Source: Planctomycetota bacterium
Lineage (GTDB): Bacteria; Planctomycetota; Phycisphaerae; Phycisphaerales; SM1A02
NCBI GenBank assembly: GCA_021414025.1
Contig: JAIOPG010000004.1
Span: forward strand, 62,001-126,000
DNA length: 64,000 nucleotides
Direction: 5' to 3'
Shown here: positions 1 through 64,000 of the stretch, piece by piece
How the letters are laid out: the number at the start of each line of letters is the position of its first letter
Numbering within the stretch: position 1 is the first letter of the stretch
Program-made: the position numbers and the translations under genes
The notes under the pieces: generated by a model
Told to the model about the DNA's origin: nothing
Database searches by the model: none
Seen by the model: only the letters and a program-made list of their open reading frames with translations

Positions 1-578
1 TCGAGGCACTGAGCCACGCGCCGCTCACCGCCATGATGAAGACGATCAAGGAGCACGGTCTCCGCGCCGCCGACGTGAAGGAGATCAAGGTGGAGGTGAT
101 CGCCCGTGCCGCCGACATCCTGGGCGATCCGCACAAGTACCGGCCCGATTCGAAGGAGACCGCCGACCACTCGTTGCCCTACTGCATGGCGGTGGGCCTG
201 GTGGATGGCATGGTGACCCCGCTGCAATTCCGCGAGGAGCGCGTCATGGACAAGGCGCTGCAGCCGATCATGGACAAGGTGAAGGTGGTGGCCAACCAGG
301 AGTTCGAGGCGCTCTTTCCCAAGTTCCAGCCCAGCCGCGTGACCATCACCACCAACGGCGGCGCGTCGCACTCCACGCGAGTTGACGTGCCCAAGGGCGA
401 CCCGCGCGACCCGATGACCGAGGAGGAGATCGGCGTGAAGTTCACCGCGCTGGGCGGCGAGGTCATCGGCGAGGATCAATGCAAGAAACTGCGGAAGTGC
501 ATCATGGGCCTAGACTCCGCCAAGTCGCTCGGCGCCTTGTTCGAGCTGACCACGGCGCGCGAAGCGCAGCACGCGTAG
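1..578 (+). CDS. MmgE/PrpD family protein, 3' end only (2-methylcitrate dehydratase-like)
   Basis: The reading frame is open to the left edge of the window (the codon at position 3 is in frame), so only the last ~190 codons are seen and the true start lies outside. The stretch around visible residues 50-65 (DPHKYRP followed by ETADHSLPY) is the hallmark of the MmgE/PrpD family, whose best known member dehydrates 2-methylcitrate in propionate oxidation. Other members act on cis-aconitate or itaconate-type acids, so the substrate is not settled. A PrpB-like lyase and a citrate/methylcitrate synthase lie at 45.6-48.4 kb, which makes a role in the methylcitrate cycle plausible but leaves the genes scattered. 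The family is sure; the exact reaction is inferred. Confidence 0.85.
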   Translation, partial: EALSHAPLTAMMKTIKEHGLRAADVKEIKVEVIARAADILGDPHKYRPDSKETADHSLPYCMAVGLVDGMVTPLQFREERVMDKALQPIMDKVKVVANQEFEALFPKFQPSRVTITTNGGASHSTRVDVPKGDPRDPMTEEEIGVKFTALGGEVIGEDQCKKLRKCIMGLDSAKSLGALFELTTAREAQHA

Positions 579-645
579 TGCCACGGGACCCCCGCACTCG
601 CCCTCACCCCGAGGCGAGGCGATTCAATCCGAGGAAAGCTCCGCT

Positions 646-909
646 TCAGTTTTTGGCGGGAGCGCGATGGCCGCTCTTCGACTTGGCGTGCTTGCCGTGC
701 TTGGCCTTGCCCTTGTGCTTGCCCTTGTGCTTGGCCTTGGCGTGCTTGCCCTTGGCATGATGACCCTTGGCATGATGGCCTGCCGACTTGGCGGCATGGT
801 GCGTCGGCGAGGGATTCACGACTGAAATGTCTCCGGTGTCCGCGGTGGCTGAGGCGCCCAGGGCGAGCACGGCGATCAGGGGGAGAACGAGATAACGGTT
901 GATTCGCAT
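646..909 (-). CDS. Small secreted Lys/His/Gly/Ala-rich protein
   Basis: An 87-residue protein with a clear signal peptide (residues 1-21, positively charged start, hydrophobic core, ending ASATA) followed by a short linker and a low-complexity tail. From about residue 35 the tail is built almost only of Lys, His, Gly and Ala in a degenerate HHAKG/KHKGK repeat. The ATG at 909 was preferred over upstream starts because an AAGGA ribosome binding site lies 9 bases before it and because the signal peptide starts there. The composition recalls histone H1-like or metal-binding tails, but the signal peptide places it outside the cytoplasm. Function unknown; binding of metal ions or of anionic surface polymers are both possible. 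Confidence 0.75.
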   Translation of the reverse strand: MRINRYLVLPLIAVLALGASATADTGDISVVNPSPTHHAAKSAGHHAKGHHAKGKHAKAKHKGKHKGKAKHGKHAKSKSGHRAPAKN

Positions 910-1106
910 GGTCCAATTCCTTGATAAGGCTCCCGCTGCAAGGCTTTGATCCTGCGCACGAGAGTGAAAACATATCGGATTGATGAATGCGCCGGGATCA
1001 CTTTCTATTGCATCCATCATCGCAAATCATGCGATGACGGGGAGGATGTAGGCTCTGGTCGCGTCGAGTGCGGCAAGCCGAGTTCGGTCCATCCAGCGGA
1101 GTGTCC

Positions 1107-1802
1107 ATGTCCAGAGGAATCCTTTCGATCTATTGGGGCGATGAGTCGAAGCTGCCCGTCGAGCGATTGAAGACTTCGGTTCGCAAATTCCACCCTGAGC
1201 TTCCCCACGAAATTATCAAGATCGACGCCCCGGCCGGGGACGACTCCAGCCTGGTTCGCAAGGCCGCCATGTTCGACCTGTCGCCCTTCGACGAGACTTT
1301 GTATCTGGACATCGACACGGTGGTCCAGGGCAACCTGAATTTCGGCTTTGAAAAAGCCGCGATCTTCGGCATGGCCATCGCGCTGAACGAGTGCCCCTGG
1401 GCGCGGCGCTACCACCGAATCTTCGAGGGTGACCAGATTGAATACAACACCGGCGTGATCTTCTTCACGAAGAAGGCCGCCCCGGTCTTTTCCAAGTGGC
1501 GTGAGCTGGCGCCGGTGACTGACTCCTCGCTCATGGTGGTGCGCGACGGGAAGCCGCACATGATGAAGGCCAACGACCAGGGATCGTTCGCGCTGGCCAT
1601 CGAGCAGACCGGGTTCAATCCCTTCGTGCTGCCGATGAACTGGAACTTCCGGCCGATGTGGCACAAGAGCTTTTTCGGTCCGATCAAGATCTGGCACGAC
1701 GCCTCGCCGGTGCCGCCGATCATCGAGCGGATCAACAGCGACAACTCGATGAAGGGCGCGGTCATCCAGTACTTCCAGGCCGGCACGCCTCCGCGAGCGT
1801 GA
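1107..1802 (+). CDS. GT-A fold glycosyltransferase-like protein
   Basis: A 231-residue soluble protein. Residues 5-10 (ILSIYW) form a typical first Rossmann-like strand, and LYLDIDTVV at 65-73 carries a D-x-D motif (D68/D70) expected to hold the metal and sugar nucleotide in GT-A enzymes of the GT8 type. A second family feature is YNTGVIFF around residue 113. The start at 1107 has a GCGGAG site just upstream; a longer GTG start at 1068 adds residues without homology. Donor and acceptor cannot be told from sequence. It ends 1 base before the xanthine dehydrogenase small-subunit frame, so the two may be co-transcribed although no functional link is obvious. Confidence 0.6.
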   Translation: MSRGILSIYWGDESKLPVERLKTSVRKFHPELPHEIIKIDAPAGDDSSLVRKAAMFDLSPFDETLYLDIDTVVQGNLNFGFEKAAIFGMAIALNECPWARRYHRIFEGDQIEYNTGVIFFTKKAAPVFSKWRELAPVTDSSLMVVRDGKPHMMKANDQGSFALAIEQTGFNPFVLPMNWNFRPMWHKSFFGPIKIWHDASPVPPIIERINSDNSMKGAVIQYFQAGTPPRA

Positions 1803-1803
1803 C

Positions 1804-3315
1804 ATGCGGCGCGCGCCGCTGCTAAAATCCATGCTGATGCGTGACTTCGCCCTGATCTACCTCAACGGAGTGCGACGGGAGATCCGCGGGCGGGAGGCGC
1901 TGATGATGCTCGCCGAATGGCTCCGCAAGGAGGCGGGCATGACGGGAACCAAGATCGTCTGCGCGGAAGGAGACTGCGGCTCCTGCACGGTGCTGCGCGC
2001 GTTTCCGGCGCCCGGCGCGAAGGAGGGCGCGGTCGCGCCGCAACTCGAGTTCGAGGCGATGAACTCCTGCATCGCCACCGTGGCCCAGATGGACGGCTCG
2101 CACATCGTCACGGTGGAGGGCATGGCCTGCGGCGGCGAGCTCTCGCCGGCGCAGTCGGCGATGCAGAAGTGCCACGCCTCGCAGTGCGGCTACTGCACGC
2201 CGGGATTCGTGATGGCCATGAGCGGCATGCTGGAGAAGCACGACCGCGCGGACGCCCGGACGGCCGCCAACTACCTGACCGGAAATCTCTGCCGCTGCAC
2301 GGGGTACTCGACCATCGTCGAGGCGGCCGTGACGGTGCGGGCCACCGAGAGGCATTCGGTGGCGCGGCGATACTCCGATCCCGCCGCGATCCGGGACGCG
2401 CTGGAAACCACGAAGCGGCCGATGCGGATCGAGCATGGCGGCGTGAAACTCTTCGCGCCGGTGAAATTGCGCGATGCCGCGGCCTTCGCGGGACTCGAGC
2501 CGGAGTGCAAAGTGCTCGGCGCCGCCACCGATCTTGGCGTTCCGATCAACAAGGGCAAGCCGATGCCCCGGACGCTGCTGAGCCTGCATCTGGTGCCGGA
2601 GCTCTACGAGGCGAAGACCGCGCGCCGCGGGATCACGGTGGGGGCGCGGGTGACGCTGGCGCAATTGCGGCGTCTGAGCGAGAAGTCGGCACCGGAGTTC
2701 GCGCGCTTCCTGAACCTCTTTGCGTCGCCGCAGATCAAGAACGTGGCCACGCTGGCGGGCAACATCGCCAACGCTTCACCCATCGGCGACACGCTTCCCT
2801 TTCTGCTGATCGCGGGCGGGACCATTCATGTCGTGGGCCGGCCCGGCGGCAAGGGGCCGCTGAAGAAGCGATCGATTGCCATGACCGAGCTCTACCTCGG
2901 CTACAAGAAATTGTCGCTGCAACCCGGCGAGATCATCACGCATGTCACTTTCGACTGCGGCTCGGACCACGAGGTGTTGCGCCTCTACAAGGTCTCGCAG
3001 CGCAAGGACCTGGACATCAGCGCCATCAGCGGAGCCTTTGCCCTGGTGCTCGGTGGTCGGCGCGGGAAGCAGACCGCGCCGATGGTCGCGTCGGCGCGCA
3101 TCGCCTACGGCGGCGTCGCCGCGACTCCCATTCGCGTGCCGCAGGCCGAGGAAGCGCTGGTGGGCGAGCTCACCGAGCAGAAGGTGGAGGAGGTGGCGCG
3201 ATTGATCGCCGGCTCCATCAAGCCGCTCTCCGATGTGCGCGGCAGCGCCGCCTATCGGCGCGTGACGGCCGCCAACTTGTTCCGCCGCTACGGGCATGAG
3301 GTGCTGCATGGATAG
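1804..3315 (+). CDS. xdhA: Xanthine dehydrogenase small subunit (2Fe-2S and FAD domains)
   Basis: A 503-residue protein joining the iron-sulfur and FAD domains of xanthine dehydrogenase, as in the Rhodobacter XdhA type. Plant-type 2Fe-2S ligands are C53, C58, C61 and C89; the second cluster uses C128-x2-C131 and C163-x-C165. The FAD domain runs from about residue 200 to 500 and includes LAGNIANASPIGD near 316. It passes electrons from the molybdenum site of XdhB to NAD. Starts at 1834 or 1840 are also possible, since the first ten residues are not conserved. The end overlaps xdhB by 8 bases, indicating translational coupling, and xdhC follows: a complete purine (hypoxanthine/xanthine) hydroxylase operon. 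Confidence 0.92.
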   Translation: MRRAPLLKSMLMRDFALIYLNGVRREIRGREALMMLAEWLRKEAGMTGTKIVCAEGDCGSCTVLRAFPAPGAKEGAVAPQLEFEAMNSCIATVAQMDGSHIVTVEGMACGGELSPAQSAMQKCHASQCGYCTPGFVMAMSGMLEKHDRADARTAANYLTGNLCRCTGYSTIVEAAVTVRATERHSVARRYSDPAAIRDALETTKRPMRIEHGGVKLFAPVKLRDAAAFAGLEPECKVLGAATDLGVPINKGKPMPRTLLSLHLVPELYEAKTARRGITVGARVTLAQLRRLSEKSAPEFARFLNLFASPQIKNVATLAGNIANASPIGDTLPFLLIAGGTIHVVGRPGGKGPLKKRSIAMTELYLGYKKLSLQPGEIITHVTFDCGSDHEVLRLYKVSQRKDLDISAISGAFALVLGGRRGKQTAPMVASARIAYGGVAATPIRVPQAEEALVGELTEQKVEEVARLIAGSIKPLSDVRGSAAYRRVTAANLFRRYGHEVLHG

Positions 3316-5743
3316 GCCCGCCCACCCAGCCGCGGCGATCCTCCCGGATCCCGGATCGGCGCCGCACGACTCCTCGTCGACGCATGTCACCGGCCAGTCG
3401 GAGTATGTCGACGACCGTCCGATGGTCAAGGGCGAGCTGCACTGCGGATTGGTCTACAGCCCCTTCGCGCATGCGAGAGTGAAGAAGCTGAACTGCGCGC
3501 GGGCGCTGAAGGTGCCGGGAGTGATCTGCGCCGTCACCGCCGCCGATGTCGTGCACAACGTCTGGGGCATGATCTTCCAGGATCAACCCATCATCGCCGC
3601 CGGCGAGACGAACTTTGCCGGCGAAGTGGTGGCGGTGCTGGGCGCCGAAAGCAGGGAGGCGCTGGCGCAGGGAATGGCCGCGGTCGAGGTCGAGTGGGAG
3701 AAGTTGCCTGCCATCCGCTCGATCGACCAAGCGGTGGCGAAGGAGAACTTCATCGGAAGCGAGCGCTCCGTCTGCCAGGGGGACGCGCGGTCTGCGCTGG
3801 CGAAGTCGCCGCACCGGCTCGCGGGCACACTGGTGATCGAGGGCGCCGACCACTTCTACCTGGAGAGCCAGGCCGCGGTCGTCTATCCGCGCGAGGAGGG
3901 GCAGCTTGAGGTCCACTCCTCGACGCAGCATCCGACCGAGACGCAGCGCGTGGTCGCGGATGCGTGCGGCCTGCGCCTCAGCGACGTGGTGTGCGTGGCG
4001 CGGCGATTGGGCGGCGGCTTCGGCGGCAAGGAGTCGCAAGCCTCGCCGATCGCGGCTTACGCGGCGCTGATCGCAAAGAAGAGCGGCCGCCCGGCCCGAC
4101 TTGCCCTCTCCAAAGACGATGACATGATCATCACGGGAAAGCGGAATCCCTTTAAGATTCGCTACGAATGCGGCTTCGACGGGCAGGGGAAAATTCTGGC
4201 CCTCGACGCCACGCTTCACTCCGATGGCGGCGCCTACGCGGATCTCTCGACGGCGATCATGGAACGGGCGTTGCTGCACTGCGACAATGCCTATTCGATT
4301 GCCGACATGCACGTGCGGGGCAGGGTCTGCCGCACCCACTTCCATCCGCACACGGCCTTTCGCGGCTTCGGCGGGCCCAAGGGAGTGGCTCTGATCGAGT
4401 CGATCATCGAGGACATTGCCCGCGTGACCGGCCGCGACGCGCTGGATGTTCGCAAGCTGAACTGCTACGGGCCGGGTCAGGACATGACGCACTATGGGCA
4501 GCGCGTGGAGAACAACCAGTTGCCGGCGCTTTTCGAGAAGCTCGAAGCGGAGTGCGACTACCGGAAGCGCCGTCGCGAAGTGGCCGCGTGGAACGCCGAC
4601 CGCACGGTCAATCCGCACGGGCATCCGCGCGGGCTTTCCCTGACGGCGGTGAAGTTCGGCATCGCCTTCACCACGCGCTTCCTTAACCAAGGCAACGCGC
4701 TGGTCAACCTGCACGTGGACGGCACGGTGCAAGTCTCGACCGGCGCCGTGGAGATGGGCCAGGGGGTGAACTCGCGCATCGCCGCGATCGTGGCCGAGCA
4801 GTTCGGATTGCCGCTGGCCTCGGTGCGCGTCATGCCGACCTCGACCGAGAAGAACGCCAACACCTCGCCCACCGCAGCCAGCGCCGGCACCGACATCAAC
4901 GGCGCCGCGGCGATGATGGCCTGCGAATCCATCAAGCGGCGCCTTTCGGCGCTGGCCATCGCGCTGCGGGGCATTCCGCGCGAATCGTGGGCGGACAAGA
5001 CCGCGGGCCTGGGCACTCAGCCGGAAGTGTCCGTCGGCGCGGGGAGAGATTCCGACGGCGAAGATGGACAGCGCGTGGAGTTCACGAACGGACAGGTCGT
5101 CGTCGGCGTGAAGGACAACGCCCCGTTCAAGATCGGATTCGCCGAGCTGGTGCGCGAGGCCTACCTCAACCGCATTTCCGTGAGCGACTACGGCCATTAC
5201 CGAATGCCGCACCTGGGCTTCGACAAGGTCAAGGGCAAGGGCCGCGCGTTTCTCTACTTCACGCAGGGAGTCGCCGCGAGCGAGGTGGAGCTCGATCGCT
5301 ACACCGGCGAGATCAAGGTGCGACGCGTGGACATCCTGATGGACATGGGTCGCCCTGTGAATCACGCCCTCGACCTGGGACAGGTGGTGGGAGGTTTCTC
5401 GCAAGGCATGGGCTGGCTCACCACCGAGCACCTGGTCTACAGCGACGACGGACTGCTGCTCTCGCATTCGCCCAGCACCTACAAGATTCCCAGCGTGCAG
5501 GACACGCCGCGCATCCTCAACGCCAACCTGATCTTCAACGAAGGCAACACCGACAATGTGCGGGCGACCAAGGCCTCGGGCGAGCCGCCGCTGCTGCTGG
5601 CGATCTCGGTGTGGACTGCGGTGCGCGACGCCATCATGTCCCGCCGTGCGGCCGTGGTTCCCCTGGCGATTCCGGCCACGGCGGAGCGCGTGCTGCGAGG
5701 TCTCTCGCCGGAATCCTTCGCAGCCTGGGAAGCGGCCAAGTGA
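3308..5743 (+). CDS. xdhB: Xanthine dehydrogenase molybdopterin-binding large subunit
   Basis: An 811-residue molybdenum hydroxylase subunit. Family motifs are present in order: RRLGGGFGGKE near residue 230 (cofactor binding), FRGFGGPKG near 350, GQGVNSRIAAI near 485, and SGEPPLLLA near 753, whose Glu is the expected base of the hydroxylation reaction. Substrate class (xanthine rather than aldehyde or CO) is judged from the two-subunit layout and the xdhC next door. The ATG at 3308 is preceded by GAGGTG; an in-frame ATG at 3296 is the alternative. The enzyme needs molybdenum cofactor, and genes for most of that pathway lie at 15-23 kb. Confidence 0.92.
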   Translation: MDRPAHPAAAILPDPGSAPHDSSSTHVTGQSEYVDDRPMVKGELHCGLVYSPFAHARVKKLNCARALKVPGVICAVTAADVVHNVWGMIFQDQPIIAAGETNFAGEVVAVLGAESREALAQGMAAVEVEWEKLPAIRSIDQAVAKENFIGSERSVCQGDARSALAKSPHRLAGTLVIEGADHFYLESQAAVVYPREEGQLEVHSSTQHPTETQRVVADACGLRLSDVVCVARRLGGGFGGKESQASPIAAYAALIAKKSGRPARLALSKDDDMIITGKRNPFKIRYECGFDGQGKILALDATLHSDGGAYADLSTAIMERALLHCDNAYSIADMHVRGRVCRTHFHPHTAFRGFGGPKGVALIESIIEDIARVTGRDALDVRKLNCYGPGQDMTHYGQRVENNQLPALFEKLEAECDYRKRRREVAAWNADRTVNPHGHPRGLSLTAVKFGIAFTTRFLNQGNALVNLHVDGTVQVSTGAVEMGQGVNSRIAAIVAEQFGLPLASVRVMPTSTEKNANTSPTAASAGTDINGAAAMMACESIKRRLSALAIALRGIPRESWADKTAGLGTQPEVSVGAGRDSDGEDGQRVEFTNGQVVVGVKDNAPFKIGFAELVREAYLNRISVSDYGHYRMPHLGFDKVKGKGRAFLYFTQGVAASEVELDRYTGEIKVRRVDILMDMGRPVNHALDLGQVVGGFSQGMGWLTTEHLVYSDDGLLLSHSPSTYKIPSVQDTPRILNANLIFNEGNTDNVRATKASGEPPLLLAISVWTAVRDAIMSRRAAVVPLAIPATAERVLRGLSPESFAAWEAAK

Positions 5744-5779
5744 ATACAGCTTTCCGCCGCACTCTATAGATTGTGCGCG

Positions 5780-6595
5780 ATGAGCCGCGTCATGCGCGAA
5801 TATCTCGAGCACGCAGGCAAACTCGCCGAGAGCGGGACGATCTTTGCCACGGTCACGCTGGTCTGCCCGGAAGGGCACGTGCCGCAGGACATCGGTGCCA
5901 AGGCCATCGTGACGGCGGCCGGGCTAGCGTGGGGAACCGTCGGCGGCGGTCGGCTGGAGGCCCGCGCCATCGAGCACGCCAAGGAGATGATCGCGCGGGC
6001 GGAAAGCGCGGCGCCGGGCGGCTCGCCGGTCGCGCCGGAGATGGTGCGCTACGAATTGCAGCGCGATTTGAACATGGTCTGCGGCGGTGCGGCCGCGCTC
6101 TTCTACGAGGTCTCCGCGGGTCCGGGCTGGAACATCGCCGTCTTCGGCGCCGGGCACGTGGCCCAGGCCGTCGTGGCGCTGCTGGCGACCTTTCATTGCA
6201 ACTTGACCTGCATCGACCACCGGGTCGAGTGGCTCGACAAGATTGCGCCGCGGCCCAACCTGCGCAAGGTGGTGGCCGTCGAACTTGCCGACGAGGTGAG
6301 GAAGCTTCCATCCGGCGCGTTTTGTCTGTGCATGACGCAGGGGCATGCCACTGACCTGCCCATCGTCCGCCAGATCCTCAAGCGCAATGAAGCGGCGTTC
6401 ATTGGCGTGATCGGCAGCGAGACCAAGGCGCGCACGCTGCGGAGCACGCTGGAGAAGGAGGGATTCGGCGCGGAGCTGATCGCCCGGATTCACTGTCCGG
6501 TGGGCCTGCCCTTTGGAACGAATTCCCCGGCTGAGATCGCCGTCAGCGTGGCGGCCCAGCTTCTTGAGAAGCGCGACGCGTTGACGCGGGCATGA
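5780..6595 (+). CDS. xdhC: Xanthine dehydrogenase accessory protein XdhC
   Basis: A 271-residue XdhC/CoxI family protein. The N-terminal part contains the WGTVGGGRLEARAIEHA signature (about residue 53) and MVCGGAA (about 96). The C-terminal part is a Rossmann fold with GAGHVAQAV near 124 and IGVIGSETKAR near 209. In Rhodobacter, XdhC binds molybdenum cofactor, helps convert it to the sulfurated form and inserts it into XdhB. It starts 36 bases after xdhB; the ATG at 5780 is preferred to the TTG three codons upstream. It completes the operon begun by xdhA. Confidence 0.9.
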   Translation: MSRVMREYLEHAGKLAESGTIFATVTLVCPEGHVPQDIGAKAIVTAAGLAWGTVGGGRLEARAIEHAKEMIARAESAAPGGSPVAPEMVRYELQRDLNMVCGGAAALFYEVSAGPGWNIAVFGAGHVAQAVVALLATFHCNLTCIDHRVEWLDKIAPRPNLRKVVAVELADEVRKLPSGAFCLCMTQGHATDLPIVRQILKRNEAAFIGVIGSETKARTLRSTLEKEGFGAELIARIHCPVGLPFGTNSPAEIAVSVAAQLLEKRDALTRA

Positions 6596-6642
6596 ATCCT
6601 CGCCGCTGAAAGTCGCGGGCGTCCCTGCTAATCTTCGCCCCC

Positions 6643-7485
6643 ATGATCCCCCACGTTCCAAAATCAGCCAAGGGCGGCCGCCACCTACTTCGCAAATTGA
6701 TCCTCGCCGGCATCGCGCTGGTCGCGGTGATCGTGGTCACGGCGGTGCTCTTCCTGGACGCCGCAGCGGCGCGGATCGTGGGCATCGCGGGCACCAAGGT
6801 CCTGGGCGTGGACACCGCGGTGTCGTCGGTGCACATCGCGCTGCTGGGAGGCACCTCCTCGGTCAGCGAGCTCACCGTGGCGCAACCCGCGGGCTTCAGC
6901 AGCGACAAGATGCTTGATGTGAAATACGCGGGCGTCACGCTCAGGCTTTCCGAACTGCTCAATCAGGACATCGCGATCGACGAGGTCAAGATCGACGGCA
7001 TCGATGTGCTGCTGGCAGAGAAGGATGGCAAGGTGAACCTGCAGGTGGTCTCGGACAACCTCGCATCGAAGACGGCGCCGGCCAAGACTCCTGAGTCCGC
7101 GCCGCCCAAGGACACATCGCCGGAGAAGACCGTCACCATCAAGCTGGTCACGGTGACGGCCATCAAGGTTCGGGTGCAGGGCATGATGACGGCAGGCCAG
7201 ATGGTCGCGGTCGACATTCCCGACATCCAGATCAAGAATCTTGGAAACAAGATGCCCATGAGCGAAGTGGCCAAGATGCTTTCAAGCGAACTCATCGGAC
7301 GGCTGACGACGGCAATCGTGGAGGCGAAGATTTCGGGCCTTTCCGACGCCATGGTCGGCGGGCTGAATGACGCGGCAAGCCAGCTCGACAAGCTCATCCT
7401 CAAGGACGCGGGCAGCGCGATCGAGGGCGGCGCCAAGGGCATCGGCGACGGTCTCAAGGACATTTTCGGCAACCCCAAGAAGTGA
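6643..7485 (+). CDS. AsmA-like membrane-anchored protein
   Basis: A 280-residue protein with one N-terminal membrane segment (about residues 17-38) and a periplasmic part of alternating strands. The repeated pattern of 'IDEVKIDGIDVLLAE' and 'LNLQVVSDNL'-like strands around residues 105-135 resembles AsmA/TamB-type beta-groove proteins, which move or organise lipids between the membranes. A Pro/Ala/Lys-rich linker lies near 140-160 and a helical, Ala/Gly-rich tail follows. It overlaps the next gene by 4 bases. Assignment to the AsmA superfamily is by pattern only; it is much shorter than classical AsmA. Confidence 0.55.
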   Translation: MIPHVPKSAKGGRHLLRKLILAGIALVAVIVVTAVLFLDAAAARIVGIAGTKVLGVDTAVSSVHIALLGGTSSVSELTVAQPAGFSSDKMLDVKYAGVTLRLSELLNQDIAIDEVKIDGIDVLLAEKDGKVNLQVVSDNLASKTAPAKTPESAPPKDTSPEKTVTIKLVTVTAIKVRVQGMMTAGQMVAVDIPDIQIKNLGNKMPMSEVAKMLSSELIGRLTTAIVEAKISGLSDAMVGGLNDAASQLDKLILKDAGSAIEGGAKGIGDGLKDIFGNPKK

Positions 7486-7928
7486 CGCTGACCATCCAAG
7501 CAGCGACGGAGCGCGATCTGGATGGGGTCATGCCTTTGGTGCGCGATTTCTACAAGCACTTCAATCTTTCTTATTCGGAGCCCGGGAAGCGCGGGGTGCT
7601 TCTTGAATTTCTGAAGTCGCCCGAGGCGGGGCGGTTGCTGGTGGTGCGGCAGGGCGATGTGTGCGTCGGCTACGCGCTGCTGGCATGGTCCTTCGGACTG
7701 GAGTTCGACGGGCCGGTGGCCTTCGTCGACGAGCTCTTCATCCGTCCGGAGTCGCGCGGCGGCGGTGTTGGGTCGGAGGTGCTCGCGCACATTGAATCAC
7801 TTTGCGCGAAGCTCGGAATGCGCGCTCTGCGCCTGGAGGCGGACATCTCCAACACCCGCGCCGCGGAGCTTTATGCCCGGAGCGGCTACATCGGCCACCA
7901 GCGCCATCTCATGACGAAACGGCTGTGA
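7482..7928 (+). CDS. GNAT family N-acetyltransferase
   Basis: A 148-residue single-domain acetyltransferase. The acetyl-CoA binding motif A is VDELFIRPESRGGGVGSEV (residues 85-103), where RGGGVG binds the pyrophosphate, and motif B is RALRLEADISNTRAAELYARSGY (from about 112). The acceptor is unknown. The start is the GTG at 7482, inside a GTGA overlap with the stop of the AsmA-like gene, so translation is probably coupled; no other start would keep the N-terminal strand. Confidence 0.85.
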   Translation: MTLTIQAATERDLDGVMPLVRDFYKHFNLSYSEPGKRGVLLEFLKSPEAGRLLVVRQGDVCVGYALLAWSFGLEFDGPVAFVDELFIRPESRGGGVGSEVLAHIESLCAKLGMRALRLEADISNTRAAELYARSGYIGHQRHLMTKRL

Positions 7929-7992
7929 GTCGCTCATGGCATCGGTGGATGGCGAAGGTGACACCCTTCACGAAGGAATCGGCGTGCGAACG

Positions 7993-8565
7993 CTATTTGA
8001 TCTTGCTGGCGAGCGGATCGTTGGGAATCTTGTAGATGTGGTCGGCGTTCACGCTGAACACGCCGCCTTCGGTCGGCTGCAATGTCCCTTCGACGGCGAT
8101 CAACATGAGCGGCTTGAGCGAGCCCTCGGAATCCAGGGCGATGGCGAGCGGCTTTCCGCTGCGATCGACGATCGCGACGGAGGCCAGTGCTTTCGCAAGC
8201 GAAGAGCGTTCCTCGCAGCAGTAGTCCGCGGGCGTCGGGCAGTGGGCGTCGTCGCCCATTTCAGCGCAAGTTTTCAGCGATGCATCAACGAGGGTGAACA
8301 CGGCGCGGTTGCTGACGAAGGGCGACACCGACCCGCCAATGCGGCCGATGATGGCGACTCGTTGGCCGGCCTTTGCCTGCTTTCGGGCCTCCAGAACGCC
8401 GACGGCTCCCGCAGGTTGTTGCATGACGAACAAATTCTTTGGCAGCGACGAGGCTGCCGTCGCGGAGGGTGTCGGCGGCGGCGTGGCGGGGTCGCACGCC
8501 ATCGGCAAGGCACAAGCAAGTGCGGTGATGCTGGATCCGATGATGGTGTTGCGAAGCGATCTCAT
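7993..8565 (-). CDS. Putative secreted protein or lipoprotein at the end of the efflux operon
   Basis: A 190-residue protein with a signal sequence ending in LPMAC (residues 20-24), an imperfect lipobox, so it may be lipid-anchored. A Pro/Thr-rich linker follows, then a compact domain with GQRVAIIGRIGGSV near 68 and VFTLVDAS near 89, a pattern reminiscent of an OB-type beta barrel. Cysteines at about 99, 108, 114 and 115 (HCPTPADYCC) could form disulfides or hold a metal. It lies 24 bases after the second permease and is the last gene of the minus-strand unit that includes the ABC exporter. I do not recognise the family. Confidence 0.6.
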   Translation of the reverse strand: MRSLRNTIIGSSITALACALPMACDPATPPPTPSATAASSLPKNLFVMQQPAGAVGVLEARKQAKAGQRVAIIGRIGGSVSPFVSNRAVFTLVDASLKTCAEMGDDAHCPTPADYCCEERSSLAKALASVAIVDRSGKPLAIALDSEGSLKPLMLIAVEGTLQPTEGGVFSVNADHIYKIPNDPLASKIK

Positions 8566-8589
8566 GGATGAATCTCCGAAAGGGGTGAA

Positions 8590-9783
8590 TCAGGCCAAGT
8601 CCGACTTCAACGCGGACGGAATGTCCGCGCGAAGACAACGAAGAGCGGGGGGCAGGCTGCCGATCAATCCGAGAAACAGTCCTGCGGCGAGCCCGCTGGC
8701 GACGCACGCGGCATCGACCGAGAGCGAGAATATGCCCATGGAGAATCGCACGCCCAAGCCGTCGAGCAACAGCGCGGCGATGAGCAGGGCGGGCAGGGCT
8801 CCGGCGGCGACGGTGATGATCGATTCCTGAATGAGATTCAGGACGACGGCGCCTCTCGAATACCCCAGCACCTGCAGCATGGCGATTTCCCGCGAGCGCG
8901 AGGCGAAGGAGGCGTCCAGTGCATTGAGCCCGCCGAGCATGGCTCCCAGGGCAACGATGAGCGCGCTGACGCCGATCAGGATCTGCACCGGGCGGAAGAA
9001 GCGGGCGAGACCCGCGTAATAGGCGGGCTCGTCGATCGCGGCGAGCTCCAGATCGGGCCTCCTCGACGCGAAGACTTCCATGTCGCCGATGTCGGCGCCC
9101 TCCAGCGAGACCACCGCCACCGAAAGAGTTTGCCGCTTGGTCAGCACCAGAAGATCGCCGAGCGGCACCCACGCCTCGCCGTCGATGGCCACGCCGGGAG
9201 CATCGATGATTCCCGTGACCGCGAAATTGGTCTCGTCGATCAGGATCGAGGGCGGAGTCGCGGCATCGGACAGGTCCGCGTCCGCCATGCCAAGTCGGAC
9301 CGCCAGCGAGCGACCCGCCAGCGCTTCGCCGCGTCCGGCTTCGGGAAGACGGCCAACGGAAAGCCGGGCCTGCGGGTGCACCATGAACGCGCCGGGCTCG
9401 ACTCCGCGCACCATCACCAGATCGCGCGCGTTGCCGCCGGGAGCGGACGCCTCGGCGCGGCGAAGCGGCAGCGGCACATGGAGTTCCGGCGAGACGAACG
9501 CGGCGCCGCCAGCGGATTTGATGCCGCGAATGCTCGCCGCGAGTACGCCCGGAGTCGACGCCGAGATTTCGCTGCGCTCCACGCTTTCCTCGCTGCCCGC
9601 GCCGAGCAGCATGACATTGCCCGGCGTTCCGCTGGCCCGGATGCCCCGGTCGAGTGCCCGCACGCTCGCCGCCGCGCTCACCACCAGGAAGATCACGATG
9701 GCGCTGCCGCCCGCGGTCAGCACCAGGCGCAGCGGACTTCGTCCGATGTTGCGGGCCGCGTAATGAATCGGCAGCACTCTCAT
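8590..9783 (-). CDS. ABC transporter permease, FtsX/MacB type (second copy)
   Basis: A 397-residue FtsX-like permease: N-terminal membrane segment (about 19-40), a periplasmic domain of ~220 residues, and three further membrane segments in the last 140 residues. The conserved SREIAMLQVLGYSRGAV (about 296-312) is the coupling region that contacts the ATPase. It overlaps the preceding permease by 4 bases (ATGA), and ATPase, adaptor and outer-membrane genes lie upstream in the same operon. Together they form a MacAB-TolC-like machine with two different permeases in place of one MacB dimer. The substrate is unknown. Confidence 0.85.
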   Translation of the reverse strand: MRVLPIHYAARNIGRSPLRLVLTAGGSAIVIFLVVSAAASVRALDRGIRASGTPGNVMLLGAGSEESVERSEISASTPGVLAASIRGIKSAGGAAFVSPELHVPLPLRRAEASAPGGNARDLVMVRGVEPGAFMVHPQARLSVGRLPEAGRGEALAGRSLAVRLGMADADLSDAATPPSILIDETNFAVTGIIDAPGVAIDGEAWVPLGDLLVLTKRQTLSVAVVSLEGADIGDMEVFASRRPDLELAAIDEPAYYAGLARFFRPVQILIGVSALIVALGAMLGGLNALDASFASRSREIAMLQVLGYSRGAVVLNLIQESIITVAAGALPALLIAALLLDGLGVRFSMGIFSLSVDAACVASGLAAGLFLGLIGSLPPALRCLRADIPSALKSDLA

Positions 9784-10940
9784 GAGCGGAACCCCGCGAC
9801 AATGGTTTGCCGGGACGCCAGGATCGCGGGCACGACGCCAGCGGCCATGCTGAGTCCGATGGCGATGGCGACGCCAGTGATTGCGATGCCGGCCGATGGC
9901 GGAATCGCGATCGACACGCCCTCCATGGTCATCGCCGTCCGCGCCAGTGACACGGTTGCATAGGAGCTGACCGCTCCAACCAGGCCGCCGACTCCTCCCA
10001 GCAGGCAGGCCTCCAGCAGCACCAGCGCCGCAAGATGGACGCCGCGGAAACCAAGCGTTTGAAGCACGCTGATCTCCTTTTCGCGACTGCGCATGGAGAG
10101 GACGATGGCGTTGGCCACCAGGGCGAAGACCGCGAGCAGCGCCGCGAGTCCCAGGGCCTCGGCGAAGCGCACCAGCACAATGACATCGGTTGCGGCCCGC
10201 GCCACATGCGCGGTCTCCGCGCGGGTGGTGGTGGGCGACTGGTCCCTTGCGAATTGCCGGTCGATCGCCTGGGCCACCTCGTCCAGCCGCGCCGGGTCGG
10301 TGACGCGCACATCGAATTGGGTGACCACGCCCCCGGTGCCGCCGCGCTTGGCCTGCTCCTGCAGGAAGGGCAGGTGCACGAAGGCGCTGCTTTGATCCTG
10401 CGGCTCGTCGCTCTCGATGATTCCGGCGACGAAAGCGTCGATGCCGGCGGCGGTGAATCGGTCGCCCGGCTTCAGGCGGCGGCGATGGGCCAGCTCGCGC
10501 CCGATGAGCGCGCTGTCGCCGCGGCCAAGCCAGCTCTTCATGGACTCCGGACTCGCGCTGGAGGCGTGGGTGGCAGCGAAGTCCTCCGGCGGCACTCCGC
10601 GAAAGGTGACCACATCCAGCGACGCGCGGCAGTTGGACACCACAATCTTCACCGGCGTCACGCTCGCGACGCCGGGGATCTTGCCGATGGCTTGTTCATA
10701 GGACTGGGGCAGCTGGCTGGTGAAGGGGCAGAATCGATTCTGGCGATAGACGACTAGGGCGGTTTCGCCGGAGGATTGCTGCGTGGCGCGCTCGACGCCG
10801 CTCCGCATGGCTTCGACGGTGCAGAAGAGGAAGACGGCCACCGCGACGCCGGCCAGCACCAGCGCGCTGCGCGTGGCGCGGCGGACCAGTCCGCGCCAGG
10901 CCAGCGCCGCCATGCCGATGATGGATCTCAGCGTGTTCAT
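9780..10940 (-). CDS. ABC transporter permease, FtsX/MacB type (first copy)
   Basis: A 386-residue FtsX-like permease with the same layout as its neighbour: membrane segment near the N-terminus (about 22-43), periplasmic domain, and three C-terminal membrane segments. The cytoplasmic coupling motif SREKEISVLQTLGFRGVHL lies near 288. Start and stop overlap the ATPase gene and the next permease by 4 bases each, so all three are translated as a block. The two permeases are diverged paralogues and probably form a heterodimer. Confidence 0.85.
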   Translation of the reverse strand: MNTLRSIIGMAALAWRGLVRRATRSALVLAGVAVAVFLFCTVEAMRSGVERATQQSSGETALVVYRQNRFCPFTSQLPQSYEQAIGKIPGVASVTPVKIVVSNCRASLDVVTFRGVPPEDFAATHASSASPESMKSWLGRGDSALIGRELAHRRRLKPGDRFTAAGIDAFVAGIIESDEPQDQSSAFVHLPFLQEQAKRGGTGGVVTQFDVRVTDPARLDEVAQAIDRQFARDQSPTTTRAETAHVARAATDVIVLVRFAEALGLAALLAVFALVANAIVLSMRSREKEISVLQTLGFRGVHLAALVLLEACLLGGVGGLVGAVSSYATVSLARTAMTMEGVSIAIPPSAGIAITGVAIAIGLSMAAGVVPAILASRQTIVAGFRS

Positions 10941-11638
10941 GCGCGCACCGCCGCATCCTCCACAAGCTTTCCCTTGTCCAGATGCACCAAGCGCTGGGCG
11001 TGAGACGCGGTCGCCGGGTCGTGCGTGACCATCACAATAGTCTGCCCGCGCTGGCGATGCAGGCTCGACAGCAGCGTCATGATGCTTGCCGCCGCGACGC
11101 GATCGAGATCGCCGGTCGGCTCGTCCGCCAGCAGCAGCGCCGGCCGCGTCACGATGGCCCGGGCGATGGCGACGCGCTGCTCCTGCCCGCCGGAAAGCTG
11201 ACGCGGATAGTGCGCATGCCGATCGGCGATGCCCACCGCTTCGAGCGCCTCCTCGACGCGGCGATGCCGCTCCGACCGCGAAAGGTCGTGCAGATAGAGC
11301 GGCAATTCCACATTTTCATAGGCGGTGAGCACCGGCACCAGGTGGTAGAGCTGAAAGACATAGCCCACCTTTTCGGCGCGCCACTTGGCAAGTTCGGCGC
11401 GGGAAAGCTGCACAAGATCCTGGCCATCCACCACCAGCGAACCCGCCGTGGGGCGGTCGATTCCGGCGAACAGATTCAGAAGAGTGGTCTTGCCCGAGCC
11501 CGAGGGGCCCATGAGCGCCACGAACGCGCCACGCGCGAGCGACAGATCGATGGACTCCAGCACGCGGACGGCCTCGCCGCCGCGCGCGTAATGCTTCTCA
11601 AGTTTTCGACAGGTGATGATGGGGTCAGTGGTTGGCAT
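10937..11638 (-). CDS. ABC transporter ATP-binding protein, LolD/MacB type
   Basis: A 233-residue ATPase with Walker A GPSGSGKT (about 44-51), Q-loop FQ (near 96), signature LSGGQEQRVAIARA (about 144), Walker B ALLLADEPTGDLD (about 168) and switch His in MVTHDPA (about 201). The subfamily energises FtsX-type permeases. The ATG at 11638 has AAAGGGA close upstream and lies inside the 3' end of the adaptor gene (14-base overlap). An ATG at 11707 would add 23 residues with no family match. Confidence 0.9.
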   Translation of the reverse strand: MPTTDPIITCRKLEKHYARGGEAVRVLESIDLSLARGAFVALMGPSGSGKTTLLNLFAGIDRPTAGSLVVDGQDLVQLSRAELAKWRAEKVGYVFQLYHLVPVLTAYENVELPLYLHDLSRSERHRRVEEALEAVGIADRHAHYPRQLSGGQEQRVAIARAIVTRPALLLADEPTGDLDRVAAASIMTLLSSLHRQRGQTIVMVTHDPATASHAQRLVHLDKGKLVEDAAVRA

Positions 11639-12944
11639 GCGGATCCCTTTCTGTGGTTGCGGCATCCGTGGATGTGGGAGACGCCGCGACACGAACGGAT
11701 TGACCAACGCTTGTGGCAGGCGAGTCTGGGAGCACGACGAAATCCCCGGGTCGAAGCCCGCTGAACACCGTCGTCCAATCGCCCGCCGCCTTCATGTTCG
11801 CGGGTGCGGCGGCGCAGACCACTTCGCGCGATTCAATCCGGCCAACACCGTCGCGCACATCCACCACCACTCGGAGCGATCCGCTTCGAGTTCCATTCGC
11901 GGCCGCGATGGTCTGTGCCAGCACGCTTTCCGGAATCGCGATCTCGGTCCGGCTCGACGCGCCGACGTCGCCCTCGGCGGCCTTGCCCTGCGGTTGCAGT
12001 GAGTCCAGTTGAATTCGGACTCGCGCCAGCATGTCCGGCACAAGCCCGTCGGGCGGATTCTCCAGCAGCACCTTGGCTTGCAGGGTGTTCTTGGCGATGT
12101 CCGCCTGTTGCACCAGCCGCAAGACGCGACCGCGCACCGTCTGTCCGGGCAGGGAATCAAATTGAACCTGGGCAATCTGGCCAACCCGAAGTCGCCCGGC
12201 ATCGGACAACGGCACGTCCGTTTTGACCTGCAGGCTCTGCGGGTCAAACAATTGGACGATCGCCGCGTCCTGCCCGAATTTTCCAACCATCATTCCGGGC
12301 GACGCAAGGCGCGCCATCACGACTCCCGCGGCCGGTGATCGGACTTCAGTTCGGCTCAGATTCAGCGCCGATTCATCGCGCGCGGCGGACACTTGCTCAA
12401 GAGAAGCCTTTGCGCCCGTCGCCTTGATGCCAAGGCGAGCCACTTCGCCTTCGCTGACGCTGCCGCCGGCGACCAGCTGACGCTTGCGACGCAGTTCGTC
12501 CTCGATCAGGGCTAGTTCGGAGGCCTTCACCTGCACCTCGGCCTTGGCGCGGCGAAGCGAGAGCCTGGCGTCGTCGTCGATCAACCGCGCGACCACCTGG
12601 TCCCTTTCAATTCGGTCCCCCTCGAGCACAAGCACTTCGCGGACCACTCCGGGAGTGAGCGCCGCCGCTGCGATGGGAAAGGGCGAGGGCTCGACCCAGC
12701 CCGGAGCCTGCACGACCATGCCTTGGGCCGCGGATGATGGCTCCACGCCCGGACGCATGATTGAAGTCGGGTTCGACTGCGTCGCCGTGCGGATCACGAC
12801 GGGCGTCGCGCGGACCACCGTGAGCGGAGCCCACGCGCGCCAGCTTGACCATGCAAGGATGGCCGAGGCGCTGGCGACAATCGCCGCGGGCAGCAGAACG
12901 CGGGTGCCGATGCGCCGACCCGGCAGAGGAATAGGCGAAGTCAT
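11625..12944 (-). CDS. HlyD/MacA-type periplasmic adaptor
   Basis: A 439-residue membrane fusion protein. One N-terminal membrane segment (about 14-32) is followed by the lipoyl half-motif near 95-125, a helical hairpin (about 130-200, rich in Lys/Glu/Ala) and the second half of the barrel at VRSPAAGVVMARLASPGMMV (about 218). Beta-barrel and membrane-proximal domains fill the rest. It bridges the inner-membrane permeases and the TolC-like channel. It overlaps the channel gene by 4 bases and the ATPase gene by 14. Confidence 0.87.
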   Translation of the reverse strand: MTSPIPLPGRRIGTRVLLPAAIVASASAILAWSSWRAWAPLTVVRATPVVIRTATQSNPTSIMRPGVEPSSAAQGMVVQAPGWVEPSPFPIAAAALTPGVVREVLVLEGDRIERDQVVARLIDDDARLSLRRAKAEVQVKASELALIEDELRRKRQLVAGGSVSEGEVARLGIKATGAKASLEQVSAARDESALNLSRTEVRSPAAGVVMARLASPGMMVGKFGQDAAIVQLFDPQSLQVKTDVPLSDAGRLRVGQIAQVQFDSLPGQTVRGRVLRLVQQADIAKNTLQAKVLLENPPDGLVPDMLARVRIQLDSLQPQGKAAEGDVGASSRTEIAIPESVLAQTIAAANGTRSGSLRVVVDVRDGVGRIESREVVCAAAPANMKAAGDWTTVFSGLRPGDFVVLPDSPATSVGQSVRVAASPTSTDAATTERDPHANH

Positions 12945-14338
12945 GGCATCACCTCCGCCGGCAGAAATCCCGCGGCTTTCGCCAGGACCAGTCGGGCAGC
13001 ACGGCGCTCGCGCTCCAGATCGGTCATCTCAAGCTTGGCGTGGTTGAGCGAATGCTCCGCGTCGATCAATTCGCGCTGGGAGCTTTCGCCGGCCGCCAGC
13101 GCCGCTTGCGCTCTCTTGAAGGTTTCGGTCGACGGTGCGAGCAAGGACTCCGCGCTGGCATTGCGCCGATCCTCGGTCGCGAAGGCCCGCGTCAGGGCGG
13201 ATCGCAGCTCGATGATGGCCGCCTGTCGCACGCGCTCCGCCTCGATGGAGGCCGTGGCCAACTCAGCTTCAGCCTTGGCGATTCGCGCCGACCCATCGTT
13301 GAAAATCGGAATCTCGATGTTGGCGGAAAACATGGCGGCTTGATCGCCCTCCATGTCGCGTTCAAATCCGCCGCCCAGATCGATTGTGTTCAAGCGACTC
13401 CGTCGTGCGAGCTCCAGCTTGGATGCCGCCGCGTGCATTCGTGCATGCGCAGCCCGCACATCAAGACGTGTCGATGCGAGCTGGGAGAGCAGGGACTGCT
13501 CATCGGTGACTTCCGCGAAGAGCGCGTGGGCCGAGGAGGGATCGGCGACGCCGGTGCGCCAACCGGTCGAAGCCTCCACGCGGCCAAGCAGCGCCATGAG
13601 CGACAGCTGGGCCGCCGTGTGCATCTCGGTCGCACGGGCCAATCGATGATGAGCATCCAGATATTCGGCCTGGGCCTTGGCCACCGTGTTTCCGTCGGCT
13701 TCTCCCGCCGCGAATCGATCGCGGGCCATCACCAGCAGTCGCTGCGTGATTTCAAGGTCATGCCGGGCCAGTCCGCGCTCCTCGTCGCGCAACGCGGTTT
13801 CGTGCCAGGCGGAGCGCGTTTCTGCGGCGAGCGACACGGCGCTTGCACCCAGCGAAAGCAGCGCCGACTGGTAGGAATCGCGGGCCGACTCGCTTCGAAT
13901 TGGCTGCTTCCAGAGTTCGTCGATCTGCACCATGAGCATGGCGAAAATGGGAACCGCGCTCATGGAGTCCAGAGGCACTCCCGAGGTGAAATTCAGAACC
14001 GGATTTTGCGGGGCCGAAATGTCGATGGCCTCCGCGCGAAGGGCGTTGGTTTCCGAAATCATTCGGGCGATGGCAGGGCTGGCGTCCAGGGCGATGGCGA
14101 CGGCTTCGACTTCGTTCAGCGGGTCGGGAAGCGCGACGGTCGCCGCGGACCGCAGTGCATCGGCGCCGATCGCAACCGCATCCGGCTTGGTCCAGGCAGG
14201 GGTCACGCCAGCGCGGCTCGCGATGTCGGGGCCGACCGATCCGGGTTGCTCCAATGGCTGCGTCTGGCAGCCGGCCACCAGAAGCAGGGCGAGCGCGGAG
14301 GCTCGCGCCGACAAGTGAAATAAATTGTTCATGTTCAA
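12941..14338 (-). CDS. TolC-like outer-membrane efflux lipoprotein
   Basis: A 465-residue protein with a lipoprotein signal (LLLVAGC, Cys near residue 24), then long amphipathic helices in two repeats typical of the TolC/CusC family (around 75-260 and 280-460). EIPIFNDGSARIAKAEAEL (about 345) is the diagnostic turn of the second repeat. The channel would open at the outer membrane and dock the HlyD-like adaptor encoded immediately downstream. An alternative start lies two codons in (14332). The upstream gene encodes a Cys-rich secreted protein, as sometimes seen before heavy-metal efflux genes, so a metal substrate is one possibility. Confidence 0.85.
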   Translation of the reverse strand: MNMNNLFHLSARASALALLLVAGCQTQPLEQPGSVGPDIASRAGVTPAWTKPDAVAIGADALRSAATVALPDPLNEVEAVAIALDASPAIARMISETNALRAEAIDISAPQNPVLNFTSGVPLDSMSAVPIFAMLMVQIDELWKQPIRSESARDSYQSALLSLGASAVSLAAETRSAWHETALRDEERGLARHDLEITQRLLVMARDRFAAGEADGNTVAKAQAEYLDAHHRLARATEMHTAAQLSLMALLGRVEASTGWRTGVADPSSAHALFAEVTDEQSLLSQLASTRLDVRAAHARMHAAASKLELARRSRLNTIDLGGGFERDMEGDQAAMFSANIEIPIFNDGSARIAKAEAELATASIEAERVRQAAIIELRSALTRAFATEDRRNASAESLLAPSTETFKRAQAALAAGESSQRELIDAEHSLNHAKLEMTDLERERRAARLVLAKAAGFLPAEVMP

Positions 14339-14400
14339 GCTCCAAAAGGCACGGACACAATGCGCGGGAACATCCCGCGCACATCAGTCGTGTTTGGAGT

Positions 14401-14847
14401 TCAAATCAGCCAGGTTGCCATGAGGGCGCAGCGCTCGTTCACGCCCGGCGGCGGCCCAGGCGGATCGTGCTGGCGAAGAGAAATGGACGGAAGGTCGTTG
14501 GCGTGTCGCGTGTCGGAGACCTCGACAACCGATGGAGGCAGGACGCATTCAACCGCGCTCAGGTCGATCGAAACAGGCGATGGCGGAGGGGCTTTGGTCA
14601 CGCAGCATCGACAGGCATTGTTCGGAGCGCAAGGGGTCTTGTTCGAATCGCGATGGGTCGATTGCTTGTGGGCGGATGATGGAATCGGCCTGCCGCAGCA
14701 ATCCTTTTCCACTTCGTGGCACGCGACCTTGGTCGGTGCTTCGCAGCAGGTGGCACGCTCAAGCAGGAACGTGGTGAACTGGCAATGACACACCGGCAGC
14801 CACAGGGCGGCCAGCAGGGTCAGGAGCACTCGGGGAGTGACGGTCAT
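14401..14847 (-). CDS. Cysteine-rich secreted protein upstream of efflux genes
   Basis: A 148-residue protein: signal peptide at residues 1-20 (MTVTPRVLLTLLAALWLPVC), then about 60 residues carrying a dozen Cys, with pairs CC at two places, CHC, ACHEVEKDCC and NACRCC. The rest is Pro-rich. Such density of Cys with His suggests metal binding in the periplasm. The ATG at 14847 was chosen because the signal peptide begins there; the open frame extends 33 codons further without sense. It is 62 bases upstream of the TolC-like gene and 99 bases downstream of mog. The family is not recognised; a metal-sensing or metal-buffering role for the exporter is an inference. Confidence 0.65.
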   Translation of the reverse strand: MTVTPRVLLTLLAALWLPVCHCQFTTFLLERATCCEAPTKVACHEVEKDCCGRPIPSSAHKQSTHRDSNKTPCAPNNACRCCVTKAPPPSPVSIDLSAVECVLPPSVVEVSDTRHANDLPSISLRQHDPPGPPPGVNERCALMATWLI

Positions 14848-14946
14848 CTCAGGCCTAGCGTAGCTCTGAAACCGAGGTTCGCAAATGGTTGGGGAATAAC
14901 TCGGAAAAGAAAAATCCCCAGAACCCGCACAGACCGACGCTTTCAC

Positions 14947-15504
14947 TCAATGCTTGTGATGAATCACCTTTGCATTGGCGTCCGGCGAAGCGACCGCGTC
15001 CGGGCGGCCGTCATCCTTCACTTCGCCTCGCAGCGTCTCGATGGCGTGGGGAAGGATGTCGGCGATGGCCTCGAACATCTCCGCGCAGCCTCGCGGCGAG
15101 CCCGGCAGCGTGATGATCAAAGTTTGGTTGATGGTGCCGGCAATTCCGCGCGACAGGAAAGTGCGCGGAGTCTTCTGCAGGCAGCGCAGACGGGACAGGT
15201 CCATGATGCCGGCGTGTTCCCGGTGCATCACGCTGCGCAGCGCCTCGGGCGTGATGTCGCGCGGGGCGAGTCCGGTTCCTCCGGTGCTCAGGATCAGATC
15301 GATGTTGCGCGACGGTTCAGACCAGCGCGAGAAGAATGCCGCCAGGGCTGCGAGGTCGTCGGGCAGGCATTCATGGTGGACGATCTCGGCGTGAAGATGC
15401 TTCGCGGCGAGCCCCGCGAGCGTGGGACCGGAAGTGTCGTCGGTTTCGCCGCGCGAGCAGCGGTCGCTCACCGTCAGGATCGCGGCTCGTGGCACGGAAC
15501 TCAT
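14947..15504 (-). CDS. mog: Molybdopterin adenylyltransferase (MogA/MoaB family)
   Basis: A 185-residue MoaB/Mog protein with AAILTVSDRCSRGETDD at 7-23 and the molybdopterin-binding loop STGGTGLAPRDITPEA near 73. It activates molybdopterin by adenylation so that MoeA can insert molybdate. Mog and MoaB cannot be separated by eye and the gene could equally be named moaB. The start overlaps moaC by 4 bases. A His/Asp-rich tail (about 170-185) is unusual and lies beyond the family core. Confidence 0.85.
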   Translation of the reverse strand: MSSVPRAAILTVSDRCSRGETDDTSGPTLAGLAAKHLHAEIVHHECLPDDLAALAAFFSRWSEPSRNIDLILSTGGTGLAPRDITPEALRSVMHREHAGIMDLSRLRCLQKTPRTFLSRGIAGTINQTLIITLPGSPRGCAEMFEAIADILPHAIETLRGEVKDDGRPDAVASPDANAKVIHHKH

Positions 15505-16043
15505 GATCGGACTTTCGTGGAGGTCTGCACACGGCGCACCGGACTGTGGGTGGCGCCTTTCGCCACATAGCGTCCGCTTCGTCCGCCTTCCTTCTCCAGC
15601 AGCCGCAGGCCCTCGACGGTCATCGACTTGTCGACCGACTTGCCCATGTCGATCACCGTGAGCGCCGCAATGGCGACCGCGAGCAGGGCCTCCATCTCGA
15701 CGCCGGTTCGGGCCGTCACCTTCGCCTCGGCGCGCAGATGCACGTGGCCGCGGCGCAGCTCGGCGCGGACCTCGATCGAATCAAGCGGCAGGGAATGGCA
15801 GAGCGGAATTAGTTCGTCGGTGCGCTTGGCGGCCTGGATGCCCGCGAGCCGCGCGACCTCAAGCACATTGCCCTTGGCCAGCGCATTCTGTGCGATCCGT
15901 TTGGCAAGTTCGGCGGAAATCTTCACGCGGGCTTCGGCCACGGCGCGACGGGCGGTGAGCGGCTTGGCGCCGACATCGACCATTCGGGCGCGACCTCGCG
16001 AGTCGACATGGGTGAGGGTTGGGAATTGCTTCTTCTTGGCCAT
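15501..16043 (-). CDS. moaC: Cyclic pyranopterin monophosphate synthase MoaC
   Basis: A 180-residue MoaC. Family blocks are LTHVDSRGRARMVDVGAK (about 9-26), ELIPLCHSLPLDSI (about 79), TGVEMEALLAVAIAALTVID (about 112) and a C-terminal KSGGRSG-like loop (GGRSGRY). Catalytic Lys in DMGKSVDKSM is present. It converts the MoaA product to cPMP. Start 16043 lies 14 bases after moeA; a start at 16070 would overlap moeA and adds nine unconserved residues. About 15 residues longer at the C-terminus than typical. Confidence 0.92.
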   Translation of the reverse strand: MAKKKQFPTLTHVDSRGRARMVDVGAKPLTARRAVAEARVKISAELAKRIAQNALAKGNVLEVARLAGIQAAKRTDELIPLCHSLPLDSIEVRAELRRGHVHLRAEAKVTARTGVEMEALLAVAIAALTVIDMGKSVDKSMTVEGLRLLEKEGGRSGRYVAKGATHSPVRRVQTSTKVRS

Positions 16044-16057
16044 TGAGGGTCCGATCG

Positions 16058-17326
16058 TCAATGCATCCAAGCGTGGAAAGGGAGCGGTCCATGGGTTTGC
16101 TCGCCTGGGGGAACTTCCACAAATCCAACGCTCGTTGCGGCGGAGGCGATGTCGCCCGAACTCTTACCCGCGAGCAGATGAAGCTCTCCGCATCCGTTCG
16201 CGTCCGCTCGTTCACCCACCAGCCGGTGCCACCACAGGCTCAGCGTCGCGTCATCGCAATTGGCGACGCTTCGCTTGACGGGCGCGAGCTGCGAATCCGC
16301 AAGCCCGGCAAACTTGCCCAGCATGGGAACCGCGAGCCGCCGCGCGGTGACCATCACCGAGACGGGATTGCCTGGAAGTCCGAGGATCAAGCATGGCGAG
16401 TCTTTGCCCGGACGCAGCGCTGCGAGCATCGGTCGTCCGGGTCGCTGTGGAATCTTGTGGAAGATGGCGTCGGCGCCGAGCCGTACCGCGACGCCCGGGA
16501 CATGATCGCGATGACCCATCGAGACTCCGCCGGTCAGGATCACGGCGTCCGCGGATTGCATCATGGCGCCGACGATGGTGACGAGCGCGTCCTCGTCGTC
16601 TTTCACATGCGACTGCGACACCATCTCGATCCAGGGCCTGGCGCCAAAGAGCGACTCAAGCACCGGACCATTGCTGTCGCGCACCTGCCATGGCTGGGGG
16701 GCCGCGTTCGCGGCGACCAGCTCGTCGCCCGTGACCACGAGCGCGACACGAACGCGTCGGTGCACTCGGACCCTGGCCTTGCCGAACGCGGCAAGTCCGC
16801 CGATCACTGCGGCGGAAAGCACCATGCCTGGATTCGCGAGGCGAGCGCCGCCCGCGGCGTTTTCGCCTCGGCGACGAATATTGGCGCCGCCCTTGATCGC
16901 GGCGGGAGCGATCGTCAATCGCACGCGGCCATCCGAGGGTGTCACATCTTCGTAGCGCACAACGGCATCGGCACCGAGCGGAATGGGCGCGCCGGTCACG
17001 ATCCGAACCGCATGTCCGGCGCGCATGGCAACCGGTGCGTGTCCGATGCTCGCCTCGTGGTCCACTCCCGTCGCGACGGGCAATCCATCGCGTGACGCCA
17101 TCGCCGCAAGGTCCTCCATCCGCACCGCAAAGCCATCCATCGAACTCACATCCAGCGCGGGGCTCTCTCGATCCGCGAGCAGGGGCTCCGCCAGCACGCG
17201 GCCAGTGGCGCGAGAGAGGTCCACGAGTTCCGTTCCGAGTGCGGGAAGCCGTTCTCGCACCGCTTCGACCGCCTCATGGGGCGAGGCCATTGGCCGAAGT
17301 GCAGCGATGGGTGTGGTGGCTTTCAT
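16058..17326 (-). CDS. moeA: Molybdopterin molybdenumtransferase MoeA
   Basis: A 422-residue MoeA. The N-terminal region carries SMDGFAV (about 62), domain 2 VRIVTGAPIPLGADAVV (about 105), and the MoaB-like domain 3 VALVVTGDEL (about 195) and ILTGGVSMGHRDHVPG (about 263). LILGLPGNPVSVMVT (about 315) precedes the C-terminal domain. It ligates molybdate to adenylated molybdopterin. The start at 17326 aligns with the family; a longer open frame to 17575 runs back across the divergent moaD gene and is unlikely. First gene of the long minus-strand unit; the 82-base gap to moaD must hold both divergent promoters. Confidence 0.92.
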   Translation of the reverse strand: MKATTPIAALRPMASPHEAVEAVRERLPALGTELVDLSRATGRVLAEPLLADRESPALDVSSMDGFAVRMEDLAAMASRDGLPVATGVDHEASIGHAPVAMRAGHAVRIVTGAPIPLGADAVVRYEDVTPSDGRVRLTIAPAAIKGGANIRRRGENAAGGARLANPGMVLSAAVIGGLAAFGKARVRVHRRVRVALVVTGDELVAANAAPQPWQVRDSNGPVLESLFGARPWIEMVSQSHVKDDEDALVTIVGAMMQSADAVILTGGVSMGHRDHVPGVAVRLGADAIFHKIPQRPGRPMLAALRPGKDSPCLILGLPGNPVSVMVTARRLAVPMLGKFAGLADSQLAPVKRSVANCDDATLSLWWHRLVGERADANGCGELHLLAGKSSGDIASAATSVGFVEVPPGEQTHGPLPFHAWMH

Positions 17327-17408
17327 GTGCGTGGGCTGATTCGAAACTCGAAGCGCGGCATGCGGCCGCGCATGATGGGCCGCGATGTCGCGATGATACG
17401 CTGGAGCA

Positions 17409-17654
17409 ATGACGATTCGCGTGCTCATCTTCGGCTCGCTCGCCCGGGAATTATCCTGCAAGGAGATCGCGGTGGAGGTTGCGGCGCCCGCGACGGTGAG
17501 CGGCGTGAATCGCGCACTTGCGGCGAAATACCCTGCGAAAGCATCCTTCATGAGCAGCGCCCGGCTGGCGGTCAATCATGCGTTCGCGAAGCCGGAGGCG
17601 GCCGTGCAACCGGGCGATGAAGTCGCTCTCATCGAGCTGGTGGGTGGCGGATGA
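17409..17654 (+). CDS. moaD: Molybdopterin synthase sulfur carrier subunit MoaD
   Basis: An 81-residue ubiquitin-like protein starting with a beta strand (TIRVLIFGSLAREL) and ending in GGG; the C-terminal Gly-Gly is adenylated and thiocarboxylated to carry sulfur for the dithiolene. One Gly more than usual at the very end is odd and would matter for docking in MoaE, where the free terminus enters the active site. GGAGC lies 5 bases before the ATG. It overlaps moaE by 4 bases. No moeB-like activating gene is in the window. Confidence 0.88.
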   Translation: MTIRVLIFGSLARELSCKEIAVEVAAPATVSGVNRALAAKYPAKASFMSSARLAVNHAFAKPEAAVQPGDEVALIELVGGG

Positions 17655-18067
17655 GTTCCGTGGCTCGCATCCAAGACGAGGCGACCGATGTTGAACCGCT
17701 TGTTCGCATCGCCGACGGAGCTCTCAGCGAAACACGACCCGTGCAGCCGCATGGATCGGCGGGTGCGACCCTCGTGTTCGAGGGCATTGTGCGCGGGGAG
17801 GAAGCGGGGCGGCCCATTCGCGCGTTGATGTATGAAATCTACGAGCCGATGGCGTCGAACATGCTTGCCAAGTTGTCGCAAGAAATGATCAAGAAGCACG
17901 GGCTCATCGCCATCACAGCTGAGCACAGCCGCGGAGAAATAGCAGTGGGGCAGCGATCCTTCCGACTCACTCTGCAATCAGCTCATCGCAAGGAAGCCCT
18001 TGCCGCCATGGATGAGTTCATCGACCGCATGAAGCGGGATGTGCCCATCTGGAAATCCCCGATTTGA
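17651..18067 (+). CDS. moaE: Molybdopterin synthase catalytic subunit MoaE
   Basis: A 138-residue MoaE. Recognisable blocks are GATLVFEGIVRGEEAGRPI (about 38-56), ALMYEIYEPMASNML (about 58), EHSRGEIAVGQRSF (about 91), SAHRKEALAAMDEFIDRMK (about 111) and the terminal VPIWKSP. The Lys of VPIWK is the catalytic one. The last residues (SPI) differ from the common KE(x)W tail. With MoaD it turns cPMP into molybdopterin. It ends before a 576-base non-coding leader region. Confidence 0.9.
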   Translation: MSSVARIQDEATDVEPLVRIADGALSETRPVQPHGSAGATLVFEGIVRGEEAGRPIRALMYEIYEPMASNMLAKLSQEMIKKHGLIAITAEHSRGEIAVGQRSFRLTLQSAHRKEALAAMDEFIDRMKRDVPIWKSPI

Positions 18068-18121
18068 CTTTGAGGCTAAAAACCAGGGCAATTTCTTTTT
18101 ATTAAAAATCAAGAACTTCAT

Positions 18122-18149
18122 TTGACAGGCCTTGTTTCGGTGTTATTAG
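18122..18149 (+). promoter_or_regulatory. Putative sigma70-type promoter of leader copy 1
   Basis: TTGACA at 18122-18127, exactly 16 bases, then TATTAG at 18144-18149. The spacer ends in CGGTGT, as does that of copy 2 (CCGTGT), and the same 16-base spacing occurs in five other promoters of this window. Confidence 0.6.
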
Positions 18150-18410
18150 TGTTTCGCGGGTCGAATCCGACCGATCCGGCTGTTCCCAATTGTCGGACGA
18201 GTGAGCTGGTTTAAAGGGTATTGAAAAATTATTCGGGTTTGGAGTGCAAGGTTTGTGACATTTCATTCGTCACAGACGCGACTTGTTCTTTCAATCTCAG
18301 CGGGTGCGCGTGTGGCTTTCGCCTTCTTAAAGGGAGAGGGCGTTTGATATCGCTGTGCTATCTGCTGGACTGAAAGACGGGCCGACAAACAGAACTCCAG
18401 CACGCCGCTG

Positions 18411-18445
18411 CCGGAGATCTCAGTGAAAGGGACTGAGATCTCCGG
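18411..18445 (+). repeat. 14-bp palindrome hairpin, copy 1
   Basis: CCGGAGATCTCAGT and its perfect complement around the 7-base loop GAAAGGG. It recurs at 19349-19381, 20928-20963 and (minus strand) 48895-48929. No U-run follows, so it is not an intrinsic terminator. Confidence 0.85.
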
Positions 18446-18643
18446 CGATTGCGGTGCTTGCTGACGAAGTTTTGCTTGGCGCCGTCGACTGCCTTCCAAA
18501 TTCATCTCGCTTACTCGCGGATCATTCCCTGATCCGCGCATTGTGCTCGGCAGACTTTTCCCTGCCTCAGTCCCCGCGGATCGTTCCCCGATTCGCATTG
18601 TTCCCCCCGCAGATTTCCCAATCTGCAATTCCTGGAGTTCCCC

Positions 18644-19333
18644 ATGCGCGCCACTGCATCCATCGTCTCAACACTCGCCGCCGTTTCCATCGCCGGCATC
18701 GCCAACGCGAACCTGCTGGTCAATCCCGGCTTCGAGGTCAACTCGACCACTTCCTATGTCAATGTGCTGACCAACTTCACCGGCTTCCAGGGCATCTGGG
18801 GCCCCGAGGTCGGAACCATCACCGGCCCCAACGGCGGAGTCATTCCGGCCGGCGGCGTGCAGATGATGAAGCTGGACGACGACGGCCTGAGCTACACGCA
18901 GTGCTTCCAGACCACCGATGTCTCCTCCTACTCGGCGTCGATCAACGCGGGTATCGCCCAAGCCACGCTGCAGGCCTTGTTCACCACAGGACAGACCCTC
19001 AACGGCTCCATCGCCGCGGTCAGTCTGCAGTTCTTCGGCGGCGCCAGCTACGGCACGCAGATCGGCACGGGCATCAGCTTCGCCATGCCGCTCGACGGCT
19101 CGGCCGCCACATGGCAGAACGTCCTGGTCACCGGCATGATTCCCGTGGGAACCACCTGGATCCTCTCGCAGGTCATGTACAACAACGCCTCGCTGCTGGC
19201 CAGCGACGGAGTGGTCTACTCGGGCTATGTGGATGACGCCGACCTGGACATTCGCCTCGTGCCGGCTCCCGGCGCGTTCGGCCTGGTGACCCTGGCCGGG
19301 GCCTTCGCCGCCCGCCGTCGCCGCGTCAACTGA
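18644..19333 (+). CDS. Secreted protein with PxPG-CTERM sorting signal (1)
   Basis: A 229-residue protein: signal peptide (residues 1-22, ending ANANL), then a beta-rich domain starting LLVNPGFEV, a start often seen in carbohydrate-binding-like, surface-anchored proteins. The last 24 residues form a sorting signal: VPAPG, a hydrophobic run (AFGLVTLAGAFAA) and RRRR. This mirrors PEP-CTERM signals, where an exosortase cleaves near the PEP-like motif. No exosortase is in the window. It is a close paralogue of the next gene. GGAGT precedes the ATG by 6 bases. Expression is probably governed by the long leader before it. Function unknown. Confidence 0.85.
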   Translation: MRATASIVSTLAAVSIAGIANANLLVNPGFEVNSTTSYVNVLTNFTGFQGIWGPEVGTITGPNGGVIPAGGVQMMKLDDDGLSYTQCFQTTDVSSYSASINAGIAQATLQALFTTGQTLNGSIAAVSLQFFGGASYGTQIGTGISFAMPLDGSAATWQNVLVTGMIPVGTTWILSQVMYNNASLLASDGVVYSGYVDDADLDIRLVPAPGAFGLVTLAGAFAARRRRVN

Positions 19334-19348
19334 TTTCAAGATCGTGAA

Positions 19349-19381
19349 CCGGAGGTCTCGGTGCCCAACCGAGATCTCCGG
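19349..19381 (+). repeat. 14-bp palindrome hairpin, copy 2
   Basis: CCGGAGGTCTCGGT / ACCGAGATCTCCGG with loop GCCCA. Compared with copy 1, pair 12 is G-C instead of A-T, changed on both arms, so pairing is kept. Confidence 0.8.
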
Positions 19382-19527
19382 CGCTTGCTCCGCGAGGTCA
19401 GGATGGCCCGCGCTCACTTCCCCCTCACTGCCTGTCACAGACTTTTCCTTTTCCTTCCCCGCGAACTTTCCCGGTTCGCATTGTTCCCCGCAGATTTCCC
19501 AATCTGCAATTCCATTGGAGTCATCCC
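19349..19527 (+). promoter_or_regulatory. Leader of the second PxPG-CTERM gene
   Basis: Short version of the leader at 18.1-18.6 kb. The palindrome hairpin (19349-19381, stem of 14 with one G-U) starts 15 bases after the preceding stop. A hairpin GCGAAC/GTTCGC at 19461-19479 has apical loop TTCCC; ATTGTTCCCC follows; then GCAGATT/AATCTGC at 19490-19507, identical to the first gene's; then GGAGT. No promoter of the TTGAC-16 type was seen here, so it may be an intercistronic element of one transcript or the target of processing. Confidence 0.7.
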
Positions 19528-20208
19528 ATGCGTTCTACTTTTCTGGTATCGACCGTTCTGGCCGCTTCCTGCGCCGGCATCGCCAGCGCAAACTTGCTGG
19601 TCAATCCCGGGTTCGAAGTCAACTCTCTCGCCTCGATCGGGGCAGTCGTCGGCAGCTTCTCGCCAGGTGTCTGGGGCCCGGAAAATGGGGCCATTACCGG
19701 CGTCAACGGCGGCGTCACGCCGTTCGCGGGCAGCCGCATGCTCAAGATGGACGACGACGGACTCTCTTACACGCAGACGTACCAAGCCACCAATGTGACC
19801 TCCTATGCCGCGTCCATCGATGCCAATCTTTGCATCGGCGGCATGGCCGCACGATTCACCACGGGTCCGAACCTGAACGGGGCCATCGCCGCGGTGTCCA
19901 TCCAGTTCTTCAGCGCCGCCAACTTCGGCTCGCAGATCGGCACGGGGTATGTCGGTTCGCTCGCGCTCGACGGCTCCGCCACGACATGGCAGACGATCCA
20001 GTGCTCGGGTGCGATTCCCGCCGGCACGCGCTGGATCCTGTCGCAGGTCGCGTACAAGGATTCAACGCTCTATTCAAGCAATGGCGTGGCTTACTCGGGC
20101 TATGTCGACAACGCGAACATGGACATCCGGCTCGTTCCGGCCCCAGGCGCGATTGGTTTGATGTCGTTGGCCGGGTTCGTCGCCTCGCGTCGTCGCCGCG
20201 TCGGTTGA
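19528..20208 (+). CDS. Secreted protein with PxPG-CTERM sorting signal (2)
   Basis: A 226-residue paralogue of the preceding protein over its whole length: signal peptide (1-21), NLLVNPGFEVNS at 23-34, shared blocks such as MLKMDDDGLSYTQ and DGSATTWQ, and a C-terminal VPAPG, hydrophobic run and RRRR signal. Tandem duplication is the simplest origin. GGAGT lies 7 bases before the ATG. Two Cys (near 19 and within the mature part) are few, so disulfides are not a theme. Function unknown; surface or matrix protein by inference. Confidence 0.85.
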   Translation: MRSTFLVSTVLAASCAGIASANLLVNPGFEVNSLASIGAVVGSFSPGVWGPENGAITGVNGGVTPFAGSRMLKMDDDGLSYTQTYQATNVTSYAASIDANLCIGGMAARFTTGPNLNGAIAAVSIQFFSAANFGSQIGTGYVGSLALDGSATTWQTIQCSGAIPAGTRWILSQVAYKDSTLYSSNGVAYSGYVDNANMDIRLVPAPGAIGLMSLAGFVASRRRRVG

Positions 20209-20262
20209 CGCATCAAATTCCTCTTCCTCTTCCTCTTCCCTAACTCCTATAAGGCATTCATC

Positions 20263-20913
20263 ATGAACAAGTCTCTCATCAGCGCATCCATTGTGGTCTT
20301 CATTTCAGTCATGCCAACCTTCGCCGACGATCTTGCGCCGCCCACATGGCGCGGCGGCGCCGGCACGACCTTCCAGCACTGGGACTTCAGCGCCGGTCCG
20401 GGCGGCGGAGCGCCGGACGGACTTCCGCCCTGGAATAATGCCAACGGCATCCCGAACCTCACGGCCTCCGGTGGTCCGACCAATTGGCTCTCTTCTTTTG
20501 CCGGCCGCAACGATGTCTGGCAGGTCAATGCGAACAACATCCTCACCTTCGACATTCCAAATTTCGGCGTGCAAACGCATCAAAAGGATCTTGTCCTTCA
20601 GGTCACTTATTTCGACCTGGCTCCGACCATTGGCATCGGGCAGCTCGTCATGGGTCCGAACGGGTTTTTCACCCAGGTGGGTTCATCGGTCATCACCTCG
20701 CTTGGCGGCGGCTGGGTGCACGAAGTGAGCGTGTGGAACGCGAGCAAATGCCCGCCGTTCGAGCATGTGCAGATCACACCGCCTGTCCCTGGAACCACTT
20801 CGTTCGTCGACCAAGTCGTCATTGACACCCGCTGCTATCCGGTTCCGACCCCCGGCGCACTTGCGTTGGCTGGAATCGGCGGGCTGATCTCGCGCCGCCG
20901 CCGCATCAGCTGA
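20263..20913 (+). CDS. Secreted protein with PxPG-CTERM sorting signal (3)
   Basis: A 216-residue protein with signal peptide (1-21, ending PTFAD), a domain not related to its two upstream neighbours (WRGGAGTTFQHWDF at 26-39, two Cys near 161 and 191), and the C-terminal signal VPTPG, hydrophobic run, RRRR. The 54-base gap before it contains a run of TTCCTC repeats ending TTCCC, a pyrimidine-rich leader that recalls the UUCCC motifs of the other genes; AAGG lies before the ATG. Function unknown. Confidence 0.82.
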   Translation: MNKSLISASIVVFISVMPTFADDLAPPTWRGGAGTTFQHWDFSAGPGGGAPDGLPPWNNANGIPNLTASGGPTNWLSSFAGRNDVWQVNANNILTFDIPNFGVQTHQKDLVLQVTYFDLAPTIGIGQLVMGPNGFFTQVGSSVITSLGGGWVHEVSVWNASKCPPFEHVQITPPVPGTTSFVDQVVIDTRCYPVPTPGALALAGIGGLISRRRRIS

Positions 20914-20927
20914 ATCATGAAATGAAA

Positions 20928-20963
20928 CCGGAGATCTCAGTAATAGGTCGCTGAGATCTCCGG
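20928..20963 (+). repeat. 14-bp palindrome hairpin, copy 3
   Basis: CCGGAGATCTCAG / CTGAGATCTCCGG, 13 perfect pairs around TAATAGGTCG, starting 15 bases after the stop of the preceding gene. Confidence 0.8.
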
Positions 20964-21058
20964 CAATTTATTTCTTCGCAAAAATTTCCGCGAACCATTT
21001 CCGGTTCACTTTGTTCCCCCGCAGGCTATCAAGCCCGCAATTCCACTGGAGTTCTCAC
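20928..21058 (+). promoter_or_regulatory. Leader of the fourth PxPG-CTERM gene
   Basis: The palindrome hairpin is followed by GCGAACC/GGTTCAC at 20990-21009 (loop ATTTCC), TTTGTTCCCCC, and GCAGGCT/AGCCCGC at 21021-21038. The last hairpin is the GCAGATT/AATCTGC hairpin of genes 1 and 2 with two changed base pairs, both compensated, and one A-C mismatch. GGAG and the ATG follow. Confidence 0.65.
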
Positions 21059-21685
21059 ATGCGTACCGCATCGATCGTTTCATCCGTTCTCGCCCTTGCA
21101 TTCGCCGGCCTCGCCAACGCGGCCATTACCGGTGTCGGAGGCTCCGTCAACTGGCTCGGCGTCAATCCACCCAGCGCCGTGATGGGCAACCTGACCGGTT
21201 CGCTCGCCTACGCATGGGACGAGCAGACCGGCTACAGCTCGACCGCGCTGCCCGTGAACCTCACGGCGCCCGGCGTCTACACCGGTCCCACGATGAACTT
21301 CAGTCTGGCGGCGGGCTCGTTCGATTCGCACATGATTCATTTCGATCCCGGCACTCCGGCGTTTTGCTCTGGATCAGTGACGTTCTCAGGACCCATCATC
21401 GCCGTGATCTACGACCAGCAGTTGCTCACGATCAGCGATCTCACGCTGGGTGCGCTCACGACCACCTACGACACGGGAAATCCTTTCCGCAGCTTCAGCA
21501 GCAATGCGCTCGGGTTTTCGATCGTCGCCTACAGCGGCAATACGCTGAGCTTCAACTTCGTTCCGGACCCGGCGATGCAGATGTACGAGATGCGTGTGCT
21601 GACCCACACGGTTCCTGCTCCGGGCGCGGCTGGGCTGCTGGCCATGACCGGTCTCGTCGGTGCTCGCCGTCGACGCATCGGTTGA
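21059..21685 (+). CDS. Secreted protein with PxPG-CTERM sorting signal (4)
   Basis: A 208-residue protein with signal peptide (1-19, ending LANA), a beta-rich middle part (Gly/Ser/Thr-rich, e.g. GNLTGSLAYAWDE) and the C-terminal VPAPG, hydrophobic run, RRRR. Start 21059 is taken because GGAG lies 6 bases upstream and the signal peptide begins there. Its stop is only 3 bases from the stop of the convergent moaA gene, with no terminator hairpin between. Confidence 0.82.
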   Translation: MRTASIVSSVLALAFAGLANAAITGVGGSVNWLGVNPPSAVMGNLTGSLAYAWDEQTGYSSTALPVNLTAPGVYTGPTMNFSLAAGSFDSHMIHFDPGTPAFCSGSVTFSGPIIAVIYDQQLLTISDLTLGALTTTYDTGNPFRSFSSNALGFSIVAYSGNTLSFNFVPDPAMQMYEMRVLTHTVPAPGAAGLLAMTGLVGARRRRIG

Positions 21686-21688
21686 TTG

Positions 21689-22831
21689 TCAGCCGCCGAC
21701 GGCAGACATGGGCCGCAGCGGCTGCACGAACTCGGGCGAGGAGATGTTGTGCCCCGCGAGCTTGGTCCAGGTGACGTCGATGAGGAAGTTCGCGATCGTC
21801 GCGTCATCCGCGCCGCCGCGAAGCAGCGGCATCACGCTCCACTCCGTGGTGCTGAAGAGGCAGGGGCGGACATGACCGTCGGCGGTCAGCCGGAGCCGGC
21901 TGCACGCCCCGCAGAAGGGAGTGCTCACCGGGGCAATGAATCCAATTCGCCCCGGTGTGCCGTCGGTGAAGCGATAGGTCCGCGCCGTGCTGTGGGCATC
22001 GTCCATGTTGGTCGGCGTCAGGGGGAATTCCCGTTCGATCGCCTCGCGCGTCTCCCGCGCCGTAACCACGAGCGAGGAATCCCACGCATGCGCCGAATCC
22101 AGCGGCATGTATTCGATGAATCGCATCTCCAGGCCGAAGCGCCGTGCCAGCCGCGCGAGTTCAACGGCCTCGTCGTCGTTCACGCCGCGCAGCAGCACCG
22201 CGTTGAGCTTCAGCGGCGTCAGGCCCTCGGCCAGGCACATCTCGATGCCGTCCATCACATCCTCCGGCGAGACTGTGGAGCGAGTCACCCGCGCGAATCG
22301 GTCGGCGCGCACCGAATCGATGCTGATGGTGATGCGGTCGAGCCCGGCGCGCTTCCACCGCGACAGCTTTGCTCGAGTGAGCAGCGAGCCGTTGGTGATC
22401 ATGGCGATTTCGACCCCGGTTACGGAACGGATGCCGCCGATGATTTCCTCGAGCTGCGGATGCAGTGTGGGCTCGCCGCCGGTGAGGCGGATCTTGCGCA
22501 CGCCGAGCGACTCGGCGATCCGCGCCATGCGCACGATTTCATCGGAAGTGAGCAGGCTCTCGCGCGGCTGAAACTGCACGTCGGGCTCCATGCAATAGAC
22601 GCAGCGGAAGTTGCAGCGGTCGGTGATGCTGATGCGGAGGTCCAGAATCGTTCGGCCGTGGGAATCCACCATTCGGCGTCCGGCGCGGACCTCATCCGGC
22701 GCCGGAGGCAGGAGTGGATGCGGAGGCTGTGCGCCCGGCATGACCGTGGCGCGAAAGGACGCCGCTTTGAATTGCGGAAGCGCGATCACGTCCACCGTTG
22801 CATTGTCATGTGCTCGTGAATCTGATCGCAT
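21689..22831 (-). CDS. moaA: GTP 3',8-cyclase MoaA
   Basis: A 380-residue radical SAM enzyme. The first 4Fe-4S cluster ligands are in ITDRCNFRCVYC (about 69-80); RLTGGEPTLHPQ (about 114) binds SAM; the second cluster is at CGACSRLRLTADGHVRPC (about 319); and the protein ends in Gly-Gly, which acts in catalysis. It starts molybdenum cofactor synthesis from GTP. The first ~50 residues are extra; starts at 22741 or 22672 are alternatives and no ribosome binding site decides. It faces the moaDE and PxPG-CTERM genes and is separated from the other moa genes by 3.6 kb. Confidence 0.9.
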   Translation of the reverse strand: MRSDSRAHDNATVDVIALPQFKAASFRATVMPGAQPPHPLLPPAPDEVRAGRRMVDSHGRTILDLRISITDRCNFRCVYCMEPDVQFQPRESLLTSDEIVRMARIAESLGVRKIRLTGGEPTLHPQLEEIIGGIRSVTGVEIAMITNGSLLTRAKLSRWKRAGLDRITISIDSVRADRFARVTRSTVSPEDVMDGIEMCLAEGLTPLKLNAVLLRGVNDDEAVELARLARRFGLEMRFIEYMPLDSAHAWDSSLVVTARETREAIEREFPLTPTNMDDAHSTARTYRFTDGTPGRIGFIAPVSTPFCGACSRLRLTADGHVRPCLFSTTEWSVMPLLRGGADDATIANFLIDVTWTKLAGHNISSPEFVQPLRPMSAVGG

Positions 22832-22920
22832 CGCACGGCGAGGCTAGCACACACCGATGCCGGGCCGGCGTTCCGGATCGTCAACGTTGCCGGTCGTTGT
22901 GTCTCGCGAACCTGAATGAA

Positions 22921-23535
22921 TCAGTGACGCCGTCGACGCAGACCCGAAGACGCCATTCCGCCCAGCGCCATCGCCAGGGTTCCCGGCGTCGGCACATTGG
23001 TATTGACGAAATTGTCGACATCAATCCAGGAGGTTGTGCCCGCAGTGACAAAGATCTCGATGGTGTAGTCCTTGGCGATCGCACCGATCTTGTAGCTGTA
23101 ATGCTGGGCGGCGATGGGCTTGGTGAGCAATGTGTTGTTCTTGATGAACAAGCCGATGGGATCCCCGTCACCGGGATCGCCCGGATAAAAGATCACATTG
23201 ATCTGGCCGCCGGCCAGGATCTGGCCGCCAAGCACATCGAAGTCGACCTGGGCAAAATCCCCAGTGCCGCGATCCGTGGCGGTGAACTTCTGCCGCAAGG
23301 TGGAGAACCCCGGCGCCTGCGGGGTGGGATCGCTGGACACGCGGCCGAAGTGGTTTTCGCCGACGCCGGCGAGGCGCTGCGCCTTTCCATCCCAGATCGT
23401 CCAGCCGGGGATCGTCAGGCCGTTGATCGACGCCTGTTCGAAGTCGCCGTTAACGATGTCGGCCAGCGCCGCCGAAGACGCGAGGGCGGATGCGGACACA
23501 ACCATGGCACCGATGAAGTGGCGACGAATAGACAT
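22921..23535 (-). CDS. Secreted protein with PxPG-CTERM sorting signal (5)
   Basis: A 204-residue protein: signal peptide (1-25, ending AALA), a domain starting IVNGDFEQASINGLTIPGW (the N-G-D-F-E start is typical of DUF642-like or choice-of-anchor, surface-bound proteins), and a C-terminal VPTPG, hydrophobic run, RRRRH. TGGAGA lies 6 bases before the ATG. Its own promoter is at 23619-23646, and a small hairpin with TTCCC in the loop sits in the 70-base leader. No ortholog recognised. Confidence 0.82.
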   Translation of the reverse strand: MSIRRHFIGAMVVSASALASSAALADIVNGDFEQASINGLTIPGWTIWDGKAQRLAGVGENHFGRVSSDPTPQAPGFSTLRQKFTATDRGTGDFAQVDFDVLGGQILAGGQINVIFYPGDPGDGDPIGLFIKNNTLLTKPIAAQHYSYKIGAIAKDYTIEIFVTAGTTSWIDVDNFVNTNVPTPGTLAMALGGMASSGLRRRRH

Positions 23536-23551
23536 TGGGAATCTCCAGGGA

Positions 23552-23646
23552 TCGAAAGGGAAGTTCGAGATTTCAGCAGCACCGCAATTCGCAGTTTACA
23601 CCGACAAACCGCGGAAACAACCTAGTCCTGATCCAGACCTTGTCAA
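23552..23646 (-). promoter_or_regulatory. Promoter and short leader of PxPG-CTERM gene 5
   Basis: On the minus strand: TTGACA (23646-23641), 16 bases, TAGGTT (23624-23619). In the leader, TCGAA/TTCGA at 23552-23568 encloses CTTCCCT, the same UUCCC loop as in the other leaders. Confidence 0.6.
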
Positions 23647-23740
23647 GGCAAAACCGCGAAATTGCCCGATCTTGCAAGGCCCACGGCGGATTGAAATCGT
23701 CGAATTCGTCGCTGAATGAAGGCGCCGCTAGAGTGTGCTC

Positions 23741-24697
23741 ATGTTCATAGCAGCCGTGATTGCCTTGTGTGTCATCGCGGGTGCCGGTCCCATCGAGCAT
23801 CCATTGTTGGAATCTCCACCGGATCAACCGACCGCAGTGCCGCCCGGCGTGACGGGTCAGACGCGCATGCATGCCGCGTTGCAATCAGCCACATCCAAAG
23901 ATTTGCTTCCCCGCAACGTCATTGTCTGGCTGCCGCCGGGTTATGGCGACGCAGCCAACGCCGATCGACGCTATCCGGTGCTCTACATGCACGATGGACA
24001 GAATGTGTTCGACCCCACGACGGCATTCATGGGTCGCGAGTGGCACGCCGACGAGGTGGCCACCGAGCTCATCCGCACCAAGGCGATTCCGCCGATCATC
24101 ATCGTCGGCGTCTGGAACACCGCCGATCGGATCGCGGACTACACGCTGGATGTGGACATCGGCGGGAAGGCCCTCGAGGGCAAGCCCACGCCGCGCGGCG
24201 GTGCCGGAGAGCGTTACCTGAAATGGGTGGCGGGGGAGTTGAAACCCTTCATCGACTCGAAATACCGCACCAAGCCCGGCCGCGAAAGTACGGCGATCAT
24301 GGGCAGCAGCCTGGGCGGCCTGATCTCGCTGGCCGCGGCGGAGAAACATGCGGACACCTTCGGTCGCGTCGCGGCGGTGAGCCCAAGCCTGTGGTGGAAC
24401 AAGGGCGAGGTCATCGAGCGATGGAAGAAGAAGACTCCGGCGATCGACCGTCTCTGGATCGACATGGGCGACAAGGAGCAGGCCGGGTTGTGCGACGATC
24501 TGCGGCGCTTCGAGCAGGGAGTCCGCGCGCCCTTCGGCGATCGGCTGCATGTGGAAGTCATCCCCGGCGGCACGCACGACGAGCCCAGCTGGGCCGCGCG
24601 CCTCGACCGCATTCTGAAATTCCTATTTGCGGAAGAAAAGTGGCAGATTGTGCCGCCTCCAGCGGCACCTTCACCCCAGTCGGCACCTGAAAAATAG
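23741..24697 (+). CDS. Secreted esterase-like alpha/beta hydrolase (EstD family)
   Basis: A 318-residue protein with signal peptide (1-16) and an esterase D-like hydrolase domain. YPVLYMHDGQNVFD (about 80) is the oxyanion region, IMGSSLGGLISL (about 187) holds the nucleophile Ser in G-x-S-x-G, and GGTHDEPSW (about 281) holds the catalytic His. It is related to Fes/siderophore and feruloyl esterases and to glycerophosphodiester-type EstD proteins; the substrate is open. A GTG two codons upstream is the other possible start. The Pro/Ala/Ser tail after residue 305 is low complexity. Confidence 0.82.
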   Translation: MFIAAVIALCVIAGAGPIEHPLLESPPDQPTAVPPGVTGQTRMHAALQSATSKDLLPRNVIVWLPPGYGDAANADRRYPVLYMHDGQNVFDPTTAFMGREWHADEVATELIRTKAIPPIIIVGVWNTADRIADYTLDVDIGGKALEGKPTPRGGAGERYLKWVAGELKPFIDSKYRTKPGRESTAIMGSSLGGLISLAAAEKHADTFGRVAAVSPSLWWNKGEVIERWKKKTPAIDRLWIDMGDKEQAGLCDDLRRFEQGVRAPFGDRLHVEVIPGGTHDEPSWAARLDRILKFLFAEEKWQIVPPPAAPSPQSAPEK

Positions 24698-24750
24698 TCA
24701 TCGCTATACTCGGAAATCCACTCGCAGGTCGATTTCGAAAGGACATTCGC

Positions 24751-25599
24751 GTGACGCGCTCGCCCATTCCACTTCCCCAGGTTCGCGGATTCCTGCAAAC
24801 TGAACGCACGGACAACTGGTGGATCGCACCGCTGCTGGTGCTGCTGGGATTGGGCGGATTCGTGGTGTATTCCACCTGGGCCGCCTTCCAAGGCAACAAC
24901 TTCTTCATCGGCGGCGTGGAGCAGCCGGGCGTGCAGCGACTGCTCTCGCCCTTCTACTCACCGGTGTTGTGGGATCCGAAGGGCATTCACTCCGGGCATG
25001 CGTGGTTCGGTGAGCTGCCGACCTGGTGGCCCGCTTGGCTGTTCTTCTCACCGGCGCTGCTGATCCTTCCCTTTCCCGGCGGCTTCCGCTTCACCTGCTA
25101 CTACTACCGCGGCGCCTACTACAAGGCCTTCTGGGGCGACCCAGTCAGCTGCGCCGTGGGCGAACCAGGCTTCCGCGGCAACAACTATCGCGGCGAGCAG
25201 AAGTTCCCGCTGATCATGCAGAACATCCATCGCTACTTCCTCTATGTGGCGATCCTCTTCATAGGCCTGCTCGCATGGGACGGCTATGCCAGCCTCTGGC
25301 ACTACACCACAAGCGGAACGCGCGAGTTCGGTGTGAGCGTCGGCTCGATCGTGCTGATCATCAATCCGATCTTCCTGGGCATGTACACCTTCGGCTGCCA
25401 CTGCTGGCGACACCTGGTCGGCGGCAAGCACGATTGTCTCTCCTGCAGCAAGATGCGAAGCAACGCCTACAAGCGCGTGACCTGGCTCAACCAGCGCCAC
25501 ATGCTCTTCGCGTGGATCAGCCTCTTCGGCGTGGCCTTTGCCGACATCTATGTGCGGCTCTGCGCCAGCGGCATCTGGACCGACTGGAGAATCCTGTGA
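24751..25599 (+). CDS. Succinate dehydrogenase cytochrome b-like membrane subunit
   Basis: A 282-residue integral membrane protein with five predicted membrane segments (about 24-45, 90-110, 159-180, 193-215, 250-272) and conserved His residues near 156, 177 and 214 suited to heme ligation. The long form with FRFTCYYYRGAYYKAFW matches the succinate dehydrogenase anchor found in actinobacteria and deltaproteobacteria, not the two-protein SdhCD type. GAAAGGA lies before the GTG start at 24751. GTGA overlap with sdhA: same operon. Confidence 0.82.
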   Translation: MTRSPIPLPQVRGFLQTERTDNWWIAPLLVLLGLGGFVVYSTWAAFQGNNFFIGGVEQPGVQRLLSPFYSPVLWDPKGIHSGHAWFGELPTWWPAWLFFSPALLILPFPGGFRFTCYYYRGAYYKAFWGDPVSCAVGEPGFRGNNYRGEQKFPLIMQNIHRYFLYVAILFIGLLAWDGYASLWHYTTSGTREFGVSVGSIVLIINPIFLGMYTFGCHCWRHLVGGKHDCLSCSKMRSNAYKRVTWLNQRHMLFAWISLFGVAFADIYVRLCASGIWTDWRIL

Positions 25600-27416
25600 G
25601 CCTTTCCGATCGCTACATCATGCATGAACATGATGTGATCGTCATCGGCGCCGGGGGCGCCGGACTTCGCGCCGCCATCGAGGCATCGGCTGCGGGCGTG
25701 AAGGTCGGCGTGATCTGCAAATCGCTTCTTGGCAAGGCCCACACTGTGATGGCCGAAGGCGGCATGGCGGCCGCCATGGGCAACGTCGACGATCGCGACA
25801 ACTGGGAAGTCCACTTCGCCGACACCATGCGCGGCGGCCAGTACCTGAACAATCCGATCATGGTCGAGCATCATGCGAAGGAAGCTCCGGCGCGAGTGCT
25901 GGAGCTTGAATCGTGGGGCGCCGTCTTCGACCGGACCAAGGAAGGCAAGATTCTGCAGCGCAACTTCGGCGGGCATCGCTATCCGCGGCTGGCGCATGTC
26001 GGCGACCGCACCGGCCTGGAGCTCATCCGCACCTTGCAGGACCACGGCATCCACCAGGGCATGGAAGTCTTCATGGAGATGACCGTCGTCTCGCTGCTCA
26101 CCACGGGCGGGCGCATTTCCGGCGTCCTTGGCTACGACCGCGAGCGCGGCCGCATGCGGATCTGGAAGGCGAAGGCCGTGATCATGGCCACCGGCGGTAT
26201 CGGCAAATCCTTCAGCGTCACCAGCAACAGCTGGGAATGCACGGGCGATGGCCACTCCCTGGCGTACCACGCCGGCGCCGAGCTGATGGACATGGAGTTC
26301 GTGCAGTTCCATCCCACCGGCATGGTGTGGCCGCCGAGCGTGCGCGGCATTCTGGTGACCGAGGGCGTGCGCGGCGAAGGCGGCGTGCTGCGCAACAGCG
26401 AAGGCAAGCGCTTCATGTTCGACGATGTTCCCGAGGCCTACCGCAATCAGGTCGCCAAGGACGAGGAAGAGGGCTGGCGCTACGTCTGCGGCGACAAGAA
26501 CGCGAACCGACCTCCCGAACTTCTGACCCGCGACCATGTGGCCCGCTGCATCAACCGCGAGATCAAGGCCGGCCGCGGCTCGCCGCACGGCGGAGTGTTC
26601 CTGGACATCGGCTGGATCAAGGAAAAGATTCCCAATGCGTCGGAGCACATCAAGCGCAAGCTGCCCAGCATGTACCACCAGTTCATGCAGCTCGCCGGCG
26701 TGGACATCACGCAGGAGCGGATGGAGGTCGGGCCGACCACGCACTATGTGATGGGCGGCGTTGCGGTCGACGGCGACACGCAGATGTCATGCGTTCCGGG
26801 TTTGTTCGCGGCCGGCGAGGTCACCGCGGGATTGAACGGAGCCAATCGTCTGGGCGGCAATTCGCTTTCCGATCTCATCGTCTTTGGAAAATTGGCGGGC
26901 GAGCATGCCGCCAAGTTCGTCAAGAGCAACGCCGCCGTGGAAGTGGATCCGGCCCAAGTCGAGGCGAAGACCCGCGCCATCGAGGCGCCCTTCGAGCGTC
27001 CCAACGGCGAAAATCCCTACGCCATTCAGCAGGACCTTCAGAACACGATGCAGGATCTCGTGGGCATTGTGCGGACGCAGAAGGAAATGGAGTCGGCGCT
27101 GGTTAAGCTCGACCAGTTCAAGGCGCGCTTGAAGAATGTCGGCGTGAGTGGGCATCGCGAGTACAACCCCGGGTGGCACACCGCGATTGATCTGCCCTGC
27201 ATGCTCACGGTTTCGGAATCCATAACCCGTTCAGCCCTGGAGCGCAAGGAAAGCCGCGGCGCCCAGTTCCGCGAGGACTATCCGGACAAGAGCGCGGAAT
27301 GCGGCACCTTCAATCTCGTCGCCAAAAAGGCGCCCGACGGATCGATGCAGGTTTCGCGCCGCCCCGTCGTGCCCATGCGAAGCGATCTCAAGGCCGTCAT
27401 CGAGAAGATGAAATAA
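25596..27416 (+). CDS. sdhA: Succinate dehydrogenase flavoprotein subunit
   Basis: A 606-residue flavoprotein starting with the GTG at 25596 (GTGA overlap with the membrane subunit); an ATG at 25620 is possible. Motifs: VIVIGAGGAGLRAA (about 14, FAD), HTVMAEGGMAAAMG (about 49; His forms the covalent FAD link), MEFVQFHPTGM (about 233), GVRGEGGVLRNSEGKRF (about 258, with the catalytic Arg) and LNGANRLGGNSLSD (about 411). Oxidises succinate to fumarate in the TCA cycle and feeds quinone. Confidence 0.95.
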   Translation: MSLSDRYIMHEHDVIVIGAGGAGLRAAIEASAAGVKVGVICKSLLGKAHTVMAEGGMAAAMGNVDDRDNWEVHFADTMRGGQYLNNPIMVEHHAKEAPARVLELESWGAVFDRTKEGKILQRNFGGHRYPRLAHVGDRTGLELIRTLQDHGIHQGMEVFMEMTVVSLLTTGGRISGVLGYDRERGRMRIWKAKAVIMATGGIGKSFSVTSNSWECTGDGHSLAYHAGAELMDMEFVQFHPTGMVWPPSVRGILVTEGVRGEGGVLRNSEGKRFMFDDVPEAYRNQVAKDEEEGWRYVCGDKNANRPPELLTRDHVARCINREIKAGRGSPHGGVFLDIGWIKEKIPNASEHIKRKLPSMYHQFMQLAGVDITQERMEVGPTTHYVMGGVAVDGDTQMSCVPGLFAAGEVTAGLNGANRLGGNSLSDLIVFGKLAGEHAAKFVKSNAAVEVDPAQVEAKTRAIEAPFERPNGENPYAIQQDLQNTMQDLVGIVRTQKEMESALVKLDQFKARLKNVGVSGHREYNPGWHTAIDLPCMLTVSESITRSALERKESRGAQFREDYPDKSAECGTFNLVAKKAPDGSMQVSRRPVVPMRSDLKAVIEKMK

Positions 27417-27425
27417 GGTTCACCG

Positions 27426-28208
27426 ATGTCCACTCCACCCACCACCGCCAAGCCCATGGACCCCTCGCGACGGGTGCAGTTCCGGATCTGGCGCGGCGAC
27501 AAGAATGGCGGCGCTTTCCAGAACTACGAGATGAATGTCTCCGAGGGCATGGTGGTGCTCGATTGCGTGCATCGCATCCAGGCTGAGCAGGCCCCCGACC
27601 TCGCCTGCCGCTGGAATTGCAAGGCCGGCAAGTGCGGCTCCTGCTCGGCGGAGATCAACGGCAAGCCCTGCCTGATGTGCATGACGCGCATGGACACGCT
27701 GCCGCCGGACCAGGTCGTCACCGTCGAGCCGATGCGATCGTTCCCCTCCATCCGCGATCTGGTCACCGACGTCAGCTGGAACTTCCGCGTCAAGAAGAAG
27801 ATCAAGCCCTTCAAGCCGCGCAAGCCCGACAACGCCGACGGATCGTGGACCATGTTCCAGGAGGACATCGACCGCGTGCAGGAGTTCCGCAAGTGCATCG
27901 AGTGCTTCCTCTGCCAGGATGTCTGCCACGTGGTGCGCGACCACCACAAGGAAGAGGAGTTCATCGGGCCGCGCTTCCTGATGTACACCGCGGCGCTGGA
28001 GATGCATCCGCTGGACACCGAGGATCGCCTGGCGGATCTGAAGGACCGCGACGGCATCGGCTACTGCAACATCACCAAGTGCTGCACCAAGGTCTGTCCT
28101 GAGCACATCGGCATCACCGACAACGCCATCATTCCCATGAAGGAGCGGGTGGTGGACCAGTTCTACGATCCGTTGACGCGGCTCTTCCGCATGTTCAAGG
28201 GAAAGTAA
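27426..28208 (+). CDS. sdhB: Succinate dehydrogenase iron-sulfur subunit
   Basis: A 260-residue protein. Residues 58-77 (CRWNCKAGKCGSCSAEINGK) carry the plant-type 2Fe-2S ligands, with a fourth Cys near 82. The C-terminal part has CIECFLCQDVC (about 158) and CNITKCCTKVCPEHI (about 216) for the 4Fe-4S and 3Fe-4S clusters. Starts 10 bases after sdhA and ends the operon; its 3' end overlaps the convergent hutD-like gene by 14 bases. Slightly divergent cluster motifs match the long membrane subunit type. Confidence 0.94.
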   Translation: MSTPPTTAKPMDPSRRVQFRIWRGDKNGGAFQNYEMNVSEGMVVLDCVHRIQAEQAPDLACRWNCKAGKCGSCSAEINGKPCLMCMTRMDTLPPDQVVTVEPMRSFPSIRDLVTDVSWNFRVKKKIKPFKPRKPDNADGSWTMFQEDIDRVQEFRKCIECFLCQDVCHVVRDHHKEEEFIGPRFLMYTAALEMHPLDTEDRLADLKDRDGIGYCNITKCCTKVCPEHIGITDNAIIPMKERVVDQFYDPLTRLFRMFKGK

Positions 28209-28755
28209 GTTCGCACACGACGATCACGGCGCCCTCTGCGCCCGCAACTTCAACGAACCCGTGGGAGACTAGCGTCTGGCCGACGTGGATCACCTTCAAT
28301 GTCGGCTCCTGCCGTGCATTGATCGCGGCGCTTCCATGGGCGGCGTGAACCAGGACCACCGGTCCATCGGCGACCCGCGATCCTTCGCGCAGCACCTCCA
28401 TAGTGCCGCGCCAGCGATCGCGTTGCACCATCAAGTTGACATCGCGCACGCCCGCGCCGGTGGGAACGCCGACCACATCCTCTTCGCCGGCGAAGGCGAG
28501 CGCGGCTCCGGCGCCGGGAACGACCTGCGGCGTGCCGACGCGCTCGATCGTCAATCCCTCACCGTGCAGGCGCCCGATCAACCGGTCGACGCCGGGGAAA
28601 TGCGAGAAGGCCGCCCGCTCCGGCACCTCGGCGATCGAGAGCCGCCAGGTCCATTCGCCGCCCGCGGATTCCGCGTCGCTGGCGATTTCCAGCGTGCTGC
28701 CCCGGCCGTTCTTCCAGGCGACGCGGCGGGAACTCGAAGCGGGAAGAATCGGCAC
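28195..28755 (-). CDS. HutD/Ves family protein
   Basis: A 186-residue cupin-like protein. The start region SSSRRVAWKNGRGSTLEIA (about 7-25) is the signature of the HutD/Ves family, followed by GGEWTWRLSIAEV (about 31) and SHFPGVDRLIGRLHGEG (about 49). HutD is thought to control histidine-use flux; Ves is linked to cold response; the biochemical role is not settled. The GTG at 28755 aligns with the family start. An ATG at 28818 overlaps the start codon of the divergent carbonic anhydrase and adds 21 residues. No hut genes are near. Confidence 0.8.
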   Translation of the reverse strand: MPILPASSSRRVAWKNGRGSTLEIASDAESAGGEWTWRLSIAEVPERAAFSHFPGVDRLIGRLHGEGLTIERVGTPQVVPGAGAALAFAGEEDVVGVPTGAGVRDVNLMVQRDRWRGTMEVLREGSRVADGPVVLVHAAHGSAAINARQEPTLKVIHVGQTLVSHGFVEVAGAEGAVIVVCELTFP

Positions 28756-28816
28756 CGCTCCAAGATACGCAATCGCTCGGTGTCCCGGCCGTGCCGGCGA
28801 GGCTAAGATCGCGCCC

Positions 28817-29428
28817 ATGTCCGACCTTGAAAACCTCTTCAAGAACAACCGCACGTGGGCCGCGAACATGGAGCGCGAGCGGCCGGGATTCTTCACCGGC
28901 CTCACGGCGCAGCAGAACCCCAAGTACCTCTGGATCGGCTGCTCCGACAGCCGCGTTCCCGCCAACGAGATCATCGGCCTCCTCCCCGGCGAGGTCTTCG
29001 TCCACCGCAACGTGGCGAACCTGGTCGTGCACAGCGACCTCAACTGCCTTTCGGTGCTCGACTTCGCGGTGCGGGTGCTGCAGGTCGAGCACATCATCGT
29101 CTGCGGGCACTACGGCTGCGGCGGCGTGTTCGCCTCCATGTCGCCCCCCGAAGGCAGCATCGTCGACCACTGGATCCGGCACGTGCGCGACATCGCCAAG
29201 TTCTTCCGCGAGGAGATCGAGCAGGAGCCGACCCAGGACGCCCAGTACCGAAAGCTGTGCGAGCTGAACGTCGCGGTGCAGGTCACGCACGTGCGCGAGT
29301 CGCCGGTGATGAAGACCGCGGGGAGTCGCGGGGTCAAGGTGCACGGCTGGATCTACGACGTTTCCGACGGCCTGCTGCGCGACCTGAAGCCCACGGTGGA
29401 TTCCGTGGGGACCTATCTGGACATGTGA
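28817..29428 (+). CDS. can: Beta-class carbonic anhydrase
   Basis: A 203-residue beta-carbonic anhydrase. Zinc ligands are C42 (in GCSDSRVPANEI), H98 and C101 (in CGHYGCGG); D44 and R46 form the catalytic dyad. RNVANLVVHSDLN (about 64-76) completes the active site. It interconverts CO2 and bicarbonate, here probably to supply carboxylases. Starts on the palindromic CATG shared with the minus strand. A second carbonic anhydrase domain is fused to a SulP transporter at 37.7-40 kb. Confidence 0.93.
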   Translation: MSDLENLFKNNRTWAANMERERPGFFTGLTAQQNPKYLWIGCSDSRVPANEIIGLLPGEVFVHRNVANLVVHSDLNCLSVLDFAVRVLQVEHIIVCGHYGCGGVFASMSPPEGSIVDHWIRHVRDIAKFFREEIEQEPTQDAQYRKLCELNVAVQVTHVRESPVMKTAGSRGVKVHGWIYDVSDGLLRDLKPTVDSVGTYLDM

Positions 29429-29438
29429 GAGCCTCGTC

Positions 29439-31157
29439 GTGCCCGCCGCCTTCGCCGACAAGATTCAGATGCAGAACCGCCTCTTCGCGGAGCTCTCCGC
29501 CATGTTTGGCCGCGAGGTGCCGCTCTACGACCGAAGCCTGGCGGTGAACCGGGAGTGCAACGCCACGGTGGGCGCGCTGCTGGCACGGCGGCACCCGGGA
29601 TTCGCTCTCTCCCCGGAGCAGATGAGCAAGACCAGCGGCGAGCGGCATGGCGCCATCCGCATCGGCCGCCCCGACGAGCTCCGCTGGATCACCCGCTTCT
29701 TCGCCGCCTTCGCGATGGAGCCCCACAATTTCTACGACATGACCAATCTCGGCGCCAAGAGCCAGCCCATCCTGGCGACGGCATTCCGCTCGCCGGCCCG
29801 GCCGGAACACCGAGTCTTCACCTCGCTGCTCATGACGGATTTGTTCGACGATGCGACCCGGGAACGGATCGAGTCGCTGCTCTCAACGCGCAACGTTTTC
29901 TCGCAGCGCGCCAAGGATCTCGTCGAGAGGAACGAGCGCCAAGGCGGCCTGTCCGAAGCAGACGGCGACGCCCTGATTCGCGAGGGCGTCGACCGCATCT
30001 TCAAGTGGAGCGGTCAGGCCCGCGACCACAAGCTCTACACCGATCTCTGCGACGCGGGCTTCAAGATCGCCGCGGACATCGCCTGTTTCGAATCGCACCA
30101 CCTCAACCACCTCACCCCCAACACGCTGTGCATGGATCTCTACACCGCCGCGATGAAATATTGCCTGGGCGAGCTCGACGAGGCGGCGATGAGCGCCCGC
30201 GCCACGATCACTTTGGCGCGGCTCGAGCGCGCCGCCGACCGCGACTGGTTGCGCCTGCACTTCAAGCATCTCAGTCACGCCGAGATCGATTCCTATCCGA
30301 GCGAACGGGCGCAGGCCGGCGAGCTGGAGCGGCTGGCCCGGGCGCTGGTCGCGGCATTGGCATCCACCCGCACCGCCGTGGCGAAGCTCAATCACTCCGG
30401 CTTCAGCGAATGCACCGAGGGTCCGCCACAGGACACGCCGGTCCTGCTTCGGCAGGATTCCTACAAGGCGCTCACCGAACCCGTCCGTTTCCGCGAGGCC
30501 GACGGATCTTTCGTCGATGCGGTCCACACCGCGCGCTTCGGCGAGATCGAGGAACGCTTCTACGCCACCACGCCGGCGGGACGCGAGCTCTACGACCGCT
30601 GCCTGGCCCAGGCCGATGCTGAGTGCGACAAGGATCCTTCGCTTTCACAGAGAGACTTCGCCGCCTACGAGGCGCTCTACGCGAAGCCCTTTGCGCCCTT
30701 TCCAAAGACGCTGCCCGGGCTCCTGGAGCAGGGGCTGGTGTACGGTCTCTATGCGGCGACTCCGAAAGGAATTGCCGCGAAGGGAAGCATCGCCTCCATC
30801 GAGATCCGCGACTTGGTGCGGCAGGGTTTCGCCCAGGTCGAAGGACTCCGCTACGAGGATTTCCTTCCGGTGAGTGCGGCCGGCATTTTCGCGAGCAACC
30901 TGAACCAGCAGGGCACCAAGACCACCGCGCGCAAGAAGCCGCTTTACACGCAGGCCATGTTTGAGAAAGTGCTCGGCAAGCCCGTCATTGACACGGACGC
31001 GACCTACCGGGCCATGCAGGACGCGTCGCTGCTGGAAACCTTCGCGCAACTTGGCCTCGTCGACCGGCTTGACCGAGGTCACTTGACCAGGCTCAATGCC
31101 ACGGCTTCCGCAACCTTGATGCCATCGATGGCTGCCGACAAGATTCCGCCCGCGTAG
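29439..31157 (+). CDS. 2-oxoadipate dioxygenase/decarboxylase-like protein (DUF1338, HglS/YdcJ family)
   Basis: A 572-residue member of the DUF1338 family. H70 and R74 (ERHGAIR) and the HHLNHLTP block (His near 220-224) correspond to the metal and substrate residues known for HglS, and FGEIEERFY near 369 carries the expected Glu ligand. HglS of Pseudomonas converts 2-oxoadipate to D-2-hydroxyglutarate in lysine catabolism. The start is a GTG 10 bases after the carbonic anhydrase gene; ATG at 29469 is the alternative. The last 26 residues overlap the 3' end of the convergent FAD dehydrogenase gene and are probably not conserved. No other lysine-degradation gene is nearby. Confidence 0.8.
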   Translation: MPAAFADKIQMQNRLFAELSAMFGREVPLYDRSLAVNRECNATVGALLARRHPGFALSPEQMSKTSGERHGAIRIGRPDELRWITRFFAAFAMEPHNFYDMTNLGAKSQPILATAFRSPARPEHRVFTSLLMTDLFDDATRERIESLLSTRNVFSQRAKDLVERNERQGGLSEADGDALIREGVDRIFKWSGQARDHKLYTDLCDAGFKIAADIACFESHHLNHLTPNTLCMDLYTAAMKYCLGELDEAAMSARATITLARLERAADRDWLRLHFKHLSHAEIDSYPSERAQAGELERLARALVAALASTRTAVAKLNHSGFSECTEGPPQDTPVLLRQDSYKALTEPVRFREADGSFVDAVHTARFGEIEERFYATTPAGRELYDRCLAQADAECDKDPSLSQRDFAAYEALYAKPFAPFPKTLPGLLEQGLVYGLYAATPKGIAAKGSIASIEIRDLVRQGFAQVEGLRYEDFLPVSAAGIFASNLNQQGTKTTARKKPLYTQAMFEKVLGKPVIDTDATYRAMQDASLLETFAQLGLVDRLDRGHLTRLNATASATLMPSMAADKIPPA

Positions 31158-32785
31158 CCTGCGCCTTCGCCGGCGGGGAAAAGTCCGCGCGTGCTGAGGC
31201 TCTGGAAAGTATCGTCGTCTCGCGTGATGCGGATCGGCGACGAGGTGCGCGACTCGACGGCGGTCAGTACCGCGTCGGGCAGGTCGAATCCCCTGAGTTG
31301 CCTGGCGAATTCGGGAATGGCCTCGCGGATCGCCTCGATGGCGAACTCCGGAAGCGCCGTCGACAAGTCGCACAGATGCACGCCCGGGGTGTACGAGGGC
31401 AGCACCGCGCCGAAGGCCGTCGACGGCCGCTTCGCGAGGAAGTCGCCGATGAGCTGCCCCGGCGCCTGGTAATTCTTGCCGCCCAGCTCGAAGGCCCGCG
31501 CTTCCCAGCGGCGCTGGAACTCGATGCCGGCAAGCGGGCCGTCCGGGTAGTCCTTCTCCGGCGAGATGCCGACCACGATGCCGGCGTTGGCGTTGCGCTC
31601 ATTGCGCGAATACTGGCTCATGCCGTTGGTGACCACGCAGCCGACTTCCGAAGTCGCGGCCACCACCGTGCCGCCGGGGCACATGCAGAAGGAATAGACC
31701 GAGCGGCCGTTCTTCGCGTGGTGGACCAGCTTGTAGTCCGCCGCGCCGAGCAGGGCGTTCTCGGCGTTGGGGCCGAAGCGGGCGCGGTTGATCAGCGATT
31801 GCGGGTGCTCTACGCGAAACCCGATCGAGAAGGGCTTGGGCTCGATGTGCACGCCGTTCTTCAGAAGCATGGCGAAGGTGTCGCGGGCGCTGTGACCGAC
31901 CGCAAGCACGATGTGGTCGCTCGCGATGCGCTCGCCGCCGGCCAGCACCACGCCGCGCACGCGCCCGGTTTTCGCACCCGTTGAACCGCCGCTCGTGTCC
32001 GGCTCGATCTCGATGTCATCGACGCGGCAGCCGAAGCGGATCTCGCCGCCGAGGGCGGTGATCTTGGCCCGCATCTTCTCGACCATGCTCACCAGGCGGA
32101 AGGTGCCGATGTGCGGCTTGCTTACGTACATGATCTCGGGCGGCGCGCCCGCCTGCACGAACTCGTCGAGCACCTTGCGGCCATAGTGCTTTGGGTCCTT
32201 GATCTGGCTGTAGAGCTTGCCGTCGGAGAACGTTCCGGCGCCGCCCTCGCCGAACTGCGTGTTGGACTCGGGGTCGAGCACGCCTTCCTGCCACATGCGG
32301 AAGGTGTCCTTGGTCCGGTCGCGCACCGCCTTGCCGCGCTCCAGTATCAGCGGGCAAAACCCCGACTGCGCCAGGATCAGCCCTGCGAAGAGTCCCGCCG
32401 GCCCCATGCCGATCACGATTGGCCGTGGCGGCAATGTCTGGGAAGCCGTCGACACTTTCGACGACGGCTTCTTCGTCGACGAAATTTGCGCCGGCGTCGC
32501 ACCCATCGGCTCCGCCTTGGCCACGAACTTGTAGCTCATGTCCGGCGCGGGTCCGAGGCGGCGGTCGGTTTTGAGCCGCGCCAGCACCTTCTCCTCGTGG
32601 CGCACCTCCATGTCGATCGTGTAGACGAAGAGGATCGATTTCAATTTGCGAGCGTCGATGCCGCGGCGGAAAACCTCAAAGCGAACCAGGTCGTCGGAGC
32701 CGACGCCGAGCCGCTTCAGGATCGCGGGGCGCAGCGCCTCCTCCGGGTGCTCCAGCGGAAGGCAAAGATCGGTCATGCGCAACAT
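31079..32785 (-). CDS. FAD-dependent dehydrogenase (COG2509 type)
   Basis: A 568-residue flavoprotein. A small N-terminal domain (1-95, DARKLKSILFVYTIDMEV) precedes the FAD site PIVIGMGPAGLFAGL (about 122), then NTQFGEGGAGTFSDGKLYSQI (about 174) and a C-terminal FAD motif TRGLFPAGEGAGYAGGI (about 531). This family is widespread and has no firmly known reaction. Convergent with the DUF1338 gene, with 79 bases of 3' overlap, which is large and suggests that one C-terminus is free to vary. Start 32776 is also possible. Confidence 0.82.
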   Translation of the reverse strand: MLRMTDLCLPLEHPEEALRPAILKRLGVGSDDLVRFEVFRRGIDARKLKSILFVYTIDMEVRHEEKVLARLKTDRRLGPAPDMSYKFVAKAEPMGATPAQISSTKKPSSKVSTASQTLPPRPIVIGMGPAGLFAGLILAQSGFCPLILERGKAVRDRTKDTFRMWQEGVLDPESNTQFGEGGAGTFSDGKLYSQIKDPKHYGRKVLDEFVQAGAPPEIMYVSKPHIGTFRLVSMVEKMRAKITALGGEIRFGCRVDDIEIEPDTSGGSTGAKTGRVRGVVLAGGERIASDHIVLAVGHSARDTFAMLLKNGVHIEPKPFSIGFRVEHPQSLINRARFGPNAENALLGAADYKLVHHAKNGRSVYSFCMCPGGTVVAATSEVGCVVTNGMSQYSRNERNANAGIVVGISPEKDYPDGPLAGIEFQRRWEARAFELGGKNYQAPGQLIGDFLAKRPSTAFGAVLPSYTPGVHLCDLSTALPEFAIEAIREAIPEFARQLRGFDLPDAVLTAVESRTSSPIRITRDDDTFQSLSTRGLFPAGEGAGYAGGILSAAIDGIKVAEAVALSLVK

Positions 32786-32887
32786 GGGGTGCGGTCAATG
32801 TAGCGTGCGTGGAGATGCGCACATGGTTCAGGAATCCGCCCCTGTACACTTGCAGGCATGAGCGCTCAAACCACCCAGGAGTTCATC

Positions 32888-33487
32888 ATGTCCCAGGTCG
32901 AAATACAGAAACTGGAAACTCAGATCGGCGAATTGTCCGCAAAGCTCGCGGCGCTGCGCAAGAATTCGCCGGGCGTGGAAATCAAGAACTACACGTTCAA
33001 GACGCAGAGCGGCGATGTCAGCCTCCTGGATCTTTTCGGCGGCCGCGATCAGCTGCTCGCCATCCACAACATGGGGCAGGGGTGCCGCTACTGCACGGTC
33101 TGGGCCGACGGCATCAACGCTTTTCTGCCTCACCTTGAAGATGCGATGTCCGTGGTGCTGCTCTCGAAGGACCCGCCCGATCTTCAGCGTCAGTTCGCCA
33201 ACGCCCGCGGCTGGAGATTCCGTCTGGCCTCGCACGGCGGCACGGAGTACATGAGCGAACAGAATGTGGAAGAGCGCGGGAACAATTCGCCGGGCGCCGT
33301 TCTCTACGAAAAGAAAAATGGAAAAATATTCCGCAAGAACCGGAGCGCTTTTGGCCCGGGCGATCAGTTCTGCTCGCTCTGGCATTTGCTGAGCCTCGCC
33401 GGAATCGGCGAGAACGATTGGACGCCGCAGTACTCGTATTGGCAGCGGCCCCAGAAGCTGGATGATGGCGGCAACAATGTTAAGTAG
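32888..33487 (+). CDS. DUF899 family thioredoxin-like protein
   Basis: A 199-residue protein. After a short coiled coil (residues 2-28, EIQKLETQIGELSAKLAAL) comes a thioredoxin-like fold with DLFGGRDQLLAIHNMGQG (about 50) and the CRYC motif (about 68-71), in the place of a redox CxxC. YWQRP near the end is a family mark. The reaction is unknown. Start 32888 has AGGAG 7 bases upstream; a longer frame from 32858 is less likely. Confidence 0.8.
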   Translation: MSQVEIQKLETQIGELSAKLAALRKNSPGVEIKNYTFKTQSGDVSLLDLFGGRDQLLAIHNMGQGCRYCTVWADGINAFLPHLEDAMSVVLLSKDPPDLQRQFANARGWRFRLASHGGTEYMSEQNVEERGNNSPGAVLYEKKNGKIFRKNRSAFGPGDQFCSLWHLLSLAGIGENDWTPQYSYWQRPQKLDDGGNNVK

Positions 33488-33530
33488 TTGTCCAGTCGGA
33501 AAATCACGGCTTCGGTAGACTTTCCGCGCC

Positions 33531-36257
33531 ATGCAAAGCACATCCAGTCACCTCGGCATGTCGCTGCTTTCAACCGCAGCGGCAATGCTTATCGCACTGT
33601 CCGCGCCAGCCCAGACGGTCAACGGCACGCCCGGTTCGCCCACCGCCACCGAAACGCTCGGCGGAAAGCAACTCCCGCCACCCGATCCAAAGTTTGGCGG
33701 CGTCATCAAGGAAAGGGCTTCGGAGTCGACACCCTGGTGGGCGCCGCGCATCGTTCCACCCAAAGGCGCGCCCAATGTGCTGCTCATCATGACCGACGAC
33801 TGCGGCTTCGGCGCCCCCAGCACCTTCGGCGGTGTGGTTCCGACACCGGCACTGGACCGCATCTCAAAGAACGGACTGCGCTACACAAACTTCCATTCCA
33901 CCTCGCTCTGCTCACCGACACGCGCGGCCTTGATCACGGGCCGTAACCACCATGTGAACGGCTTCGGAGTCGTAGGGGAAATTGCCACGGGGTATCCCGG
34001 CTACGACTCGGTCATCTTGGGAGCCAACGGCACCATCGGCACGATCCTGAAGGAGAACGGATACGCAACCTCGTGGTTCGGCAAGGACCACAACACGCCC
34101 TTCTACCAGGCGACCCAGGCCGGGCCCTTCAACCAGTGGCCGGTTGGCATGGGCTTCGAGTATTTCTACGGATTCATCGGCGGCGATGCCAGCCAGTGGC
34201 AGCCGAATCTCTTCCGCAACACGACGGCCATCTATCCCTTCCAAGGCAAGCCGTCGGGAACATGGAACCTGACCACGGCCATGTCCGACGAGGCGATCCA
34301 ATACATGAAGCAGCTCAAGGAGATTGCCCCGGGCAAACCCTGGCTCGTCTATTTCGTCCCGGGCGGCACGCATGCGCCGCATCATCCGACCGAAGAGTGG
34401 ATCAAGAAGATCAGCGACATGCATCTCTTCGACGGCGGCTGGAACAAGCTGCGAGAAACCACCTTCGCCAACCAGAAGCGCCTGGGCATCATGCCCGCGA
34501 ACGCGCAGCTCACTCCCTGGCCGGATGGGCAGGCCGAGTACGGCGGCGCCAAGCTGCCGCAGTGGGACTCGCTCGACTGGGAGGCAAAGAAGCTCTTCAT
34601 CCGGCAGATGGACGTGTACGCCGCTTATCTCGCCTACACCGACCACGAGGTCGGCCGCGTCATCCAGGCGGTCGAGGATCTCGGCGAGCTGGACAACACG
34701 CTGATCATCTACATCAGCGGCGACAACGGCGCCAGCGCCGAAGGCATGGTCAACGGCACTCCGAACGAGTTCACCACCTTCAATGGCGTTTCCGTGCCGA
34801 TCAAGGCCCAGTTCCTCTGGTATCCCTTCTGGGGATCGGACAAGACTTTCCCGCACTATTCCGCCGGGTGGGCTTGGGCCCTGGGAGCTCCCTTCAAATG
34901 GATGAAGCAGGTGGCCTCCCATTACGGCGGGACGGCGCAGGGCATGGCCATCTCGTGGCCCGGGCACATCAACGATGTGGGCGGCATCCGCAACCAGTTC
35001 CATCATGTCATCGACATCGCCCCGACCATTCTTGAGGCGGCCGGCATTCCGTTGCCGGGCACGATCAACGGCATTCCGCAGCGGCCCATGGATGGCGTGA
35101 GCATGAGTTACACATGGGAGAAGGCGAACGCCGACGCCCCCTCCCGGCGCACCACGCAATACTTCGAGATGCTCGGCAACCGCGCCATCTATCACGAAGG
35201 ATGGATGGCCTGCACGACCCCGGCGACGCGACCGTGGGAACTCAGCAGCGAGACGCCGCCCGATGTGATCACCGGCTACAAGTGGGAGCTCTACAACGTC
35301 GCCCAGGATCCCACCGAATCCAACGATCTGGCGGCCACAATGCCGGACAAGCTCAAGCAGATGCAGAACTTGTTCTATGCCGAGGCCGCAAAGCACAACG
35401 TGCTTCCGCTGGACAACACGACGCTGGCGCGATGGAACACGCCGAGGCCGAACCTCACGGGCGGTCGGACGGAATTCACCTACTCGGGCGAACTGACCGG
35501 CGTGCCCAACAGCGGCGCTCCGAACATCATGAACAAGTCCTACACCATCACCGCCGAGGTCACGATCCCGGAAGGAGGCGCGGAAGGCATGATCGTCACC
35601 GACGGCGGCCGATTCGGCGGCTACGGCTTGTTCCTGAGCCGCAGCTTCAACTGGTGGTTCATGGCCGACCTCTTCCGAAACGCGGGTCTTGGATGCCTGG
35701 CCTTCGGTCTCTTGCTGACCTGGCGCGGACGAACCAAAAAATGGTCGCGCCTGAAAATGGGAGTGAGCCACATCATCGTGTGGTCCGCCGCGCTACTGGT
35801 GGTCGCGGTGTTCGCCACCCGCGTGTTGGACTTCGACCGGGGCAGGCCGGTGTTCCTCTACAACCTGCTCAACCTCAAGCGCACGGTGTGGGCCGGGCCC
35901 GCGCTGGGTGCCGGCAAGCACACCATTGTCTTCGACTACAAGGTCGACGAACCTGGCCTGGGCAAGAGCGGAAAGGGCGTGCTCATGGTGGACGGCAAGG
36001 AAGTGGCCCGAAATTCCATGGAGCATGGCACCCCGATCACATTCCCCGAGGATGAAACCTTCGATGTCGGCAGCGACACACGCACCGGTGTGGCGATGCT
36101 GCAGTATCGTTACGAAGTTCCATTCAAATTCACGGGCACGATCGACAAGCTGACCTTCAAACTCCAGCCGGATCCCCAGGCTGCGCCCGAGTCCAAGGCC
36201 GAACTGGGGCCTACGGCTGCACCGGAACCGGATCCGATCGACGAATCGAAGACTTAG
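33531..36257 (+). CDS. Arylsulfatase with an inserted transmembrane hairpin
   Basis: A 908-residue sulfatase exported by an N-terminal signal peptide (1-28). LLIMTDDCGFG (about 84; metal-binding Asp pair) and CSPTRAALITGR (127-138) are the active-site signature; C127 would be converted to formylglycine. The catalytic domain runs to about 590. In the C-terminal domain, between the conserved GGRFGGYGLFL and GRPVFLYNLLNLKR, about 55 residues with two membrane-spanning helices (near 712-728 and 747-766) are inserted. The enzyme may thus be tethered to a membrane. A small membrane protein and a beta-barrel protein follow, possibly a substrate-access system for sulfated glycans. Confidence 0.85.
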   Translation: MQSTSSHLGMSLLSTAAAMLIALSAPAQTVNGTPGSPTATETLGGKQLPPPDPKFGGVIKERASESTPWWAPRIVPPKGAPNVLLIMTDDCGFGAPSTFGGVVPTPALDRISKNGLRYTNFHSTSLCSPTRAALITGRNHHVNGFGVVGEIATGYPGYDSVILGANGTIGTILKENGYATSWFGKDHNTPFYQATQAGPFNQWPVGMGFEYFYGFIGGDASQWQPNLFRNTTAIYPFQGKPSGTWNLTTAMSDEAIQYMKQLKEIAPGKPWLVYFVPGGTHAPHHPTEEWIKKISDMHLFDGGWNKLRETTFANQKRLGIMPANAQLTPWPDGQAEYGGAKLPQWDSLDWEAKKLFIRQMDVYAAYLAYTDHEVGRVIQAVEDLGELDNTLIIYISGDNGASAEGMVNGTPNEFTTFNGVSVPIKAQFLWYPFWGSDKTFPHYSAGWAWALGAPFKWMKQVASHYGGTAQGMAISWPGHINDVGGIRNQFHHVIDIAPTILEAAGIPLPGTINGIPQRPMDGVSMSYTWEKANADAPSRRTTQYFEMLGNRAIYHEGWMACTTPATRPWELSSETPPDVITGYKWELYNVAQDPTESNDLAATMPDKLKQMQNLFYAEAAKHNVLPLDNTTLARWNTPRPNLTGGRTEFTYSGELTGVPNSGAPNIMNKSYTITAEVTIPEGGAEGMIVTDGGRFGGYGLFLSRSFNWWFMADLFRNAGLGCLAFGLLLTWRGRTKKWSRLKMGVSHIIVWSAALLVVAVFATRVLDFDRGRPVFLYNLLNLKRTVWAGPALGAGKHTIVFDYKVDEPGLGKSGKGVLMVDGKEVARNSMEHGTPITFPEDETFDVGSDTRTGVAMLQYRYEVPFKFTGTIDKLTFKLQPDPQAAPESKAELGPTAAPEPDPIDESKT

Positions 36258-36300
36258 TGGTGCAGACATCATCGGTAGCCCCAAAGGACAGGAAATTGAC

Positions 36301-36660
36301 ATGATGAAGAAAGTGCCAATCCTTGCGGCCTTGGCTGAAATCGCCACGGGCCTCGCGTTGATGATCGTTCCCGCGCTCGTCGGGAAGTGGTTGTTCGGCG
36401 CGGAACTGACCGGGGTCTCCATTCCGGTGGCGCGAGTGACCGGCATCGCATTGATCGCATTGGGTGTCGGGTGCCTGCCCGGCAGGACGGCGCTCTGCGG
36501 CATGACGACCTACAACGCGCTTGCCACGGTGTACTTTCTGTATCTGGGCATCAGCGGAGAATGGGTCGGACCACTGTTGTGGCCGGTGGCGGCGCTCCAC
36601 GCCGCGCTCGCCGTCGGATGCATCGCCTGCCTGCGGCCAAAATGTAGGATCTCGCCATGA
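36301..36660 (+). CDS. Small four-helix membrane protein
   Basis: A 119-residue hydrophobic protein with four predicted membrane helices (about 6-27, 43-60, 70-86, 90-109). Two Cys pairs flank the ends of helices (C58/C66; C107/C113). It starts 43 bases after the sulfatase and overlaps the next gene by 4 bases, so the three genes probably form an operon. The family is not recognised. Confidence 0.7.
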   Translation: MMKKVPILAALAEIATGLALMIVPALVGKWLFGAELTGVSIPVARVTGIALIALGVGCLPGRTALCGMTTYNALATVYFLYLGISGEWVGPLLWPVAALHAALAVGCIACLRPKCRISP

Positions 36661-37628
36661 TGACCTCCCATCGTCTCGCGCTCGTTGTTGTCCTGATGGT
36701 GGCAGCGGCCGCACAAGCTCAGGATTCCGGTTTGCCTTCGCTCGCCGCCCGGCATGCCGTCGCACCAGCGATCTCCTTGACCCCGGACGGAAGCGGGGGA
36801 ACCGCACCGAACGCGGGAGGAAGCGACGCGCCCGAGCTGCCGCTGAAACTGGTCGATCCGGAGAAGAAGCTGAACATGTCGTTCACACCCTACATGTGGC
36901 TCACCAGCCTCTCCGGCAATATCTCGGTGAAGAACATCAACTTCAACGCCACGGCGAGCTTCGTCGACATTCTGCAGAACACCAACGGCGTCTTCGGACT
37001 CATGGGGGCCATCGACGCGGAGATCGACCGGTTGGTCTTCCAGCTCAACGGGGCCTGGTCCTACATGAAGGTCAACAACACCCGAGGCGTTTTCGCCGCA
37101 GGCTCCCTGGCCTCTGCGATCAAGATCGACTCCTCCTGGACGGAGCTCTTCGGCGGGTACCGGTTCATCGACCAGCCGCTGTACAAGGAAAAGGACCCGG
37201 CGGGGCGCTTCTTCATCGACGGCTTCGTCGGCGGGCGCCTGACGACACTCTATCTCGACTCTACGGTGACGGCCTCCGCGGCGATCGTGCTGCCCGATGG
37301 AACGCCCCTCGCCGCGGGTGCCTCGAGGGAGATCGCGGGGTACCAGGCGTGGGTCGAGCCCTTTGTCGGCGCCCGGATCGGGATGAATCTCTGCGGCAAT
37401 TGGACGATCGGTCTGCGAGGGGATGTCGGAGGCTTCGGAGTCTCAGGAGACACATTGGCGTGGCAGGCGATCGGCATGGTCGGCTACACCTGGCACATGG
37501 ACAGCTGGAACCTATCGCTGCTCGGCGGCGTCCGGGCCCTGAGCCAGGACTACTCCTCGGGCGGATTCCGCTGGAATGAGACGGTCTACGGCCCGGCCCT
37601 AGGCGTTCAGTTTTCCTTCGCCTTTTGA
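36657..37628 (+). CDS. Outer-membrane beta-barrel protein
   Basis: A 323-residue protein with a signal peptide (1-21, ending AQAQ), a Pro/Gly-rich linker and a barrel-like domain from about residue 75. NMSFTPYMWLTSLSGNISVK (about 77-96) and alternating aromatic strands end in a C-terminal Phe (FSFAF), the typical recognition signal for barrel insertion. Similar barrels often sit next to sulfatases in marine and soil bacteria. Substrate or pore function not shown. Confidence 0.75.
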   Translation: MMTSHRLALVVVLMVAAAAQAQDSGLPSLAARHAVAPAISLTPDGSGGTAPNAGGSDAPELPLKLVDPEKKLNMSFTPYMWLTSLSGNISVKNINFNATASFVDILQNTNGVFGLMGAIDAEIDRLVFQLNGAWSYMKVNNTRGVFAAGSLASAIKIDSSWTELFGGYRFIDQPLYKEKDPAGRFFIDGFVGGRLTTLYLDSTVTASAAIVLPDGTPLAAGASREIAGYQAWVEPFVGARIGMNLCGNWTIGLRGDVGGFGVSGDTLAWQAIGMVGYTWHMDSWNLSLLGGVRALSQDYSSGGFRWNETVYGPALGVQFSFAF

Positions 37629-37743
37629 TCTCTCCCCACCTCAATACTTTCCCAATGTCACTAAATTTTGAAAATCGGACGAACCCGGGCCGCTCCTCGG
37701 CTCATACATCGATCCCAATTTTCATCCGGATCATCCGCACCCC

Positions 37744-40023
37744 ATGACATCCACGACCCTCTCCGCCGTCCCATCATCCCGCGCATCCGCTGTTGGCCGC
37801 GACCTCGTCAGCGGTCTCGTCGTCTGCCTGGTCGCTCTTCCGCTGTGCCTGGGGATCGCGCACGCCTCCGGCGCGCCGCTGATCTCGGGGCTGGTCTCGG
37901 GCATCCTCGGCGGCATCGTCGTCGGTCTGCTCAGCGGATCGCACATCAGCGTGTCGGGGCCGGCGGCGGGCCTCGCAGCGATCGTGGTGGCGCAGATCAA
38001 CGGACTGGGCTCGTTCGAGGCATTTCTGCTCGCCGTGCTGATGGCCGGCGCCTTGCAGATTGTGTTGGGCCTGGCCCGCGCCGGGGCGTTGGCGAATTTC
38101 TTCCCCAACACCGTCATCAAGGGCCTGCTGGTCGCGATCGGCGCGTTGCTCATCCTCAAGCAGGTGCCGCATCTGCTGGGGCACGACGTCGATTATGAGG
38201 GCGACTTTTCGTTCCGCCAGGAGGACGGCCGGAACACCATCAGCGAGTTCGGCCAACTGATTGGCGCATTCCTGCCGGGTGCCGCGCTGGTGGGCCTCAG
38301 CTGCGTCGCGGTGCTGGTGGTGTGGGAGCGATCGCGGCTGAAGAAGTCGATGATCCCCGGCGCGCTTGTCGCCGTACTGCTCGGAGTTGCGATGAGCGAA
38401 CTTCTGCGCTGGACGGGTTCATCGTGGGCGATCGCGCAGAACCATCTGGTCTCGGTGCCCGTCGTCGGCACGCAGGGGATGGGGTGGGGTGACCTGCTGC
38501 GTTTCCCAGATTTCAGCCGATGGAGCGATCCCGCCGTGCTGAGCGCGGCGGCGACGCTCGCCATCGTCGCGTCTCTGGAGACGCTCCTCAACCTGGAAGC
38601 CACGGACAAGCTCGACCCGCTGCGCCGCACCTCGCCGCCCAATCGCGAGCTTTTGGCGCAGGGCGCAGGCAACTTGCTGGCGGGGCTGATCGGCGGCCTG
38701 CCCATGACCTCGGTCATCGTGCGCAGCTCGGTGAACGCGCAATCCGGCGGGCGCACGCGGCTGGCGGCGATCGTCCACGGCGTGCTGCTGCTGGGCAGCG
38801 TGCTGCTGCTGCCGACGCTGCTCAACCGCATTCCGCTTGCCGCGCTGGCCGCCATTCTGATCGTCACCGGATTCAAACTGGCCAGCCCGAAGGTCTTCCG
38901 CCAAATGTGGTCCGAAGGCGTCCGACAGTTCCTGCCCTTCCTCATCACCATCCTGTCAATCGTGTTCACGGACCTCCTTCTTGGAGTCATGATCGGCCTG
39001 GGCATCAGCATTGCCTTCATTCTGTGGGGCAACCTTCGTCGCGGATTCCGCGTGATCCGCGAGGAACACACCGGAGGCCTGGTGCACCGAATCGAGCTGG
39101 CCAGTCACGCCAACTTCCTCAACCGCGCCCGTCTGATGACGACGCTGGGCGCCTTCAAGAGCGGCGACCAGGTGGCGATCGACGCTCGGATGACCGATGA
39201 CATGGATCTTGATGTCCTCTCGATGATCCGGGAGTTTGCCGGAGAAACGGCGCCGGCACGCGGCATCAGCGTCAGCCTGTTCGGATTCCGCGACCGCTAC
39301 CCCCTGCGCGACGTGCAGCAATACGTGGATTGGACCACCAAGGAGATCCAGGCGAAGCTGACGCCGTCGCGCGTTCTGCAGCTCCTGAAGGAGGGCAACG
39401 AGCGCTTCGCGAGCGACCGCCGCTTGAATCGCGATCTGGTGCGCCAGGTCGATGCGACCTCCGCGGGCCAGCATCCGATGGCCGTGGTGCTCAGCTGCAT
39501 CGACTCGCGCTCGCCGGCCGAAATCCTTTTCGACCTGGGCCTGGGCGACATCTTCAACGCCCGCTTGGCCGGCAATGTGTCAAGTGCCCAGGTGCTCGGA
39601 AGCGTCGAATACGCCTGCAAGGTGGCGGGCTCCAAATTGATCGTGGTTCTTGGACACACCCGTTGCGGCGCGGTGAAGGCCACGTGCGAACTGGTGTCGC
39701 GGGGCGCGCACGCCGTGGGCGAGCTCACGAACCTGCCGTCGATCACCGACACGATTGCCGAGGCCGTGAGGATGGAGACGCGCACCCTCGATCACCGCGA
39801 CGGGGACAATGAACAGTTCGTGGACCGTGTGGCGGCGCTGAATGTACGCAACACCATGCGTCGGATCGAGGCGGGCAGCCCTGTGCTCCGATCGATGATC
39901 CTCAACGGCGAATTGGCGATCGTTGGTGCGATGTACGATGTGGCGACCGGTCGGGTGGGGTTCCTGGACGGAGCCGGAGCTCTCGTGCCCACTGCCGAGA
40001 AACGCCCCTCCGCCATGGCGTGA
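37744..40023 (+). CDS. SulP transporter fused to a beta-carbonic anhydrase
   Basis: A 759-residue fusion. Residues 15-430 form a SulP (SLC26-like) anion transporter with 10-12 membrane helices (SGPAAGLAAIVVAQI near 72, NREL...GGLPMTSVIVRSS near 298). Residues 440-520 look like a reduced STAS domain. From about 535 comes a complete carbonic anhydrase domain with VLSCIDSRSPAEI (Cys, Asp, Arg) near 580 and VLGHTRCGAVKA (His, Cys) near 635. Coupling a bicarbonate carrier to CO2/bicarbonate conversion is the likely purpose. Fusions of this kind are known. The 115-base gap upstream holds no clear ribosome site. Confidence 0.9.
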   Translation: MTSTTLSAVPSSRASAVGRDLVSGLVVCLVALPLCLGIAHASGAPLISGLVSGILGGIVVGLLSGSHISVSGPAAGLAAIVVAQINGLGSFEAFLLAVLMAGALQIVLGLARAGALANFFPNTVIKGLLVAIGALLILKQVPHLLGHDVDYEGDFSFRQEDGRNTISEFGQLIGAFLPGAALVGLSCVAVLVVWERSRLKKSMIPGALVAVLLGVAMSELLRWTGSSWAIAQNHLVSVPVVGTQGMGWGDLLRFPDFSRWSDPAVLSAAATLAIVASLETLLNLEATDKLDPLRRTSPPNRELLAQGAGNLLAGLIGGLPMTSVIVRSSVNAQSGGRTRLAAIVHGVLLLGSVLLLPTLLNRIPLAALAAILIVTGFKLASPKVFRQMWSEGVRQFLPFLITILSIVFTDLLLGVMIGLGISIAFILWGNLRRGFRVIREEHTGGLVHRIELASHANFLNRARLMTTLGAFKSGDQVAIDARMTDDMDLDVLSMIREFAGETAPARGISVSLFGFRDRYPLRDVQQYVDWTTKEIQAKLTPSRVLQLLKEGNERFASDRRLNRDLVRQVDATSAGQHPMAVVLSCIDSRSPAEILFDLGLGDIFNARLAGNVSSAQVLGSVEYACKVAGSKLIVVLGHTRCGAVKATCELVSRGAHAVGELTNLPSITDTIAEAVRMETRTLDHRDGDNEQFVDRVAALNVRNTMRRIEAGSPVLRSMILNGELAIVGAMYDVATGRVGFLDGAGALVPTAEKRPSAMA

Positions 40024-40050
40024 GGGACAAGCGCGTTCGCCAGCAAACAT

Positions 40051-40079
40051 CACCCCGAAGCCGCCATGCCTTCGGGGTG
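40051..40079 (+). terminator. GC-rich hairpin after the SulP-carbonic anhydrase gene
   Basis: Stem CACCCCGAAG / CTTCGGGGTG with a 9-base loop, 27 bases after the stop. No U-run follows, so it may be a weak or factor-assisted terminator or only protect the 3' end. It lies just before the tRNA on the other strand. Confidence 0.45.
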
Positions 40080-40085
40080 GGAAAG

Positions 40086-40159
40086 TGGGCGGTGGGGGAC
40101 TCGAACCCTCGACCTCACGGGTGTGATCCGTGCGCTCTAGCCAACTGAGCTAATCGCCC
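40086..40159 (-). tRNA. tRNA-Val (anticodon CAC)
   Basis: A 74-base cloverleaf read on the minus strand: acceptor GGGCGAT, D-loop with AGTTGGCTA, anticodon stem CACGG/CCGTG with loop ATCACAC (anticodon CAC, Val codon GUG), T-loop TTCGAGT. CCA is not encoded. Two A-C mismatches are seen: one in the acceptor stem (pair 6-67) and one in the T-stem (pair 50-64). It is transcribed away from the SulP gene and toward nothing else; single tRNA unit. Confidence 0.9.
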
Positions 40160-40205
40160 GTCGAAACAGCAATGGTAACGCCTGCCATGCAACCTTCAAA
40201 TCCTC

Positions 40206-40226
40206 GAAAAAGCCCCTGATCCGGGG
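40206..40226 (-). terminator. Intrinsic terminator of tatA
   Basis: On the minus strand, directly after the stop of the TatA gene: CCCC, six bases, GGGG, then CTTTTTC. Short stem but with a proper U-run. Confidence 0.5.
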
Positions 40227-40227
40227 T

Positions 40228-40545
40228 TCAACTCAGGTGACCGGGTTCCTGGCTGGCTTTCTGACCCTGAGCGGTTCGCTGAGCCCCGACATCACCGGTT
40301 GCCCCACCCGGAAGCTTTGCCGCATCGGTCGGAGCCTGATCCATGGGTTCCTTGTGGATCTCGTTGGTCACGTCGGTCATGCCCTTTTTGAATTCGTTGA
40401 TGCTCTTGCCGAAGGACCGGGCCACCTCGGGCAGGCGGCGGCCGAAGATGAGCAGGGCGACCGCCAGCAGGATCAGCCACTCGAAGCCTTGCGGCAATCC
40501 GAGGGCAAGCAGGTTTGTCGGATGGATGGAAAGGAAGGTTTGCAT
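40228..40545 (-). CDS. tatA: Sec-independent protein translocase TatA
   Basis: A 105-residue TatA/TatB-type protein. One N-terminal membrane helix (about 20-35, FEWLILLAVALLIFG) is followed by the hinge GRRLPEVARSFGKSINEFKKG, the amphipathic helix of TatA, and a polar tail. It forms the pore that moves folded proteins across the inner membrane, for example cofactor-loaded enzymes. tatC is not in the window. The start at 40545 is set by the membrane helix; an extended frame to 40791 lies over mltA. Divergent from mltA with 44 bases between. Confidence 0.85.
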   Translation of the reverse strand: MQTFLSIHPTNLLALGLPQGFEWLILLAVALLIFGRRLPEVARSFGKSINEFKKGMTDVTNEIHKEPMDQAPTDAAKLPGGATGDVGAQRTAQGQKASQEPGHLS

Positions 40546-40589
40546 GGATTTATAGTAGCCGACTTCGCCAAAATCGCTATTTTCTCCAT

Positions 40590-41963
40590 ATGCCCAATTT
40601 CCTCCATCGAAAATTCCCCCTCGTCTTCGCCTGCGGCGCCATCGCGCTGCCCATGCTGTTTCTCGCCGGATGCAAATCCGAGGAGCCGATAGCGGAAGCG
40701 GCCCCCGATTACACGCATCAACTTGGCCCGGGCGAGAGCGGCCTGCGCAAGCTTGGTCCGAACGATCCGCTGCCGGACATCGGCGCCGCATGGCGCGTGC
40801 GCGATCCCTTCCTGAACAAGGCGCTCGCCTCCTCGCTCGGCTGGTTTCAGATGCCCTCGACCAAGAGCAAGTTCCCCTTCATGAACGTCGCGACCTGGGA
40901 CCAGGCGTCGTCGAGCATCGTCGCCTTCCAGCAGATCCTCCAGGACAGTAAGGACGAGGCGTCCTTTGTCGGCGCCATCAAGCAGCAATTTGAAATTTGG
41001 CAGACCGTGGGATGGAACGGCAAGGGCACCGTGCTGTTCACCGGCTACTACAGCCCGGAATTCAACGGCAGCCTGACCCCGACGGACGAGTTCAAGTATC
41101 CGCTCTTCAAGCGTCCCGCCGATCTCGTGACCGATCCCTCCACGGGCGAGCCCAAGGGTCAGCGCGCCGCTGACGGATCCGTGCATCCCTATCCGACGCG
41201 CGCGGAGATCGAGTCCAGCAACATGTTCAAGGGAACCGAGCTGGTCTACCTGCGCTCGCCACTGGACGCGTACATCGTGCAGGTCAACGGCAGCGCCAAG
41301 ATCCTGCTTCCCGACGGCAAGCCGATGTTCGTCGGCTACTCCGGCAAGACGGATCGTCCCTACGTCGGCCTCGGCAAATCCTGCGTCGACGCGGGCTTGA
41401 TTCCCAAGGACAAGCTTTCGCTCAAGGCGATCATGGACGAGTACAAGAAGAACCCGGCGCAGATCACTTCGATGATGGCCAAGAACGAGTCGTATGTTTT
41501 CTTCACCACCTACGACGGCGGCAATTGGCCGGCGGGCTCCCTCGGCTTCAAGGTGACCGAGAAGGAAACCCTGGCCACCGACAAAAAGGTCTATCCGGCG
41601 GGCGGCGTGGTGCTGGTCGACACGCAGGGCATCGATTTCGGCGGCAAAAAGCAGCGATTCTTGAAGTTCATGCTTGACCAGGACACGGGCGGAGCCATCC
41701 AGGCCCCGGGCCGCGCCGACATTTACATGGGCATCGGACCGGCCGCAGAAATTCTCGCGGGAGGCCAGTACGCCGAGGGCACCATGTACTACTTCTTCCT
41801 CAAGCCCGACTGCACCAGCCAGTATCCGCTTCCTGCAGCGGTGAAGTCGTCCACGACGAAGGGCGCGGAGCCCACCGCGAAAATGGGTGGACCCGCTTCG
41901 AAACCTTCCTTGAAATCAACGGCGAAGCCGGCCACGCCGGGTCTGAATCCGACTCCCAAATAA
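40590..41963 (+). CDS. mltA: Membrane-bound lytic murein transglycosylase A
   Basis: A 457-residue lipoprotein (LFLAGC, Cys near residue 28). The MltA domain shows LFTGYYSPEFNGS (about 153), GKTDRPYVGLGKSC (about 255) and, in the 3D part, DQDTGGAIQAPGRADIYMG (about 366) with the catalytic Asp, then AEGTMYYFFLKP. It cleaves peptidoglycan between sugars, making 1,6-anhydromuropeptides, consistent with a Gram-negative-type wall. An AmpG-like transporter for such products is at 53.8 kb. The C-terminal 40 residues are a Lys/Pro/Thr-rich tail. Confidence 0.85.
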   Translation: MPNFLHRKFPLVFACGAIALPMLFLAGCKSEEPIAEAAPDYTHQLGPGESGLRKLGPNDPLPDIGAAWRVRDPFLNKALASSLGWFQMPSTKSKFPFMNVATWDQASSSIVAFQQILQDSKDEASFVGAIKQQFEIWQTVGWNGKGTVLFTGYYSPEFNGSLTPTDEFKYPLFKRPADLVTDPSTGEPKGQRAADGSVHPYPTRAEIESSNMFKGTELVYLRSPLDAYIVQVNGSAKILLPDGKPMFVGYSGKTDRPYVGLGKSCVDAGLIPKDKLSLKAIMDEYKKNPAQITSMMAKNESYVFFTTYDGGNWPAGSLGFKVTEKETLATDKKVYPAGGVVLVDTQGIDFGGKKQRFLKFMLDQDTGGAIQAPGRADIYMGIGPAAEILAGGQYAEGTMYYFFLKPDCTSQYPLPAAVKSSTTKGAEPTAKMGGPASKPSLKSTAKPATPGLNPTPK

Positions 41964-42004
41964 GTTCGACGGGTTCAAGGCCACGGCCCTTGCATTGAAA
42001 AGCG

Positions 42005-42036
42005 ACGTGCGTGCGAATCATCGCACGCACGTTTTC
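42005..42036 (+). terminator. Terminator between convergent mltA and purH
   Basis: Stem ACGTGCGTGCGA / TCGCACGCACGT (12 bp) around ATCA, followed by TTTTC on the plus strand. It lies 41 bases after mltA; on the other strand the flank is less U-rich, so it mainly serves mltA. Confidence 0.7.
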
Positions 42037-42050
42037 ATTTGCGATTCGGA

Positions 42051-43643
42051 TCAATGCCGGAAGTGGCGAGTCCCGGTCACCAGCAGCGTGACGTTCCGCT
42101 CGCGGCAGAGCGCTTCGGTGTCGGCGTCGCGCTTGCTGCCTCCCGGATGCACCAGGCACTTCACCCCCGCGTCAATCAGGAGCCTCGGTCCGTCGTCGAA
42201 GGGAAAGAAGGCGTCGCTGGCCGCGGTCACCATGGTCGAGCCTGCTGCTGAAAGCCGCGATCCGGCCTTTGCAATCGCGTGACGACAGGAGGCCACGCGG
42301 TCCATCTGGCCCGCGCCTGCGCCCCACAGCGATTGCTGCGAGCCGATGCACACGGCGTTGCTTTTCAGATGCTTCGAGATCACCGTCAAGAATTCCACGT
42401 CGCGCAGCATCGCCGCGCTTGGGGCCGGCCCCGCGACATGCTTGAAAGTCTTCGCGTCGCAGATTGCGCTGTCGGGTTCCTGGACCAGGACTCCGCCCGG
42501 AACGCTTCGCAACTGCGGCACGCTCGCGCGAGCGAGCCTCATGGATCCCACCGCGAGCAGTCTCACATTTTTCCATCGCGTCGCCAACAAGGCGACGGCC
42601 TCCGGCTCAAAGGACTCCGCCACCACGACCTCCAGAAAGCGCTCGGATTTGGCGATGTTTTGCGCCGCCGAGGCGGTGACCCGTGACGAGATCGCCACGA
42701 TGCCGCCATAGGCCGCCAGGGGATCGCCCGCATAGGCCCGATCAAAGGCCTCGAAGGCGTCGGCCGCGATCGCCGCGCCGCAGGGATTGGTGTGCTTTAC
42801 GACGCATGCCGCCACGCCTTCCTGGGAGATCGCGGCCAGGTCCCTGACCAAGTCGAAGGCCGCCGAGGCATCCAGGATGTTGTTGTAGGAGAGGGGCTTC
42901 CCTTCCACGGTTTCCGCCTCCACGATGCCGCCATCGGCCTCGGCGGAGTTGCGATAGAGCGCCGCCTGTTGATGGGGATTCTCCCCGTAGCGCAGGGTGG
43001 CTTTGCGCGTCAGCAACAGGGGCAACGCGTCGGGAAACGACTCGGGTGCGCGGCCCATCCATCCCGCGATCATGGCGTCGTATCGCGCCGTGTGCTCAAA
43101 GGCTTCGGCTGCAAGCGCCCGGCGCAGCGCCATTGTCGTGGCGCCGTGGTTGGCCTGCATCTCCTCCGCCACCCGTCCATATTGATCCGGCGACGTCACC
43201 ACGGCCACAAACTCATGATTCTTGGAGGCACTGCGGATCATCGCCGGCCCGCCGATGTCGATCTGTTCGATCGCCTCCTCCTCGGTCACTCCCGGCTTGG
43301 CGATGGTCGCGGCAAAGGGATAGAGGCTCACGCACACCAGGTCGATCGGCTCGATGCCGTGCTTCCGCATTTGCTCGACATGCTCGGGAATGTCGCGCCG
43401 ACCCAGCAATCCGCCATGGACCTTGGGATGCAGGGTCTTGACCCGGCCATCCAGCATTTCGGGGAACCCCGTCAACTGCTCGATTGGAACCACGGGAATT
43501 CCAGCCTCGGCAAGGGCTTTGGCGGTTCCGCCCGTGCTCACGATTTCCACGCCCGCGGCGGCGAGCATCCGGGCGAATTCCGCCAAGCCGCGCTTGTCGC
43601 TGACCGACAGCAGCGCCCGACGAATTGGAACGGGGGAGCTCAT
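42051..43643 (-). CDS. purH: Bifunctional AICAR transformylase/IMP cyclohydrolase
   Basis: A 530-residue PurH. The N-terminal cyclohydrolase has IRRALLSVSDKRGLAEFA (about 6), STGGTA and LDGRVKTLHPKVHGGLL (about 63); the transformylase has RYGENPHQQAALYR (about 227) and KHTNPCGAA (about 290, catalytic Lys-His). It performs the last two steps of IMP synthesis. The ATG at 43643 aligns with family starts; a GTG at 43685 overlaps the stop of the upstream gene as GTGA and could also be used. Confidence 0.93.
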   Translation of the reverse strand: MSSPVPIRRALLSVSDKRGLAEFARMLAAAGVEIVSTGGTAKALAEAGIPVVPIEQLTGFPEMLDGRVKTLHPKVHGGLLGRRDIPEHVEQMRKHGIEPIDLVCVSLYPFAATIAKPGVTEEEAIEQIDIGGPAMIRSASKNHEFVAVVTSPDQYGRVAEEMQANHGATTMALRRALAAEAFEHTARYDAMIAGWMGRAPESFPDALPLLLTRKATLRYGENPHQQAALYRNSAEADGGIVEAETVEGKPLSYNNILDASAAFDLVRDLAAISQEGVAACVVKHTNPCGAAIAADAFEAFDRAYAGDPLAAYGGIVAISSRVTASAAQNIAKSERFLEVVVAESFEPEAVALLATRWKNVRLLAVGSMRLARASVPQLRSVPGGVLVQEPDSAICDAKTFKHVAGPAPSAAMLRDVEFLTVISKHLKSNAVCIGSQQSLWGAGAGQMDRVASCRHAIAKAGSRLSAAGSTMVTAASDAFFPFDDGPRLLIDAGVKCLVHPGGSKRDADTEALCRERNVTLLVTGTRHFRH

Positions 43644-43681
43644 GCGACTTGAAGCTTCAATCTCTTGCAGCTGCGCGCCAT

Positions 43682-45064
43682 TCACGGCGTGCCCGCGCTG
43701 GCGGCGGCTTCGGCTTTGAGCGTGGCATCCTTGCCGGCTGCGGGTTTCGTGTCCACCGGCACAGCGGGTGCCGCGGATTTTGTCGCCTCAATGGGCCGGA
43801 GCTGCTGCAATCGACCATCGGAGGAAAGCAGCAGAATGGTTCCATCAACTGGGGCGGTGGAGGCGACCCACACCGCATTGGGGAACGTCGCAGTCGCCGT
43901 GATGCCGCCCGCCTTGGTCTCGACCAGCGACATGGTGCGGCTGGTCTCGTCCCACAGGATGAATCCGTCATTGATTCGAGTGATGGCATTGCCGGCTGCT
44001 TTGGACTTCCACTGAACAAGCCCGCTCACCTTGTCGCCGGGAGTCGTGCTGAAGGCCACCAAGCCCTCTTCGGGAACTTGCAGGGCCACCAGATCTCCGG
44101 CTGCAAGCGGTGGGTTGACCAAGGGTGATTGCGTGAACCAGTTCCAGTTGGATTGCCCCGTCTTAAGGTCGATGGCGTGCAGATACTGGTCCTTCCCGGA
44201 GACGTACGCGATGCCGTTGAGCACCGAGGGCTTGCTCACGAACGGTGCGTTGCTCTTGTATTTCCAGATCGGTTTGGCGTTTGTCGCATGAAAGAGGCAG
44301 ACTTCGCCGCCGGTGCTCACGGTCAGCACTCCGACACCAGGCACCACCACCGGGGGAATCACAATTTTCCCCAGCGACATCGCACCCATCTCCTCCAGGC
44401 ACTCGACGGTGCGGCGCAGGCTGCGGTCGTCGTTGGTTGAATATTCGCCGGGTGCGTCGCGCTGGGTCGAGACCTTGGCGATGTTGGATTCCACGAGCTT
44501 GAGCCAGATGACCCGTCCCTCGGAGTCGCCGAACACCACATATTTGCCGTTGGTGGCACCGGCGGTGGCGGGAACGCGGCGAAGGGATTGCTGGGCCAGA
44601 AGGGCACCGCTTCCATCCTCAAAGGCGACCGTAGCCGCGTCGGTCAGGGCGATGGCGGCGGGAGTCGTGCCTGCCGGGGAAATATTGACGCCGTAGATTT
44701 TGTCGAGCGTGCTCTGGGTCGAACCCTGCCAAAGCACTCCGCCGGTGTCCGGCTTTACGCGGGTCACCACGCCGAAATGGTCCCAGGTGAAAATTTCAGT
44801 TCCATCAAGGCTCATGCCCGCGAGTGGGGCGGTGCCGGCATGGGGGATCTTCGCCTGCCAGTGGCTTCGCAAACCAAGCGGCGTGATGTCATGCGGCTTC
44901 GCGAGGTAATTCGCATCGGCCTCATCCTTCAAGGTGTCCAGCTTGCTTTTGGCAGCCGAGGCCTGGTCTGTCAGACGGGGTGAGGAGGAAGCCGCCGTGG
45001 TTGCCAGAAAGGCGCTGGCCAGGAACATCAGGCTGCAGGCAATGGAATGATGGAATTTTTGCAT
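43682..45064 (-). CDS. Secreted PQQ-type beta-propeller repeat protein
   Basis: A 460-residue protein with a signal peptide (1-26) and propeller blades of the PQQ-like kind, with GxxxW or Y endings such as GKYVVFGDSEGRVIWLKL (about 164) and KPIWKYKSNAPFVSKPSVLNG (about 256). The tail after residue 425 is Ala/Lys/Pro-rich. No enzyme residues are visible; such propellers often scaffold or bind. It overlaps purH by 4 bases, an odd pairing. A possible -10 (TATACA, about 45105) lies upstream. Confidence 0.75.
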   Translation of the reverse strand: MQKFHHSIACSLMFLASAFLATTAASSSPRLTDQASAAKSKLDTLKDEADANYLAKPHDITPLGLRSHWQAKIPHAGTAPLAGMSLDGTEIFTWDHFGVVTRVKPDTGGVLWQGSTQSTLDKIYGVNISPAGTTPAAIALTDAATVAFEDGSGALLAQQSLRRVPATAGATNGKYVVFGDSEGRVIWLKLVESNIAKVSTQRDAPGEYSTNDDRSLRRTVECLEEMGAMSLGKIVIPPVVVPGVGVLTVSTGGEVCLFHATNAKPIWKYKSNAPFVSKPSVLNGIAYVSGKDQYLHAIDLKTGQSNWNWFTQSPLVNPPLAAGDLVALQVPEEGLVAFSTTPGDKVSGLVQWKSKAAGNAITRINDGFILWDETSRTMSLVETKAGGITATATFPNAVWVASTAPVDGTILLLSSDGRLQQLRPIEATKSAAPAVPVDTKPAAGKDATLKAEAAASAGTP

Positions 45065-45172
45065 GGAAGGGTTCCGCTGAGGAGTCGTGCCGGGGAAGTG
45101 GAAATTGTATAGAAATCTCACGGCGGGTCCGTTCGACCCTTCCTTGAATTGCATCGGGATAAAAAATTTGGC

Positions 45173-45214
45173 CCAAAAAGGAGATCAGCCGAACCCTTTC
45201 TGAGCTTCGGCTGA
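45173..45214 (-). terminator. Possible minus-strand terminator
   Basis: Nine-bp stem TCAGCCGAA/TTCGGCTGA with 12-base loop, followed on the minus strand by TCTCCTTTTTGGG. Confidence 0.45.
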
Positions 45215-45495
45215 CCGCCCTTTCCCTTCAATCCCTCCAACATGTTCGGTTCGCATCCATTTGGCACTCGGCCTTTCGGCCCAGTAACGTGAGAGAGTTC
45301 CCTTTCCCTCACAGTTTTAGTTTCTGATTAGAGGTCCCTTTACCTCACCTCAGAAGAAGCCAAACTACTTTCAGCGATCCAAACATGGGGTAGGAAGTTA
45401 ATCCTACGAAGACATATTCGCATCTACATCGTCATCGTGTTCCTAAATGAATCAATTTTTCCATAAAAAATTAAAGTCTCGCCTTGAGTGGCAAA

Positions 45496-45533
45496 TTGAA
45501 AAAAACGCTGTTTTTGCTCAAAAAAAGGCGTTT
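45496..45533 (-). terminator. Possible terminator after the PrpB-like gene
   Basis: Minus strand: AAACGC, a 19-base loop, GCGTTT running into a T-rich tract, 74 bases after the stop. The long loop makes it uncertain. Confidence 0.35.
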
Positions 45534-45606
45534 GAAACCAGACCTTTGGGCTTCTGGGAACTCACCGTGGCAGAATGTTTGCCTTGAAACCCGGCTCCGC
45601 AGCCGA

Positions 45607-46485
45607 TCACGCGCCATTGCCGGGGAAGTTCCATTCCGACCCGGGCTCGTAGTCCAAAAGTGAATAGAGATCTTTCCGAGTCTGCATTTGGGGAAGCACT
45701 TCCCTCACGGACCCATGCTTTTTCAGCGAAGAAAGACCCCGTGTCACCTCCCCCATGGCCAGGCGCATCATGCTGAGCGGATAGATCACCAACGCGTAAC
45801 CGAGCTCTCCGAACCTGGCCGCAGAGATGTCTGGCGTCTTGCCGAACTCGGTCATGTTGGCGAGCAGGGGGCCAGGCGACTCCTTGGCGAAGTCCCGGAA
45901 TTCGGCCTCGCTTTGCAGCCCTTCTGGAAAGATCACATCGGCCCCGGCTTCCCGATATTGATTGGCGCGTTGAACGGCGTCGGCAAAATTGGTGACGTGC
46001 CGCGCGTCGGTCCGCGCGATGATCACAAACTCGGGAGTGATCCGGTGCTTCGCCATGGCGCTGACCTTGTCGACCATCGCCTTGGCACTGATGACTTCCT
46101 TGCCGTCCAGGTGTCCGCACCGCTTTGGAAAAACCTGATCCTCGATGTGCAGCGCAGCGGCGCCGGCTCGCTCGTATTCCACGACGGTCCGCACACAGCT
46201 TTCCACCTCGCCATAGCCCGTGTCGGCGTCTGCGATCACCGGCAACCGGCCGGCATCAGCGATTTCCCGGATGGTTCGGGCCATTTCAGTCAGCGTGATC
46301 AGGCCGACGTCGGGGTATCCCGAGACATTTGCCGTGGCGCCGCCCGAGATGTAGACCGCCTCAAAACCAGCCTTTTGAACGGCCTTGGCCACCAGCGCGT
46401 TAAAGGCGCCGGGAACCATCACCGTTCCGCGCGACATCAGGCCGCGAAGTGTGCGCCCAGGATGCTCGGACGTGCTCTGTTGCAT
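45607..46485 (-). CDS. prpB: 2-Methylisocitrate lyase-like protein (PrpB/ICL-PEPM superfamily)
   Basis: A 292-residue enzyme. ADADTGYG (about 86; metal-binding Asp), HIEDQVFPKRCGHLDGK (about 113, with the KRCGH active-site loop of PrpB) and IIARTDAR (about 155) are the superfamily motifs. PrpB splits 2-methylisocitrate into pyruvate and succinate; related enzymes act on other 2-hydroxyacids, so the name is likely but not proven. Starts at 46524 or 46629 are possible; 46485 fits the family length. A citrate/methylcitrate synthase gene is 0.7 kb away on the other strand. Confidence 0.78.
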   Translation of the reverse strand: MQQSTSEHPGRTLRGLMSRGTVMVPGAFNALVAKAVQKAGFEAVYISGGATANVSGYPDVGLITLTEMARTIREIADAGRLPVIADADTGYGEVESCVRTVVEYERAGAAALHIEDQVFPKRCGHLDGKEVISAKAMVDKVSAMAKHRITPEFVIIARTDARHVTNFADAVQRANQYREAGADVIFPEGLQSEAEFRDFAKESPGPLLANMTEFGKTPDISAARFGELGYALVIYPLSMMRLAMGEVTRGLSSLKKHGSVREVLPQMQTRKDLYSLLDYEPGSEWNFPGNGA

Positions 46486-46543
46486 GGGTGATATCGAATC
46501 GGCTTTCCTGCGGGGTGGCGTCATGGTGCTCTCGTCGGAAGGA

Positions 46544-47188
46544 TCAGGGCTGCCTCTTGAATTGGTCGGGCCCTTTTGTCGGTCCCCAGATTTGCTTGCC
46601 GGCATCGTCAAATCCGCGCTCCCACACATCGAATTCTTCCGCGGACAGGCTCACCTCGCAGGTCGCATAAGTAGCGCCGCCCTTGGAGCACGCACAGTTT
46701 TGACCGGTCGTTGAGCCGCGCCATTGGTTCCCCGACGAGGCTTTCAGCCGAATCCCGCAACCCGATCGCGGGACGAGCTGGGAGGGAAGGAATCGGTCAA
46801 GCGGATTCTGGTGTTTCCAAGCGCCGGTATACACATCCGGGTCGCTGGGAAACTCGTAGAGGCGAATTTCGACATCTCCATTGTCCCGGTCCACGAGCTG
46901 GTACACGCTCTGCTGAAGCGGTTGGCCCGGGGATTTCGAAGGAGCTTTCTCGACGTACAGCCATCGGCCGTCGGTCCGGTCCTTCCAAATGGGCTGCATA
47001 TGGAGCGTCATGGGCGGATCATTTGCGTCCGACATGGCTTGCATGGAGCTTGAAAATGTACCCCCCATCCAGCGCCACACCTGATCCACCCTCTCGCTTG
47101 GCGGAGGGGGCAGGGGAGGCTTGTATTGGCCGACGGTGCCGCACCCGGCAAGCAGTAAATTGGCGGTCCATTTGGCGCTTAGTTTCAT
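46544..47188 (-). CDS. CpcT/CpeT-family lipoprotein
   Basis: A 214-residue protein with lipoprotein signal (LLLAGC, Cys near 16) and a domain like CpcT/CpeT. WMGGTFSSSMQAMSD (about 40) matches the W-x-x-G-x-F-S-N start; LYVEKAPSKSPGQPLQQSVYQLV (about 77) the strand pair; the DRGFD-like WERGFDDAGKQIWGP (about 190) the end. In cyanobacteria such proteins attach bilins to phycobiliproteins; elsewhere the family has unknown ligands. There are no phycobiliproteins here, so a lipid or tetrapyrrole-binding role outside the cytoplasm is conceivable. Divergent from the citrate synthase gene (49 bases apart). Confidence 0.7.
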   Translation of the reverse strand: MKLSAKWTANLLLAGCGTVGQYKPPLPPPPSERVDQVWRWMGGTFSSSMQAMSDANDPPMTLHMQPIWKDRTDGRWLYVEKAPSKSPGQPLQQSVYQLVDRDNGDVEIRLYEFPSDPDVYTGAWKHQNPLDRFLPSQLVPRSGCGIRLKASSGNQWRGSTTGQNCACSKGGATYATCEVSLSAEEFDVWERGFDDAGKQIWGPTKGPDQFKRQP

Positions 47189-47237
47189 GGGCGGATGCTA
47201 GCATCGCACACTTTCAGACCCGACCACCGGAGTAGTC

Positions 47238-48392
47238 ATGAGCACCTCAACCGCTTCCAAGCAACCCGACACCCGCGGACTCGCGGGGCAGACCGTTGGC
47301 GACACTTCCGTCTGTGCCGTCACGCAAACCGAACTTCTCTACCGCGGCTACGAGATTGCCGATCTCGCCGCCCACGCGACCTTCGAGGAAGTTGCGTATC
47401 TCCTGCTGGTGGGCCACAAGCCCACGGACGCCGAACTGAAGAAATTCAAGAGCGACATCGTCGCCCAGCGAAAAATCCCCGTGCCGGTGCGGGATGCGGT
47501 GGCGCAGTTCGCCGTGAGCCATCCCCAGGCGCATCCCATGAACGTGCTGCGCACGGGTGTGAGCCTGCTCTCCCATACGGATCCCGATTGTGAGGACAAT
47601 TCCCCGGCGGCCGAACTGCGGAAAAGCATGAGGCTTCTGGCCCAGATTCCGATGCTCATCGGGATCTGCCAGCGATCGCGTGAAAAGAAGCCCATCCTCG
47701 AGCCGGATGCCTCCCTGGGCCATGCAGCCAACCTGCTCTGGATGATCAATGGGCGAAAGCCAAGCGAGCTCGAGGCCCGCATCATGGATGTGAGCCTGAT
47801 GCTCTACGCCGAACACGATTTCAACGCCAGCACGTTCGCCTGCCGGGTCATCGCCAGCACTGAATCGGACCTCCACAGCGCGGTCTGCGGCGGCATCGGA
47901 GCGCTCAAGGGCCCGCTGCACGGGGGAGCCAACGAGATGGCCATGGAGATGCTCAAGGAGATCGACCGGGACTGCTCCGGGGGCAGCATCACCGTTGAAG
48001 CATGGATGCAGAGGGCCTTCGTCGAGAAGCGCAAGCTCATGGGCTTTGGACATCGCGTGTACAAAAATGGAGATCACCGAGCGGGCATTCTTCGATCCTG
48101 GGGTCTCAAGCTGGCCGAGCAGATCGGCCCCGGCGCCAAGAAATGGTTTGACATCGGGGATCGGGTCCAGGCGATCATGCTCAAGGACAAGGCGATCCAT
48201 CCCAATGTCGATTTCCCCTGCGGGATGACCTATTTCATTCTCGGAATTCCGGTGCCGCAATACACGCCCATCTTCGTGGCCAGCCGCATCACCGGCTGGG
48301 CCGCCCACATCATGGAGCAGCATGCCAACAATCGGATCATCCGCCCGCTCGCCGATTATCAGGGGCCGCCTCCACGCAAGTGGAAGGCATAG
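47238..48392 (+). CDS. Citrate/2-methylcitrate synthase
   Basis: A 384-residue citrate synthase of the short bacterial type. Catalytic residues are visible: His in GALKGPLHGGANEMA (about 222), His in GFGHRVYKNGDHRA (about 273) and Asp in IHPNVDFPCGMTYFILG (about 319). The start region RGLAGQTVGDTSVC matches the 2-methylcitrate synthase (PrpC) group, so the enzyme may accept acetyl-CoA and propionyl-CoA. Only synthase in the window, near a PrpB-like gene. No terminator of its own is seen; the next hairpin belongs to the opposite strand. Confidence 0.88.
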   Translation: MSTSTASKQPDTRGLAGQTVGDTSVCAVTQTELLYRGYEIADLAAHATFEEVAYLLLVGHKPTDAELKKFKSDIVAQRKIPVPVRDAVAQFAVSHPQAHPMNVLRTGVSLLSHTDPDCEDNSPAAELRKSMRLLAQIPMLIGICQRSREKKPILEPDASLGHAANLLWMINGRKPSELEARIMDVSLMLYAEHDFNASTFACRVIASTESDLHSAVCGGIGALKGPLHGGANEMAMEMLKEIDRDCSGGSITVEAWMQRAFVEKRKLMGFGHRVYKNGDHRAGILRSWGLKLAEQIGPGAKKWFDIGDRVQAIMLKDKAIHPNVDFPCGMTYFILGIPVPQYTPIFVASRITGWAAHIMEQHANNRIIRPLADYQGPPPRKWKA

Positions 48393-48481
48393 GGAGAGCA
48401 CCCGCGGGGGAGACCTAGCGATTCAATGTGCCGGACCCTGCCGCGTTGTTCCATGTCAACTTGAAAAGCTTCGCGAGGAAC

Positions 48482-48520
48482 AAAAAAAGGGGACGAGCCT
48501 TTTTTCAAAGACCCGTCCCC
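48482..48520 (-). terminator. Intrinsic terminator on the minus strand
   Basis: GGGGACG/CGTCCCC stem extended by two further pairs, followed on the minus strand by seven T. No protein gene on that strand ends here, so it marks the end of the orphan leader RNA. Confidence 0.7.
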
Positions 48521-48894
48521 TGTGCTGTTGCGGACCGTGCCCTCCGCGGCCCGCATGGTTCGAGACCCGATGCTGCGTTCCCTTTGCAAGCATCGAGCCG
48601 GGGAGTCCTTTTGGGACCGCCCCCTTCGAACATCTGATTCTTGATTTCCCGTGAAACCAAGCCTTTTCCTTACACAACTCTTCGGCCCTTTTTCCGAAGA
48701 GCGATCAGATTCAGTGATGCGACGTGATCGACATGCGATCAAGCCACGATGTTTGTCAAGAGCGACTTTGTGAGCCGCAAGTCCTGCCATGCACAATGCG
48801 CAGATCGGGGAAGGATCCGCGAGTAAACGAGATGAGTCAGGAGTGCAGATGACCGACGTCTGAAACAGCTCTCCGTCAGCAGGCACCGCAATCG

Positions 48895-48929
48895 CCGGAG
48901 ATCCCAGTCCCTTTCACTGGAATCTCCGG
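48895..48929 (-). repeat. 14-bp palindrome hairpin, copy 4
   Basis: Minus strand CCGGAGATTCCAGT, GAAAGGG, ACTGGGATCTCCGG. Relative to copy 1, pair 10 changed from T-A to C-G on both arms and pair 9 became T-G; the loop is identical. Confidence 0.85.
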
Positions 48930-49193
48930 CAGCGGCGTGCTGGAGTTCTGTTTCGTCGCCAAGTCCTTCAGTCCAGCGGACAGCACAGCGATACCAATCA
49001 CCCGCTCCCTTTAAGCAGGCGAAAGCCGCACGCACTCCACGCTGAGAATGAAGGAACAAGTCGCGTCTGTGGCAAATGAAAAGCCACAAATCTTGCACTC
49101 CAAACCCGATGATTTTTTCAATACCCTTTTAGCCAACTCACTCGTCCGACAACTTGGAACATCCGGATCGGTCGGATTTCGACCCGTGGAGCA

Positions 49194-49221
49194 GTACTAA
49201 CACGGAAACCGGGCGAGTCAA
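49194..49221 (-). promoter_or_regulatory. Promoter of the orphan leader RNA
   Basis: Minus strand: TTGACT (49221-49216), 16 bases ending CCGTGT, TAGTAC (49199-49194). Confidence 0.6.
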
Positions 49222-49283
49222 ATGAAGCCGGGAAAGAAATCAAAATAAAAAATTGAGCTTTCCGGGGAGTCAAATTCTTGGGG

Positions 49284-49320
49284 AAAAAACAAGCGAGGGG
49301 CGGCATGAGCCGCCCCTCGC
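49284..49320 (-). terminator. Terminator of PxPG-CTERM gene 6
   Basis: Perfect 12-bp stem GCGAGGGGCGGC/GCCGCCCCTCGC with a 4-base loop, followed on the minus strand by TTGTTTTTT, 24 bases after the stop. Confidence 0.85.
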
Positions 49321-49343
49321 GGGATTTGCATCAGTGGAGTGAA

Positions 49344-50018
49344 TCAGGCGTGACGGCGACGATTGCCGATCAGGCCAGCAAGTCCAACCAGTGCCATGGC
49401 GCCAGGAGCCGGGATGTTTCCGGAATTCTCGACGATGTAGTCCTGATGGTAGATGCTGGAAACGCCCTGAATGTTGGCGTTGCCCAAACCGTTGATCGAG
49501 GCAAAGAGTGCCGATGAAATCGCACCGACGGTTCCGTTGTATCCGGACGCCTGGACAAGTCCAGTGCTCAGATCCAAGCCAAAGCCGAAGTCAGTGACGA
49601 CTTCCCAAACCGCGAGCTGGAATGCTGTTGCATAATCAGCAGTGAGGTATTGGTTTCCTGCAGCAAAGACATACATGTCGTTGATGGCCTGTGCCGCGGC
49701 AGCACCCATCGGAGCGCTGGTCGGCATCGTGGAAACTGGCACCACGTTGTACTGGTTCACGCCACCGTTGGCGTACTGGTACAGATCGCAGCAGAAGACG
49801 GCGTAGGCGCCGTTCTGGAAGGCAACTGTGTTGCTGCTGTTGGTCGCATTGATAAGAATCACGCCGGCAAAGACTCCGCCGTTGAATCCAGGCGAAACAA
49901 TGTTCACGCCTTGACCGGGGCCAGTGCCGGTGAACTGCACGTCAACCGTGGTCGCCGAAGCGGCGGCGCAAATTGCAGCAGTTGCAAAAACAGAAACAGC
50001 AGTGGTCATTGATTTCAT
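49344..50018 (-). CDS. Secreted protein with PxPG-CTERM sorting signal (6)
   Basis: A 224-residue protein: signal peptide (1-23, ending ASA), a domain with VQFTGTGPGQGVNIVSPGFNGGVFAG (about 26-51), one CC pair near 75, a middle part rich in Ala/Asn with two short helices, and the C-terminal IPAPG, hydrophobic run, RRRHA. Coding GC is lower than in the metabolic genes around it. Start 50018 aligns the signal peptide; 50009 is possible. Own promoter (50119-50092) and terminator: a single-gene unit. The middle part resembles surface proteins that form ester or thioester bonds, but I cannot confirm that. Confidence 0.8.
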   Translation of the reverse strand: MKSMTTAVSVFATAAICAAASATTVDVQFTGTGPGQGVNIVSPGFNGGVFAGVILINATNSSNTVAFQNGAYAVFCCDLYQYANGGVNQYNVVPVSTMPTSAPMGAAAAQAINDMYVFAAGNQYLTADYATAFQLAVWEVVTDFGFGLDLSTGLVQASGYNGTVGAISSALFASINGLGNANIQGVSSIYHQDYIVENSGNIPAPGAMALVGLAGLIGNRRRHA

Positions 50019-50200
50019 TTTTTTCTCTATGTAAAGGGAAGTAAGGGAAAGAAAGGGAACAATGGCCGATGGGAAATCGACCGTGCGGTCAGTATTAACA
50101 CCTTTATCTGGCAAGTCAAAGGAATTCATTCGAATTCGCTCAAAAATGACTAGCAATTGCAGAAAGAATTATTGACCAGCAGCAAAAAAAACTCAACAAT

Positions 50201-50223
50201 TTGCCAAAAAAAAGGCATATTAT
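50201..50223. repeat. AT-rich inverted repeat upstream of gene 6
   Basis: TTGCC, eight A, GGCATATTAT. A related block, TTGCC...GGCATATTAT, lies at 52700-52730 upstream of PxPG-CTERM gene 8. Confidence 0.5.
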
Positions 50224-50281
50224 GAACCACTTTTAAAGCGTTCCAGGGTCTTGCCAATCGGGGCAATGTCGTCGTAAGGAA

Positions 50282-50322
50282 ATAAAAATAAAAGACGCTC
50301 CTCTTTTGAGTGGAGCGTCTTT
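50282..50322 (-). terminator. Terminator of PxPG-CTERM gene 7
   Basis: Eleven-bp stem AAAGACGCTCC/GGAGCGTCTTT with 10-base loop, followed on the minus strand by TTATTTTTATT; 24 bases after the stop. Confidence 0.85.
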
Positions 50323-50346
50323 GTCTTCAATCCAATCGAAGGTCGA

Positions 50347-51237
50347 TTACTTGCGCCGCCGCATCATGAGACCTGCAAGTCCAAGCAGTGCAACAACGCC
50401 GGGAGTCGGAACTGGCGGTGCATAGAAGGACCAAGCAGCTTGGCCGCCAACCACACCATCAAAGGAAGGGTCGAAGGTCCAAGTTTTGCCGCTAATAGTG
50501 TACTTAGTCTGGGCATCGCTTTTCACATTGGCGCTGGCCATGGTGTACAAGGTTGTTCCGCCGGTTTGAGCGGTCGACTTTCCGGTCCAATTGAACCACA
50601 CCGCCATCGTGGCCGTGCCGCCATTGGCGAGAATGTCACTGGTTTTCAGGCTATAGCGCCCGATCATGATCATGTGGTCGGCATTGGCTGAAGCGTTGGT
50701 TTCAAACCCAGCATCGCTCGGCGAATTTTGGGTGACTCCGGCGCCGACAAAGAGAGGAGTCGCGTTGAAGCCACCAATGATCGAGCCGACATTCGAATTC
50801 GGATTGGTGAAGTAGGAATCTGCGGCCACGTTGCCGGTGTTGCCCGCGCCTTGCGTGCGGGCGCCGACCGTCATGAAGGAGTCCCAGGTGTTGTTGCCGG
50901 TGCCGCCGTTGGCGCCGGAGCCGGGGAGCCAGCTAACGTTGCTGTGCTGGAAGTTCAAGCCGAGGCTGTTGGTGAACTTAGATGTCTTGTTGACCCCAAA
51001 CGTCGAGGCATCGGTAGTGGCTTGGCCGTACAGATTCACCATGCGCTCACCCTGGGTGCCGGTTCCGGAAGCGGAATTGAATTTGAGGAAGACGTCCATG
51101 ACCGAGTATTGAACACCCGCGTCCGTGACGAGATAGTTGTGGGCATAGAGGCCTTGAGCTCCCGAGACTGACGCGCTGGCAACGCCGGCGAATGAGATGG
51201 TGAGCAGTGTCGAGACGATTTGATATGAGTTTTTCAT
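50347..51237 (-). CDS. Secreted protein with PxPG-CTERM sorting signal (7)
   Basis: A 296-residue protein with signal peptide (1-22, ending ASAS), a beta-rich domain including NYLVTDAGVQYSVMDVFLKF (about 34-53) and NNTWDSFMTVGARTQG (about 117), and the C-terminal VPTPG, hydrophobic run, RRRK. It is a paralogue of gene 8 (51686-52465), which has NYLVVDGGNRYSVMDVY and NAWDSFVSMGARSQS at the same places. Only one Cys-free, Ser/Thr/Asn-rich body; extracellular role likely. Its start codon overlaps the stop of an upstream open frame as ATGA. Confidence 0.82.
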   Translation of the reverse strand: MKNSYQIVSTLLTISFAGVASASVSGAQGLYAHNYLVTDAGVQYSVMDVFLKFNSASGTGTQGERMVNLYGQATTDASTFGVNKTSKFTNSLGLNFQHSNVSWLPGSGANGGTGNNTWDSFMTVGARTQGAGNTGNVAADSYFTNPNSNVGSIIGGFNATPLFVGAGVTQNSPSDAGFETNASANADHMIMIGRYSLKTSDILANGGTATMAVWFNWTGKSTAQTGGTTLYTMASANVKSDAQTKYTISGKTWTFDPSFDGVVGGQAAWSFYAPPVPTPGVVALLGLAGLMMRRRK

Positions 51238-51464
51238 AAATCCTTGATTCCCTTACAGTTCTGTTTGAAATACGACAAACGCTTTTCCAACAACCGCCGA
51301 ACATGATTTGGATAGGCACAAGCCTGGACCACGATTTCTAGTTTTTCAGGATCCCGCAGAAATTTCGCTGTCGGCCAAGGCCAGAAAGGATTGCCCTTGC
51401 CTTGCGAAATGACTTGAGTGTCCCACTCCTTTTCACCAACCTCAACTACGCCCTTGGATCCTGA
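51234..51464 (-). other. Open frame of 76 codons without a start, ending at ATGA of gene 7
   Basis: The minus-strand frame is open from 51464 to the TGA at 51236-51234, which overlaps the ATG of gene 7. It reads like protein (Trp, charged and hydrophobic residues alternate, e.g. GNPFWPWPTAKFLRDPEKLE and CAYPNHVRRLLEKRL), but has no ATG; the only in-frame GTG comes at codon 45. It may be the remains of an older gene, or a leader peptide coupled to gene 7, or chance. The same stretch lies in the leader after the promoter at 51526-51499. Not recognised. Confidence 0.35.
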
Positions 51465-51685
51465 TCATTTTCAAGATCAACATTCCTAAGGCAGGGACAA
51501 ACTAGGTCGATTTTGAATCATGTCAAAAATAAGTAGTGAAAAATTTTGATTTTGTGGAACCGAGATATCCAATATCGAAATTTCGAAAAATATCAACGAT
51601 GTTATTTGCCAACCCAAAGTAAAAATAAAAGACCCCGATGATTAAATCATCGGGGTCCTTGGTTTCCAAAGGGATTGTTAGTAAA
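51238..51685 (-). promoter_or_regulatory. Upstream region of gene 7 and end of gene 8
   Basis: Minus-strand promoter TTGACA (51526-51521), 16 bases, TAGTTT (51504-51499), giving a ~260-base leader that begins with a small hairpin (TTGATC/GATCA, near 51463-51482). AAGGA lies 4 bases before the ATG of gene 7. Unlike the other leaders, no UUCCC hairpin is evident. Between 51527 and 51619 I see only AT-rich DNA. Confidence 0.5.
51620..51657 (-). terminator. Terminator of PxPG-CTERM gene 8
   Basis: Twelve-bp stem GACCCCGATGAT/ATCATCGGGGTC with loop TAA, followed on the minus strand by TTTTATTTTTAC; 28 bases after the stop. Confidence 0.85.
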
Positions 51686-52465
51686 TCAGGCCTGACGACG
51701 ACGGCCGACAAGACCAGCCAGTCCGACCAGGGCCAGAGCGCCTGGGGCCGGAACAACGAAGGTGTTGTAAACCAAGTTCGTGTTAAACGCAGGCTGAGAA
51801 GTCGTTCCGCCACCAGCGATGGTGCCGTTGACCTTCAGAGTGAGCTTGCCCTTGATCTGCATCGACAGGGTGTCCGCGTTGGTGTACCCGGTCACATTGA
51901 CCGTGAAACGACCGAGCAGAAGACGCTTGTCGGCATACGAACCAGCCAAATCGGCTGGATCATTCGGCAAGTTGGTCTGCCAACCCGCTCCGACGTAAGC
52001 CGGAGTCGCGTTGTAACCACCTTGAATGGTTGAAGCGCCAGCAGTGCCCGCGTTGGCGAAGTACACGTCGCCACCAATTGCTTGGTTGGTGATCGCGGCG
52101 GACTGACTACGTGCACCCATGCTCACGAACGAATCCCATGCATTTGCATTGGCTGCGTTCGAAGGCATCCAGCCGCTTCCGTCGGAGTGCACCCAGGCGG
52201 CTCCGTTGGTTGCAGTGGCGGCATCGCCGGCGTTCTGAACGCCATTGCGAGTCGTGCGGCAGAAGGCATTGGTGCCGGTCTGACCGAACAGGTTGACGCA
52301 CTTGTCGAACGCGCCGGTGAAATCGGCATAGACGTCCATGACTGAGTAGCGATTGCCGCCATCAACGACCAGGTAGTTTGTACCCGTAATGCCGAGGAAG
52401 GCCGCGTTGGCACTTGCGGCAGTCGCAAGCACTCCAAAACCAATTACGCTCTTTGGGAAACCCAT
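51686..52465 (-). CDS. Secreted protein with PxPG-CTERM sorting signal (8)
   Basis: A 259-residue paralogue of gene 7: signal peptide (1-21, ending ANAAF), NYLVVDGGNRYSVMDVYADF (about 30-49), WDSFVSMGARSQS (about 110), GGYNATPAYVGAGWQ (about 147), C-terminal VPAPG, hydrophobic run, RRRQA. Two Cys near 57 and 69 could form a disulfide that gene 7 lacks. Own terminator and probable own promoter. Function unknown; sorting to the cell surface or matrix is inferred from the C-terminus. Confidence 0.82.
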   Translation of the reverse strand: MGFPKSVIGFGVLATAASANAAFLGITGTNYLVVDGGNRYSVMDVYADFTGAFDKCVNLFGQTGTNAFCRTTRNGVQNAGDAATATNGAAWVHSDGSGWMPSNAANANAWDSFVSMGARSQSAAITNQAIGGDVYFANAGTAGASTIQGGYNATPAYVGAGWQTNLPNDPADLAGSYADKRLLLGRFTVNVTGYTNADTLSMQIKGKLTLKVNGTIAGGGTTSQPAFNTNLVYNTFVVPAPGALALVGLAGLVGRRRQA

Positions 52466-52875
52466 TGTTCATACTCCAGATGTCCGGTAGGGAAAGGGAA
52501 GAAAGGGAACACAGTGAAGTGAAGGGAACATGGTCTACCGGGATGAGACCATGAACACAGCATGACTCGAAAAAGCATGCGCTCAAGTAATAAAACAGTT
52601 TTTTTGTCATTTTCTTCATTTATTTTGGATCAATCGAGGACTCAATTTGACTGAAATCAGCGATTTCGAGGTTGAAATGAATTTATAGCGTCAAAAAAAT
52701 TGCCTTTTTTGACATAAAAACGGCATATTATTGCTTAAATTTATAGGACTATGAAATGGTTTCACCAGGGAACAATTTGCATCGATTGAATCAAATTGAA
52801 TCCGAAGCAATCTTTTCGAGTTTGCGGTTCAATCACAGGCTCTATATCAACGCCTGATTCAACAAGGAGTCCAAC
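52466..52875. promoter_or_regulatory. Divergent upstream region of gene 8 and the dehydrogenase gene
   Basis: For gene 8 (minus): a weak promoter of the same geometry, TTGAGC (52586-52581), 16 bases, CATGCT (52564-52559); then hairpin ATGGTCT/AGACCAT at 52530-52552 with TCCC in the loop, two GTTCCC motifs and TTCCCTTTCCC before GGAG and the ATG. An AT-rich repeat TTGCC...GGCATATTAT lies at 52700-52730. For the plus-strand dehydrogenase: AAGGAG at 52863 before the GTG, and a possible -10 TATATC near 52842. The middle is AT-rich without a gene. Confidence 0.5.
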
Positions 52876-53742
52876 GTGAGCGCTCAAATTCAAAAATGTG
52901 CTGTGATTGGTGCTGGAACAATGGGTGCGGGCATCGCTTTTGTCGCGGCAATGAGCGGGATCGACACGTTTCAGATGGATGTGAAGTCTGAACAGCTCGA
53001 TCGTGCCCGCGCCTATCACAAGAAGACTGCCGATCGCAGCGTCGAGAAGAAGCGAATGTCCCAGACGGAAGCGGATGCGGCTCTTGCGAGGATTCATTAC
53101 GTCGCTTCCATGGATCAAGCGAAAGGCGCGGAGTGGGTCATCGAGGCGGCCACCGAAAATGTCGAATTGAAGAAGAAGATCTTTCGCGAGATGCAATCGC
53201 ACTTCCCGGCGCCCGCGATCTTGTCCACCAACACCAGCAGCATTTCAATCACCGAGATCGCCGCCGCGGTCGGAGCGGATGCACCGCGGGTGATCGGCAT
53301 GCACTTCTTCAACCCGGTCCCTGTGATGGCGCTGGTCGAAGTGATCAAGGGATCGGCCACCAGTCCGGAGACCACTCAACGAACGATTGATCTTGCAAAA
53401 AGACTTGGAAAAACACCGGTCCCAGCCCATGACCGGGCGGGATTCGTCTCGAACCGGGTGCTGATGCCGATGATCAATGAGGCCTTTTATGCCTGGATGG
53501 ATGGGGTGGCACAGCCTGAGGACATCGATCAAATCATGAAATTGGGCTGCAATTTCCCCATGGGCCCGCTGCGCCTTGCGGATTTCATCGGGCTGGATGT
53601 CTGCCACGACATCATGATGGTGATGCACCGCGAGCTCGGGAATCCGAAGTACTTTCCTTGTCCGCTGCTGAGGCAACTGGTGACTGCGGGGCGGCTGGGG
53701 GACAAGAGCGGCCGGGGAGTCTTCGAGTATCCGCAGAAATAG
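52876..53742 (+). CDS. 3-Hydroxybutyryl-CoA dehydrogenase-like (3-hydroxyacyl-CoA dehydrogenase)
   Basis: A 288-residue short-type 3-hydroxyacyl-CoA dehydrogenase. VIGAGTMGAGIAFVAAMSG (about 10-28) binds NAD; ILSTNTSSISITEIA (about 115); GMHFFNPVPVMALVEVI (about 139, with the catalytic His) and the C-terminal RLGDKSGRGVFEY. It oxidises or reduces 3-hydroxyacyl-CoA in fatty acid breakdown or butyrate/PHB-type metabolism. GTG start at 52876 with AAGGAG 7 bases upstream. Single gene in its unit as far as seen. Confidence 0.9.
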   Translation: MSAQIQKCAVIGAGTMGAGIAFVAAMSGIDTFQMDVKSEQLDRARAYHKKTADRSVEKKRMSQTEADAALARIHYVASMDQAKGAEWVIEAATENVELKKKIFREMQSHFPAPAILSTNTSSISITEIAAAVGADAPRVIGMHFFNPVPVMALVEVIKGSATSPETTQRTIDLAKRLGKTPVPAHDRAGFVSNRVLMPMINEAFYAWMDGVAQPEDIDQIMKLGCNFPMGPLRLADFIGLDVCHDIMMVMHRELGNPKYFPCPLLRQLVTAGRLGDKSGRGVFEYPQK

Positions 53743-53829
53743 TTTCGAAGGCGCACATGCAGGCCTTCGAGGCGTCTGCGGCGGCGCACGTCGCAGTCAT
53801 GTCGGCATCGGGTGCCGTACCATCGCCGC

Positions 53830-55122
53830 ATGAATTCAATCAGGCCCGCCAAGCTTGTGGCGGTGATCGGTGGATTGGGATTCGCGAGTGGGTTGCCCAA
53901 TGTGATGGTCACGGACACGCTCAGCGCCTGGCTGGCGGATCTTAAGATCGACATCAAGACCATCGGACTCTTCGCGCTGGTGACACTGCCCTACGCCTTC
54001 AAGTTTGTGTGGTCGCCGCTCTTGGATCGCTTCGCCGTGCCCGGCTTCGGATGGCTTGGTGCGCGAAGAAGCTGGCTGATTGTCCTTCAAGCATTGCTGC
54101 TGGTCGCCCTGCTGGCCTTGGCATGGTGCGGGCCCGAGCACTCCGGATCTCCGCTCATGGCGTTCGCCCTCATCGCCCTGGCCACATCAATGCTGAGTGC
54201 CACGCTGGATATCGCCGTGGATGCCCATCGATCGGACGTCTCCCAGGATGAAAAGGGCCCGGCCGCCAGCGCCTATGTGGCGGGATACCGGATGGCGTTT
54301 GTTCTGGCCGGTTCGCTGGCGCTGGTGGCGGTCGCGAAAGTGGCTCCCTGGCTTGAATCCTCATCTGAGGAAGCGGCAAGGGCCACGGCATGGCGAATTG
54401 TCTATGCGGGCTCGGCCGGCCTCCTTTTCATTGGGTTGATCTCTGCGCTGCTTGCCCCGGAGCCGACGGAACGCCAACCGCCCCAATCCCTTCGCGAGGC
54501 CATCGTGGCTCCACTGCTTGCGTTTCACAATCGATTTCACGGAAGGCTGGTGCTGGTCCTGGTCTTTATCTTTCTGTTCCGGTTGCCCGATTTGCTTGGC
54601 AATCGGATGACCATGCCCTTCCTGAGGAACGAGATTGGCTTCACACTGGAGGAGATCGGTTTCCTGAGGCAGGCGCTGGGATTTGCCATGACGATGGCCG
54701 GAGCCGTCATCGGCGGGATCGCCGTGAAGCGGTTCGGGATCTCTCGAACGCTTCTGGTGTTCGGCCTGCTGCAATGTCTGAGCAACGCGGGCTACATCGT
54801 GCTGGCCCAGGCCGGGAGGTCGGTGCCGACCTTCGCGTGCGTCATCGTGATCGAGAATCTGTGCAACGGCATGGTGTCGGCGGCGTTCGTGGCGTACTTC
54901 ATGTCGCTCTGCGATCGGACTTCCAGCGCCGCCCAATACGCCTTGCTGTCGGGTGTGATGTATCTGGCGGGTGCCACCATCGGCGGCGCGTCGGGCTGGC
55001 TGGTGGAGTTGATGGGCTACCAGGGCTTCTTCCTCTTCAGCATCTTGATCGGGATTCCCGCGATCGCCCTGATCGGCATCGCCACCCGTCCCGCTAGAAT
55101 CAATCCTTCATTCGCAAATTGA
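53830..55122 (+). CDS. ampG: AmpG-like MFS transporter (muropeptide permease family)
   Basis: A 430-residue membrane protein with 12 predicted helices. GFASGLPNVMVTDTLSAWLAD (about 14; the SGLP...L..WL element of AmpG), ALVTLPYAFKFVWSPLLDR (about 46) and DIAVDAHRSDV (about 125) are typical. AmpG imports anhydromuropeptides from cell-wall turnover, which would suit the MltA enzyme at 40.6 kb. Some members of this clan carry other substrates (acetyl-CoA-like). ATG 53830 is chosen over the GTG at 53812. Ends 12 bases before aconitase. Confidence 0.75.
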   Translation: MNSIRPAKLVAVIGGLGFASGLPNVMVTDTLSAWLADLKIDIKTIGLFALVTLPYAFKFVWSPLLDRFAVPGFGWLGARRSWLIVLQALLLVALLALAWCGPEHSGSPLMAFALIALATSMLSATLDIAVDAHRSDVSQDEKGPAASAYVAGYRMAFVLAGSLALVAVAKVAPWLESSSEEAARATAWRIVYAGSAGLLFIGLISALLAPEPTERQPPQSLREAIVAPLLAFHNRFHGRLVLVLVFIFLFRLPDLLGNRMTMPFLRNEIGFTLEEIGFLRQALGFAMTMAGAVIGGIAVKRFGISRTLLVFGLLQCLSNAGYIVLAQAGRSVPTFACVIVIENLCNGMVSAAFVAYFMSLCDRTSSAAQYALLSGVMYLAGATIGGASGWLVELMGYQGFFLFSILIGIPAIALIGIATRPARINPSFAN

Positions 55123-55134
55123 GGAATTTGAAAC

Positions 55135-57843
<2,709 letters not shown>

Positions 57844-57914
57844 AAACCTGCTGATTTCCGGGATAAAACGCATGATTTTGCATTCGCGCCGCGCGGCGAT
57901 GCCACGATGCTTCG

Positions 57915-58571
57915 ATGAGCACATCCATTGTTCACAAGGCGTGGGAGTGGTTCGCGCAGTGCGAGGAACACTTTCTTGGACGGGCCCGCACGGACGCGGA
58001 GAGCGCCGTCAGGGACGCGCTTCGCCAGCAATCGCCCAAAAAGTTCGCCGCCTTCGAAACCCGGGAGTTGTGCTGCCTCGGCCTCTACCAACCACCTCTT
58101 TCGGATCTGGCCCTGGCGGTCAAGAAGAATCGATGGTCGCGAGCGGGCGCACTGCTGGGTCAGGCGCTTGGCCGCAGAGTCGCATCGCGCATGAATGCGG
58201 CCCTGAAATCGCAGGGGCACACCTGGATCGTGGTTCCGATTCCGACCCCGTTCCTTCGCCGACTGTCCCGCGGGATTGACCATTCGGACCTCATCGCAGC
58301 GTCGGTCGCGCGGGAATTGAACCTGCCCCTATGCCGCGCGCTCTGGCAGCGCTTCGGGCGGACTCAAAAGACCCTGGACCGATCGGGCCGGTTGCGTCGT
58401 GTGCAGCGGTTCAAGTCTCGACGCCGGCACCGGCGGGGACTTGCCGGGAAATCCATCCTTCTTGTGGATGACATTCGTACGACCGGGGCCACCATTGAGG
58501 AGGCCAGTCGGGTGCTCCGCCAACGCGGGGCGGTTCGGATCGCCGCCGCCGTCATTTGCGTGGTCGAATAG
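57915..58571 (+). CDS. ComF-like phosphoribosyltransferase without zinc finger
   Basis: A 218-residue protein. [19 protein letters not shown] (about 56) corresponds to the ComF linker, [23 protein letters not shown] (about 106) is the ComF mark, and [20 protein letters not shown] (about 176) is the PRPP-binding motif of type I phosphoribosyltransferases. The zinc-binding Cys pairs that open most ComF proteins are missing; only C62/C63-like residues remain. ComF helps DNA uptake in transformable bacteria; many ComF-like proteins have no tested role. No competence genes nearby. Confidence 0.75.
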
Positions 58572-59105
58572 GGGTCCGACGCAGCTTCCGGGCCGCAGAA
58601 ACGCCTCAATTCCTGCGTTCTCCGGGTTGGGGAGCAGGGGTTATGAACAAAGTGGATTCCGACCCCCTTGGAGTTGACAGGCACGGGGATTTGGTTAGAC
58701 TCCTCGACCCTGCATTTCCAGCCGGAAGGCTTGAAGGCAGGATTCTCTTTGAAAAGTGAACAGTTTGGATACGCCGCGAGGATGTGCGGTTTTCATGATT
58801 TGGTCACGGCCAGATCGTGGGAGCCAGTTCCCATTATTGGGAGCAACTCAGAGATCACAGTCTCTGTTTGTCATATCCTCCGTGAAAGCCAATGACAAGA
58901 ATTGGTCAATTCAACAACTTTTTCTTCCTGAGCAATCGGGATGGCAAGGTTATGACAAGTGATATGAATCCAACGAGTGAGAACTCGTTGGCTGTCGAGA
59001 GATGATTCGACAGAGACCGGCCAAGTCGTTCTTCGGAACGCACTTGGTGGCCAGGTCATCTTCAAGTTTTGAAACAACAGCGGGCTTGCCCGCTTCGTAA
59101 CGAAA
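58572..59105 (+). promoter_or_regulatory. 16S rRNA promoter and leader
   Basis: Strong-looking promoter TTGACA (58674-58679), 16 bases, TAGACT (58696-58701). A boxA-like element CTCTTTGAAAA lies near 58743, as in many rRNA leaders. The ~400-base leader has several inverted repeats (e.g. CCAACGAG/CTCGTTGG near 58972-58992, CTGTCGAGAG...TCGACAG near 58994-59012, AGCGGGC/GCCCGCT near 59078-59093) that could serve rRNA processing. No protein gene is seen. Confidence 0.65.
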
Positions 59106-60848
<1,743 letters not shown>

Positions 60849-60869
60849 GTGCGCCACCGCGACCTCTCC

Positions 60870-62234
60870 ATGGCGGGCATTTGCTGTACAACTTTGCCTG
60901 TGCCGCCGAAATTCGAAGCCGACGATGCGCAGGACCTGGCCGCCCGGGCCACGCCGTGGCTGGCGGTCGCGGTGGCTGCGCTGGGGTACTTCGTCGACCT
61001 CTACGACCTGGTGATCTTCAGCGTGGTGCGTGTGGCCAGCCTGGGGAATGACGGGCTGGGACTGCTTCCCGCGGATGCCTCGCAGCGCATCGGCGGATGG
61101 GATCGGATCGCCTCCTTGATGCGTGTGACCTTCGGTTTTGAAAAGGGGGACATCACCAGCGCCGGTGTCGCGATCCTGAACGCGCAATTGCTGGGCATGG
61201 TGCTGGGCGGATTCGCGTGGGGCATGCTGGGGGACCGGCGCGGTCGTTTGGCGACACTGTTCGGCTCGATCGCGCTCTACTCCACCGCAAACATCGCAAC
61301 CTCCTTCGTGACCAGCGTTCCGGCGTACGCCGGGTTGCGTTTCATTGCCGGCTTCGGCCTGGCGGGCGAACTGGGCGCGGGCGTGACGCTGGTGAGCGAA
61401 TTGCTGGGCAAAAGGGCCCGGGGGTGGGGAACCATGATCGTGGCCTTCGCCGGCATGTTTGGCCCGATCGCCGCCAGCTTGGTCGGAGGAACCGTGTCGT
61501 GGCGCACCGCCTACATCATTGGCGGAGTGATGGGATTCGCGCTGCTCGCGTTGCGGCTGGGTGTTGCCGAAAGCGGGATCTATGCGCGAGCGGCGCAACG
61601 AACAAGACGGCGAGGGGATCCGCGCATGCTGTTCTTTCCGCCGGAGCGGCTGCGTCGATTCGCCTGCGTCGTCTTCCTTGGAACACCGATCTGGTTCGTG
61701 GGAGGGGTGATCTTCGTCTTCGCGCCGGAACTGGCGAAGGGCATGGGCCTGACTGGGGAGCCCGTGCGCCCGCCCACCGTGATCATGTGCGGCTACGCCG
61801 GAGCCGCGATCGGTGATCTGGCCAGCAGCGCCCTGAGCCAGTGGATGCGCAGCCGAAGAACCGCGATTTCGCTCTTCATCGGACTGCTTGGGATTTCGAT
61901 CGCGGGACTTTTCATCTTTGGCGGGCGCTCCGCCTTCGCCTTTTACGCATGGACCTTCGCCGCAGGGCTTGCCACCGGATACTGGGCGGTCTTCGTCACG
62001 GTGGCGGGCGAATCCTTCGGAACGAATCTGCGGGCCACCGCCGCCACGACGGCGCCCAACCTCGTGCGGGGTTTCGCGGTGATCATCGTGATGGCGTGGG
62101 AATTGCTGACGCCCGGCGCGGGCATCATCGGCGCGGCGGCACTGGTGGCTGCGATGGTGCTGGGCCTTGGGCTGCTCGCCGTCTGGCGGCTTCCCGAGCC
62201 ATTTGATCGCGATCTGGATTTCGAGGAGGCGTGA
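60870..62234 (+). CDS. MFS transporter (metabolite:proton symporter type)
   Basis: A 454-residue membrane protein with 12 predicted helices. GYFVDLYDLVIFSVVR (about 40) and LGMVLGGFAWGMLGDRRGRLATLFG (about 110; the G-x-x-x-D-R-x-G-R loop between helices 2 and 3) mark the major facilitator superfamily, near the sugar or organic-acid:H+ symporters. TNLRATAATTAPNLVRG (about 387) is a second conserved loop. Start is uncertain: GTG at 60849 or ATG at 60870. Substrate unknown. It is the first gene after the rRNA terminator; no promoter is clear. Confidence 0.78.
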   Translation: MAGICCTTLPVPPKFEADDAQDLAARATPWLAVAVAALGYFVDLYDLVIFSVVRVASLGNDGLGLLPADASQRIGGWDRIASLMRVTFGFEKGDITSAGVAILNAQLLGMVLGGFAWGMLGDRRGRLATLFGSIALYSTANIATSFVTSVPAYAGLRFIAGFGLAGELGAGVTLVSELLGKRARGWGTMIVAFAGMFGPIAASLVGGTVSWRTAYIIGGVMGFALLALRLGVAESGIYARAAQRTRRRGDPRMLFFPPERLRRFACVVFLGTPIWFVGGVIFVFAPELAKGMGLTGEPVRPPTVIMCGYAGAAIGDLASSALSQWMRSRRTAISLFIGLLGISIAGLFIFGGRSAFAFYAWTFAAGLATGYWAVFVTVAGESFGTNLRATAATTAPNLVRGFAVIIVMAWELLTPGAGIIGAAALVAAMVLGLGLLAVWRLPEPFDRDLDFEEA

Positions 62235-62330
62235 GTTTTTCGGCCGAATCTCCGCAAGGATTCATCGCCGCAAGCTTGGCAACGCATCATTTTTGCATCA
62301 TGGGCGGCCAATGCAGTCGATAGGAGGGTG

Positions 62331-63077
62331 ATGAACAACGAGCCGCATCCGCACGGGCAGCACCAGTCCATCTGGCATCCGGAGCGGCGGAAGCACTATC
62401 AGAAAGTGGTCAATCCCATGCACTGGCTGCGCAACCGGTGCTTCCCCCTTTTCGTCGCGCTGGTGCTGCTGCTTTTCATCTATCCGCAGTTCGCCAAGGG
62501 CGACGACGACACCTCGCTGATCGGCGCCTCGCTCTTCGCGCTGCTGCCCGCCATCGGCGTGATCTCGCTCTCGGGCAAGCGCGGCATCGTGGTCACGCTC
62601 ATAGCTCTGGTGGTCTGCCTGATCCTCGCTTTCTCCATGGAGAAAGACCTGCGGCACGCCCTGGTCGGCTGGCCCGGCCTGGTCGTGATTGGTTACTACC
62701 TGTTTTCCACGGTGCTCGTGGCCCACGCCGTCTTCAAGAAGGACGCGATCCAGGACGACCGAATCTATGGCGGGGTCTCCGTCTACATGCTGATCGGCAT
62801 CTTCTTCAGCATCATTCACCACCGCATCAACGAGCTGAACCCCGGCGCCTACCAGACCAGCGTGACCAGCATTCCCGCCCTGCAGCAGTTCAACTGGGAT
62901 GATTTTCTCTACTTCAGCTTCACGACGCTGACCACCATGGGTTACGGCGACATCGTTCCGGTGGCGGCGCGCGCCCGCAGCACTGCCCTGGTCGAAGCGG
63001 TGATCGGCGTGCTCTATCCCGCCGTGCTGATCGCGCGTCTGGTGAACTGGCCTTCGTCCGGCGCCGCCAAGACATGA
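62331..63077 (+). CDS. Potassium channel-like protein (two-pore-helix ion channel domain)
   Basis: A 248-residue protein with about six membrane segments and, near residue 200, the selectivity filter TTMGYGD preceded by the pore helix FLYFSFTTLT. The last helix follows directly. Filter sequence GYG means K+ selectivity. Cytoplasmic RCK/NAD-binding domains are absent, so gating is not of that type; the first 30 residues are polar. AGGAGG lies 6 bases before the ATG at 62331; a GTG one codon upstream is also in frame. Confidence 0.85.
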   Translation: MNNEPHPHGQHQSIWHPERRKHYQKVVNPMHWLRNRCFPLFVALVLLLFIYPQFAKGDDDTSLIGASLFALLPAIGVISLSGKRGIVVTLIALVVCLILAFSMEKDLRHALVGWPGLVVIGYYLFSTVLVAHAVFKKDAIQDDRIYGGVSVYMLIGIFFSIIHHRINELNPGAYQTSVTSIPALQQFNWDDFLYFSFTTLTTMGYGDIVPVAARARSTALVEAVIGVLYPAVLIARLVNWPSSGAAKT

Positions 63078-63131
63078 CACCAACATGGTGGCCGGACGCT
63101 TCGGTTCCGGGTCAACCGACCGGGTGTGACT

Positions 63132-63920
63132 TCAGTCGTTGAAGCCTTCGACCGAGCCGGCACCGTAGGTCAGCATGCCCGAGCCGTCGCCCATGAAGGG
63201 ATTCCAGGTCACCGGGACCCCGGCCCCATTGTTGCCGACGCGGGCGTTCGTGTTGTTGACATACATGCCTCCGCCGCCGGCACCGTCCACACCTCCGCCT
63301 GGAGTGGAAGTTCGGACATTCATCGGATTGACGGCCTGGTTCATGTCGTCGGGATTCACATATTGCGCTTGGGCGTAGCCCGGCTGCACATTGCCCACGA
63401 ATCCGCCGCCATTCTCATAGTGGTAGTGGTAGTGAACATGGTTCATGGCCTCGCTTTGCAGGGCGTCGGGATTGACCATGCCGCCGGGATTGTTGTAGCC
63501 GGCGCCCCGTGGAATCGAGCTCTGGTTCGGCAGCGCCGTGCCGGGAGTGCTCCAGGTATTTTCATTTCCATTCGGATCCTGTTGCAACTGGCTGGTGGGA
63601 ATGGATCGGTCGGTGTTGCGGGGATCGCCGCCGGCGGGGACCGGAACCGATTGCTGCGGAGGCATCGGCGCGGGCCGTCCGGAGGGCCGAACCTGCGGAG
63701 ACGCTTGCGCCCCCTGGACGCTGCGGATGCCGGGCTGGGCGGACGCAGGTGGCTGCGCTCCCGCCGGCGTCGCCGGAGCCGGCGCGGGTTTGGTCTGGGG
63801 CGTCGCAGGTTGCGTGGGCGGAGTGTTTTGAGCCGCCGCGAGCGCGGCGGTCAACACCATGGCGGCGGCAATCGGTGCAACGATGGTTCGCGGAAAACGG
63901 AAGGTGCTCTTTGGATTCAT
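63132..63920 (-). CDS. Secreted Pro/Gln/Gly-rich protein
   Basis: A 262-residue protein with signal peptide (1-30, ending ALAAAQ), a Pro/Ala/Thr/Gln-rich region (31-95), a His/Tyr block HVHYHYHYENGGG (about 163) and a Gly/Asn-rich C-terminal part (GGGVDGAGGGGMYVNNTN, about 212). No domain recognised; low complexity suggests a wall- or matrix-associated role. The His/Tyr block could bind metal. The ATG at 63920 begins a good signal peptide; upstream 80 bases reach the window edge. Confidence 0.65.
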   Translation of the reverse strand: MNPKSTFRFPRTIVAPIAAAMVLTAALAAAQNTPPTQPATPQTKPAPAPATPAGAQPPASAQPGIRSVQGAQASPQVRPSGRPAPMPPQQSVPVPAGGDPRNTDRSIPTSQLQQDPNGNENTWSTPGTALPNQSSIPRGAGYNNPGGMVNPDALQSEAMNHVHYHYHYENGGGFVGNVQPGYAQAQYVNPDDMNQAVNPMNVRTSTPGGGVDGAGGGGMYVNNTNARVGNNGAGVPVTWNPFMGDGSGMLTYGAGSVEGFND

Positions 63921-64000
63921 GGCGGGGTCTCCTGGGGAAATCCTATCCAGTTCGACTTCATTCGATCGGACATTCTTGCGGTTCGTCGGTACCCTGAAGT

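Follow-up and report, generated by a model that had tools for sequence, protein, structure and literature searches.

The locus studied here lies in a 64,000-nucleotide window (the whole stretch of DNA that was analysed), where a promoter and a terminator share a strand and enclose no protein gene. The question it raises is what the transcript of such a unit would be. The preliminary description regarded it as an orphan copy of a leader that precedes CTERM genes, either left behind by a deleted gene or working in trans. Our comparison of the sequence across the genus makes it likely that positions 48482-49187 are a real, selected, free-standing RNA gene. The evidence for this consists of its own promoter and terminator, a strand-specific structure under selection, two lineages without the gene, and synteny throughout the genus. 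The whole explanation that we prefer, a free-standing non-coding RNA of ~700 nt that comes from the untranslated regions (UTRs) of a CTERM mRNA and would act in trans on CTERM proteins via AGGG loops, is tentative and falls a little short of an even chance.

The promoter-to-terminator unit

The unit is convergent to a citrate-synthase-type gene, which serves as its syntenic anchor, and belongs to a region (45607-57843) in which a CTERM cluster sits amid methylisocitrate lyase-like, methylcitrate/citrate synthase, 3-hydroxyacyl-CoA dehydrogenase-like and aconitase genes. The label "CTERM-type" rests here solely on a P-x-P-G ... RRR C-terminus; no curated PEP-CTERM model passes its cut-off on the four neighbouring proteins, the best being PF07589 (16.5 bits, cut-off 20.7) and TIGR03901 (14.9, cut-off 20). 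The features of the locus and its surroundings are collected in Table 1.

The promoter boxes lie exactly where the preliminary description had placed them, and transcription is predicted to start near 49187 on the minus strand. A general promoter scan omits this promoter because its −10 box matches the consensus at just three of six bases. Similar boxes, consisting of a −35 TTGAC(A/T) or TTGCAT, a 16-nt spacer and TAnnnn, are present at all 12 leader copies inspected (13 are known), the TTGCAT boxes of the G002 group having been chosen by eye. The intrinsic terminator reported at 48482-48520 on the same strand was likewise recovered, as a 15-pair stem with a T run. Taken alone this call is weak, because the scan for terminators returns 9 sites of this kind where shuffled sequence yields 5.3; the hairpin itself recurs in all 13 aligned sequences, from the genome that holds the window (G000) and 12 relatives.

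That no protein gene lies between promoter and terminator also proved correct. The open frames in 48482-49187 show no apparent conservation as judged by eye, and a tblastn search with nine CTERM proteins at E values up to 1 returned no gene remnant between leader and terminator. Two candidate small proteins were rejected: a 29-aa frame that is open in G002, G008, G012 and G006 and shifted in G000, and a 78-aa frame that is open in G002, G008 and G012. For both, the ribosome site is unconvincing by eye and the alignment gaps are not multiples of three. None of 4227 Rfam families reached its gathering threshold at the element in the window or in 12 related loci, the best score at E ≤ 5 being 22.1 bits against a gathering score of 56.

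The preliminary description took the whole ~700 nt for a leader copy, which holds for ~400 nt of it. The leader match ends near 48779, and 48482-48735 is a second, different conserved element, the 3' domain. The orphan leader matches leader copy 1, before gene 18644, at 84% over 449 nt; within 18164-18469 of the window the match comprises two blocks, one of 139 nt (88%) and one of 83 nt (94%). In a 7-sequence alignment of the leader 97.8% of the cells pair, with 5 double-change pairs against 2.6 in shuffles, a value reached by 8 of 500 shuffles. Leaders that lack the middle domain (G002 group) seem to retain its closing stem, and contig 481 of G003 seems to have a different stem in its place, both read by eye. 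Near the 5' end, P1 (GGUCG:CGACC) and the long P2 (CCGAC:GUUGG), at 49145-49184, share one strand and are mutually exclusive, a possible switch of the 5' domain.

Folding energy is uninformative on the strand of the leader, because its z score is −7.6 on the RNA strand and −7.5 on the reverse strand (60 column shuffles). The 3' domain folds at z −13.2 on the RNA strand against −6.8 on the other (60 shuffles; 8 of 10 rows, G006 and G010 being too short) and, without the terminator and with all 10 rows, at −9.2 against −4.1. Cells with G.U exceed those with A.C in both domains (57 against 5 in the leader, 80 against 6 in the 3' domain), and the minus strand is therefore the RNA strand.

Table 1. 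Features of the RNA locus and of related elements in the window
Feature	Position	Strand	Remarks
Leader copy 1	18116-18557	+	own promoter TTGACA 18122-18127, TATTAG 18144-18149; precedes gene 18644
CTERM-type gene after leader copy 1	18644-19333	+	VPAPGAFG..ARRRR C-terminus; no family over cut-off
2-methylcitrate/citrate synthase-type gene	47238-48392	+	TIGR01800 431.3 bits, cut-off 421.3
Whole free-standing RNA (predicted)	48482-49187	-	about 706 nt; promoter-to-terminator span
3' domain (seg3)	48482-48735	-	separate conserved structured element
Intrinsic terminator	48482-48521	-	15-pair stem 48521-48488 and T run
3'-domain hairpin	48555-48529	-	GAGGG loop; then linker ACAGCAC and terminator
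3'-domain multi-branch unit	48631-48558	-	
AAAGGG in apical loop	48580-48585	-	loop AAAGGGAAC
3'-domain hairpin	48702-48677	-	
AAAGGG in apical loop	48686-48691	-	loop AAAAAGGG
5' (leader) domain	48779-49187	-	homologous to copies preceding CTERM genes
Leader closing stem P4	49107-49094 with 48847-48834	-	
Leader long hairpin P7	48954-48862	-	
AAAGGG in P7 apical loop	48909-48914	-	GAAAGGG identical in 7/7 aligned leaders
AAAGGG in hairpin loop	49007-49012	-	loop found solely in G000 copies
AAAGGG in conserved linker	49124-49129	-	linker AAAGGGTATT
Leader helix P2	49167-49145	-	
Leader helix P1	49184-49170	-	
Promoter	49194-49221	-	−35 TTGACT 49221-49216, 16-nt spacer, −10 TAGTAC 49199-49194
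CTERM-type gene upstream of orphan RNA	49344-50018	-	own terminator 49320-49293; PF07589 16.5 bits, cut-off 20.7
Tandem UUCCCUU tract	50034-50059	-	5' UTR of CTERM gene 49344-50018
Tandem UUCCCUU tract	52494-52528	-	5' UTR of CTERM gene 51686-52465

Relatives with and without the gene

Gene orders were compared along the RNA strand (ARRANGEMENTS). The preliminary description had looked to the synteny of close relatives for a CTERM gene in this spot, and the answer is divided: the gene is present in G005, G015 and G014, probably also in G003 and G010, and absent from G002, G008, G012 and G006. The order in G005 and G015 is CTERM gene, leader, CTERM gene, 3' domain and synthase. In these two and in G014 the 3' domain directly follows the CTERM stop codon, which is not so in G000 or the G002 group. 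For G014, G003 and G010 the state is read from two contigs or from a contig end. In G014 the leader and the first part of the gene lie on a different contig from the last part and the 3' domain. In G003 one contig carries the leader with the beginning of the gene, and a second has the 3' domain at its end. In G010 the end of the gene and the 3' domain are present and the leader was not found. G002, G008 and G012 begin with a separately terminated CTERM gene, followed by promoter, a leader of reduced length, 3' domain and synthase, and G006 has the same arrangement on a contig that begins at the end of the upstream CTERM gene. None of these four has a gene between leader and 3' domain. As cut, their free-standing RNAs measure ~477 (G002), 477 (G008), 476 (G012) and 316 nt (G006), the RNA of G000 being the long version. 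In the outgroups (G007, G009 and G001) the 3' domain comes directly after a CTERM gene, and in G007 a weak leader match (13.8 bits, E 0.057) stands before that gene. Elsewhere in G007 (L071 290-1330), ~1 kb between two CTERM genes is strongly folded, with a terminator-like hairpin near 1160-1195, and is possibly another free RNA.

Trees of two housekeeping genes placed G000 as sister to the nine other ingroup genomes (100%) and united G002, G008, G012 and G006 with 96-97% support on DNA and 54% on protein. The gene-free and gene-bearing states require two changes, forced by well-supported branches (three genomes unscored). A single origin, with the gene-free genomes held together, was rejected (AU p 4.8e-6); one clade of the five gene-bearing ingroup genomes was not (p 0.28). 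The gene may have been lost twice, or lost once and restored through duplication of a neighbouring CTERM gene; both histories fit equally, and gene conversion may blur the picture because neighbouring CTERM paralogues are 82-84% alike. In the reading that we prefer, both domains would be the UTRs of a CTERM mRNA in the relatives that keep the gene and would stand alone in G000 and the second lineage, so that the RNA would be built from a 5' leader and a structured 3' UTR with the coding part absent.

The alternative that survives best, which we nevertheless find fairly unlikely, is that both domains act purely in cis, as a 5' leader and a 3' UTR concerned with stability or translation, and that the gene-free transcript is a by-product of chance or recent loss. 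It is consistent with the CTERM gene found before the 3' domain in G005, G015, G014, G007, G009 and G001 (probably also G003 and G010), and with the leader copies 1, C2 and partial C6 of G000, all of which precede CTERM-type genes. Against it, the gene-free state arose or was kept in two lineages, the orphan leader is not clearly faster than gene-bearing copies, and the gene-free lineages conserve the RNA: the 3' domain differs by 0.026 between G002 and G008, against 0.119 at 4-fold sites. Across the 15 genome pairs listed, divergence in the 3' domain is 2 to 11 times lower than at the 4-fold sites of two genes, at 0.020-0.132 against 0.08-0.43 in ingroup pairs and 0.19-0.22 against 0.55-0.63 in pairs with G000 (for example, 0.020 against 0.213 for G005/G015 and 0.188 against 0.630 for G000/G005). 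The smallest constraint is that of the gene-free pair G002/G006 (0.105 against 0.225). The leader changes about 2- to 3-fold less than 4-fold sites, with 0.063 against 0.213 for G005/G015, 0.130 against 0.245 for G003/G014, 0.110 against 0.349 for G005/G014 and 0.260 against 0.630 for G000/G005.

It is distinctly unlikely that the 3' domain is simply a transcription insulator between convergent genes, which stops read-through into the synthase, with everything else incidental. Its position would suit this role, since it is convergent to the synthase wherever it is found beside that gene, and so would the terminator in 13/13 sequences. By blastn the domain occurs once per genome, at the 3' end of the synthase gene, in 12 of the 16 genomes of the genus. 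A covariance model built on the final 70 nt of the domain brings in G001, giving 13 of 16; among the three genomes with no match, the synthase is cut by a contig end in G004 and G013, and in G011 no close copy of the synthase gene was found. Across 82 synthase loci, 80 of them from a named collection that for this genus covers largely the same genomes and is not an independent sample, the 3'-domain model gave 11 strong matches, all in genus loci and all directly behind the synthase; the next were at chance level (E 0.67 and worse). The model gave 11 matches in 151 genomes of the family, ten in the genus and a weak one in another genus (G111, L125 1501-1555, E 0.042). The synthase genes of G007 (L027) and G009 (L025) each carry one in-frame TGA in the assemblies.

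Insulation would have no need of a promoter and leader, and the compensatory changes lie upstream of the terminator. Ten sequences of the 3' domain were aligned; of the 670 cells 98.1% are paired, and the 11 double-change pairs compare with 4.3 over 500 shuffles and no more than 4 for slid versions of the structure. Helices 2, 4, 5 and 6 hold 9 of these 11 pairs and the terminator helix holds none. Synteny, rates, covariation and the second gene-free lineage point, as the preliminary description had proposed, to a free-standing RNA under selection.

The orphan leader among its copies

The leader model found 13 copies in 9 of the 16 genus genomes: four in G000, two in G003 and one in each of seven others, which include the gene-free G002, G008, G012 and G006. 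By blastn, 9 of 61 genomes have matches, all within the genus. Apart from the orphan and copy 1, G000 has one more full-length copy, on contig C2, and a partial one of 111 nt (C6); each of the two precedes a CTERM-type gene of its own.

These copies bear on the earlier proposal that the free RNA titrates a factor binding the leaders of CTERM genes, which we consider very unlikely. In G000 it could apply, since besides the free RNA three CTERM-type genes have the leader in front of them, one of them in partial form. It fails as a general role because the four gene-free relatives have the leader once, at this locus, and no other leader was found in them with the model (E ≤ 0.05), blastn or a box search; their assemblies are 95% (G006) and 77-83% (G002, G008, G012) complete. 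GGA loops exceed expectation in two of ten folded sequences, the 3' domains of G005 (3 against 0.71) and G001 (4 against 0.74; P 0.01 each), which would favour a titrated factor, whereas none of the five free-standing RNAs shows an excess of GGA itself (20 against 17.0 in G000; 8, 6, 8 and 6 against 9.0, 8.6, 8.6 and 7.8 in G002, G008, G012 and G006). Within free-standing RNAs, GGA loops number 1 against 1.07 (G000), 0 against 0.61 (G002) and 1 against 0.62 (G006). All 16 genus genomes have csrA; on the same GGA counts, a CsrA sponge is mostly unsupported.

Least probable of all, and highly so, is a functionless relic of a deleted CTERM gene: relatives do carry a gene between the two domains, but the gene-free state occurs in a second lineage, promoter boxes are present, and the orphan keeps 78 of 79 leader pairs (copy 1, 76 of 78; C2, 76 of 79) with 15 unique changes against 13 and 15 against 12 in the two gene-preceding copies, so that it has changed about as much as they have, pairs equally well and shows no decay. 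The preliminary description had itself held preserved pairing against a pure relic, and rightly so.

AGGG loops and UUCCCUU tracts on CTERM mRNAs

As a free-standing, terminated and highly structured non-coding RNA of ~700 nt, the product of this locus would act in trans on the production of CTERM surface proteins. A partner, either a protein or the UUCCCUU tracts of CTERM mRNAs, would find a binding site in the AGGG apical loops of this RNA and would also act on CTERM mRNAs. Trans action on the CTERM system through AGGG loops is possible, and we stop short of calling it probable. Transcription, action in trans, CTERM mRNAs as the target and the AGGG loops as the contact are what we infer from the arrangement of the locus.

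The RNA of G000 has 4 AGGG apical loops against 0.10 in 40 shuffles, the 3' domain of G005 has 3 against 0.06, and each of the eight other folded sequences has 1 against 0.00-0.10 (P up to 0.10), figures that are purely descriptive because the motif was picked after seeing the loops. The longer AAAGGG is enriched in G000 only (5 against 0.39), the four other free-standing RNAs having 1 against 0.24-0.41. In the 3'-domain alignment, G000 is the one row of ten that does not form a UUAAGGG-type loop. In G009 (L025 1010-1140), a CTERM 3' UTR has four successive hairpins with different stems and the same apical CCUGAGGGGG cap.

On the mRNA side, 33 of 41 distinct tandem UUCCCUU sites in the genus, which are partly orthologous between genomes and therefore not independent, precede CTERM-type genes just upstream of the start codon (window 50034-50059 and 52494-52528; L219, L220, L221, L228, L229; L231-L257). 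A genome-wide search of G000 for TTCCCTT-N(0-25)-TTCCCTT gave 13 matches at 9 distinct sites, 7 of them 15-59 nt before CTERM-type genes. Thirteen other genus genomes have matches, at 32 distinct sites, and 26 of these precede CTERM-type genes; one of the remaining six stands before a CTERM orthologue that is truncated where its contig ends. G001 and G013 have no tandem site. A reversed-pattern control is void because TTCCCTT reads the same backwards. In 702,570 bases around 69 synthase loci from other records, a small sample not matched to the genus, there were zero tandem sites, and 16 frames picked there by regular expression (several of them false) contain 2 TTCCC in total.

Single motifs gave a similar picture in G000. 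The density of TTCCC per 100 nt of 5' UTR is 1.67 for 9 CTERM-type genes and 0.10 for 58 other frames, which were mechanically picked and include false genes. When genes 18644 and 19528, missed at the first pick, are added to the nine, the 11 CTERM UTRs hold 27 TTCCC, where shuffling these UTRs gives 7.7 (maximum 15), and 9 CCCTTT, where it gives 1.9 (maximum 6); CCCTT, at 12 against 4.9 with a maximum of 14, is not beyond the shuffles. Two of the 11 UTRs have no TTCCC and seven no CCCTT. We regard the tandem tracts as the candidate mark of a post-transcriptional CTERM regulon of their own.

Whether loops and tracts would pair directly is a further matter. AAAGGGAA is the exact complement of UUCCCUUU, and loops of that kind are present in G000. 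Computed loop-UTR duplexes, in which G000 UTRs were used throughout and the 55 comparison frames were again mechanically picked with false genes among them, separated CTERM from other UTRs with an AUC of 0.66 for loops of G000 and 0.67 for G006; the AUC of 0.30-0.44 for G002, G008 and G012 indicates no CTERM preference. Loops of 40 shuffled RNAs gave a mean of 0.37 and a maximum of 0.78, and the duplexes favour direct pairing only weakly. Outgroup loops carry UGAGG(G), which predicts CCCUCA tracts; a search for such covariation in 16 genomes counted 52 tandem CCCTCA sites, compared with 64 when the pattern is reversed, and hairpins of the RNA itself, read on the opposite strand, account for at least four of the 52, of which G009 has three and G007 one. 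That AGGG/AAAGGG loops pair with UUCCCUU tracts, one RNA tuning a genus-wide CTERM regulon, is quite unlikely.

Small RNAs derived from bacterial 3' UTRs and protein sponges of the CsrB/RsmZ type are known classes. The former resemble this element in that a conserved structured RNA, here the CTERM 3' UTR of gene-bearing relatives, ends at the mRNA terminator; unlike them, it is also found with a promoter and leader and no coding sequence, in two lineages. CsrB/RsmZ sponges share with it the many hairpins with a common apical-loop motif, and the genome has csrA, but the common motif here is AGGG and not GGA; the Rfam family PrrB_RsmZ scored 18.9 bits against a gathering score of 44, on the terminator of a neighbouring gene. 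Copies 1 and C2 are structured leaders before genes, like cis leaders and riboswitch-like 5' UTRs, from which the orphan differs in having no downstream gene and no Rfam family at gathering score. An earlier paper on PEP-CTERM (PMC1569441, 2006) describes a sigma-54-type DNA site upstream of PEP-CTERM genes, with PrsK/PrsR, found only in Proteobacteria, and expects further PEP-CTERM regulators and motifs, within and outside Proteobacteria, still to be discovered. That site is likewise a common element upstream of many CTERM genes, but it is a DNA motif, whereas the tracts here lie beside the start codon and in Planctomycetota. Among the papers listed on PEP-CTERM, exosortase and planctomycete structured RNAs, with few subscription journals among them, no title or abstract opening mentions such an RNA or UTR motif.

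This locus shows a UTR-only RNA state in two lineages and the gene-bearing form in close relatives. To our knowledge, few bacterial cases exist in which the untranslated ends of an mRNA outlived the protein as an RNA gene. The locus also exposes an unexplained signature, the tandem UUCCCUU, on the surface-protein mRNAs of the group. If the pairing of loops and tracts were true, a stand-alone UTR leftover would be a multivalent trans regulator of many surface proteins at once.
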